Below are positions 1 through 40,969 of a stretch of 40,969 nucleotides of DNA, in pieces. Every line of letters begins with the position of its first letter. Within the stretch, counting starts at the first letter, position 1. The notes beneath the pieces are model-generated. The model ran no database searches. It was given only the letters and a program-made list of their open reading frames with translations, and was not told the DNA's origin. The position numbers and the translations under genes are program-made. The stretch spans positions 1 through 40,969 of the forward strand of contig JANXSX010000131.1 of assembly GCA_025356475.1 (NCBI GenBank), read 5' to 3'. Source of the DNA: Isosphaeraceae bacterium (GTDB taxonomy: Bacteria > Planctomycetota > Planctomycetia > Isosphaerales > Isosphaeraceae).

Positions 1-668
1 CCGGCCGCGAGCGCCTCAGGCGATGGAGGCATTCGGCTTCCGCACGCCGGTCGGTTGAGGAGGTCTCCCCCCGAGCCGTCCGAACCTAGCTGATAGGCCA
101 CCATACCTTGATGAGAGTCGCCGGGACCGAGAAGGACGGCTCCTGCCCCATCGCCGAAGAGTGGAAAGCTCTTTTGGTCGTTGGGGTTAATGATTCGGCT
201 ATTGCAGTCAGCCCCGATCACCAAGGCTCGTTGACTCGTACCTGCTCCGACAAATTGGGCAGCGGTCGCGATGGCATAAGCGAAACCTGCGCAAGCCGCT
301 TGAACATCGAATGCCGGGCAGTTGAGCTTGAGCCGATCCTGGACCAGACACGCAGCCGACGGAAAACACATGTCGGGTGTGAAGGTACCAACCACGAGGA
401 GGTCCACGTCCTCGGGCTCGCAGCCAGCCGCTTTCAGGCAGCGGACTGCGGCATGATAGGCGAGATCACTGGTGGCCTGGTGGGGCGGCGCGAAGCGGCG
501 CTCATGAATTCCCGTTCGGTTCACGATCCAATCGGGATCAAATCCATGGGTGCGCTGGAGGTCCAGATTGGTGACGACTTGTTCGGGCAAATAACGCCCC
601 GTCCCCAGAATCTGAACCCCAGTCAGCGAGCGCGTCCGTGGCTCGAGAAGGGCTTGGCCGTTATTCAT
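1..668 (-). CDS. fabH: 3-oxoacyl-ACP synthase III (FabH), partial at 3' end
   Basis: The minus strand from 668 down to the window edge encodes about 222 residues of a ketoacyl-ACP synthase III, the enzyme that starts type II fatty acid synthesis by condensing an acyl-CoA with malonyl-ACP. Family hallmarks seen are LGTGRYLPEQVVTN near residue 21, WIVNRTGIHERR at about 48-59, and the active-site stretch DVQAACAGF with catalytic Cys126. An FGDGAGAVLL block lies further on. The C-terminal third with the catalytic His and Asn is outside the window. ATG at 666-668 is the only in-frame ATG near the start of the homology; no strong Shine-Dalgarno is visible. The N-terminus is roughly 10-15 residues longer than usual before the first conserved strand. 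The family call is firm. It could be a FabH-like paralogue acting in secondary metabolism, which the truncation prevents excluding. Confidence 0.93.
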   Translation of the reverse strand, partial: MNNGQALLEPRTRSLTGVQILGTGRYLPEQVVTNLDLQRTHGFDPDWIVNRTGIHERRFAPPHQATSDLAYHAAVRCLKAAGCEPEDVDLLVVGTFTPDMCFPSAACLVQDRLKLNCPAFDVQAACAGFAYAIATAAQFVGAGTSQRALVIGADCNSRIINPNDQKSFPLFGDGAGAVLLGPGDSHQGMVAYQLGSDGSGGDLLNRPACGSRMPPSPEALAA

Positions 669-944
669 TGGCGTTCCGCGACGCTCGCGAGCAGCTCCGA
701 CCCGCCGTTCTCCGACCCCGCTCCGAGTCGATAGGGAAACGGAATCCGATCGCCGAGAAGTCCTCGATCGCGAGTCACCGGAAAATGGTCAGGGATTTCT
801 TGCAAGGACCGAATATAATCCAACGGAACCTACCTGGCCAGACCAAAGCACCGTGTGCGACTTCTAGAAAAGGCTGCACCTTCTTAACTCCCTCCTCGTC
901 AGGGGTCTTCCCTATGGACGGGCTTCGCAAACTTCAAGTGCCAC

Positions 945-1346
945 ATGAAACCTCATCTCATTCGACTCCGGGCCGGTTGGACACTCTTGAATCCTCACCA
1001 AGATGCACTTTTGACCCTGCCAATCATCTGGCAGTGTGAAGGCCCAAGTGTGCTTCGCCTCGAACGTCCATTCCATTGGCCGAAGATCGAAATGGGGTCC
1101 GAACAGCTCTTTCTGCTGATTCAAGGAGTCCCAGGACTTCTCAGCGTTCAACTCAATGATCGAGTCGTTGAAATCGCGATGGTCGAGGCGTTGGTGATAC
1201 CGATCGTACCGTCGCTGGATCGAGCTCTCTTGACGCTTGAGGTTGATCGTCTTGCGATTCCCGAGTGTTTCCTCTGGGGGCGAGTAGCGATCGTCGTGGC
1301 TTCATCGGAAGCCAATGCTAGCGACATTGCGGAGGTCGAACTATAA
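945..1346 (+). CDS. hypothetical protein, possible small beta-sandwich domain
   Basis: This is a 133-residue open frame starting at ATG 945, with no Shine-Dalgarno of note. I do not recognise a named family. The middle has alternating hydrophobic strands (FHWPKIEMGSEQLFLLIQGV, then LLSVQLNDRVVE), a pattern that resembles the sugar-binding-like beta-sandwich modules of glycoside hydrolases, where a strand ends in a short LNG/LND turn. That comparison is an inference from the pattern only. There is no signal peptide, membrane segment or obvious catalytic motif. The gene lies 49 bases before the downstream membrane-protein gene on the same strand and diverges from fabH, so the two plus-strand genes may be cotranscribed. 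An antisense frame of 79 codons overlaps it but has less protein-like composition. Confidence 0.55.
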   Translation: MKPHLIRLRAGWTLLNPHQDALLTLPIIWQCEGPSVLRLERPFHWPKIEMGSEQLFLLIQGVPGLLSVQLNDRVVEIAMVEALVIPIVPSLDRALLTLEVDRLAIPECFLWGRVAIVVASSEANASDIAEVEL

Positions 1347-1395
1347 TCGAATCGTCTGAATCGTGGTTTGACGCCCCGGAAAAGAGCGACTTACG

Positions 1396-2181
1396 ATGGA
1401 CCTGGACCTCGAACAACAACGCCGAACCTATCGACTCTGTCAGGTTGGCATGGTCCTGAGCGGCCTGTCGATGATCCTGTTCGCTTTGGACTCCGCCACC
1501 CAGGGGGTGTTCATGGGAACCATCCTGGTCGTGAAGCGGATGCCCCCACTTTGGATGGCGATCTTCGAATCGGTCTGGTGGGATGTGGCGATCAAGGCTC
1601 CCATGAACGTTCTCGGCTTGGCTGGGGCCTATTGTCTCTGGGGCCGTTGGACTCAGTCCAGTTGGCAACGGAGGGCGGGGCTTCTGGTCGTCATCAACCT
1701 GGTTAAGGTTGTGCTCTGGACGACTCGACATGCGGACTATCTCGATTTTGGTGCACCCTACTTGGGCCACGAGTGGTTTGTCCGGAACCTCACTCGGGCC
1801 TTGGAGTGGGCGGATATTGCCCTCCTGGCGGGCCTGGCCGCGGATTTGTGGACCCATTTAGGATCAAACCGGGCCGCCGAGGCTGGGCTGGCAACCCGCA
1901 AGATGGTCGCTTCGGCGGCGATCTTCTGGATGCTTACGTTCTGTCACCGCACAGCCTGGGAGCAAGGTTGGCCGCTCGTCGTCAGGCCGATGTTTGACCT
2001 CTCGACGGTCATCTTCTTAACCGGTGTCGCGGCCTTTCGAACGATGACGATCCTTCAAACAATCGTTCTCTTGTTTGGAGCCGGCAAGGTTTGTCGCGAG
2101 ACGGTTCAAGAGATCGATCGTCACGAACGTTCCAATGACCTCTTGATCTCGCGTTCCGAGTCTTACGCTGGACAGTTCTAG
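1396..2181 (+). CDS. polytopic membrane protein of unknown function
   Basis: This 261-residue protein starts at ATG 1396. It has several hydrophobic stretches long enough to span the membrane: about residues 15-45, 65-85, 95-112, 140-152, 172-186 and 203-230. The N-terminus (about 12 residues) and the last 30 residues are charged and presumably cytosolic. Repeated tryptophans and a conserved-looking WWDVAIKAPMNVLGL segment sit in the first third. I do not recognise the family and see no transporter or enzyme signature. The gene ends 13 bases from the end of convergent ispH. Both stop codons lie inside one perfect hairpin (2180-2200). Confidence 0.75.
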   Translation: MDLDLEQQRRTYRLCQVGMVLSGLSMILFALDSATQGVFMGTILVVKRMPPLWMAIFESVWWDVAIKAPMNVLGLAGAYCLWGRWTQSSWQRRAGLLVVINLVKVVLWTTRHADYLDFGAPYLGHEWFVRNLTRALEWADIALLAGLAADLWTHLGSNRAAEAGLATRKMVASAAIFWMLTFCHRTAWEQGWPLVVRPMFDLSTVIFLTGVAAFRTMTILQTIVLLFGAGKVCRETVQEIDRHERSNDLLISRSESYAGQF

Positions 2182-2200
2182 CTAACTGGATGAGTTAGCT
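2180..2200. terminator. hairpin spanning the stop codons of two convergent genes
   Basis: Positions 2180-2187 (AGCTAACT) pair perfectly with 2193-2200 (AGTTAGCT) around a 5-base loop. The TAG stop of the upstream membrane protein (2179-2181) and the TAA stop of ispH (2195-2197, minus strand) both fall in the stem. No U-tract follows on either side, so a classical intrinsic terminator is not shown. The symmetry and place fit a compact bidirectional transcript end. Confidence 0.45.
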
Positions 2201-3142
2201 TCGGATCGTGATCGGTAGTAGTTCCCGAAGCGACTTTGGCAAGGGGAAGTGAACATTCTCTTCCCTAATCCACTCTTCCTCGATCGTCGCATCGTATGTC
2301 TGCTGGATCGACTCGATCACTTCTTGCACGACATCCTCAGGGGCACTCGCGCCGGCTGTGATCATCACGGTGTCTACACCGTCGAACCAGTCGGCCTTCA
2401 TCTCAGAAACACCGTCGATGAGATGAGCCTTGGGACCGAGCGATCCCGCGATCTCAGCGAGCCGGAGGCTGTTCGAGCTGTTTTGACTTCCTAGAACCAA
2501 AACGAGGTCAGCGCGTGTGGCCATCTCGCGCACAGCTTCTTGACGGTTCTGGGTCGCGTAGCAAATGTCGTCTTTGGGTGGGTTGGCAATCGCGGGGAAC
2601 TTCTTCCTAAGGGCCGCAATCACGACGTTTGCATCATCAACACTCAAGGTCGTCTGGGTCAGGTAGGCGACCTTCTGCGGATTGTCGATCTGGAGAGCTT
2701 CGACATCTTGGGCCGTCTCGACCAAGACCATCTTTTCGGGGGCTTCCCCCATCGTGCCGATCACCTCATCGTGGCCCTCGTGGCCGATCAAAACGATCGT
2801 GTAACCCTCGTTCGCATACCTGACGGCTTCGAGGTGGACCTTTGTGACGAGTGGGCAAGTTGCGTCGATTGCTCGGAGTTTGCGGGCGGTCGCCTCCTCA
2901 CGGACCTGTGGGGATACTCCATGTGCGCTGTAAAGGAGGGCAGAACCGGGCGGCACCTCGCTCAATGTCTCGACGAAAACGGCCCCTCGACGCTTGAATC
3001 GCTCGACCACATATTTGTTGTGAACGATCTCATGGTAGACGTAGACCGGCGATCCGAAGAAGTCGAGCGACCTCTCAAGGCTCTCGATGGCCATATTCAC
3101 TCCCGCACAGAAGCCACGCGGGTTTGCCAGTAGGATTTTCAT
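2195..3142 (-). CDS. ispH: 4-hydroxy-3-methylbut-2-enyl diphosphate reductase
   Basis: IspH is the last enzyme of the MEP pathway; it reductively converts HMBPP to isopentenyl and dimethylallyl diphosphate on a [4Fe-4S] cluster. The 315-residue product has all three cluster cysteines in context: Cys12 in NPRGFCAGV, Cys96 in DATCPLV and Cys194 in DDICYATQNRQ. Substrate-binding His41 (IVHNKYV), His74 (YSAHGVSP), His124 and the proton-relay Glu126 (HEGHDEVIGTMGE) are also present, as is the SQNSSNS phosphate-binding segment. ATG at 3140-3142 begins directly at the usual N-terminus. Length matches the family. It is transcribed toward the convergent membrane-protein gene. The isomerase-like gene lies 217 bases upstream on the same strand, so a shared operon is not evident. 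Confidence 0.98.
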   Translation of the reverse strand: MKILLANPRGFCAGVNMAIESLERSLDFFGSPVYVYHEIVHNKYVVERFKRRGAVFVETLSEVPPGSALLYSAHGVSPQVREEATARKLRAIDATCPLVTKVHLEAVRYANEGYTIVLIGHEGHDEVIGTMGEAPEKMVLVETAQDVEALQIDNPQKVAYLTQTTLSVDDANVVIAALRKKFPAIANPPKDDICYATQNRQEAVREMATRADLVLVLGSQNSSNSLRLAEIAGSLGPKAHLIDGVSEMKADWFDGVDTVMITAGASAPEDVVQEVIESIQQTYDATIEEEWIREENVHFPLPKSLRELLPITIRS

Positions 3143-3291
3143 CGTCGCTCAAAGTCCTCGCCGGTCGCTTGGGCTAGTCTTGAAGGATTCTAGGCAATTG
3201 ACCGCCCGACTGGAAGGTGAGCCCGAGTCCCGATGCGTACTCACGAGTGTGCGATCCTGACCGCCTCCGCAAACTTCACATGAGGATACGA

Positions 3292-3322
3292 GCCGGGGGA
3301 CGATCGGTTTGATCCCCCCGGC
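3292..3322 (-). terminator. GC-rich hairpin downstream of the isomerase-like gene
   Basis: GCCGGGGG at 3292-3299 pairs with CCCCCGGC at 3315-3322 across a 15-base loop, about 38 bases past the stop codon at 3360. There is no U-tract on the minus strand, so it is only a possible transcript end or 3' stabiliser. Confidence 0.3.
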
Positions 3323-3359
3323 AGAGGAACTTGTCCTCGACGAATTCTCCGTGAGAATC

Positions 3360-4211
3360 TTATCGCTTCTTAGCCGTAGCGACAGCTTTGGCGATACGAC
3401 CGAGGTCGGCCTGGCAGACCTCTATGGGGTTCTTGCCTTCGTATTCGAGGGAGAGGTCTCCCTGGAATTTGTGGTCCAGGAGCCATTTCGTCAAAGCGGT
3501 GAGATCCAGACCGCCTTCGCCCAAACCGCAGTCTTCCCACTCGCCCTTCTCGTTCTTCTTGAAATCCTTGACGTGCATGGCGTGGACGCGATCGCCGAAG
3601 ACTTCGCATGCGCGAAGGGGATCTTCCCCGGCACGTATGAAGTGGCCTGTGTCGTTGCATAGGCCGATGTTCTTGCTGTGGTCCTTGATCGCAGCCCAGA
3701 TCACGTCGATCTTGGCCCAGCGGTGGCCGGGTCCATGATCGTGGATGTCGGCGGTGATCCCGTACTCTTCCGTGAGTTTGTCGAGGCTATCGAAGGATGC
3801 TGGATCGGGATCGCACGTGATGTGAGGAACGCCAAGTGCCTTCGCTTGTTCAAACAACTCGCGATTCTTGTCCGCATCTTTGCCAAACGGGACGACGCCC
3901 CAGCCTGACAGTTTTACCTTGTGCTCCCGGAGCAGCTCCTTGACCTGGGCGGGCGACCGACCGGTGATGTGGCCTGGGTACAGTTCGATGTGGTTGAGCT
4001 TCAGATCTTTGGTCAGACCTTCCAGAGCCTTCTCGAAGCTGCGATCTCGCAGTGTATAGCTCTGGATGCCGAGCGGAAGTCCACCCAGATCGTGAGCTGA
4101 CCCACTCTCTTGACCAAACAGGTGCGAGGACCCTACGGAGAGCCCCGCCGCGACCGAAGCCACTCCACCGAGGAAAGTTCGACGGGAAACGGCATTCGAA
4201 TGGAAAGGCAT
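3360..4211 (-). CDS. Tat-exported sugar phosphate isomerase/epimerase-like protein
   Basis: This is a TIM-barrel protein of the xylose-isomerase-like (AP endonuclease 2 / IolE) superfamily, 283 residues from ATG 4209-4211. The frame is open further upstream, but this start is preferred because GGAG lies about 8 bases before it and it begins exactly at a twin-arginine signal peptide: SRRTFLGG at residues 9-16 followed by a small-residue hydrophobic core ending near SSHLFG. Barrel metal-ligand candidates appear in order: HIELYPG, ADIHDHGPGHR, CNDTGHF, HAMHVKDF and SLEYEGKNP. The Tat signal implies a folded, possibly cofactor-bearing enzyme outside the cytoplasm. Such exported barrels are numerous in planctomycetes and their substrates are mostly unknown. 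The specific reaction cannot be told here. Confidence 0.88.
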   Translation of the reverse strand: MPFHSNAVSRRTFLGGVASVAAGLSVGSSHLFGQESGSAHDLGGLPLGIQSYTLRDRSFEKALEGLTKDLKLNHIELYPGHITGRSPAQVKELLREHKVKLSGWGVVPFGKDADKNRELFEQAKALGVPHITCDPDPASFDSLDKLTEEYGITADIHDHGPGHRWAKIDVIWAAIKDHSKNIGLCNDTGHFIRAGEDPLRACEVFGDRVHAMHVKDFKKNEKGEWEDCGLGEGGLDLTALTKWLLDHKFQGDLSLEYEGKNPIEVCQADLGRIAKAVATAKKR

Positions 4212-4384
4212 GAACGTGCTCCGGGAAAGGTAGTGGAACGAAGGCGTCAGGGGATCTGCACCCTCGTTCCGCTGGTAGGAAGCGTGAACACCCAACTCTA
4301 GCGGAATCTTCTTGGGGAAGCGACCATCCTCAAGGGATCGGGACAAGTTGTTGTTGAGAGCGAAGCGAGTGGTCACCGCTTCAA

Positions 4385-5062
4385 TCAGGCGTGTTGCTTC
4401 GCGCTCTGCGAGTCCTCAAGCAATTGGCGAGCGACATCGTTGAGAAACTGCACATCTGTCGCGTCGAAGGACGGTGAAGAGAATCCATGAGCAATCTGAT
4501 TTCGCAGACGAAACATCGCTTCCATCTGATGAAACTCATCCGTGTCCAGAACACCCGACGAGTAGAGTTCATTGAGCATCCCGCGAGGCTCTGTTCCCCA
4601 ACCGGCGGTTTCTCCCGCCGCACGAAGCCTCATCCGCATTGCGGCCTCGAAACCAGCCCATGCGGTGATCAGGGCAGGACGAATAAATCCAGCTCGTACC
4701 ATCTCTTCAGCTTCGGCGAGGACCTTAGTGAGATCTTCGTCAGAAAATTCCTGGGCTCCTCGAAGTTCTCTCGATCCTGATTCCTCAGCTTCCAAAATGA
4801 CGAAGTCGAATCTCCAGTGAGGTTGCTTGCTCGTGATCTCGGCATACCGCGAAATGTTCGTATCGGCAGCCAATTCCTCGCGGTTTTTCTTAACCGCGAC
4901 CAACACACCCTCGGCTGCTCTTCTGCCGACAAGCTCAACCTTGAAATCGTGAGCAAACGGGGGAAGGTTTACCGCATTTGGATCAAGGACGACTTGATAC
5001 CCTTGGCCAGTGTAATGCGCCGCGATGCGATCCAATTCTTGTTGAAAGTGCATAGGGTTCAC
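4385..5062 (-). CDS. REase-like (Holliday-resolvase-like) plus HEPN-like protein
   Basis: The product is 225 residues from a GTG start at 5060-5062. This start overlaps the stop of the RusA-like gene as GTGA, pointing to translational coupling; an in-frame ATG follows at 5051-5053. The N-terminal 95 residues look like a restriction-endonuclease fold: GYQVVLDP, then FAHDFKVELVGRR with Asp39, a strand VLVAVKK ending in Lys58-Lys59, and WRFDFVIL at 83-90. In the usual D-ExK motif the Glu would sit at residue 56, where Ala is found. The C-terminal half is helical and holds RLRNQIAH, with RNQIAH at 187-192 fitting the RNxxxH signature of HEPN RNases. I recall a Pfam family of REase domains resembling archaeal Holliday junction resolvase with this look, but did not check it. 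Possible role: nuclease acting with the RusA partner, perhaps in defence or DNA repair. Function is inferred. Confidence 0.72.
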   Translation of the reverse strand: MNPMHFQQELDRIAAHYTGQGYQVVLDPNAVNLPPFAHDFKVELVGRRAAEGVLVAVKKNREELAADTNISRYAEITSKQPHWRFDFVILEAEESGSRELRGAQEFSDEDLTKVLAEAEEMVRAGFIRPALITAWAGFEAAMRMRLRAAGETAGWGTEPRGMLNELYSSGVLDTDEFHQMEAMFRLRNQIAHGFSSPSFDATDVQFLNDVARQLLEDSQSAKQHA

Positions 5063-5467
5063 CTGGGGAGTGGGTGTGGATTGGCCGCATCCTCGATGCG
5101 GATGTATATGAATTGCTGTCCTGTTTGCACAGCGTCAACAAGTACTTTGGATGCCCCTGCGATAATCATGGGTTCATCGATCCGCACATGACTTATCTCT
5201 GCCTGTCGAATCTGGCAATCGTCATCATAAATTAACTTGTTCATTACATCGTGAACCGGCTTCGACATGTTGTCCACGTCAAGGGGTGGTTTATCGCCTA
5301 GGTGGAAGTTGATGACAATGGCCTTTAGCTTTCCCTTCAATGGAGCAGTCGTCCATTGTTTCTCAGCCTCGCCGCGTACGGAAGCTTTCCATCGATTCAG
5401 GGTGATCTGAATTAGGCGACTGATTCGAGATAGGCGGTCCAAGAACCACAAACTCCAGATGCATCAT
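5059..5467 (-). CDS. RusA-family resolvase, apparent frameshift near its start
   Basis: RusA enzymes are dimeric Mg-dependent nucleases that cut four-way DNA junctions. The core is clear: PPLDVDNMSKPVHDVMN followed by YDDDCQI reproduces the DxDNxxK and distal Asp motifs that form the active site. The open frame carrying this core has no ATG; it begins at a TTG (5449-5451) just after a stop. In the neighbouring frame, ATG ATG at 5467-5462 preceded by GAGGT opens a peptide MMHLEFVVLGPPISNQS and on to NSDH, exactly the expected first strand of the family. It meets the core frame at a CCC run (plus 5400-5402) if one base is removed. So the gene is either broken by a +1 insertion, subject to slippage, or misread at this base. 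Without correction the first frame stops after about 12 further codons. It overlaps the REase/HEPN gene by GTGA. Confidence 0.75.
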
Positions 5468-5767
5468 CTTGACTACCTCAACCTGTCCCTACCTATAGTC
5501 CGCTAGGCATTCATCATACGAGCTTCCTGACCACGATCACGATCCAAGAGCAAGGAGGACTTCGGAGCAACTTGTGACAACACCGGACAGCCATTCCCTC
5601 CTTCTCTGGAACGTTGCAATGAAACCGAGTGGAACCAATCCCATACGATACTGTGCTTTCTGAGAAGACCAATGAGCAACAGCCCGCATTGGATCGAAAA
5701 GGCGGCTCGGTTCGATAAGGCCGGTCCCCCCTCTGGATGACGCGGTCTTGCCTCGTGCCGCACTTGG
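5468..5767. other. intergenic stretch without a supported gene
   Basis: About 300 bases between the RusA-like gene and the pyrR promoter. Two overlapping minus-strand frames (about 86 codons each, 5503-5777) are open, but both are rich in Arg, Cys and Ser, lack a ribosome binding site and resemble no protein I know. I see no RNA gene and no attenuator-like structure before pyrR. Confidence 0.5.
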
Positions 5768-5796
5768 TTGCGATCAATGGTCGGGAGTGCTAGAAT
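5768..5796 (+). promoter_or_regulatory. predicted promoter of the pyrRBC operon
   Basis: TTGCGA at 5768-5773 and TAGAAT at 5791-5796 are separated by 17 bases, with an extended -10 TG at 5788-5789. Transcription would start near 5803, leaving a leader of about 20 bases before ATG 5822. That is too short for a pyr attenuator, so PyrR would not act by upstream attenuation from this start. Confidence 0.5.
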
Positions 5797-5821
5797 TCAT
5801 GGTAGAAATCGGAGGGCATGG

Positions 5822-6379
5822 ATGACACAGCCGGATCGGATTCTCTGCGACGCCGCTCGACTCACTGCTCACATTACGAGCCTTGCAGATCAGATTGCGT
5901 CCGCTCACCACTCGGACATTCCTTTGCGGCTGATCGGGGTCCGCAGCCGGGGTGTTCCGATCGCCGAGCGAATCGCCCATGAATTGACGACCCGGCTGGG
6001 TATCGCGATTCCGGTGGGTGCTGTCGACATCACGCTATATCGTGATGATCTGACGGGAAGTGGACGCTGGCCGGTCCTCCGTGGGACCGATGTGCCGTTC
6101 GATGTCGAGGATGCTGAGATCGTGCTTGTTGACGATGTCCTCTACACTGGAAGAACAATTCGCGCAGCAATGAATGCTGTCTGCGACCTTGGTCGCCCAG
6201 CCTCGGTCAAGTTGGCGGTCTTGGTCGATCGTGGCGGTCGGGAATTGCCAATCCATCCCGATTACGTAGGGATGCGAGTTGAGGTCTCCCCGACGGCGAT
6301 CGTCCGAGTTCATGTCGCGCCACACGATATTGACGAAGGTATTTTCCAAATCGAACGCCCGAAGCAAGCACGAAAATGA
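5822..6379 (+). CDS. pyrR: PyrR bifunctional regulator / uracil phosphoribosyltransferase
   Basis: PyrR is a type I phosphoribosyltransferase that in many bacteria binds pyr mRNA and regulates its attenuation, and may also make UMP from uracil and PRPP. The 185-residue product shows the PRPP-binding loop IVLVDDVLYTGRTIRAA and the early LRLIGVRSRGVPIAERIA and VDITLYRDDL segments typical of PyrR. ATG 5822 is chosen over an upstream in-frame extension because GGAGG lies about 10 bases before it and it begins at the family's usual position. It heads pyrR-pyrB-pyrC, with pyrB starting 25 bases downstream. No terminator/antiterminator pair is apparent before pyrR or between pyrR and pyrB, so RNA-binding regulation here is unproven. 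Confidence 0.95.
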   Translation: MTQPDRILCDAARLTAHITSLADQIASAHHSDIPLRLIGVRSRGVPIAERIAHELTTRLGIAIPVGAVDITLYRDDLTGSGRWPVLRGTDVPFDVEDAEIVLVDDVLYTGRTIRAAMNAVCDLGRPASVKLAVLVDRGGRELPIHPDYVGMRVEVSPTAIVRVHVAPHDIDEGIFQIERPKQARK

Positions 6380-6404
6380 CCTCGCGACTTGGGAGTTCTG
6401 ATTG

Positions 6405-7391
6405 ATGTCGATCGCTCCGCCGCCGACCCCACTACCCCCGCCGACCCCATGGAAGCTCAAGCACCTCCTGGGGCTCGAAGAGCTTTCCATTCAAGAGATT
6501 ACCGCGATTCTTGACACTGCCGAGTCTTTTGGCGAAGTCTCGAAGCGGAGTCGGAAGAAAGTACCTGCGCTTCAGGGTCGGATCGTTTTCAACCTTTTCT
6601 TCGAAAACTCCACACGAACCCGAACCAGCTTTAGTCTCGCGGCCAAGCGACTCTCCGCCGATACTCAGGACTTCACTGCCAGTGTCTCAAGCCTCTCGAA
6701 AGGCGAGACATTCATTGATACTGCTAAGAACATAGAAGCAATGGGCGCTGATGTCATGGTGGTCCGGCACCCCACACCGGGAGCCCCTCACCTTCTCGCT
6801 CGGCACGTCTCCTCATCAATTATTAATGCGGGCGACGGCGCTCACGAGCATCCCACTCAAGGCCTGCTCGATTTGTTGACGATCCGAAAGAAGAAGAAGA
6901 AAATCGAAGGGCTTACCGTCGGGCTTGTGGGCGATATTAGCCACTCGCGGGTCGCGAGGTCTAACATCTGGGGGCTCACCAAACTCGGTGCTCACGTCAT
7001 CCTTTGCGGACCTCCAACCCTCGTTCCCAAGTGTTTGGAAAAACTAGGCTGTGAGGTCGCTCATAGGCTCGACGACGTAATGCATCGGCTCGATGTGGTG
7101 AATGTGCTTCGTATCCAGTTCGAGAGAGCGGCAGGCGGTCAGTTTCCTTCCGTTGCCGAGTATTCTCACTTTTACGGAATGACTCAGGCACGCATTGATA
7201 TGGCCAGGAGCGACCTCTTGCTGTTGGCCCCAGGGCCAATCAATCGTGGGGTCGAGTTGACCCCCGAAGTTGCTGACGGCCCGAATTCCGCAATCCTCGA
7301 ACAGGTCACCAATGGACTGGCGGTCCGCATGGCGGTCCTCCACCTACTTAGCGGAAAATTCGACCAAAAGCCTAGCGAAATGGGCCTCTGA
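6405..7391 (+). CDS. pyrB: aspartate carbamoyltransferase catalytic subunit
   Basis: PyrB condenses carbamoyl phosphate with aspartate, the committed step of pyrimidine synthesis. The 328-residue protein has the carbamoyl-phosphate motif [12 protein letters not shown] (Ser69 to Arg73), the SLSKGET loop with Lys99 reaching into the neighbouring active site of the trimer, [11 protein letters not shown], and the C-terminal [12 protein letters not shown] 6405 is preceded by GGGAG about 9 bases upstream; a TTG one codon earlier is less likely. The first 15 residues are unusually proline-rich ([11 protein letters not shown]) compared with most PyrB. No pyrI regulatory subunit gene is nearby. The active-looking dihydroorotase follows, as in class A-type PyrB/PyrC pairs where the two proteins can form a dodecamer. 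Confidence 0.97.
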
Positions 7392-7450
7392 GGTGATTTT
7401 CTGCATCTACACTCTACGTCAAAATCGTCATTTTTTCCTTGGGGCAAGCG

Positions 7451-8764
7451 GTGCAAACGATTCAAATCCAAGGTGGTCGGGTCATCGATCCAAGCCAGAA
7501 TATTGACATGATCACCGACGTCTGGCTTGGTCGTGGCCGGGTCCTGGCGATTGGCGGAAGTTCCGAAACTGCGGACATTGTCATTGATGCGACGGGCTTG
7601 ATCGTTTGCCCCGGCTTGATCGATGTCCACGTTCACCTCCGCGAGCCGGGCGACGAGCCCGACGAGACGATCGCCACGGGGGCTGCATCCGCCCTGGCAG
7701 GGGGTGTCACTAGCGTTGCTTGCATGCCAAACACGCGTCCCGCAATCGATAACAAAGGTGCTGCAGAGTTTGTCGTCCTCCAAGCCCAACGCGCGGGTAA
7801 GGCCAATGTCTATCCTGTTGGAGCCGTGAGCAAGGGGCGGGAGGGGCTGGAGTTGGCGGAACTTGGTGGACTCGTCGAAGGGGGAGCGGTTGCATTTACC
7901 GATGATGGGGCACCCGTGTCGTCGGCGTCGTTGATGCGCCGAGCTTTGCAATATGCGTTGATGTTCGACAAGGTGATCATGCAGCACTGCCAGGTCATGG
8001 AACTGACCGTAGGTGGGGTGATGAACGAGGGCTTCGAGTCTGCTCGGTTAGGCCTTCCAGGCATGCCGGCCGCCGCTGAGGACATCATGGTCGCGCGCGA
8101 TATCAGGTTGGCTGAGATCACGGGCGGAAGGGTCCATATCCAGCACGTCTCGACCTCCCGCGCTGTTGAGTTGATTAGTGAGGGACGTAGACGCGGAATT
8201 CGAGTCTCAGGCGAAGCGTGTCCGCACCACTTCACGCTCACGGATGAATGCCTCAAGGACTTCGATACCAACTTTAAGATGAATCCGCCGCTGCGGACTG
8301 CCGACGATGTGGCCGCTGTCATCGACGGCTTGCGGGACGGGACCTTGGAATTGCTGGCGACCGACCACGCCCCTCATGCTCGCGAGAAGAAGCTTCGCGA
8401 GATTGACCAGGCTCCCTTCGGAATCGTCGGCTTGGAGACCTTGATTCCGATCACGGTTCATGGGCTGGTCGAACCAGGCCACCTGACCTGGCCCGAAGTG
8501 ATCCGCAAGCTAACGATCGCCCCCGCCGAGCTCTTGGGAATTCCCAAGGGGACGCTCAAACCGGGTGCCGATGCCGACGTCACGATCATCGACCCGAACA
8601 TTAAGTGGAAGATCGACCCGACCAAGTTTGTCTCCAAGAGTCGAAATACCCCTTACGGTGGCTGGGATGTCAAAGGGCGAGCCCACACGGTGATCGTCAA
8701 CGGCGAGATCCGCTACACCATGCCCGGGGTTGAACATCGTAACCGGTCGAATCCCACTGCCTGA
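7451..8764 (+). CDS. pyrC: dihydroorotase, type I
   Basis: PyrC cyclises carbamoyl aspartate to dihydroorotate. The 437-residue product carries metal-binding DVHVHLREPG (His60, His62), the MPNTRPAIDN loop, HCQ and HVST histidines and the catalytic ATDHAPHAREK. All are intact, so this is not the inactive pyrC-like subunit found beside some pyrB genes. The frame is open from a TTG at 7439, but GTG 7451 is preferred because a GGGG box lies 6 bases before it and homologues begin a few residues before the first IQGGRVIDP strand. It follows pyrB by about 60 bases that hold no hairpin of note. Likely transcribed from the promoter before pyrR. Confidence 0.96.
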   Translation: MQTIQIQGGRVIDPSQNIDMITDVWLGRGRVLAIGGSSETADIVIDATGLIVCPGLIDVHVHLREPGDEPDETIATGAASALAGGVTSVACMPNTRPAIDNKGAAEFVVLQAQRAGKANVYPVGAVSKGREGLELAELGGLVEGGAVAFTDDGAPVSSASLMRRALQYALMFDKVIMQHCQVMELTVGGVMNEGFESARLGLPGMPAAAEDIMVARDIRLAEITGGRVHIQHVSTSRAVELISEGRRRGIRVSGEACPHHFTLTDECLKDFDTNFKMNPPLRTADDVAAVIDGLRDGTLELLATDHAPHAREKKLREIDQAPFGIVGLETLIPITVHGLVEPGHLTWPEVIRKLTIAPAELLGIPKGTLKPGADADVTIIDPNIKWKIDPTKFVSKSRNTPYGGWDVKGRAHTVIVNGEIRYTMPGVEHRNRSNPTA

Positions 8765-8838
8765 TCGCCCAATTTGCCGAAACGAACCCAATTGCGTACC
8801 CTTAACGAAGGCCCAACCGCGATAATCGAGACCCGTGC

Positions 8839-9444
8839 ATGCGATTGCTGATCGACGGCTACAACGTGATGTATGCCGGCGGCCTGCTCGGTAAGAGGTT
8901 CGGCCCGGACGGGTTTCGGAAGGCTCGAAGTCGGTTCCTCGCAGATGTGGCTGGGACACTTGGACCAGTTGAAGCGTATCTCACGACCGTTGTCTTTGAC
9001 GCCTCGGTCGCGCATGACGATCGACCTACCGTCACGAGACACAACGGGATCGAGGTCATTTATGCTGTGAATGACGAGAATGCTGACGCTCGGATTGAGG
9101 AGTTGATCTCCAAGCATTCCAGCCCCAAACTCCTGACTGTCGTCTCCTCAGATCTCAGGGTTCGGACGGCGGCATCGCGGCGGAAGACAAAGCTCATGAC
9201 TGCGGACCAGTTTTGGGTCGACCTTGCAACGCGCAAACAAATCCTTGCTCATCCCAAATCGCCGCCAGTCGAGCCTCCCGCCCGTCAACATGGCCTCAAT
9301 GAGCAGGAATCTCGATATTGGCAGAAGCAGTTTGCCGACGTGACCGACATGCCCGAGGTCCGACAGGCTCTCAACCAAGAGACCGTATTCCTGACCGACG
9401 AGGAGATCGCTCAGCTCGAACGAGAGATCGAGCAAGAGCTTTAG
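8839..9444 (+). CDS. YacP-like NYN domain protein, putative RNase
   Basis: This 201-residue protein begins with [14 protein letters not shown], the signature strand of NYN/YacP domains, which share the PIN-type nuclease fold. Acidic residues that would bind metal are Asp6, the VVFDAS aspartate, [10 protein letters not shown] and VVSSDLRVR. In Bacillus the related Rae1/YacP cleaves mRNA at the ribosome. The C-terminal 60 residues are a charged, probably helical tail unlike the core family. It lies 74 bases after pyrC on the same strand and could be the last gene of that unit. RNase activity is inferred from family membership only. Confidence 0.85.
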
Positions 9445-9565
9445 GCGAGCGGTGGGGTCTAGAAGCCGCCACAATCGCTATGGTACAAACGGGTCTCGAC
9501 GTGAGACTGTCGGGCTCCGCCCTCCGATCTTGACCTGCGAACTCCCACCCAAGGCTCGCCCGACG

Positions 9566-10816
9566 ATGAAAGTTCATGAGTACCAGGCCAAGGACCTCCT
9601 TCGAGCCGCCGGTGTGGCCGTTCCCGACGGGATTGTGATCACCTCCCCAGACGAAGCGGCAGCCGCCTTCACGAAACTGGGCGGCGGTTTGATTGTGGTG
9701 AAGGCTCAAGTTCATGCCGGTGGTCGCGGAAAAGGGGTCGCGATTGGGCCTGAAGTCGATCGTGCCCTGGCTCTCGAAATCGCGTCTGGTGTGAAGCCTC
9801 GTCCGGACGGGATGGCCAAAGGGGTGCAACTCGTCAAGACCGCAGAAGCGGCCACCCACGCAGCGGCGAGCCTACTCGGCAAGACCCTGGTTACATATCA
9901 GACTGGTGCCGTCGGACAAGCGATCACCAAGGTTTTGATCACGGTTGGCCATGATATCGTCAAGGAACTCTACCTCGGTTTGGCGGTGGATCGGGCACTC
10001 CAAATGCCGGTTTTGATGGCGACGACCGAAGGTGGCGTCGACATCGAACAAGTTGCCCACGAAACCCCTGAGAAGATCCATCGCGAGCCAATTGATGTTG
10101 GGCTCGGCCTCCAGGATTTCCAGGCTCGCAAGATTTGTAAGGCTCTAGGTCTTTCAGGCCCGACCGCAGTTAACGGCGCGAAGTTCCTCAAGAACTTCGT
10201 GAAGTTCTTCCTGGATACGGATGCCTCGCTCGCCGAGATCAACCCGCTGATTGTCACCGACAAGGGTGAGGTTCTGGCGCTCGACGCCAAGCTCAACTTT
10301 GATGATAATGCAATGTTCCGACACAAGGACATTGCTGCGCTAATCGATGTCGCGGAAGAGGATCCCAACGAGCTTCGGGCCGGTCAATCAGGCCTCTCCT
10401 ACGTCAGCCTCGACGGTGATATCGCTTGCCTGGTCAACGGGGCTGGACTGGCGATGAGCACCATGGACTTGATCAAGTATCACGGCGGCGAGCCTGCCAA
10501 CTTTCTCGATGTCGGTGGCGGAGCCAACAAGGATCAAGTTCTCGAAGCGTTCCGGATCCTCCTGGGTGACCCGAACGTCAAAGCGGTGCTCGTCAATATT
10601 TTCGGCGGAATCATGAGGTGCGACACGATCGCTGCTGCGATCTTGGCTGCATACGACGAGATCGATTTCACCATTCCGCTCGTTGTCCGACTTGAAGGGA
10701 CCAACGTCGAGGCTGGGAAGAAGCTACTCGACGAGAGCGGTCGCAAGATCATCACCGCCGTTGGCCTGACCGACGCCGCGAAAAAGGTTGTCGCCGCTGC
10801 CAAGGGTGCTGCCTAA
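9566..10816 (+). CDS. sucC: succinate--CoA ligase, beta subunit
   Basis: SucC carries the nucleotide-binding (ATP-grasp) and part of the catalytic machinery that interconverts succinyl-CoA and succinate with ATP or GTP synthesis in the TCA cycle. Seen in order: [72 protein letters not shown] and [12 protein letters not shown] 9566 begins exactly at the canonical N-terminus; the open frame upstream has no homology. At 416 residues it is about 25 longer than the E. coli protein. sucD follows after 132 bases with no gene between. Confidence 0.97.
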
Positions 10817-10948
10817 GGGGAAACATTCGAGTTGAGAGCCTAACATGCTCTTAACTTCGGATCGACCCTTGGCCAACACCGATTTCGATCCATAGACCCA
10901 AACCGACCATGCTGCAAATCGCATAAGCCACGTTCTGAGGATTGCCTG

Positions 10949-11827
10949 ATGAGCATCTTGGTTGGCAAAGAAACACGTTTGATCTGCCAGGGAATCACCG
11001 GTAAGGCGGGGGCGTTCCACTCCGAGCAGTGTCGCGACTACGGTACCAGTCTTGTCGGTGGAGTGACCCCAGGTCGCGGCGGCCAGACAACCTTGGGTGT
11101 CCCCGTTTTTGACACATGCCACGAGGCAGTTGAGAAGACCGGTTGCAACGCCACGATGATCTTCGTCCCGCCGCCGGGCGCGGCCGACGCGATTCTGGAG
11201 GCGGCCGACGCTGGAATTGAGTTGATCGTGGCGATTACTGAGGGCATTCCCGTCCTTGACATGGCCCGAGCGGTCGATTACTTGCGAGCCCATCACCCGC
11301 GTGCTCGCTTGATCGGTCCCAACTGCCCCGGGGTAATTACTCCGGGTGCTTGCAAGATCGGCATCATGCCAGGTTACATCCATAAGCCGGGACGAGTTGG
11401 GCTTGTCAGCCGTTCAGGCACCCTGACCTACGAAGGGGTCTGGCAACTTACGAGTCTTGGCATTGGCCAGAGTACCTGCGTTGGGATCGGTGGCGACCCT
11501 GTGAATGGAACATCCTTTAGCGAAGTTCTGATGATGTTTGAGGATGACCCTGACACTGATGCCATCCTGATGATGGGCGAGATCGGCGGCAACGCCGAAG
11601 AACTTGCCGCTGGACTCAAAGCGTCGGGCAAGATTACCAAACCGATGGCTGCGTTCATTGCCGGTCAGACAGCACCGCCCGGCAAGCGGATGGGACATGC
11701 CGGCGCGATCATCTCGGGCGGTTCGGGCAAGGCCTCCGATAAGATCGATGCCCTTGAAGCTGCTGGAATCCGGGTCGCCAAGAGCCCAGCCGACATGGGG
11801 GCAACCTTAAAAGCAGTCCTTCGCTAA
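10949..11827 (+). CDS. sucD: succinate--CoA ligase, alpha subunit
   Basis: SucD binds CoA in its N-terminal Rossmann-like domain and holds the phosphohistidine. The 292-residue product shows [23 protein letters not shown], the [11 protein letters not shown] segment and the active-site block with [12 protein letters not shown], where His250 is the phosphorylated residue. ATG 10949 has GAGG about 9 bases upstream. It forms the expected pair with sucC and is followed after 7 bases by the Nudix gene, which is probably cotranscribed. Confidence 0.97.
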
Positions 11828-11834
11828 GGTGCCC

Positions 11835-12416
11835 ATGCCCAATCCAACGAACCCGTGGATAAGGCTTTCAGGTCGAGTCACCTATCAGAACCCCTGGATT
11901 TCGGTTCGCGAGGATCAGGTCATCCGACCCGATGGCCAGCCGGGCATCTATGGAGTCGTCGAGTTCAAAAATAGGGCGATCGGCGTTCTGCCGGTCGAGT
12001 CGGACGGCAGTATCTGGCTGGTCGGCCAGTACCGGTACACGCTTGGAATCTACTCCTGGGAAATCCCCGAGGGAGGCTGTCCTGACGGTGAAGAGCCCAT
12101 TGACGCGGCCCGTCGGGAACTTCGTGAGGAGACCGGCCTGACTGCAGACAGGATTGAGCCCCTTGGCGGATTGCTCCACCTCTCCAACTCGGTCTCGAAT
12201 GAATCGGGCTTGCTGTTCCGGGCGTCGGGTCTGACCGCCGGCCTAAGTGATCCCGAAGGGACGGAACGACTTCTTGTCCGCAGAGTCTCGTGGGCTGAAG
12301 CCATCTCGATGTTAGCGGTCGGGCAGATCACCGATGCCCTCAGCGTAATCGCACTTCTTTATGAGTCTATGCGTCGATCAGCGATCGAAGCTGACGCGGG
12401 CTGCAACATTCCGTGA
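11835..12416 (+). CDS. Nudix hydrolase, ADP-ribose pyrophosphatase type
   Basis: The 193-residue protein contains a complete Nudix box, GGCPDGEEPIDAARRELREE then TGL, whose glutamates bind Mg. The flanking sequence (SVREDQVIRPDG early, VEFKNRAIGVLPV, then the VGQYRYTLGIYSWEIPEG strand) is that of the ADP-ribose/NDP-sugar pyrophosphatase group rather than MutT. ATG 11835 is preferred over GTG 11829 because AAGG sits 5 bases before it. It follows sucD closely. Its last 39 bases overlap the end of the convergent amidase gene. Substrate is not certain. Confidence 0.9.
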   Translation: MPNPTNPWIRLSGRVTYQNPWISVREDQVIRPDGQPGIYGVVEFKNRAIGVLPVESDGSIWLVGQYRYTLGIYSWEIPEGGCPDGEEPIDAARRELREETGLTADRIEPLGGLLHLSNSVSNESGLLFRASGLTAGLSDPEGTERLLVRRVSWAEAISMLAVGQITDALSVIALLYESMRRSAIEADAGCNIP

Positions 12417-13304
12417 CTTCGGCTTAGCGTGAAAGATCGCCTCGCGAGGGAAGAGTTCGCCTGGGCACGTGGTCGGACCCGACGCGACGTGGTTGTGAGT
12501 CTCGACACGATCGGTCGGGATCCGGTAGCGATCTTCAAGGTAAGCAACGAGGGCGCGGGCCGATTCAACCTGTTTCTCTGTGGGCGGAGACTGGTTGAGG
12601 TCACCGACCAAGCAGATCCCAATCCCATATTCATTGGCGTCAGGGTTCTTGGCGTCGCGGCAATGGACCCCAGCCTTCTGGTTCATCCAGCGACGCGCAA
12701 CTTCGATCTGTCCGTCGGGACTCTCGGTGCCATTACCGATCACAAAGTGGTAGCCGCAGCCGTCGATACCGAGGGCCTTACGATGTTCTCGATCGATCTG
12801 AGCGTAGCTTCCCTCAGCATGCGCGCTATGGTGGACGACCACATACTTCCATGGCTTATCCGCTTTGGGAGGCAAAAAGAGATCGTCCGGGTTAATGATG
12901 AAGGGACGAACCTCGCCTCGAAGGGCGGCCAGTTTGGCCTTCGGAGCCGTTCGCGACGCACTGGGACGGGTCAAGCCGGGACCAGCTTCGGATTCGATCG
13001 ACTTCAGACCCGGCTCATCACTGCCACTCGGGCGACGGGGCATGGGAGTCGCTCTGGGAGGAACCTCATCCGGAAGAGACGGAGTGGAAGGTTGGATCGA
13101 ATCGCCGAACGTCGGCGTACTCGGCTCAAGCATGCTAGGGGCCGGGCTAACTGCGGCTGGCATTAGCGGTTCTGACAAATACACCGGCCTCATTGATGAG
13201 CGACCCTGCCTGCAGCCAGTCTGACAGAGAAGTAGCACAGCAATCGGTAGCACAATGCCCCAGCGAGCGCGGACCACGGACGAGGTCATTAATGAATGAG
13301 CCAT
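12378..13304 (-). CDS. N-acetylmuramoyl-L-alanine amidase (amidase_2) in the envelope
   Basis: This 308-residue protein has an N-terminal hydrophobic segment (residues 16-28) ending in a Cys-containing TGC31, so it is either a lipoprotein with an unusual lipobox or a secreted protein. A low-complexity Pro/Ser-rich linker follows (about 40-125). The amidase_2/PGRP domain occupies about 152-292: VVVHHSA with zinc ligands His158/His159, GCGYHFVIGNG, GIGICLVGD, and HNHVASGPTTCPG supplying His272 and Cys280. Such enzymes cut the bond between MurNAc and the stem peptide. ATG 13304 has GGAG 7 bases upstream; the frame's extension to a TTG at 13376 is unlikely. The 3' end overlaps the convergent Nudix gene by 39 bases. 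Confidence 0.88.
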   Translation of the reverse strand: MAHSLMTSSVVRARWGIVLPIAVLLLCQTGCRQGRSSMRPVYLSEPLMPAAVSPAPSMLEPSTPTFGDSIQPSTPSLPDEVPPRATPMPRRPSGSDEPGLKSIESEAGPGLTRPSASRTAPKAKLAALRGEVRPFIINPDDLFLPPKADKPWKYVVVHHSAHAEGSYAQIDREHRKALGIDGCGYHFVIGNGTESPDGQIEVARRWMNQKAGVHCRDAKNPDANEYGIGICLVGDLNQSPPTEKQVESARALVAYLEDRYRIPTDRVETHNHVASGPTTCPGELFPREAIFHAKPKSRNVAARVSFDR

Positions 13305-13501
13305 GAGACGTCTCCAGATCGAATAGTTCGTGATCTCGGCGGCGAGTTCGTGGGGTGCGGAACCTAGCAGATGCAACGGCTGTGCCGAAGACGATCACTG
13401 GAGGCTCAACGATGAGGCCCAATCTTCTCGCAATCGACTCAAGTCTACACGCCGTTTCGCCGACGGGCCGAAATTCGGGGAGAATTTTCCAAGATTTTCT
13501 C

Positions 13502-13533
13502 AAGCCCAATCGGTCTCGCGACCGAGTGGGCTT
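13502..13533 (-). terminator. long hairpin downstream of the epimerase gene
   Basis: A 14-base stem (13502-13515 with 13520-13533, one A-G mismatch) closes a 4-base loop, ending in AAGCCCA/TGGGCTT. It lies 28 bases past the stop of the epimerase operon, the position expected for a terminator on the minus strand. No clear U-tract follows, so strength is uncertain. Confidence 0.5.
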
Positions 13534-13561
13534 TGTAAAATGGACTTAGACGGCGAGGCGA

Positions 13562-14548
13562 TTATTCCAAGGCCGGTAGGAACGATTTCACCGTCAAATT
13601 CAACCCATCCGCGAAATTCACTCTAGGCTCATAACCGAGCACTTTTTGAACCCGATTCAGGTCGGCTAGCGAGTGCAGGACGTCCCCAGCCCGGGCTGGC
13701 TTGAATTCTGGTTCGAGCGACGTTCCCAGAATCGAGTTGATCGTGGTGACGAGATCGATCAGGCTGATCCGCTCGCCAGTGCCCACATTGACGACAGTCC
13801 CTTGAAGAGGCGTGGTCGAGCCCATTGCCATTAAGTTGGCGGCCACGACGTTGGCGACGTAGGTGAAGTCGCGAGTCTGCAACCCGTCCCCCAGGATCGT
13901 CGGTCGCTTTCCCGTGCTCATCTGGTTGATGAAGAGCGAGATGACGCCACTGTAAGGGCTCGTTGGGTCCTGTCTGGGCCCGAAGATATTGAAGTAGCGA
14001 AGACTGATTCCATCGAGCCCCATCGTCTTCGCGTAAACTTCGACGTAGTGTTCACCCGCCAGCTTGCTCGCCGCGTAGGGACTGAGCGGATGCGGCATGA
14101 TGCCCTCGTGCTTCGGCAATTCTTCCGTGTCTCCGTAGGCGCTACTCGACGCTGAAAAGACGAAACGCTTCACTCCAGCGAGCCGTCCTGCCTCCAGAAG
14201 ATTCAAAGTTGCGGTCGGTCCACTACGATGCGACTCAATAGGCTCGCGAACTGATCGGGGTACGCTCGGAATTGCCGCGAGATGGAAGATGCAATCTACG
14301 CCCTCCACAGCTCGTTGACAGACATCGAAGTCGGAGACATCGCCATCGAGCCACTCATAACCTTGGAGGTGGTCGAGGTTGCGCCGGTAACCCGTCGCGA
14401 GGTTATCGACAACGCGAACCGGGCGACCCTGAGCGAGCAATGCCTCGGTGAGGTGCGACCCAATAAAACCTGCGCCGCCTGTTACCAAGACTCGTCCATG
14501 CGAATTCATGTTCAATCGACTCTCAAGTGCGTTAGAAAAGGGATTCAT
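13562..14548 (-). CDS. NAD-dependent sugar-nucleotide epimerase (GalE/WbpP-like)
   Basis: A 328-residue extended SDR enzyme. VLVTGGAGFIGSHL at about 20-33 binds NAD; catalytic YxxxK is Tyr158-Lys162 (SPYAASK), with the Ser-rich FSASSSAYGD strand before it. The NIFGPRQDP segment is typical of UDP-sugar 4-epimerases, including UDP-GlcNAc and UDP-glucuronate forms; the exact sugar cannot be read. ATG 14548 overlaps the stop of the upstream kinase/nucleotidyltransferase gene as ATGA, indicating translational coupling; ATG 14509, nearer the Rossmann motif, is an alternative. It is the last gene of a three-gene operon making and then converting a nucleotide sugar. Confidence 0.92.
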   Translation of the reverse strand: MNPFSNALESRLNMNSHGRVLVTGGAGFIGSHLTEALLAQGRPVRVVDNLATGYRRNLDHLQGYEWLDGDVSDFDVCQRAVEGVDCIFHLAAIPSVPRSVREPIESHRSGPTATLNLLEAGRLAGVKRFVFSASSSAYGDTEELPKHEGIMPHPLSPYAASKLAGEHYVEVYAKTMGLDGISLRYFNIFGPRQDPTSPYSGVISLFINQMSTGKRPTILGDGLQTRDFTYVANVVAANLMAMGSTTPLQGTVVNVGTGERISLIDLVTTINSILGTSLEPEFKPARAGDVLHSLADLNRVQKVLGYEPRVNFADGLNLTVKSFLPALE

Positions 14549-17500
14549 ACTGAGAATTGACAGAGCGAGCGGACATACTCACAACTGCCGTCATTAGCCC
14601 AACCGTCGAGCTGGGCTGCATCCTTGAGCTGTTGGCCGCGACGTCGATCGACCGCGAGGAATGACGATGAGACGTCGGAAAGTGACGTCAAATCTCCCCA
14701 GAGCTTCTCGAACTGGGCAACGGGAAACACATCTTCCTGAGCATGGCCCCAGCGTCGCTTGACATCCTTGATCGTCACGTAGGTTGGCACCCGTGCTGCC
14801 AAGCTCCGCACCGCCGCCGAAACCTTCTCTGGGCTGGAAGCCAGGTCGACACGAGAGAGTCTCATCGAAGCAAGGAATGCATCGATATTCACCCACGTAG
14901 TCAAAGTATTATAATAGCGAAGTTTGAACTCAGTGTCTTCGCGAGGTTGGGCCAATCCCTCCAGGAGACGCAATCGACCAGCAACTCGGGCGAGGCCTCC
15001 GCCACGATCCTCAATCCGCCGAGGAATGACCTCAAAGCTGAGAACCGCCCCCCGATCGAGAACTTCACCGAACACACTTGGATCAAGATTGGCCCCGAGC
15101 GTATCGATGTTATGGACCATCAACCATTCGACACTCGGTTGGTCAGCCAGGAGTCTCGCCAACACGCCGTTACGAAGCATGTTGGGAACTTCATAAAAGT
15201 GTCCAGGGGGATTAAACCGCTGGATCGGCACATTATCATTATAGTCTGAACCTTCCCCTTTTGAACGAGCCCAGTCGAGGATCGCGCGTCGCCCCGCTTC
15301 GCGAACCTTCTGCTTATTCTCGTCCAGAGTCTCGTGAATTTGCTCTTCCCAAAGAAACGTCAAGTCACGCGCCATCGGTACGAGACGCTGCCCGATCGAC
15401 TGACCTGGCGAGAGATAGGTCGGCCCCTGATGCCCGTAATTCTTGGTGCGATCCAAGTGGCGCTCGATCGCGTTATGTGTCAAAAAACTGGTGGTCACCA
15501 CATGGGGAATCGTCGCATCATAAGTATCTTGCGTCCGTTGCGTCTTCGCCAGGTGCATTTCTAGGAAGCTACGATGCTTTCCATCGAGCATCAAGAACGG
15601 ATTGATCGCCTTGACGACCCCAGCCCCCGTTGTCCAGCGACTGCCGACCCCTGCCGCCAACGAAACCACGGCAACCTTCCCCGCCCGGATCGCGTCCTCC
15701 CCACGACGAGTTGCGGCCTCTGAAGGATGGGCCGATTGAGCCTGGATCAGGTCGGAATCTTCAACGTCGCGAATATCGGTGTCGACCGGAAGACGGTTAC
15801 GAGCGAGGCCGATTCTGCCGCGCTGCAAATCGTCTCGGAGTTGGGCATGCTGTACAGGATCAAAGCCGTTTTCACGCTTTTGACGCTCGGTTTCCTGATC
15901 CCAATTCGAAGTGGCTCCGCCTGCCGATCGCATCACTGGAAACAGGTTGTTAATCATCGTCCTGAAGACGCGGAGTAGCTCACCCGTATCTTTTGACCCG
16001 TTGGCGAAGTGGTCAACATCCGCCATCCTCAGAGGGTCGACCGTCCCGGCAGGTGCGGCGATCATGGTCGGAACTTGGATCGTATAGTAGCGAGGAGGCA
16101 TGAGTGCCGCCGACCCGACTGCGAGCTCCGAATAGGTTCCGTTGGGATTGATCTTGAAGTCGTAGACGACAGGTTCCATCGCGAAGGGGAGCGCATCGTC
16201 AAGGTCCGACTTGACCTTGTGCATGATCTTGCGAATCGTGTCGCGGAACGCCTCGCGGCGGTGCGGGGCCACAAAGAAACCCATCCCACCCCCCGACATC
16301 CCTCCCAGCATCAAGAACCCCCAGAAATCTTCACCAAGCTCGGCCTTTGCCCCTTCAATGATGGCCTCGGTGAATCGGTTACTGACCCAGGGGATGATCG
16401 CTTTGAGTGGCCCTTGCCAGTTTTGCATGGTGAGCGAACCGAGACGACGGATGTCTGCCGCTTGAACCGCCTCGACGATCTGTCGATAGATCTCCAAAGC
16501 CTCAGAACGGGCATTCCATTCCGATTTCGAGCGGAGAAGATATTTCTCTGTCACCATGTTCAGGATGGGTCCAACATTCTGAGCCATGCCGCCATGTACA
16601 AGAACCAAGCTGTCCGCGAGTGCGGAATTGAAGCCTGTTGTGGAAGTATCCAACAAAGTATGTGAGGGCAGAAGCCTTCCTTGGCTTACGTTCCACTCAG
16701 GATCTTCGTCTCCGGTCGTCTCCCCTTGAATCAGCTTCACTCCGGGGAAGACACCCCCCGAATCTTGCCAACCCCCGCCCGATCCCCCAAGCCACTCGCC
16801 GAGAATTGCGCGTGAGACGACGACCCTCGCCTCGTCCATCTCCAAAGCCCCGACCAGGTTTCTCGCCTGGGAAGTGGCTCGCATCATCAGACTGATCAAG
16901 GAGGCTAGGAGATTCGTTGAGACTGCAAGACGAGACCCCTTCGGAATATCGTTCACCTTGCTAACGATCTCAATCCCATGCCCAGGGCGAACAATCTGTG
17001 CCAACAACTCATCGAGCTTGGCCGACGTCCCCTCCAGGGACGGCGGGATTAACCCGGAAGCAATCACACCTGCTTTCACAAGTCCCAAGTAATCATTTCC
17101 AAAATTGAACAATTCTTCAAGCGTTTGGACATCCTTGCATGCGTTCAAGTCGATCGAGGTTAATCGCAAGACGGGTTCCGTGATGATCCGGAGGCGAGTC
17201 TCAATCGGGGGCAGGGGGGCTGTGTCGCGACCATGGACCCCGAGGTCCACGGAGATGTTCAGAACGCGCGCACCCTCGGGGTAGTCCATACCGAGGAAGA
17301 AAATGTCGGACCAAGCACTATGGGTCAGGTCGAGCCGGACGGGGGTGCGTTCAATCAGGATTGGGAAAAGGCCATCATCATCTCGTTCAAGTAGCCTTGG
17401 ATGAATCCGGATGGGGTGCTCGGACGTCTGCCCGACCCGGAACATCCAACGGTTTCCCCGACAACTTCGCACGGATCGGCGGACTTGATCGGCGAGTGTT

Positions 17501-17898
17501 TGATACGTGACCTGCTCGTAGGCTTGGGCCAGGGCACTCGCGATCGCGCCGTTAGGCCCGTCATGTTCCAGAGCATTGCGGAACGTGGCGATCGCTGGCT
17601 CGAACCGACGATCGAGCAAGTCTGTAAAACCATCGAACGGAATCTGGCCGCCCGACGGGACATCAAGAGCATCTTGAATGGCGTAACGATAGATCGCATG
17701 GAGGAACATTGACGCGCGAACCCGTTCGTAGAGGTTCTCCGCGCGTTGACGGAACGCTTCTAATTCCTCACAAGCCACAAGCAGTTCGGTCGTGGAGAGT
17801 GGCCCGACCATGTCGCGTAACGACCGATCACGAACTGAGGGGTCGAGGCTTCGAATCGTGTCAAGGATCGGTCGGGTCGAGGCGGTCGTGGCGGACAC
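14545..17898 (-). CDS. GHMP-kinase-like and UDPGP nucleotidyltransferase fusion
   Basis: This 1117-residue protein appears bifunctional. Residues 1-180 are helical and unassigned. A GHMP-kinase-like region follows: substrate motif VRLDLTHSAWSD (187-198) as in L-fucokinase and heptose kinases, a divergent motif 2 at IPKGSRLAVSTNLLAS (318-333), GGSGGGWQDSGGV (371-383) and motif 3 GGMSGGGMGFF (532-542). From about 740 to 1010 lies a UTP-glucose-1-phosphate uridylyltransferase-type fold: VVSLAAGVGSRW (744-755), VKAINPF, PPGHFYE and the metal site VHNIDTLG (928-935). Inferred role: phosphorylate a free sugar and activate it to an NDP-sugar. Domain order is the reverse of bacterial FKP, where the pyrophosphorylase comes first. 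GTG 17898 has AGGAG 9 bases upstream. It lies 33 bases after the GalU-like gene and overlaps the epimerase gene. Substrate unknown. Confidence 0.85.
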   Translation of the reverse strand: MSATTASTRPILDTIRSLDPSVRDRSLRDMVGPLSTTELLVACEELEAFRQRAENLYERVRASMFLHAIYRYAIQDALDVPSGGQIPFDGFTDLLDRRFEPAIATFRNALEHDGPNGAIASALAQAYEQVTYQTLADQVRRSVRSCRGNRWMFRVGQTSEHPIRIHPRLLERDDDGLFPILIERTPVRLDLTHSAWSDIFFLGMDYPEGARVLNISVDLGVHGRDTAPLPPIETRLRIITEPVLRLTSIDLNACKDVQTLEELFNFGNDYLGLVKAGVIASGLIPPSLEGTSAKLDELLAQIVRPGHGIEIVSKVNDIPKGSRLAVSTNLLASLISLMMRATSQARNLVGALEMDEARVVVSRAILGEWLGGSGGGWQDSGGVFPGVKLIQGETTGDEDPEWNVSQGRLLPSHTLLDTSTTGFNSALADSLVLVHGGMAQNVGPILNMVTEKYLLRSKSEWNARSEALEIYRQIVEAVQAADIRRLGSLTMQNWQGPLKAIIPWVSNRFTEAIIEGAKAELGEDFWGFLMLGGMSGGGMGFFVAPHRREAFRDTIRKIMHKVKSDLDDALPFAMEPVVYDFKINPNGTYSELAVGSAALMPPRYYTIQVPTMIAAPAGTVDPLRMADVDHFANGSKDTGELLRVFRTMINNLFPVMRSAGGATSNWDQETERQKRENGFDPVQHAQLRDDLQRGRIGLARNRLPVDTDIRDVEDSDLIQAQSAHPSEAATRRGEDAIRAGKVAVVSLAAGVGSRWTTGAGVVKAINPFLMLDGKHRSFLEMHLAKTQRTQDTYDATIPHVVTTSFLTHNAIERHLDRTKNYGHQGPTYLSPGQSIGQRLVPMARDLTFLWEEQIHETLDENKQKVREAGRRAILDWARSKGEGSDYNDNVPIQRFNPPGHFYEVPNMLRNGVLARLLADQPSVEWLMVHNIDTLGANLDPSVFGEVLDRGAVLSFEVIPRRIEDRGGGLARVAGRLRLLEGLAQPREDTEFKLRYYNTLTTWVNIDAFLASMRLSRVDLASSPEKVSAAVRSLAARVPTYVTIKDVKRRWGHAQEDVFPVAQFEKLWGDLTSLSDVSSSFLAVDRRRGQQLKDAAQLDGWANDGSCEYVRSLCQFSV

Positions 17899-17931
17899 TA
17901 AGGAGCTCCTGAATTCGACGTGGAACAGCGG

Positions 17932-18894
17932 CTACCGGATTTCGCCCGCGTTCTGTTCGATTCTCAAGATCGATTCCAAGAGCGAGCCGAGCATGTGCTG
18001 GCGGTCGACTCCAGCCAAAGAGAGAGCAATCTGAGCATCGACGAATCCAAACTTGACCCCAAGATTATGCCGACTCCCTCGCGTCTCGAGCGCGAGATAG
18101 GGCTCACGTCGGGCCAGAGCATCGAGCGCACCGGTCAATTGGATCTGTCCAGCCTCACGGACGTCGTCGCGAACCATCTGGTCGAGCAACTCAAAGACCC
18201 CAGGCGTCAGAACGTGCATCCCAAAGAAACAAAGATAGTGGGCGGATCGGAGGCCCGGGACCTGGAGGCGAAGTTCGGCCAAGGTAGGGGTTGGCTTCTC
18301 AATGATTTCGTCGATTGCATAGACATCGGGCCGATCGCGAAGCCGCTTCCCAGTCAGGGTTCCATACTGATGAATGAGATGCTCACGTGTCGCTTGTACT
18401 GCGGAGACAGCACACTCTTTCATTGCGGCAAGCTCAAGCAATTGACGCGCACAGCGACGTCTTTCACTTGAGATATAAACATGGTCGCCTAGAAGGAGGA
18501 GCACGGGCTCTCCAGCGGCGAACTCGCGAGCCGACCAGACGGCGTGACCGTATCCATGCGGGTCCGGCTGAACGGCGAAACTCAAACGGGATTCAAGCTC
18601 GGCGAGTCGGCGAGCTTGCTCATCGGCCCATTCGACACCCTTGAATCCACCAGCGAGTTGCTGGGCATAGGAGTGGAAATGGCGGCGATAATAATCTTCG
18701 TCTCCAGGAGCGACCACGACACAGATTTTCTCGATCCCACTGTCGAGTGCTTCCTCAGCGATGATCTGAAGGACAGGCTTGGTGAGACCGTCTCGGTCGA
18801 CCAGTGGCAACATCGCCTTTTGGACGGTATCGGAGGCTGGGTACTGACGGGCACCGCGTCCTGCTGCCGTGATCACTGCTTTCGTAATCTGCAC
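17932..18894 (-). CDS. GalU-like sugar-1-phosphate nucleotidyltransferase
   Basis: A 320-residue protein of the GalU/RfbA nucleotidyltransferase family, which joins an NTP and a sugar-1-phosphate. It shows VITAAGRGARQYP at the nucleotide loop, KAMLPLVDRDGLTKPVLQ, the metal site LLLGDHVYIS, YGTLTG and EIIEKPTP. Sequence fits UTP-glucose-1-phosphate uridylyltransferase best, giving UDP-glucose, but the base and sugar are not proven. GTG 18894 is chosen since GAGG lies 7 bases upstream and homology starts there. The open frame runs on through the tRNA-Asp gene on the other strand, which cannot be coding. It is the first gene of the three-gene sugar-nucleotide operon. Confidence 0.88.
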   Translation of the reverse strand: MQITKAVITAAGRGARQYPASDTVQKAMLPLVDRDGLTKPVLQIIAEEALDSGIEKICVVVAPGDEDYYRRHFHSYAQQLAGGFKGVEWADEQARRLAELESRLSFAVQPDPHGYGHAVWSAREFAAGEPVLLLLGDHVYISSERRRCARQLLELAAMKECAVSAVQATREHLIHQYGTLTGKRLRDRPDVYAIDEIIEKPTPTLAELRLQVPGLRSAHYLCFFGMHVLTPGVFELLDQMVRDDVREAGQIQLTGALDALARREPYLALETRGSRHNLGVKFGFVDAQIALSLAGVDRQHMLGSLLESILRIEQNAGEIR

Positions 18895-18979
18895 GAAACC
18901 GCCTCGAAGATCAAACTGCGACAGGACCAAGAAGGATCTAAGGTAGCGAAGCAGAATCGAAAACAAAAGGGGCAATCTC

Positions 18980-19008
18980 TTGACAATAGGCATGCTGGAC
19001 GAAATACT
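18980..19008 (+). promoter_or_regulatory. predicted promoter of tRNA-Asp
   Basis: A perfect TTGACA at 18980-18985 is followed after 17 bases by AATACT (19003-19008), four of six matches to the -10. The start would be near 19015, about 12 bases before the mature tRNA. Confidence 0.55.
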
Positions 19009-19026
19009 AATCGTGTCCTCAGCGAT

Positions 19027-19100
19027 GGGGATGTAGCTCAATTGGTTAGAGCACCGCCCTGTCACGGCGGAGGTTGTGGGTTCGAGCCCCATCATCCTCG
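19027..19100 (+). tRNA. tRNA-Asp (anticodon GTC)
   Basis: The 74-base sequence folds as a full cloverleaf. Acceptor GGGGATG pairs with CATCCTC (one G-U), the D arm is GCTC/GAGC, the anticodon stem CCGCC/GGCGG encloses CTGTCAC with anticodon GTC, and the T arm is GTGGG-TTCGAGC-CCCAT. Discriminator is G, as required for Asp. The CCA end is not encoded. It is flanked by its own promoter and terminator. Confidence 0.97.
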
Positions 19101-19110
19101 TTGAATATAT

Positions 19111-19142
19111 GAACCCTGGATTCGTTCCAGGGTTCTTTTTTT
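19111..19142 (+). terminator. rho-independent terminator after tRNA-Asp
   Basis: GAACCCTGGA (19111-19120) pairs perfectly with TCCAGGGTTC (19126-19135) around a 5-base loop, and is directly followed by seven T residues (19136-19142). This is the clearest intrinsic terminator in the window. Confidence 0.92.
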
Positions 19143-19475
19143 CGCGAATTCCGAATGTGTGTGCCGGCGAGGGGAGTTCCCGACCCTGCGAGTCCTCCCT
19201 TCTTCCGACCATTTTGGCTCGGTTCTGAAGAGATCCACCCCGGTTTTCCGTTTGTAGTTTTCGTCAGGAACTCAATTAGCCGACGTCGAAACGGCTTTGG
19301 GGTCAATAGTCGCCTGACCTTGAATCTCAACTGGTTTTGACTTAGTGTGTGACGGTCGATCGTTCGATCGTTGCCAGGCCCGCGAAGTGTTCCAGGTTGT
19401 CGCGCCGGTCGAGGCGTGTCTCGCAGAAGTCTCGAGCTTGATTATCGACCGGTTCAGGAGGTGCCCACCACCGCA
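19143..19475. other. 333-base intergenic region before the arginine decarboxylase gene
   Basis: Nothing coding is supported. A short perfect inverted repeat CGATCG-TT-CGATCG lies at 19357-19370 and might be an operator, but such GATCG-rich palindromes are common at this base composition. No convincing promoter pair was found. Confidence 0.4.
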
Positions 19476-20021
19476 ATGTACGTACCCAAGCAGCTTTTTT
19501 TCACAGCAGGTGTTGGTGTCCATCGTGAGAAGCTGACTAGCTTCGAGATGGCGCTCCGAGACGCGAGCATCGCGTGCTACAACCTCGTGCGTGTTTCGAG
19601 CATCTTCCCGCCCCGTTGCGAGGAAGTCTCGATCGAAGACGGGGTGAAGCAACTTTCTCCTGGCCAGATCGTGCATGTGGTCATGAGCGAAAGTGCCACT
19701 GCGGAGCCTAACCGTTTGATCGCAGCGAGCGTGGGAGTTGCTATCCCCAAGAACCGCGAGCTCTTCGGTTACCTCTCCGAGCATCACTCGTACGGTCAGA
19801 CCGCAAAGTATGCGGCCGATTACGCTGAGGACCTCGCCGCCGAAATGCTCGCGACCGTTCTGGGGGTTGAATTCAACCCGGAAAGCTCTTGGGACGAAAA
19901 ACGCGAGCTGTGGAAGATCGCTGACGTGATCACCTCGACCAAGAATGTGACCATCAGCGCTGTTGGCCACAAGGATGGACATTGGACCACGGTCATCGCA
20001 GCGGCGGTCCTCCTCGCGTAA
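19476..20021 (+). CDS. pyruvoyl-dependent arginine decarboxylase
   Basis: The enzyme makes agmatine from arginine for polyamine synthesis, using a pyruvoyl group formed by self-cleavage. The 181-residue precursor shows the cleavage site VSSIFPP, where the chain is expected to split between Ser41 and Ser42 so that Ser42 becomes pyruvoyl. Also present are FTAGVGVHREKLTSFE, ACYNLVRVSS, GVAIPKN and HWTTVIAAAVLL. ATG 19476 starts at the family's usual N-terminus. A good AGGAGG (19456-19461) lies 14 bases upstream, a long spacing; GTG 19461 touches that box and is too close. The family is best known from archaea and chlamydiae but is also found in planctomycetes. No agmatinase gene is adjacent. Confidence 0.93.
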   Translation: MYVPKQLFFTAGVGVHREKLTSFEMALRDASIACYNLVRVSSIFPPRCEEVSIEDGVKQLSPGQIVHVVMSESATAEPNRLIAASVGVAIPKNRELFGYLSEHHSYGQTAKYAADYAEDLAAEMLATVLGVEFNPESSWDEKRELWKIADVITSTKNVTISAVGHKDGHWTTVIAAAVLLA

Positions 20022-20064
20022 TCGAGTCCGGATGGGTCCCAAGCCCTGTTGGGAACTCGGCATA

Positions 20065-21093
20065 ATGTCCTCGCACACACGTATCATCCTCGTCGACCGC
20101 GATCACCCTGACCCGGAGATCGTGGCCGATGCTGCGTTTGTAATCCGGCAGGGTGGACTCGTCGCCTTCGCCACGGAGACAGTGTACGGTCTGGGAGCCA
20201 ATGCCACCGACCCGTCGGCAGTCGCCAAGATTTACGCGGCTAAGGGGCGTCCAGCATTCAACCCTCTGATCGTTCACACCGACACGATCGAACGAGCTCG
20301 GTCCTGTGTGATCGACTGGGATGATCGGGCCGAAAGACTCGCCACCAAGTTCTGGCCCGGGCCTTTGACACTGGTTCTACCCAGGTCTAAGTTAATCCCC
20401 GACCTCACAGCGGGTGGTTTGTCGACTGTCGGTGTTCGGATCCCAGCCCCAGCGATCGCTCGCGCCTTGATCAACGCGGCAGATTGTCCGATTGCCGCCC
20501 CGAGCGCGAATCGATCGAACCGAATTTCGCCGACCCAGGCGAGCCATGTTCACGACGATCTTAATGGCCGGATCGACTTGATTCTTGATAGCGGACCAAC
20601 CACTGTCGGCCTGGAGTCGACCGTGCTCGACCTGGTTTCCGACCGGCCTCGAATCCTCAGACCTGGATCGGTTCTGCGCGATCAGATTTGTGAAACGCTT
20701 GGGATCGAAATCGAAGAATTCGACCCCAATCGCGAATCAGCTCGACCGGTCAGTCCCGGAAACCTGCCTATCCACTACGCACCTCACACCCCATGCATTT
20801 TGATCAAACCGTCAGAACTCCCGCAAATTGACTTAAGTAATTGTGCCTTGATTCAATTTGGACCTGGGCAGGCAGAAACCGTTGGCAAGGTGGGCTTGAA
20901 TTTTCACTTGCTTGATCATTGCCAGGCGGGGCGAGAACTTTACGCGACGCTCCACCTGTGCGACCAAGCTCATGTCCGAATGATTCTCATCGTAACTCCA
21001 CCCGAAGGCCCCGAGTGGGTCGCGGTGCGGGACCGGGTGACACGAGCTTCGACTCCATTCAGTCGAAAAGTCGCCGCTGATCTAAAAGCGTGA
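20065..21093 (+). CDS. threonylcarbamoyl-AMP synthase, Sua5 type
   Basis: Sua5 makes threonylcarbamoyl-AMP from threonine, bicarbonate and ATP, the first step of the universal t6A37 tRNA modification. The 342-residue protein has an N-terminal YrdC domain (TETVYGLGANATDP, YAAKGRPAFNPLIVH, PTPA-like motif replaced by RIPAPAIA, and APSANRSNRISPT) and a C-terminal Sua5 domain joined by SPGNLPIHYAPHTP. This makes it the long Sua5 rather than short TsaC. ATG 20065 begins at the canonical position; the frame's upstream extension reads into the previous gene. It starts 43 bases after the arginine decarboxylase. Its last 35 bases overlap the end of convergent ruvB. Confidence 0.95.
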   Translation: MSSHTRIILVDRDHPDPEIVADAAFVIRQGGLVAFATETVYGLGANATDPSAVAKIYAAKGRPAFNPLIVHTDTIERARSCVIDWDDRAERLATKFWPGPLTLVLPRSKLIPDLTAGGLSTVGVRIPAPAIARALINAADCPIAAPSANRSNRISPTQASHVHDDLNGRIDLILDSGPTTVGLESTVLDLVSDRPRILRPGSVLRDQICETLGIEIEEFDPNRESARPVSPGNLPIHYAPHTPCILIKPSELPQIDLSNCALIQFGPGQAETVGKVGLNFHLLDHCQAGRELYATLHLCDQAHVRMILIVTPPEGPEWVAVRDRVTRASTPFSRKVAADLKA

Positions 21094-22147
21094 TTTCGGT
21101 CTCGAGGATAGGGGCGGGAGGCACCATGCCTAAATGAGCATAACCTGCTGCAGTTGCCTTGCGACCGCGCGGAGTGCGGACAATGTAGTGGCGACGCAAG
21201 AGATAAGGTTCGACCTCTTCATCGAGTGTATCGACCGCCAGATTCATGGTTGCCGCCAGTGCTTCAACACCCGTGGGACCACCGCCGAAGACTCTGATCA
21301 GAGTTTCCAAGTAGCGTCGGTCTTGCTTATCCATCCCTTCGGCATCGATCTCTTGCATTGCGAGAGCGGCCTGAGCAATTGGCAGAGTAATCTGACCGTC
21401 AGCCCGCGCTGTTGCGAAGTCACGCACCCAACGAAGTCGTGCGTTTGCTAACCGAGGCGTCCCTCGGCTACGTCGGGCCAGCTCCCAGGCTGCGTCTTCA
21501 GTAATGGTCGTCTTGAGCTTCTCGGCGTTGATTGTGACGATCCGGGCCAGGTCGGGGACGTCGTAAAATTCGAGGTGCTCGTGCATGTGGAAACGATCGC
21601 GGAGCGGCGCTGAGAGCATGCCGCTTCGTGTCGTTGCGCCAATGATCGTGAATTTCTTGAGAGGAAGGTTGATCGTTCGAGCGGACATCCCCTCGCCGAG
21701 AACCACATCGACTCGAAAATCTTCCATGACGGGGTAGATAAACTCTTCGACGGTCTTGGGCATCCGGTGAATTTCGTCGATGAAGAGGATCGAGCCTTCG
21801 ACAGCATTCGTCAGATAAGGCATCACATCCATTTTTTTATCGAGTGCAGGTCCACTCGTAATATTCAATTCAACACCAAGCTCATTGTGAAGCACAGTCG
21901 CAAACGTCGTTTTCCCCAGACCCGGCGGGCCGTCAAATAGAATATGGGGGAGCGGCTCATTGCGCTTCCGAGCCGCCGCCAGTGCGATCGAAAGTCGCTC
22001 AGCGACCGAGCGTTGACCGATAACTTCACTCAGGCGTTGGGGTCGAAGTTTCTCCTCAACAGCGTCCGTTGGCTTTGTAGATCGCGAGGGCTCGCTCTCA
22101 TGATCGTCATCGTCCGGATGTGGACCTTGAATGATTTTTTCGCGCAT
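21059..22147 (-). CDS. ruvB: Holliday junction branch migration ATPase RuvB
   Basis: RuvB is the hexameric AAA+ motor that, with RuvA, drives branch migration of Holliday junctions. The 362-residue product has Walker A GPPGLGKTT (73-81), Walker B LFIDEIH (121-127), sensor segment GATTRSG and APLRDRF, and the winged-helix C-terminal domain with RGTPRLANARLRWVRDFA. The N-terminal 30 residues form an acidic extension (DDDDHESEP) longer than in E. coli. It is the last gene of an operon that begins with ruvA and contains two zinc-ribbon genes between. Its end overlaps convergent sua5 by 35 bases. Confidence 0.98.
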   Translation of the reverse strand: MREKIIQGPHPDDDDHESEPSRSTKPTDAVEEKLRPQRLSEVIGQRSVAERLSIALAAARKRNEPLPHILFDGPPGLGKTTFATVLHNELGVELNITSGPALDKKMDVMPYLTNAVEGSILFIDEIHRMPKTVEEFIYPVMEDFRVDVVLGEGMSARTINLPLKKFTIIGATTRSGMLSAPLRDRFHMHEHLEFYDVPDLARIVTINAEKLKTTITEDAAWELARRSRGTPRLANARLRWVRDFATARADGQITLPIAQAALAMQEIDAEGMDKQDRRYLETLIRVFGGGPTGVEALAATMNLAVDTLDEEVEPYLLRRHYIVRTPRGRKATAAGYAHLGMVPPAPILETEITLLDQRRLFD

Positions 22148-22167
22148 CGGTCGGTCACTCCCTTGGT

Positions 22168-23139
22168 TCAGTTCGATTTGGTGGCGATCACGATCCCAAT
22201 CATCAGGACGATCGAGACAATCAGGGCGACCAGCATCAGTATCTTAGTGATCGAGATTGGGGCACGACCGATCGAACGGCCATTCTGCCCATTGAGGATG
22301 AATCGATACAGCTTCGATCGGTAGCGATACGCCATGATGAAGACGGGCGCAAGTGCCGCCTGTGAGGTTGCATCTTGCATCAGGACATTCACATGAATAT
22401 TCCTCGCGGAACCGCCGAGCTCTCCGGAGACAGCCGCCGCTTCGAGTGCTTCAAGCCGATTTTGGGCTAACGGACGAGCATAGCGCCGAGCGACCGAAAA
22501 CTGCTCGACTGTCACCTTTTCGAGGTCAACCTCCTGGGGGGGCACAGCCGTGCTGATATCGAAAGGCTCGATCCCCACCAATTCGCCGGTTGTCACCCCT
22601 TCGCTCGCCGGAATCCACAGGTCAGGATACGTCCGTTCCCAACTTCCTGAGACAGGTGCCCACGAGGCCCGAGCGTTCCAGGGGACCTTGCCTGAATCCG
22701 CCGTCCAGTGTGTTTTCACTAAGGTCGTAAAGATCCAGTATGGGACAAACACGGGTCGAAGCTCGGTCAGACGGGCGGCCGAGCGGATGTCGCTCGGGTG
22801 CCAGAAGCTCGATCCAAGCCAGGCCATCAGCATTGTTTCTGCTCGGACATGATCGATCGCGAATGGGATCACAGCCTCGGGTTCAAGAATCCCCTTGCTT
22901 CCATCTTCCTGGAGATCAACCGACCCGCAGAACGGACATTTCAGGGCTTTGACGGACGCGTCGTAATTCATCGACGCTCCGCAGCCGTGACACTCGAAGT
23001 TGAGAGCCTTAAGTGCCAGGGTCTTGGGCCGAGTCGCCCGATGGTCGGATACCTCGCGACCACAGTTCGAGCAAAAGAGATCGTTGAGGTCCACGAGCGC
23101 GCCGCAGACCATGCAGCGGTCAAGCTGTGTGGAACTCAT
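22168..23139 (-). CDS. zinc-ribbon membrane protein, second of a tandem pair
   Basis: A 323-residue protein with two N-terminal zinc ribbons, Cys9/12/23/26 and Cys50/53/68/71. A mixed domain follows (VIPFAIDHVRAETMLMAWL, then YWIFTTLVKTHW), then a conserved strand pair LYRFILNGQNGRSIGRAPIS and one C-terminal transmembrane helix (about 296-318). It is paralogous to the gene directly upstream; shared features are the WL segment, EPF/EPY motif, the LYR..INGQ.G strand and the tail anchor. The layout matches the TFIIB-type zinc-ribbon proteins often misnamed PriA-like. Function is unknown. ATG 23139 overlaps the upstream stop as ATGA; ruvB starts 20 bases downstream. Confidence 0.8.
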   Translation of the reverse strand: MSSTQLDRCMVCGALVDLNDLFCSNCGREVSDHRATRPKTLALKALNFECHGCGASMNYDASVKALKCPFCGSVDLQEDGSKGILEPEAVIPFAIDHVRAETMLMAWLGSSFWHPSDIRSAARLTELRPVFVPYWIFTTLVKTHWTADSGKVPWNARASWAPVSGSWERTYPDLWIPASEGVTTGELVGIEPFDISTAVPPQEVDLEKVTVEQFSVARRYARPLAQNRLEALEAAAVSGELGGSARNIHVNVLMQDATSQAALAPVFIMAYRYRSKLYRFILNGQNGRSIGRAPISITKILMLVALIVSIVLMIGIVIATKSN

Positions 23140-24215
23140 CGTCCCACCCCCGACACTAGCAGTCCGATGATCAACCCAAGGACAATGACCAAGGCGACAA
23201 CCGTGGCGATCATCGTCTTGTCGACCGGCTGATTCCCTTCAATTTTGCCGGTCTGACCATTGATCAAAATTCGATAGAGCTTATCCTTGTACTTATAAGA
23301 ACGAACATAAAATGGTAACAGAATCAAGTCGGAGCCTTGATGCGAGAAGTTCGTTTCGACTTGAAGGCTTTGCGAAGTGTCACCAGGTAAGAACGAGGCG
23401 ATTGCGGCGTGCTGGCGGCGTTCATACTCTTGACTGACCTGAGTGTAGGCTGCCTCTTTGTCGATCGAGTATTCCTCGCTCAACCAGCCTGCAAGGTACT
23501 TGGGTTCGTACCGTTTGAGCGCTGCGAGTTCGTAAGGCTCAACCCATTCGGCGACATCTTGAGGAAGTCCCTTCGAGGCACTCAAGAGGTAGAAGGTGTG
23601 ATACGCGTCGAGCTGACCCGCAAGTGGATACCACTCCGTCTCTTGGACCCGACGGGTCATCGTCACGGTCTTGCCGTTATTATCGCGAGTGGTATACGTC
23701 TCGGTGCGATACCAGTGTTCACCGATCTGCGCCGACCAGCGAGAATCCGCCCTGACACTGAAGGACCAGAACGGCAGGTAGATCCCACGAAGTCCCTCCG
23801 CCTTTGCGTCTCGGAACAAGTTTCTTGGCCGAAACAGGCCCCCCGATGCCAACCAGTCACGGTAGATTTGCTCCGCACGATCGGCTGGACACTCAAAGCC
23901 TAAGACGAATTCAGGATCTTGGCGATCGGGCTGGCTGGGTAGGTCGACGACGAACGTCGAGGCACAGAAGGGGCAGGTCGTCGCTCGGGAGCCCTGCTCG
24001 CAACGGACCTGGGCACCACAGTTTTTGCACATAAACCCATCGACCAACGTGCTCTGTGAGAGCATGGTCTGGTTGGGACGCTTCCAGCCGCAACCTGTGC
24101 AGAACCGGTCCTTATCTTCGATTGGCCCCGAGCACTGCGGGCAAGTCGACGCGTGGGGCGCATTCATCGCGGCTGGTGCTTGAGGCTTACCCAAAGCTGT
24201 ACTGCCTGTGGACAT
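23136..24215 (-). CDS. zinc-ribbon membrane protein, first of a tandem pair
   Basis: A 359-residue protein with two zinc ribbons, Cys25/28/39/42 and Cys63/66/81/84. A middle domain reads FVLGFECPADRAEQIYRDWL, then YLPFWSFSVRADSRWSAQIG. A helical part follows, LAGWLSEEYSIDKEAAY, then LYRILINGQTGKIEGNQPVD and a final transmembrane helix (about 333-355). This is the general plan of TFIIB-type zinc-ribbon membrane proteins known in Firmicutes and other bacteria, whose function is not established. The protein would be tail-anchored with its zinc ribbons in the cytoplasm. It starts 31 bases after ruvA and overlaps the second zinc-ribbon gene by ATGA, so both are embedded in the ruv operon. Confidence 0.82.
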   Translation of the reverse strand: MSTGSTALGKPQAPAAMNAPHASTCPQCSGPIEDKDRFCTGCGWKRPNQTMLSQSTLVDGFMCKNCGAQVRCEQGSRATTCPFCASTFVVDLPSQPDRQDPEFVLGFECPADRAEQIYRDWLASGGLFRPRNLFRDAKAEGLRGIYLPFWSFSVRADSRWSAQIGEHWYRTETYTTRDNNGKTVTMTRRVQETEWYPLAGQLDAYHTFYLLSASKGLPQDVAEWVEPYELAALKRYEPKYLAGWLSEEYSIDKEAAYTQVSQEYERRQHAAIASFLPGDTSQSLQVETNFSHQGSDLILLPFYVRSYKYKDKLYRILINGQTGKIEGNQPVDKTMIATVVALVIVLGLIIGLLVSGVGR

Positions 24216-24246
24216 AACTTAGCGTCCTGATAATCCGCCGCTCGAG

Positions 24247-24894
24247 TCATTTGTCTTGGTAGTAAATCGCCTCGATCAGGTCCGCGACGCTCTTATATTT
24301 CTTTTTGCCGGTCAATGCCCGATCGATTGCCAGCCTTGCTTGACTTTCGGTATGACCGACCGACATCAAGGCGGCGAACGTGTCGCGGATCACGTCGGGT
24401 TCGGCATTGTCGGGGACGCCGTTGACCTCAACGGAGACTGTGGAATCGATTGGCTTCTCGACCATGAGTGCGAACTTGCCAACCTTGCGACGAAGCTTGG
24501 CGACGATCCGTTCGGCAGTAGCCTCGCCGATTCCAGGATAGGTCGCAAGCATCTTCACATCCTGATCCTGAATCGTTCGAGCGAACTCGCGGACCGGCCT
24601 GACCATCGCGCGGAGAGCCTTGCGGACGCCGACCCCATCAACCGAACAGAAAACTTCAAAGAATTCACGGTCGATCGCCGTCAGAAAGCCCACCAATCGG
24701 GGAGTCATCCGCCCCCCCATCGTGTTCCCTTCGATATAGAAAATCGTCTGGAGCGCCACAAGCTCGCCAAGTTGGGTTTGTAACTGACGCCGAGTATATT
24801 CCGGGATGAGAATTTCGAGTTCAAAGGGATCGACCCCGAGCGTTAGCTCTTCCTCGGCCACATGTCGTAAAATCCCGCGAACTTGGTTAATCAC
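24247..24894 (-). CDS. ruvA: Holliday junction DNA helicase subunit RuvA
   Basis: RuvA binds four-way junctions as a tetramer and recruits RuvB. The 215-residue product has the N-terminal OB fold ([12 protein letters not shown]), the two helix-hairpin-helix motifs ([16 protein letters not shown] and [20 protein letters not shown]), and the C-terminal RuvB-contact domain with [20 protein letters not shown] at 24892-24894 is the start; no strong Shine-Dalgarno is visible. It is the first gene of ruvA, zinc-ribbon 1, zinc-ribbon 2, ruvB. No ruvC is in the window. Confidence 0.96.
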
Positions 24895-24961
24895 CGGTCA
24901 GATGCCCCCGGACTATCGACAGAACTTATTCGATGAATGTTTGTCCACTGATTATCGCAGT

Positions 24962-26632
24962 TTACGGCCCAGACTGCAAGTCATTCACCCGATCAGGTGA
25001 AATATCGGAAGTCTCGTCCTCAGTCTTGGGTCGTTCTTCGACCTCAGCCGGGGCAGGTTCTTCGGAAAGCTCCGTGGTCTCGAACCTGGGGTAACGCAGT
25101 GAAGTGGGTGGAACACCATTCCAACGTCCGCTGACGGATGTGGTCACTGCGAACAGAGAAACGACGTCCGGTCCGATCGCATCCGTAGTAAACCGCCATC
25201 GCCAGTTCCCTTCAGCGCGTCCTGGAACATTCATTCGAGCTTCACTTCCCAAGCCGAGTAAATCCTGAAGAGGAATCACCATCGTGTCGGCGACCGACTT
25301 GGCAACGGCGCGGATCATATCCCAGTGGATCTCGCGACGATCGCTTGCCAGGTAATCCGTCGCGAAGTTTCGTTCTGCAACCATTTGATCGACATTCTGG
25401 GTGGTGGCTGCGTCTTCAACACGCGTGTGATACCAACCGACTGCCGTATCGTTATCGTGGCTCCCTGTGTAAGCGACTGAATTCGGCACGTAGTTATGTG
25501 GTAGATAGTGGCTTGTCTTCGCGTCGTTTCCGAAGGCGAACTGGAGGATCCGCATGCCGGGAAGATCAAACTCGTCTCGAAGCACCTCGACTTCTGGCGT
25601 GATCAGTCCGAGATCTTCCGCGATCAGGGGCAAGCCTCCCAGCCCATCGCGAAGTGCGTCCAGGAACGCGGAACCAGGGCCAAGAATCCAGCGCCCACCT
25701 ACTGCGGTTTCAGCGTCGCCGGGAACTTCCCAATACGCCTGGAACCCGCGAAAGTGGTCGAGACGAACGAGGTCGACACGCGCGGTGACCCCTTTCATGC
25801 GAGCGATCCACCAGGCGAATCCCTCCTCGGCTTGGGCTTTCCAGTCGTAGAGGGGATTCCCCCAGAGTTGTCCCGTTTTACTAAAAAGGTCGGGCGGAAC
25901 ACCGGCGACGACCGTGGGCTTACCGTGCTCATCCAAAAAGAAGAGATCCGGACGTGCCCAGACATCAGCGCTGTCATGAGCCACGAAGATCGGCACATCA
26001 CCAATCAAGCGGATCTGATGTTGTTCACAAGTCGCACGTAGCCGCTTCCACTGCTTATCGAATTGGTATTGGACGAACTCGTGAAACTGAATTTCACCAC
26101 GAAGCCAGGTTCGCGACGATGCCAAAGCTTTTGAATCGCGACTGGCGTAGCGACGCTCCCAGTCATACCAGGGCGCTCCTCCGTTCTCATCTTTGAGGGC
26201 GCGGTAGAGCGAGAAGTCATCGAGCCAGTGCGCGTTGGCGACCCGATATTCTAAGAACGAAGGATTCCTGGCATCGAATTTGGTAAATGCTTTGCGAAGT
26301 AACCGCTCCTTGAGTGGCTCAAGCTCTTCGAATTGGGCGTTATCGATGGAAAAATCGGGGTAATCCGACCAGTCGTTGGCAGTCAACAAACCGTCAATCG
26401 CCAAGAGCTCGGGGCTGATGAGCAGCGGATTTCCCGCATAAGACGACGTAGACTGGTAGGGAGAGTTGCCATACCCGGTCGGCCCGACAGGGAGCATTTG
26501 CCACCAGGTTTGCCCTGTGTCTCTCAAGAATCGGATAAAAGCATCCGAACCAGGCCCGAGGTCGCCGACCCCGAAGCGGCTGGGAAGCGACGTCGGGTGG
26601 AGCAACACACCACTAGCCCGGGTCAGCCGCAT
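24962..26632 (-). CDS. malQ: 4-alpha-glucanotransferase (GH77)
   Basis: MalQ (disproportionating enzyme) transfers glucan segments between maltodextrins or glycogen chains. The 556-residue protein has SGVLLHPTSLPSRFGVGDLG at the start, QMLPVGPTGYGNSPYQ, the nucleophile loop VRLDHFRGF, the acid/base loop LIAEDLGLITPEV, and TGSHDNDT. An acidic Pro/Glu-rich tail of about 40 residues follows the last conserved WRW segment. ATG 26632 is chosen because AGAGG lies 8 bases upstream; GTG 26638 is too close to it. The start lies inside the end of the upstream membrane-protein gene (20-base overlap), so the two are likely coupled. Confidence 0.96.
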   Translation of the reverse strand: MRLTRASGVLLHPTSLPSRFGVGDLGPGSDAFIRFLRDTGQTWWQMLPVGPTGYGNSPYQSTSSYAGNPLLISPELLAIDGLLTANDWSDYPDFSIDNAQFEELEPLKERLLRKAFTKFDARNPSFLEYRVANAHWLDDFSLYRALKDENGGAPWYDWERRYASRDSKALASSRTWLRGEIQFHEFVQYQFDKQWKRLRATCEQHQIRLIGDVPIFVAHDSADVWARPDLFFLDEHGKPTVVAGVPPDLFSKTGQLWGNPLYDWKAQAEEGFAWWIARMKGVTARVDLVRLDHFRGFQAYWEVPGDAETAVGGRWILGPGSAFLDALRDGLGGLPLIAEDLGLITPEVEVLRDEFDLPGMRILQFAFGNDAKTSHYLPHNYVPNSVAYTGSHDNDTAVGWYHTRVEDAATTQNVDQMVAERNFATDYLASDRREIHWDMIRAVAKSVADTMVIPLQDLLGLGSEARMNVPGRAEGNWRWRFTTDAIGPDVVSLFAVTTSVSGRWNGVPPTSLRYPRFETTELSEEPAPAEVEERPKTEDETSDISPDRVNDLQSGP

Positions 26633-27830
26633 CGTCACGTCCTCTTGAGGGATGAGCGTTCAGCCAGTAGGTGTCGCCGTGCTGGCGAATCGCTTCGATG
26701 CCGATCATTTCCAGACGCGATCGACGTCCAGTCCAGCGGTCGGCCCGTCCCCACTGCAACACACGGGTGGGGTGCAGCCCACCATACCGAAGTGTCAGAT
26801 CTTCGGCCACACCGTTTGTCGACCGAGATTGCGGGTAGAGAGGGGTTCCATGTTGGTAACGGCTCAGCGCTGTGAGGTCCAAACGAACCCAATTCGGGAG
26901 CGTCGAACGTACGAGATGCGACCGGATCGAGGCTGGTAAATGGTCGACATCATCGGCATAGAAGTAAAGTTCCGTTCGTTCGGCATGACTCGCATAAAGG
27001 GCATGCGACGGCCAAGTATCAAACCATCCCCAAGGTTCCAGAAAAGGTAAAAGGCTAACGGCGATCAATACACCAAGTGTAGGACACGCCCACAAGGTGG
27101 CAAATTCTGGCCAGCCCCAAAGAGGTTTGCCACTTGTAAGGACGACGTTCCCTACCAGGATCAAGCCATTCCAGACGAGCACGTTGGTGCTGTGATCGAG
27201 CCCCCAAGGTCCCAAAATCCCGATCAGCGTCACATGCAGTACAATTGATCCAGCCAGCGCAACTCGCACAAACGAACGGCTCAAGAATCCCAGGCCGATC
27301 GAAATTTCGCTCAGAGGCATCGCCAGAATGAGCAGCGTCCGATCCGATTGAGTCCAACCTTGTGGATGCAGACCCAGCCCAGACAAGAGTGTGTCCAGCA
27401 TCACCGGCCCAAGCTGGTTGAGGAAGCTGACGTCAAGCTTCGAGAGCCCGGAATGGACGTATAACCCTACAAGATAAAGCCTTGCGAACGTTAACCCCGC
27501 GCGATCCGTTAGCGATGCGAGACCCAGTCCGACGACCAAGTACTGATACAACCAGGGCTGGAATCGCTCCTGATCGAACAGAACGAACCCAATTAGCAAG
27601 CAGATCGTCGCTGCCAAACACCGTCTCGGTCGGACCCCGGCCCCCGCGAGGACTAACCCGGAGAGTGCAAGAATGATCCCCACCCGCTCGATCCAACTCG
27701 GGGGTTGCACCAGGTTCGAGATCCAAGGAACGCGAGCGATCTCAGAGCTTGCCACCCAAAGCGGCCAGCTCTGGACCAACATCAGCGCAGTACCAAGACA
27801 AAGCACGGCTCGGTAAAGCCGGAGCCTCAC
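26613..27830 (-). CDS. polytopic membrane protein with C-terminal soluble domain
   Basis: This 405-residue protein starts with GTG 27830, overlapping the previous stop as GTGA. About seven to nine hydrophobic segments fill residues 8-270. One of them, YLVGLYVHSGLSKLDVSF, resembles the short GlxKL helix seen in DoxX/MauE and HTTM (gamma-carboxylase-like) membrane proteins, but this is a weak resemblance. Residues 285-405 are soluble, containing DVDHLPASIRSHLV, WVRLDLTAL and RYGGLHPTRVLQWGR. I do not recognise a function. Its tail overlaps malQ by 20 bases. Confidence 0.75.
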   Translation of the reverse strand: MRLRLYRAVLCLGTALMLVQSWPLWVASSEIARVPWISNLVQPPSWIERVGIILALSGLVLAGAGVRPRRCLAATICLLIGFVLFDQERFQPWLYQYLVVGLGLASLTDRAGLTFARLYLVGLYVHSGLSKLDVSFLNQLGPVMLDTLLSGLGLHPQGWTQSDRTLLILAMPLSEISIGLGFLSRSFVRVALAGSIVLHVTLIGILGPWGLDHSTNVLVWNGLILVGNVVLTSGKPLWGWPEFATLWACPTLGVLIAVSLLPFLEPWGWFDTWPSHALYASHAERTELYFYADDVDHLPASIRSHLVRSTLPNWVRLDLTALSRYQHGTPLYPQSRSTNGVAEDLTLRYGGLHPTRVLQWGRADRWTGRRSRLEMIGIEAIRQHGDTYWLNAHPSRGRDDAADPG

Positions 27831-28057
27831 AACTCATTGACTAGGGCGTAGATCCCCAAACCGTCGCGCTTCAGCTTCCCTTGGGTGACGAGTTCGTCCC
27901 AGATCCCAGGTGGGTGGCCGCTAGGAGGAGTGATCCCGGTAATCCCCGACTTCCGGTTATTGCCCCGAGTCAGGCCCGATTCTTCGTCGAGCCGGGTCAG
28001 TTTGATCCGCTTCTTGAACGCCTTATAGGCTCTCTTGAGTTCTTCTTCAGTCGCCAT
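27827..28057 (-). CDS. 76-residue conserved-looking hypothetical protein
   Basis: A small basic N-terminal helix (MATEEELKRAYKAFKKRIKL) leads to a loop rich in Gly and Pro, then a compact segment IWDELVTQGKLKRDGLGIYA that looks like a winged-helix or ribosome-associated small fold. I recall very similar short proteins in planctomycete and other PVC genomes, without a known function; this was not checked. ATG 28057 has GGAG about 9 bases upstream. The stop overlaps the GTG of the membrane-protein gene, so it is the lead gene of a coupled set that ends with malQ. Confidence 0.75.
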   Translation of the reverse strand: MATEEELKRAYKAFKKRIKLTRLDEESGLTRGNNRKSGITGITPPSGHPPGIWDELVTQGKLKRDGLGIYALVNEL

Positions 28058-28108
28058 GGCTGGGGCTCCGGGACGTAGACTCTGAGCGAGGGAGTTGGAT
28101 TCACCAAT

Positions 28109-28915
28109 TCAGTGACTCGAATCGTATCGTGCGATGAAGTCACTGACGAGACGTCTGAAGTTGATCCCATCCTCAATATGAGGCAAATGCCCAACCCTTG
28201 GCAACACGACGAGTTCCGCGCCTTGGATCAGTCGGGTGAGTTCCTCGGAAATTGGCGGAGGATTCACAAGATCGAGTTCACCCACCAAGATGAGAGTTGG
28301 AACAAGGAGGGACTTGAGGCGATCCCGCGCATCATGCTCGGCCGCAGCCTTCGCCTGACGGATGAACGCGCTCGAGTCCTGAGCGAAGCGATTCGTCTCG
28401 GCGAATCGCACCATCCCCGCAACCTGGCTTGGATTTTCGTAAAACGTGGGGGCGACGAGCCAGGGCAAGGTCATGATTGTGAACGCGCCCGGTTCGTTCT
28501 GAGTTCGCGCCATCATCCAGGATTGGATCACTGCTTTCCGCCACGAATTTGCCCCTGCGTGTGTTGATGCGAGGATCAGAGTCCTGACCCTCGCGCGAAA
28601 GGCCAGCGCCAATTCCTGGGCCACCAAACCACCTAGCGAATGACCTACGACGTGTGCAGCAGGAATGTCAAGTTTTTCGAGCCAACTTGCCACATCCTGG
28701 GCCAGGTCACGGGTCGAGTAGTCTGCATTGGCCCGGCTCGATTGACCAGCGTCGCGGTGATCGATCGTCAAGACGCGATGGGTCTTGGCCAAGTGCCGAG
28801 CAGTGATTGTAAACGCTCGATGGTCTCCCCCAAGGCCACTCAAGAGGACGACTGGAGTACCCGCGCCTCGGTCGTCATAGAAGAGTTGATGGTCCTTCAA
28901 ATCGACCGTAGGCAT
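28109..28915 (-). CDS. alpha/beta hydrolase
   Basis: A 268-residue cytosolic hydrolase with the full catalytic plan: oxyanion segment LLSGLGGDHRAF, DHRDAGQSS, nucleophile elbow GHSLGG (Ser near residue 93), the Asp in LVGELDLVNPP and the His in RVGHLPHIED. It resembles 3-oxoadipate enol-lactonase and esterase-like members, but the substrate cannot be assigned. ATG 28915 fits the family N-terminus. It lies 51 bases upstream of the 76-residue gene on the same strand and may share its transcript. Confidence 0.9.
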   Translation of the reverse strand: MPTVDLKDHQLFYDDRGAGTPVVLLSGLGGDHRAFTITARHLAKTHRVLTIDHRDAGQSSRANADYSTRDLAQDVASWLEKLDIPAAHVVGHSLGGLVAQELALAFRARVRTLILASTHAGANSWRKAVIQSWMMARTQNEPGAFTIMTLPWLVAPTFYENPSQVAGMVRFAETNRFAQDSSAFIRQAKAAAEHDARDRLKSLLVPTLILVGELDLVNPPPISEELTRLIQGAELVVLPRVGHLPHIEDGINFRRLVSDFIARYDSSH

Positions 28916-28956
28916 GATATCTGGACGCTCCTGGGCAATTCGGCGGGTGCGGTGGG

Positions 28957-28984
28957 TTGACTCTTCTCACAGTGAAGGTACTAT
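28957..28984 (+). promoter_or_regulatory. predicted promoter of tRNA-Glu
   Basis: TTGACT (28957-28962) and TACTAT (28979-28984) are 16 bases apart; the start would be near 28991, 6 bases before the tRNA. Confidence 0.55.
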
Positions 28985-28996
28985 TGAATCATCTTA

Positions 28997-29069
28997 GCCC
29001 CCATCGTCTAGTGGCCTAGGATACTAGGTTCTCAGCCTAGGGACCGGGGTTCGAACCCCCGTGGGGGTA
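28997..29069 (+). tRNA. tRNA-Glu (anticodon CTC)
   Basis: Acceptor GCCCCCA pairs with TGGGGGT (terminal G-U). The anticodon arm CTAGG-TTCTCAG-CCTAG displays CTC. The T arm is CGGGG-TTCGAAC-CCCCG, and the D arm begins TCGTCTAG, typical of tRNA-Glu. Discriminator is A and CCA is not encoded. It reads GAG codons. Confidence 0.95.
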
Positions 29070-29083
29070 CTGGTTAGAGCATC

Positions 29084-29120
29084 AGGGGTTACGGCGAAAG
29101 TCGTGACCCCTTTGCTTTTA
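29084..29120 (+). terminator. terminator after tRNA-Glu
   Basis: AGGGGTTACG (29084-29093) pairs with CGTGACCCCT (29102-29111), one G-U, around an 8-base loop, followed by TTGCTTTTA. Place and T-rich tail fit an intrinsic terminator. Confidence 0.8.
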
Positions 29121-29336
29121 TAATTGGCTATGAGTCTTAAGAGTAAATTGCGGGGTCGCAATGGACTCGTGGGCCGATGGTAGGCTTCCGCTGCAAGAAT
29201 CTTTCGTTCTGCCGCCTAGACGCCGACCCCTCCACGATCATTCAAGCACCCTGCCAGCGATAGGGACCTTGGCTTACGCACGTTCTCATAGCATGAAGGA
29301 ATCAAGTCAAGACATCCAAGAAGAAGCGTTCATGCG

Positions 29337-31646
29337 TTAACGGCCTTTTGCCGGGTCGGGGCCCATCTCGAATCGGAGCGTTCCCCCTCTGGCGATTTCG
29401 GCGTGTTGGATCCAGTACCGATCGAGCAGCTTATCGTTCAGCCACATTTTTTGAATATAGGGATGATTCGGGGCCGCATTGTCGGCAAGGATCGTCAGCT
29501 TATGGTCCTGTAACTGAATCTCGGCGCGATCCCAGAGTGGCCCGGTTATCTCGTAGCGATCGGTACCAGCCGTGGGAAACAGACCCAGCGAACTTAGCAC
29601 ATACCATGCTGAGAGGGTGCCGCCGTCGTCGTTCCCATCAAGGCCGTTTTCCCGATCTCCGTACTTCGTCTCCAGAATCCACCGGACCCACTTCTGGGTC
29701 AGGTCGGGACGGTTCGCGTAATTGAAGAGATACGCAGCGTAAATGTCGGGTTGGTTTCCTTGCCAATAGAAGGCATTCGGCGTCACACCGACGCCAGCAG
29801 GCGAGCGGGCGAAGAACTGCTCAAGTTCCTGGACGAAGAACTCGCGACTCTTGAATAATGACACCAATTCCGCAGCATCCGAAGCGACGCCCCAACGCCA
29901 CTGCCAGGCGCTCCCTTCGACATACGAGTGCGTGTATTTTCCTCCGATGTCCACATAGGTTAGCATTTCAGGCTTGAATTCCGCCGAGAAGTTCCCTTGA
30001 GAATCGCGGGGATGAAAGAACTGCGTCTCAGGATTCCAAAGATTTCGATAGAAACGTCCGTGTTTCTGAAGTGTAATGGCGTCGTCTCGATGACCGAGCG
30101 CTTCCGCAAATCGAGCGATCGATTGATCGGCGTAACAGTATTCGATGGTACTGGCGACCGACTTCTTCATGAGATCGGCAGGGCAGTATTCATGCTTCAG
30201 ATAATGTTCGACGCCGACGCGGCCGGAGAACGGGGAGCCGACGGGAACCGGTCCTAAAGCCGTTTTCCGCATAAACCCATAAGCGGCCTGGACGTCGAAA
30301 TCTTGAATACCCTTCAGGTAGGATTCCGCGATCACAATGTCCGCAGGACTGCCGAACATGGAACCGGTGTAACCACCCCCCGAAGGCCAGCGCGGCAGGT
30401 AACCTCCCTGCTCAGCCATCTTCACCAGCGAGACGAGCATGTCGCGTTGCTCACGCGGTGCGATCAAATTAAACAATGGGTGGACCGTTCGAAACGTGTC
30501 CCATAGAGACATGTCCGTGTAGTAGTCGAATCCGTGAACTTGATGGGTTTTGCGATCAAATCCGAGATACTCACCATTGACGTCCTGAAAGGCTGTCGGC
30601 ATCTGGAACGAGTGGTAAAGCGCGGTCCGGAAGATCTTCCGCTCTCGATCCGACCCACCGGAAACCTGAATCCGGGCGAGCTTCTCCTCCCACTGTGCCA
30701 CGGCTTCAGTCAAGACTTGGTCGAAATTCGTCTTGCCGGCTTCGTGTTCAAGGTTGGCACGTGCATTCTCTATGCTCACATAGGAGATCGCAAGTTTGAG
30801 CTCTACAGGTCGTGAGGAGTCTTCGGGTGCGAAGCTCAGATTGACGCCGAGGTCATCACCGGTGGCGACCGCCAATCCCAGCGTTTCCGTTGCTCCTGTT
30901 CTGATCGCGAAATCATGAAACGGTCGATTGAATCGGGCGACAAAATGGACTTTTAAGCCCCCGTAACGTTTTGAAAAAGTGCCGAACGTCCGCACAGCCC
31001 CTTCGATTTCCCGAGTTTCGGGCAGAATCCGCACTTCCCCGGATGTCGAGTTTCCTTTGCCCAGAGCGCTCGTGACGAGCAACATAATGTGCGGGACTTG
31101 CCCTTCTGAAAACGTGTAGCGATGTACCCCCACGCGGCGGGTTGCCGTCAGTTCGGCGGTGATGCCGAGGCTCGGCAACCTCACCCCATAGTAGCCCGGG
31201 AAGGCACGCTCCTGCTCGTGGGAATAGATGCTATTGAGTCCGCGACGGTGTGATTTTGCTGTCTCTGAGGTCGAGGGAATTACCAGGAAATTCCCGCCGT
31301 CCGTGGCGCCGGTCCCCGCCAGTCTCGTGTGGCTGAACCCCAGGATCCGCGGGTCCGAGTAATAATAGCCCGACGAGTTGGAGGCTCGATTGCCCAATAG
31401 CGAAACCGTATCCGGACTGAGCCTGACCATTCCGAACGGCACTGTGGCCCCCGGAAAGTTATTGCCGCACAGATAGGTCAATCCGCCGGTCCCGATGAAG
31501 GGATCCACGTCGTTCCCCAGTGTCCCTGGTTGGACGGCGGGATTTGGCTTAAATGCATCTCCGGCGACGGAATTTATCGCCAAGAGTTGATGGATCACCA
31601 GAGTCGAGATCAGCAACCGCCAGAGTGTGTAAGAACGTAGTTTCAT
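29337..31646 (-). CDS. secreted GH92 alpha-mannosidase
   Basis: A 769-residue glycoside hydrolase family 92 enzyme, a Ca-dependent exo-alpha-mannosidase type. Residues 1-29 form a signal peptide (hydrophobic core LLISTLVIHQLLAIN, small residues at VAGDA). Family signatures are VDPFIGTGG near 47-55, NNFPGATVPFGMVRLSPD, GFSHTRLAGTGA, SLWDTFRT, GSPADIVIAESYLKGI and the C-terminal NGLDGNDDGG followed by SAWYVLSSLGLFP, which holds acidic catalytic residues. It would trim mannose from external N-glycans or mannans. ATG 31646 precedes the signal peptide directly. The gene stands alone, between tRNA-Glu and the signalling genes. Linkage specificity cannot be read. Confidence 0.96.
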   Translation of the reverse strand: MKLRSYTLWRLLISTLVIHQLLAINSVAGDAFKPNPAVQPGTLGNDVDPFIGTGGLTYLCGNNFPGATVPFGMVRLSPDTVSLLGNRASNSSGYYYSDPRILGFSHTRLAGTGATDGGNFLVIPSTSETAKSHRRGLNSIYSHEQERAFPGYYGVRLPSLGITAELTATRRVGVHRYTFSEGQVPHIMLLVTSALGKGNSTSGEVRILPETREIEGAVRTFGTFSKRYGGLKVHFVARFNRPFHDFAIRTGATETLGLAVATGDDLGVNLSFAPEDSSRPVELKLAISYVSIENARANLEHEAGKTNFDQVLTEAVAQWEEKLARIQVSGGSDRERKIFRTALYHSFQMPTAFQDVNGEYLGFDRKTHQVHGFDYYTDMSLWDTFRTVHPLFNLIAPREQRDMLVSLVKMAEQGGYLPRWPSGGGYTGSMFGSPADIVIAESYLKGIQDFDVQAAYGFMRKTALGPVPVGSPFSGRVGVEHYLKHEYCPADLMKKSVASTIEYCYADQSIARFAEALGHRDDAITLQKHGRFYRNLWNPETQFFHPRDSQGNFSAEFKPEMLTYVDIGGKYTHSYVEGSAWQWRWGVASDAAELVSLFKSREFFVQELEQFFARSPAGVGVTPNAFYWQGNQPDIYAAYLFNYANRPDLTQKWVRWILETKYGDRENGLDGNDDGGTLSAWYVLSSLGLFPTAGTDRYEITGPLWDRAEIQLQDHKLTILADNAAPNHPYIQKMWLNDKLLDRYWIQHAEIARGGTLRFEMGPDPAKGR

Positions 31647-31964
31647 GCTAGTTATTCCGTCGCTCGACGATTTGAGAACCCAAAGACCCTCAGCTCATGT
31701 CACCAATTTGATGGTCTTCTTCTTTCTGAGCAGGAAAGGCAAGACCTTGGCGTCAAACAACTCGGCCAACACGCTGCGATGACCGACCCGAACCTAGAAC
31801 CAACACTGATTGAACACGCTTGTCAGGCATCTCTGCATCCAAGTCGTGAGAGACAAGGTCCTTGAAGCCTACATCGAGACCGTTGCCAACCGCTTTCTGC
31901 GTTGAATCCAGTCGGGGATCTCATCAATAATGAGCATCTTACTATGATCGAAGTTCTCTAAGCA
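31647..31964. other. 318-base intergenic region, no supported gene
   Basis: No open frame with protein-like composition spans it. A short plus-strand peptide reading (VRDKVLEAYIETVANRFLR, about 31846-31905) looks like the tail of a helical protein and might be the end of a degraded gene, but I cannot name it. Confidence 0.35.
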
Positions 31965-32417
31965 TTAGCTTTTCGGTCGTCTCCTCGGCGGTGGGACGGC
32001 CACTTCTCGCCAGTAGAGTTCGAGGGTTGCAACGAGGTCGCAGTATCTGGGATATTCCGATGGTTTTTCGATGAAGGTGTTCGCCCCTGTGGCATACATC
32101 ATGGCCACATCATCTTCGCGCCGGGACGTTGTGAGTACAACGACGGGGATTGACCTCAAATAGACATCGGACTTGATCCCAGCGAGGACCTGGCCCCCGT
32201 CGAGGCCGGGTAAGTTCAGGTCCAGAAGGATCAGGTCGGGGACCTCTTGGTCAAACGTCTCGGAGTCTCGGACATTCGCGAGAAATTCAAGAGCGTGGCT
32301 ACCGTCGTGAATCACCGTGAGACGATGATGCACGCCCGCCTCCCGAAGCGCGCGTTCGAGAATCTTGACGTCCGTCGGACTGTCTTCGACGAGCAGAATG
32401 TGAAACTCTTCGCTCAT
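31965..32417 (-). CDS. single-domain response regulator (Rcp1-like)
   Basis: The 150-residue product is a lone receiver domain: ILLVEDSPTD with acidic residues 11-12, phospho-acceptor Asp66 in LILLDLNLPGLDG, Thr96/Thr97 in VVVLTTSR, and Lys118 in FIEKPSEY. The insert between beta2 and beta3 and the TTSRREDDV stretch resemble the Rcp1 group paired with phytochrome-like kinases. There is no output domain, so it would act by protein contact or as a phosphorelay carrier. ATG 32417 overlaps the stop of the kinase gene upstream as ATGA, making that kinase the likely phosphodonor. Confidence 0.93.
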   Translation of the reverse strand: MSEEFHILLVEDSPTDVKILERALREAGVHHRLTVIHDGSHALEFLANVRDSETFDQEVPDLILLDLNLPGLDGGQVLAGIKSDVYLRSIPVVVLTTSRREDDVAMMYATGANTFIEKPSEYPRYCDLVATLELYWREVAVPPPRRRPKS

Positions 32418-34462
32418 GATTCGCGGCCATCTTGTGGTCGTGACAACTGGACAAAAAACTTCGATCCGTGGTTAAGTTCACTCTCGACCCAGAGGTTTCC
32501 CCCATGGGCTTGAACAATCTTTTGACAGATTGCGAGGCCGGCACCGGTCCCCTCATATTCCTCGCGCGTGTGCAGCCTCCGGAATAACTGAAAGACCCGG
32601 GAGTGGAACTGGGGGTCGATCCCAATTCCGTTATCCTGAACAACGATGGTCACCATACCAGCTAGCGTAGAGGGCACCTCTCGGACCGACACTTTGGGAG
32701 CCTTGTCCCTATTGTACTTCAGCCCATTGGAGACAAGATTCATAAAAAGCTGTACGAGTCGGTCGCGATCTCCCCAAACTTCGGGCAAGGCCACCTCAAT
32801 CTCGATCTCCGCGCCCGTTGAACGGACCAACTCGCCGAGGTCCGCTTTGACGACGCCAAGGACCTTGTCCAGTTTCACACACCTAAGGTCCGCAGTCACT
32901 TTGCCGGCTCGGGAGAGTTCCAGAAGGTCTTCGATCAAAGTTCGCATCCTGCGCGAGGCTTCGACAATGTATTGAACGTACTCCTTGCCGACCGAATCGA
33001 GACGATCCCCATAATCGCTAATGAGAAAGTCGCTGAAGGAAGTCAAAGTTCGGAGAGGTTCTTTAAGGTCGTGCGACACGACGTGCGAGAACTCATCAAG
33101 CTCCTTAATCTTACGTGAGAGTTCGGCATTCGCGACACCCAGGCGTTGGTTCTTGTCGCGGAATGCCGCTTCGAGTGCATGTCGCGCAGTGACGTCCTGA
33201 GCCACACTTCGCGACCGCAGGATCGTACCGTCAGGCTTCAAGACTGCCGTTCCTGTAACAAAGACATTGATAACCTCGCCGTTAGCCTTGATCCAGAGTC
33301 CCTCGACCTCGACTTGACCTTCTTTGCGGTACTCAGCGAATCGCTCTCGAAAATTAGGACGGTGATCGGGAGGTAAAAGTTCGGCATACGATTTCCCGAT
33401 CAACTCGTCGCGTCGGTATCCCAACGAGCTTAGTAAGGTGTTATTGCACTCACTGATTCGGCCCTCAGCGTCCAAGCTAAAATAGAGAGCAGGGGCGTTC
33501 TGGTAAAGATCGCTGTATCGGTCCTTCAACTCTTCAAGCTCGCGGTTCGCGGCCCGGAGTTGCTGGTTCACCAAGGTGAGTTCTCGGGTCCGGCGGCGTA
33601 GCTCTCGCGAGGCTCTAACCTTGGCGGTCACGTCAGTGATATGACAGCGGAGGTGGGTCACCCCCGAGCGATTCGGTCCAGTTCGCACTCCGACATTGAC
33701 CTGGATTGCCTTCGATTCCCCGCGCGAGTTCTTGACGCGATAGATCAGTCCATGAGCTTCACCCTTCGCGAGTGCCGTTCGGAGTTGCTCGCGGGCCAAG
33801 TCACGGTCGTCAGGATGAATGATCTCCAGAAACGACTTGTCACGCAGTTGCTTGAGTGACCAGCCGAGAAAGAGTTGTTCGGCCGGACTCGACTCGATCC
33901 AGTGCAGGGTCCGAGGATCAAGTCGGTTGACCATGTCGCTGGTCGACTTCTCGCCGACGACGATCGAATCATCTGCCAGTCCATCGAGCGCCGATGTAGG
34001 GTCATACATCCCACTCTTGGTCATGGCGTTTTGGAGGTGGCCTCGCAGATCAATCTCAACGCTATCACCGAACCCGATCGGTTCGATGTAGCGATTGCTG
34101 GAACTAACACGGAGGGCTGAGATCGTTTGCTCCGCACGCGCGAGCGATTCGTCCAGAAATAAGTTGCCCGTACTCCGGGTCGTCGGCGTCCCTCTTTTGT
34201 CCAAGATCGCGTTCACTCGTCCCGCGATCTGTCTAGCTTGCTCGGCTTGGCTACGTCGATCGCTTAACCACAGACTGAGGGCGAAGAGGCACTGACCGAA
34301 AACGGCCAGGCAGGCCAGGTACGTTGCGTGCCGGCTGGGGTTAGTCTCGATTGCTGTCACAACAACAGCAATCCAACAAACCCCCTGGCCGACCAGCAGG
34401 GCATACCGCTGATGAGTGGTTCCGATGGCAGGCCTAAGGTATTTATCAAAGGGCTTATCCAT
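32414..34462 (-). CDS. membrane-bound PAS-PAS sensor histidine kinase
   Basis: The 682-residue protein has two N-terminal transmembrane helices (about 21-38 and 47-66) with a tiny external loop. A PAS-like region follows (about 183-282, ending HITDVTAKVRA), then a short coiled coil (283-316), a second PAS domain (about 317-428, ending VAQDVTARHAL) and HisKA with FSHVVSHDLKEP, His464 being the phosphorylated residue. The ATPase domain has N box NLVSNGLKYN, G1 DNGIGID and G2 GTGAGLAI. The near absence of a periplasmic loop suggests sensing inside the cell through PAS. It overlaps the hybrid gene upstream by 8 bases and the response regulator downstream by 4. Confidence 0.95.
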   Translation of the reverse strand: MDKPFDKYLRPAIGTTHQRYALLVGQGVCWIAVVVTAIETNPSRHATYLACLAVFGQCLFALSLWLSDRRSQAEQARQIAGRVNAILDKRGTPTTRSTGNLFLDESLARAEQTISALRVSSSNRYIEPIGFGDSVEIDLRGHLQNAMTKSGMYDPTSALDGLADDSIVVGEKSTSDMVNRLDPRTLHWIESSPAEQLFLGWSLKQLRDKSFLEIIHPDDRDLAREQLRTALAKGEAHGLIYRVKNSRGESKAIQVNVGVRTGPNRSGVTHLRCHITDVTAKVRASRELRRRTRELTLVNQQLRAANRELEELKDRYSDLYQNAPALYFSLDAEGRISECNNTLLSSLGYRRDELIGKSYAELLPPDHRPNFRERFAEYRKEGQVEVEGLWIKANGEVINVFVTGTAVLKPDGTILRSRSVAQDVTARHALEAAFRDKNQRLGVANAELSRKIKELDEFSHVVSHDLKEPLRTLTSFSDFLISDYGDRLDSVGKEYVQYIVEASRRMRTLIEDLLELSRAGKVTADLRCVKLDKVLGVVKADLGELVRSTGAEIEIEVALPEVWGDRDRLVQLFMNLVSNGLKYNRDKAPKVSVREVPSTLAGMVTIVVQDNGIGIDPQFHSRVFQLFRRLHTREEYEGTGAGLAICQKIVQAHGGNLWVESELNHGSKFFVQLSRPQDGRES

Positions 34463-35552
34463 GCGGTAGGCTCATGTGGTGCGAGAGGGCGACGGTCGGA
34501 AATCGGACTGTAAATCGAGCGCCGCCCTCATCGCGATTTTCGACGCGAAGGGTTCCCCCTTGCTCGCGAACGATCTCGGACGCCAGGTAGAGACCATAGC
34601 CGCTCCCGTTCGTCTTCGTCGTGAAGAATGGCTCGAAAACGCGTGAGAGTAGGTGGGGGGGGACACCTGGCCCGTTATCCTCAACAGAGATCGCGACGAG
34701 AGTCGGTTCGATCGGATCGAGGTCGGCTCGAATCGTGACCTGGCCCTCCTGTCCCAACGCGTCAAAGGAATTGCCGATAAGGTTCAACAAGACTTGGATC
34801 ACCCGACCAGGGTCGACCAGCGCTCCCAAATTCCGATGTGGCACATCCACGACGAGCTTCGGTTGCGACCGTCTGACATCCGTCCCGCGGAAGAATAGGT
34901 CGGTCGCTTCCCGAACGAGGGTTCCGATCTCGGAGGCGACCCGATTATTCCCTCCGCGTCGAACGGTGGACATGAGATGTTCGAGTCGGACCTGGAGGAG
35001 TTGGGTTCCACGCAGGATCGCGTCCACGTAAGGGGTAGTTGGCTGATCCGTTCCATTGATGAGTTTAAGGAGTTCCGCGTTACCTCGGATGACTGAAAGC
35101 GGCGAGCGGATCTCATGGACGATTCCTGCCAGGAGGCGACCGACCTGAGCGAGCTGCTCGTTGAGCACCCAAGAGGTCGCCATTTGGCGATACTCGATCA
35201 GTTTGCGGATCCGCGCCAGGATGACTTCATGAGCCTCATCCTTGGCGACATAATCATCTGCTCCTGCTTCAAGACCCGCGATGACGTCTGCGGCCTGCCC
35301 TTGAATGGTCAGCATCAGCACTGGGATTCCTGAGCATTCGGGGTCTGCACGAATGGCTCGGCACAGCGTGTGCCCGTCCGTATCCGGGAGATTGATGTCG
35401 AGAATGACCAGGTGAGGACGAATCTCTCGGGCTCTCGCTACAGCTTCTGCGCCACGGGAGAGTTCGACGACTTCGTATCCGGTCCGTGTGAGGATTGTCC
35501 GCATCCGTACTCGGTCCAGGGGGCTATCGTCCACGAGCAAAACTGTGCTCAT
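34455..35552 (-). CDS. receiver-histidine kinase hybrid protein
   Basis: This 365-residue soluble protein has an N-terminal receiver (VLLVDDSPLDR, phospho-acceptor Asp52 in LDINLPDTDG, Thr82, Lys104) followed by HisKA (LLAGIVHEIRSPLSVI, His146) and a HATPase domain (NLIGNSFDAL, EDNGPGV, GSGYGLYLA). The FFTTK and GYGL elements are NtrB-like. A receiver placed before the kinase suggests that phosphorylation of one protein adjusts the activity of its own kinase. ATG 35552 diverges from nadA with 83 bases between. It is the first of three overlapping signalling genes, likely one phosphorelay. Confidence 0.94.
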   Translation of the reverse strand: MSTVLLVDDSPLDRVRMRTILTRTGYEVVELSRGAEAVARAREIRPHLVILDINLPDTDGHTLCRAIRADPECSGIPVLMLTIQGQAADVIAGLEAGADDYVAKDEAHEVILARIRKLIEYRQMATSWVLNEQLAQVGRLLAGIVHEIRSPLSVIRGNAELLKLINGTDQPTTPYVDAILRGTQLLQVRLEHLMSTVRRGGNNRVASEIGTLVREATDLFFRGTDVRRSQPKLVVDVPHRNLGALVDPGRVIQVLLNLIGNSFDALGQEGQVTIRADLDPIEPTLVAISVEDNGPGVPPHLLSRVFEPFFTTKTNGSGYGLYLASEIVREQGGTLRVENRDEGGARFTVRFPTVALSHHMSLPHG

Positions 35553-35600
35553 CGGTTCTCGCCTGGTCGAGTGCGACGCGGACGGAAAGGGCGTTCGCGT

Positions 35601-35628
35601 TTCACGGATTTGCCACTTACGATATAAT
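35601..35628 (+). promoter_or_regulatory. predicted nadA promoter with consensus -10
   Basis: TATAAT at 35623-35628 is a perfect -10; the best -35 is TTCACG (35601-35606), 16 bases upstream, four of six matches. Transcription is expected to begin at about 35635-35636, at the nadA ATG itself. No Shine-Dalgarno lies between, so the message may be leaderless. Confidence 0.5.
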
Positions 35629-35635
35629 ACGTGTG

Positions 35636-36817
35636 ATGTCGAATCTTAACGACAGAGTGCTCGCTCTTTCCCCCAATGCGACACCCCAAGAAAGCGTCAT
35701 CGAGATGACACTCCTTAGCACCGAGCCAGAAACGCTGAGCCTTCCCTTCGAGCCCTATCGCGACCTGGCCGCGACGGAACTCGAAGCGCGGGTCTCGGCT
35801 GTCAAAGCTCGGATGGGGCACGAGTTACTGATCCTCGGGCACCACTATCAACAAGATGAAGTGATTGCCTTCGCCGATCTGCGTGGTGATAGCTACAAAC
35901 TCGCACAACTCGCCTCGCAACGGCAGGACGCCCGCGCGATCGTGTTCTGCGGTGTCCACTTCATGGCCGAGACCGCCGACGTCCTGACTGCGCCCGATGT
36001 TCCGGTCCTTCTGCCGGACATGTCGGCGGGTTGCAGTATGGCCGACATGGCGGACCTCGATAGTGTCGAAGCCGCCTGGTCCGATCTTGGCGAGGTGGTC
36101 GATACCGACCAACTCATGCCGGTGACTTACATCAACTCGACCGCTGAACTGAAAGCTTTCTGCGCTGAACATGGTGGGATCGTCTGTACAAGCTCGAACG
36201 CACGAGCTGTCCTAGAATGGTCCTTCGCTCGACGCCAGCGGGTCCTCTTCTTCCCCGATCAGCATCTCGGCCGCAACACGGCCCGAGCGATGGGAATCCC
36301 GCTCGACCAGATGGTGGTATGGGACCCTCGCCAGCCGTTGGGAGGAAATGCACCGAGTTCGGTCCAGAACGCAAAGGTTCTCCTCTGGCGTGGGCATTGC
36401 TCGGTTCATCAGATGTTTAAGCCGGCTCACGTGGCAGAATTTCGTCGTCGGCACCCTGAGATCAAGGTTCTCGTCCATCCCGAGTGCATGATGTCCGTCG
36501 TTGAGGCGGCGGATCTGGTAGGCTCGACTGAATTCATTCTGAAGACAGTTGCGGAAGCGCCGGCGGGGTCGGTATGGGCGATCGGGACTGAGCTGCACTT
36601 GGTCAATCGGCTGGCGAAGGAACACCCCGACAAAACGGTCCATTTCTTGTCGCCAATGGTTTGTATGTGCTCGACGATGTATCGGATCGACCTTCCCCAC
36701 CTGGCTTGGACCCTCGAGAACCTAGAGCGTGGCACCATCGTGAATCGGGTTCAGGTCCCTGAGGAAACCGCCCATTGGGCGCGAGTGGCTCTCAAACGTA
36801 TGCTAGAAGTTCATTGA
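35636..36817 (+). CDS. nadA: quinolinate synthase NadA
   Basis: NadA condenses iminoaspartate with dihydroxyacetone phosphate to make quinolinate for NAD synthesis, using a [4Fe-4S] cluster. The 393-residue product shows ILGHHYQQDEVI, FCGVHFMAETADVL, LLPDMSAGCSMADM, TYINSTAELKAFC, CTSSNA, FFPDQHLGRNTA, VHPECMMSV and SPMVCMCSTMYR, which supply the substrate residues and cluster cysteines. ATG 35636 is preferred over the open frame reaching to 35495, which overlaps the divergent gene. ATG 35706, closer to the first conserved segment, remains possible. No nadB or nadC lies nearby. Confidence 0.96.
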   Translation: MSNLNDRVLALSPNATPQESVIEMTLLSTEPETLSLPFEPYRDLAATELEARVSAVKARMGHELLILGHHYQQDEVIAFADLRGDSYKLAQLASQRQDARAIVFCGVHFMAETADVLTAPDVPVLLPDMSAGCSMADMADLDSVEAAWSDLGEVVDTDQLMPVTYINSTAELKAFCAEHGGIVCTSSNARAVLEWSFARRQRVLFFPDQHLGRNTARAMGIPLDQMVVWDPRQPLGGNAPSSVQNAKVLLWRGHCSVHQMFKPAHVAEFRRRHPEIKVLVHPECMMSVVEAADLVGSTEFILKTVAEAPAGSVWAIGTELHLVNRLAKEHPDKTVHFLSPMVCMCSTMYRIDLPHLAWTLENLERGTIVNRVQVPEETAHWARVALKRMLEVH

Positions 36818-36865
36818 CCGAGACGGTTTGGCGACGAGACGGCTTTATTCCTACTGGGACGAGTG

Positions 36866-38029
36866 ATGTCAACAAGCTCGGCCTTCTGGCGTTGCACCCA
36901 GTGCGGAACCCCAAACCCCGCTGCAGCCTATCTGACCCAATGTGTGAGCTGCGGTCAGAAACGGCCAGCGAACAAAAGTGTTCCTGAACCCGCGCAGGAC
37001 GCACCTGTCAAGAAAAAGATCAGGACGAGAACTCCGCGTTGGCTCTTGGCCTTCGCGATGCTCTCAGTCGCGGTCGTAACTGTCGTTCTCGTGGTGATCC
37101 GAGGCTCGGTTGGTCCGGTTTGGATTGTCGCCCCGCTCATGTTCGCTCCACGATGGCCCTGGCTAGCGGTTCCTGGCGCGATCGGTCTGCTATCCCTCGT
37201 CATGCGTCGCGGAAAGCCGCTTCTGATCTCGATGTTGGGGTTGGCGATCGTAGCTGGTCCCTTGATGGATTTGAGGGTTCCTTGGAAACGCTGGGTATAT
37301 GCTCCACCGGTGGGCCAAGTTGTGCGAATCATGACCTTCAACGGGGCATCGCACGCCAGCAACGTCGAGAGGCTCAGGCAGGTTGTGGCCCAGGAACGGA
37401 TTGACGTTCTTTGTTTTCAGGAGCTTGCCGCAGACCCGATTCTGCTCGCTTATCTCGCGGAAGGTTGGCATGTGTCGCGGACGGGTAATGTCGCGTCCCG
37501 GTTCCCGATTCGTGCAGAGTATGGGGGAATGGTCCAAGAATCCTTGGACGCCGGTCGCTTTGTCGGCCAGTTCACGCGAGTTCGGGTGGCTCTTCCCAAC
37601 GGTCGAGAGATCTTGTTGGCCTCTGTCCATCTTCCTACCATGCGTCCTGGTTTTGAAGGACTGCTCGAAAAGCAGGCTGATGCGATCGACATGATCTGGC
37701 CTTGGTGGGATCGTCAGATGGGGCGGGTGCTCGACCACCTGAAGGAGACCCCCGAACTACCTTTCCTCGCCGGAGGGGATTGGAATATGCCGACCGAACA
37801 TCCCCGATTTCGAGCCCACGCAGACACGGTTTCGCTTGCTTTCGACGAGGCTGGTTTTGGCTATGGTTACACCCGACCGGCCCGGCGATCATGGGTTAGG
37901 ATCGACCATGTTCTGGCCAGTCCTGAGTGGACTTTTACGCGATGTTGGGTCGGTCCAGATCTCGGCTCCGATCACCTTCCGGTAATCGCTGAGGCGGTCC
38001 TTGCCCCGGCGCAAGAAATGCCGCGCTGA
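36866..38029 (+). CDS. endonuclease/exonuclease/phosphatase protein with zinc finger
   Basis: The 387-residue protein begins with a RanBP2-type zinc finger, FWRCTQCGTPNPAAAYL then QCVSCGQKRP (C-x2-C-x10-C-x2-C). Three or more transmembrane helices follow (about 58-80, 86-104 and 113-133). The C-terminal half is an endonuclease/exonuclease/phosphatase domain: VRIMTFNGAS, DVLCFQELAADP with the metal-binding Glu, SVHLPTMRPG, GGDWNMPTEHP with Asp-x-Asn, and DHVLASPEW plus SDHLPVIAE with the catalytic His. Substrate may be nucleic acid, a phospholipid or an inositol phosphate; the membrane region puts the domain at the membrane. ATG 36866 follows a GTG one codon before. Confidence 0.87.
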   Translation: MSTSSAFWRCTQCGTPNPAAAYLTQCVSCGQKRPANKSVPEPAQDAPVKKKIRTRTPRWLLAFAMLSVAVVTVVLVVIRGSVGPVWIVAPLMFAPRWPWLAVPGAIGLLSLVMRRGKPLLISMLGLAIVAGPLMDLRVPWKRWVYAPPVGQVVRIMTFNGASHASNVERLRQVVAQERIDVLCFQELAADPILLAYLAEGWHVSRTGNVASRFPIRAEYGGMVQESLDAGRFVGQFTRVRVALPNGREILLASVHLPTMRPGFEGLLEKQADAIDMIWPWWDRQMGRVLDHLKETPELPFLAGGDWNMPTEHPRFRAHADTVSLAFDEAGFGYGYTRPARRSWVRIDHVLASPEWTFTRCWVGPDLGSDHLPVIAEAVLAPAQEMPR

Positions 38030-38129
38030 TTGCAACCCGCGTCCGGCATGTTAAGGTTGGGGATATGAGACTCGCCGCCCGCTATCCCATCGGATGGCAA
38101 TTCGCGGCTTCTTGATTGAGTGGACACCG

Positions 38130-40358
38130 ATGCCCTTGAGTCTTAGATCATCGCAAAGCGTATCCCAGGAAGATATCGACCGCATCATCCACGCGGATCA
38201 CTGGGATCCCTTCACCGTGCTCGGCCAACACAAGCATGGAACTGGGCGGGTGGTGCGCGCGTTTCTTCCCGAAGGTAGGGCGGCTTGGGTCGTCGATCTC
38301 CGCAAGGGCGAGCCTGGCGTCCGAGTCGCCATGAGTCACATCCACTCCGATGGTCTCTTCGAATGCGCCTTTCCGGGAGTTGACGAGGCGTTTCCTTATC
38401 GACTCGAGGTCGAGAACCACGAAGGCCATACCTGGGAGTTTGTCGATGCCTACCAGTTTGGGCCCATCCTGACGGACTATGACCTCCACCTCCTGGGTGA
38501 AGGGACCCATTTCAAGAATTATGAACGGCTCGGCGCTCACCTCATCGTCCATGAGGGGATTCGCGGTGTCATGTTCACGGTCTGGGCACCAAACGCAGCC
38601 CGAGTGAGCGTGATCGGCAACTTCAATCACTGGGATGGTCGCCGGCACACGATGCGGAGTCGCGGGCCGTCAGGTGTGTGGGAGATCTTTATCCCCGACC
38701 TCACACAAGGCGAGTTCTATAAGTACGAGATCAAGAGCCGTCAGGGCGGCTATATGGTCCAGAAGTCCGACCCCTACGGCTTCGCGGCGGAACTTCGCCC
38801 CAAGACCGCCTCCGTTGTCTGGGATGTGATGAACTTCGCCTGGACCGATCAAAAGTGGATGAGAGATCGCGTTGAGACTCAAGGCCTTGATGCGCCGATC
38901 TCCATCTACGAGATCCACCTCGGCTCATGGAAGCGAAGGCCGGAAGATGGCGATCGATTCTTGACCTATCGTGAGCTTGCGGAGGATTTGGTTGAGTATC
39001 TTGATGGCCTGGGCTTCACCCACATTGAATTGATGCCGATCAGTGAGTTTCCATTCGATGGAAGCTGGGGATACCAACCTGTTGGCTACTTCGCGCCAAC
39101 CTCACGGTTTGGAACTCCAGACGACTTTGTCTATTTCGTTGACACCTTGCACCGGCATGGTTATGGAGTGATTCTCGACTGGGTCCCAGCCCACTTCCCT
39201 CGCGACGTCCATGGTCTCGGGTTCTTCGATGGCACCCACCTCTATGAACATGCCGACCCACGAATGGGCGAGCATCGTGACTGGGGGACGAAGATCTTCA
39301 ACTATGGCCGCGCGGAGGTCCGGAACTTCCTGCATGGGAATGCCCTGTTCTGGCTCGAGCGATACCACATTGATGGCTTGCGAGTTGATGCCGTCGCCTC
39401 AATGCTCTACCTCGATTACTCACGCGAGGCGGGTGAGTGGCTCCCCAACATCTACGGGGGCAATGAGAATCTTGAGGCTATCGATTTTCTGAAGAAGCTC
39501 AATGAACTCTGCCATGCTCAGTACCCAGGTATCCTGACGATCGCCGAAGAATCGACGAGCTTTGGTGGCGTTTCCCGACCAACTTACCTAGGGGGTCTCG
39601 GGTTCAGCCTCAAGTGGAACATGGGCTGGATGAACGACACGCTCGTTTATATGGCGAAAGATGCCATCTATCGCAAGTACTCGCACGGGGGTCTTACGTT
39701 CAGCCTGATCTATGCCTTTACCGAAAACTTTTTGCTACCGCTTTCGCATGATGAAGTGGTCCACGGCAAGGGCTCGCTGCTCGACAAGATGCCTGGCGAC
39801 ATCTGGCAGAAGTTCGCCAACCTGCGCCTCCTCTACGCGTACATGTACGGCCACCCGGGTAAGAAGCTTTTGTTCATGGGGGATGAGTTCGCGCAGTGGC
39901 GCGAATGGACGCACGACGCCAGTCTTGATTGGCACTTGCTCCAGTGGCGTGATCATCAAGGGATGCTCAAGCTTGTCTCAGACTTGAACAGGATCTATAA
40001 GGACGAACCCGCTCTCCACGAAGTTGACTTCGACTGGCAGGGGTTTGACTGGCTCGAACTCCACGACTGGGAGAACAGCGTACTGGCCTTCCTTCGACGC
40101 GCACGCGACTCCAACGACATGGTTGTTGTCATCTGCAACTTCACACCGGTGGTTCGACAGGGTTATCGGATCGGCGTTCCCGCCGCCGGATTTTACCGTG
40201 AGATCTTGAACACAGATTCCGAGATCTATGCCGGCTCCAATAGTGGCAACTATGGCGGCGTCTGGGCCCACCCTGAAAGCCACGCGGGGCGTCCCTTCCA
40301 TATCCAGGTGACACTGCCGCCACTTGGGGTCGTCTTCCTCAAATACGAACCCTGCTAA
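38130..40358 (+). CDS. glgB: 1,4-alpha-glucan branching enzyme
   Basis: GlgB makes the alpha-1,6 branches of glycogen. The 742-residue product has two N-terminal beta-modules ([14 protein letters not shown], then [20 protein letters not shown]) and the GH13 barrel: [30 protein letters not shown], nucleophile region [20 protein letters not shown], acid LTIAEEST and [12 protein letters not shown]. The C-terminal beta-domain ends [14 protein letters not shown]. It closely follows the E. coli form throughout. ATG 38130 has GAGTGG 6 bases upstream; ATG 38094, 12 codons earlier in frame, lacks a box but cannot be excluded. No other glg gene adjoins it, though malQ is 11 kb away. Confidence 0.97.
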
Positions 40359-40592
40359 CCCTTTGTCAGCGCTCGACAGTTCGTGCGCGACTCCGGATTC
40401 GTCGGGAGTTGCTCAAGGCCTCCCGGACACCCCGAACTACCAGTTGAGGCCGTAGATTGCCTTTCCAGACAGCGATCTTTACCCAAATTCGCGCACCAAC
40501 TGCCGAGCGCTTAGGAACTATTCCTGTTCTCGCCTTCGAGAATGACTTCTCCTCTAAAATGAACCGGCTCCTCCTGGCCGCGGGTGGCACTG
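40359..40592. other. intergenic region after glgB
   Basis: No gene is supported. A minus-strand frame of 74 codons is Arg/Ser-rich and lacks a ribosome binding site. Confidence 0.4.
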
Positions 40593-40766
40593 GTGAACAT
40601 TTCTGGGTGGCACTGGTCGTACCCGACCAGTGCTTTCAACGGAGCGATCGAAAGACCTCGTTCCTTGCTCCAAGGCGATTACCGCGTTACGCTTGTCGTT
40701 CCCAAACGGCGATCCAAAGAAGGGATTCCGCTCCTGAGTAACGACGAATGGCAGCAATTGGCACAG
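40593..40766 (+). repeat. hairpin-bearing intergenic repeat, copy 1
   Basis: The unit starts GTGAACATTTCTGGGTGG and contains a perfect 9-base inverted repeat CACTGGTCG (40611-40619) / CGACCAGTG (40624-40632) with loop TACC. About 130 bases align without gaps to copy 2, which starts 174 bases later. Conserved islands are AGCGATCGA, CCTCGTTCCTTGCTC and CGCGTTACGCTTGT. Open frames across it on both strands are by-products of the repeat. Confidence 0.8.
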
Positions 40767-40915
40767 GTGAACATTTCTGGGTGGCACTGGTCGTACCCGA
40801 CCAGTGATTTCCGCAGAGCGATCGACAAACCTCGTTCCTTGCTCAAAGACACTTGCCGCGTTACGCTTGTTGTCCATGAACAGCGATCCCAAGACCGTCA
40901 AGAGATTTCATGAGC
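40767..40915 (+). repeat. hairpin-bearing intergenic repeat, copy 2
   Basis: Second imperfect copy, with the same 9-base stem at 40785-40793 / 40798-40806 and loop TACC. The first 40 bases match copy 1 exactly; later parts have diverged by substitution. The similarity fades near 40900. Confidence 0.8.
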
Positions 40916-40969
40916 CCGGCGATTGCCACGAGCTAACTTTCTCGTGTTATCGGGGGATTCCACTTCTGG
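40916..40969. other. right window edge, nothing assigned
   Basis: A weak inverted repeat CACGAG (40927-40932) / CTCGTG (40941-40946) is present. No coding sequence can be supported. Confidence 0.3.

Follow-up and report, generated by a model that had tools for sequence, protein, structure and literature searches.

HEPN RNases are widespread effectors in bacterial immunity and toxin systems, where their control usually lies with nucleotidyltransferases, nucleotide messengers or CRISPR components. Both RusA and Hjc belong to the junction resolvases. A fusion of HEPN-M (DUF86) to an archaeal Holliday junction resolvase-like (AHJR) REase domain appears in Table 1 of the HEPN survey by Anantharaman et al. 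2013 (PMC3710099). The same architecture (Pfam PF18743, AHJR-like) is found in the second of two adjacent genes analyzed here, which lie in a 40,969 nucleotide stretch of an Isosphaeraceae bacterium genome (contig JANXSX010000131.1), referred to as the window. RusA, the family of the first gene, is absent from the main text of PMC3710099, and what sets the present module apart from the published fusion is its strict RusA partner, its pattern of invariant motifs and its transfer as a cassette. Thus the AHJR-HEPN fusion has been known since 2013 while an obligate RusA partner of a HEPN-based module is apparently unrecorded. The HepT/MntA (type VII) toxin-antitoxin system (PMC7641770) likewise has a HEPN R-x4-H motif in a two-gene module. 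However, HepT is paired with an MNT nucleotidyltransferase whereas the partner at the paired loci here is RusA, the HEPN domain here carries an N-terminal Hjc-like domain, and the acceptor tyrosine of the HepT/MntA HxY motif is absent in all 21 gene 2 sequences (the window reads RNQIAHGF). AbiV, a two-component anti-phage HEPN RNase (PDB 9bj6), is also a HEPN effector with a partner but has neither an Hjc-like domain nor RusA, and it typically lacks the H of Rx4-6H (PMC3710099). E. coli RusA (PDB 1q8r) shares the RusA family profile and the DxDNxxK...DD core with gene 1, but the paired RusAs form a clade separate from the other planctomycete RusAs tested and are tied to AHJR-HEPN.

The first-pass annotation of this DNA had suggested that the pair could be an unrecorded module, and this is plausible as neither a PADLOC model nor an open-access description was found. 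At E values up to 10, a search of PADLOC-DB 2.0.0 (5027 models) returned nothing for either protein, and the NCBIfam HepT_toxin model matched only below threshold (15.8 against a cut-off of 60). No relevant link between RusA and HEPN was found in the open-access papers searched.

The RusA homologue and the AHJR-HEPN gene are two minus-strand genes read from the window translations at 5467-4385. As had been described, the pair sits between housekeeping genes, ispH/lytB and pyrB by Pfam, with a sugar isomerase-like and a pyrR-like gene as judged from their translations. The features of the window copy are listed in the table.

Table. Features of the RusA and AHJR-HEPN genes in the window
Feature	Position	Strand	Basis
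RusA-family nuclease gene, frameshifted	5059..5467	-	Translations; PF05866 E 2e-9; alignment to intact L002, L003, L027 and others
RusA catalytic core DVDNMSK (D-x-D-N-x-x-K)	5260..5280	-	19/19 paired RusAs spanning the core; alignment with E. coli RusA 1q8r
AHJR-HEPN gene, 225 codons from GTG 5062; likelier start ATG 5053	4385..5062	-	ORF; comparison of starts with relatives
Archaeal-Hjc-like REase domain, residues 8-95; active site altered	4778..5041	-	PF18743 E 2e-16; Hjc model matches; motif alignment
HEPN domain, about residues 101-225	4388..4762	-	Model against HEPN structures; L008 over PF01934 cut-off
HEPN R-x4-H motif RNQIAH, residues 187-192	4487..4504	-	R and H in 21/21 sequences

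Gene 1 had been annotated as a RusA-family nuclease with a DxDNxxK core encoded by one gene at 5467-5059. The family and the core were borne out. The window RusA scored 38.4 bits against PF05866 (cut-off 22.8) and its relatives also exceeded the cut-off, and the catalytic motif (DVDNMSK) is present along with the downstream D. The DxDNxxK motif was invariant in the paired RusAs that span the core, and the DxDNxxK...DD core aligned with E. coli RusA 1q8r. The span as one gene did not hold up, as it is not a single ORF and the N-terminus and the catalytic part lie in different frames. From the ATG at 5467 one frame encodes MMHLEFVVLGPPISNQS, which is the conserved N-terminus of RusA, but stops after 34 codons, and the rest of the gene with the catalytic core is in another frame which is open from 5451 to 5059 without stops. 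The frameshift site falls within 5415-5467, between the conserved N-terminus and the catalytic part. Relatives read MHLEFVVPGPPISNQS into the catalytic part unbroken and loci with a complete RusA encode it in a single frame. The N-terminal strand, intact in one frame in the other complete relatives, is therefore out of frame with the catalytic part in the window. As assembled, the window RusA is frameshifted by either a recent mutation or a sequence error, because the remaining frame is stop-free and the catalytic core is kept. Programmed frameshifting was considered and judged less likely than mutation or sequence error, since the other complete homologues are single-frame and no slippery run is seen at the junction. 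The window copy is probably without a working RusA, and with its decayed REase site it is probably a partly broken representative of the module.

The two genes had also been reported to overlap by GTGA. This tetranucleotide is present at 5062-5059 but is probably not the true start of gene 2 judging from its relatives. In most planctomycete relatives the gene 2 ATG lies 7-8 nt past the first base of the RusA stop codon, the window equivalent being the ATG at 5053, and several other members have a one-base overlap of RusA and gene 2. Spacing was always tight, with the gene 2 start lying between 1 nt ahead of and 8 nt beyond the first base of the RusA stop.

For gene 2 the first-pass annotation had proposed an REase domain joined to a HEPN-like domain and had made the claim depend on the predicted fold. 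Both domains were recovered, with the PF18743 match and the RNQIAH motif in the window copy (see table) in agreement with the fold. An AlphaFold2 model built from two sequences, of moderate confidence (mean pLDDT 66.6), has an alpha/beta N-terminal domain and a helical C-terminal domain. The N-terminal domain matched archaeal Hjc structures (1gef Z 7.1 over residues 2-94, 2wcw Z 6.7, 1ob8 Z 6.5). The C-terminal domain matched HEPN structures (2hsb Z 10.2 over residues 100-224, Csm6 HEPN Z 9.9, HepT Z 8.9, others Z 8-10), and AbiV was also among the fold matches (Z 6.5); a helical-bundle Z below 13 is indecisive alone, but most of the top rows were nonetheless HEPN entries. Foldseek against the PDB gave no match below E 0.001, with HEPN entries at the head of the list, and the fold support comes from the VIA alignment. 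The model supports an Hjc-like fold joined to a HEPN fold. Profile comparison pointed the same way: the gene 2 family profile matched the ST1444 resolvase (E 0.006), PF18743 matched gene 2 relatives up to E 1e-48, and the Ti plasmid relative L008 exceeded the Pfam PF01934 HepT-like cut-off.

The active sites of the two gene 2 domains have fared differently. HEPN domains are defined by Rx4-6H with an upstream Ex3[KR] (PMC3710099), and the window has both, as RNQIAH and EAAMR. The R and H were invariant in all 21 gene 2 sequences and the upstream acidic residue of Ex3[KR] was conserved. The N-terminal domain shares its fold with the archaeal Hjc/Hje resolvases, but the metal-binding D...ExK site was intact in only 5 of the 21 sequences, and the window has E in place of D and AVK in place of ExK, which departs from the catalytic pattern. 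Because the RusA DxDNxxK is kept in 19/19 and the HEPN R/H in 21/21 while the REase site is kept in 5/21, selection evidently maintains the DNase site of RusA and the RNase site of HEPN, and the Hjc-like domain often looks like a binder.

Adjacency of the two genes, which had been proposed from this one locus, was conserved when counted by profile search. A gene 2 alignment search of 397 genomes of the class found 15 full-length AHJR-HEPN members, 14 of which had the family-specific RusA directly upstream. In the reciprocal direction, a RusA profile search of the same number of class genomes gave 14 strong places (E <= 2e-18) followed by a gap to 4e-9, and all 14 of these family-specific RusA genes adjoin a full-length gene 2; no intact RusA with its partner missing was found in this small sample, and since paired members were the source of both profiles, unpaired members at a greater distance could have escaped detection. 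Extending the search to the whole phylum added no full-length member from outside the class. Plasmid searches with the Rhizobium sp. T136 gene 2 and with its RusA recovered the same six alphaproteobacterial records, three from Rhizobium and one each from the Agrobacterium Ti plasmid pTi_CFBP2177, Azospirillum and Methylobacterium. The T136 RusA gave one extra short weak match, and the window gene 2 also recovered a HEPN-only Cupriavidus protein without RusA. HEPN-only relatives (L004, L012, L014-L019 and others) were rejected as family members as they have no RusA neighbour and different N-termini.

Three loci departed from the intact pair. The lone gene 2 without a RusA match (L052) has a short upstream stretch resembling a RusA C-terminus (about 1420-1500), and at L028 a truncated RusA (2166-2432) lies beside an open AHJR-HEPN gene. 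In these two loci and the window an open HEPN gene with both R and H persists next to a RusA that is frameshifted, truncated or an apparent remnant, suggesting that the partners are not always needed together. All three were found by searches starting from gene 2, so the direction of this asymmetry is biased. Short direct repeats resembling a mobile-element end were seen just upstream of the RusA truncation at L028.

The history of the pair was followed in both genes. The paired RusAs formed one clade with 100/100 support, apart from 17 other planctomycete RusAs, in a tree based on a rough bootstrap with some long branches. RusA and gene 2 distances correlated across 19 loci (r = 0.92) and 0 of 5000 permutations reached as high a value. 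The window's own genome contains a second copy on contig C223, whose gene 2 protein is 79% identical to that of a genome from a different family (G606). The DNA identity between these copies (82%) is confined to the module, so the pair moves as a minimal cassette. Another C223 protein groups with the window's own family (67-75% versus 47%), and contamination was thus considered far less likely than lateral cassette transfer as the source of this copy. Module DNA is likewise shared between the rhizobial and Ti copies, which have separate blocks in common elsewhere. In genomes of the same family gene 2 was only 51% and 38% identical where PyrC was 80% and 73% identical. Module GC was 51.8% compared to 56.8% for the window, within the lowest 1% of same-size windows, and was below the surroundings at most other loci. 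The earlier suggestion of a small transferred cassette is therefore supported by the module-only DNA shared between families, the low GC and the divergence greater than that of PyrC. Values of dN/dS were 0.04-0.19 for the pairs that could be estimated, indicating purifying selection on both genes. By these comparisons RusA and AHJR-HEPN are inherited and transferred as a pair in distantly related bacteria. A phage origin was considered and rejected: nothing in the phage records matched gene 2, matches to the RusA were weak and partial at most, and two pattern-limited scans of viral contigs found nothing.

The suggested check for neighbouring defence genes gave a mixed answer. Several of the rhizobial plasmid copies lie close to AbiE, Mrr-type restriction, Gabija-like and PD-Lambda-2 genes, but such genes were mostly absent near the planctomycete copies, which lie mostly among ordinary genes outside defence islands. 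One Rhizobium copy has an AbiEii nucleotidyltransferase upstream, an arrangement that was not conserved. On the Agrobacterium Ti plasmid (L008, 1-5263) the pair is beside imuA, a Y-family polymerase, an error-prone DNA polymerase and ligD, and xth was found a few kb from one Rhizobium copy.

Sequence comparison and the structural model establish two families with predicted folds that are strictly paired, inherited together and transferred as a unit under purifying selection, with invariant RusA and HEPN motifs and a decayed REase site, and the pairing points to an undescribed DNA-triggered defence or damage-response device. We tentatively read it, at somewhat less than even chances, as a horizontally transferred two-gene nuclease module that serves as a branched-DNA-triggered conflict module with a HEPN RNase effector. 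Protein 1 would be a RusA-fold DNase for branched DNA. In protein 2 the RNase motif of the HEPN domain is complete, and the Hjc-like domain to which it is joined probably binds DNA rather than cutting it in most copies. Both RusA and the Hjc-like domain would target one and the same branched DNA, in the form of Holliday-like or replication/recombination intermediates arising from phages, plasmids or damaged forks. This would release the HEPN RNase to cut cellular or invader RNA, leading to growth arrest or abortive infection. The RNase activity, the triggering by DNA, the physical interaction of the two proteins and the defence or stress role are what we infer in this scheme. A bolder form of it, which we consider somewhat unlikely, is a new class of DNA-structure-triggered immunity, a two-gene cassette moving between bacterial lineages in which RusA and a catalytically dead Hjc-like sensor detect or create the branched DNA of invaders and switch on a cell-stopping HEPN RNase.

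The pair could instead be an accessory operon for DNA repair or recombination in which RusA serves to resolve junctions and the Hjc-HEPN protein has a structural or RNA-processing role, for example in R-loop clearing, that helps replicons cope with damage without killing or immunity. RusA and Hjc are both junction resolvases, many copies sit among housekeeping genes, and the repair-type genes beside the Ti plasmid copy and the xth near the Rhizobium copy fit this role. The patchy distribution, cassette transfer, low GC and fast divergence compared to PyrC would however be unusual for core repair, and a HEPN RNase motif that stays invariant next to a decayed REase site suggests that the protein cuts RNA. 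We regard this explanation as unlikely, but it stays a serious rival because planctomycete copies have few defence neighbours and the Ti plasmid copy lies next to error-prone polymerase and ligD genes.

Two small, tightly coupled genes on a mobile and patchily distributed module, with the putative antitoxin first, would also suit a toxin-antitoxin system in which the HEPN protein is the RNase toxin and RusA the antitoxin, and HEPN toxins are commonly one half of such pairs (PMC3710099, PMC7641770). A free toxin should not survive, yet the window, L028 and L052 retain an open HEPN gene and its R/H pair despite a damaged RusA. An invariant RusA catalytic core would be needless in a pure antitoxin, and the tyrosine that is adenylylated in HepT (RX4HXY) is replaced by F, L, V, A or D, making this an improbable reading. 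The same three loci, with RusA broken or missing and the partner intact, would be expected if RusA were the harmful nuclease and AHJR-HEPN restrained or targeted it, as loss of RusA would then be tolerated while the partner persists. The lack of an intact RusA without its partner in the 397 genomes, a small sample, fits as well. However, the searches began from AHJR-HEPN and are biased to this direction, and a harmful RusA leaves the conserved HEPN RNase motif unexplained. This is the most doubtful of the readings considered.

Obligate pairing of a HEPN protein with a nuclease of the Holliday-junction type, together with a decayed resolvase domain, would suggest that branched DNA itself is the trigger. 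Intact versions of the pair are present on plasmids of well-studied rhizobia, and with two small proteins a branched-DNA trigger is directly testable. Several relatives lie outside the paired family. A related planctomycete HEPN family of ~235 aa (L014/L039 480-1848, L015, L016, L018, L019) is without a recognised Hjc-like domain or RusA; it occurs as tandem copies in genome G426 and one member has a DUF4145 match. A 300-aa relative (L005, 1132-2031) has a decayed AHJR-like part, a HEPN part reading RNMIVH and an extra C-terminal region, without RusA. In the control genome, Caulobacter vibrioides, a PF18743 match over the cut-off was also observed.
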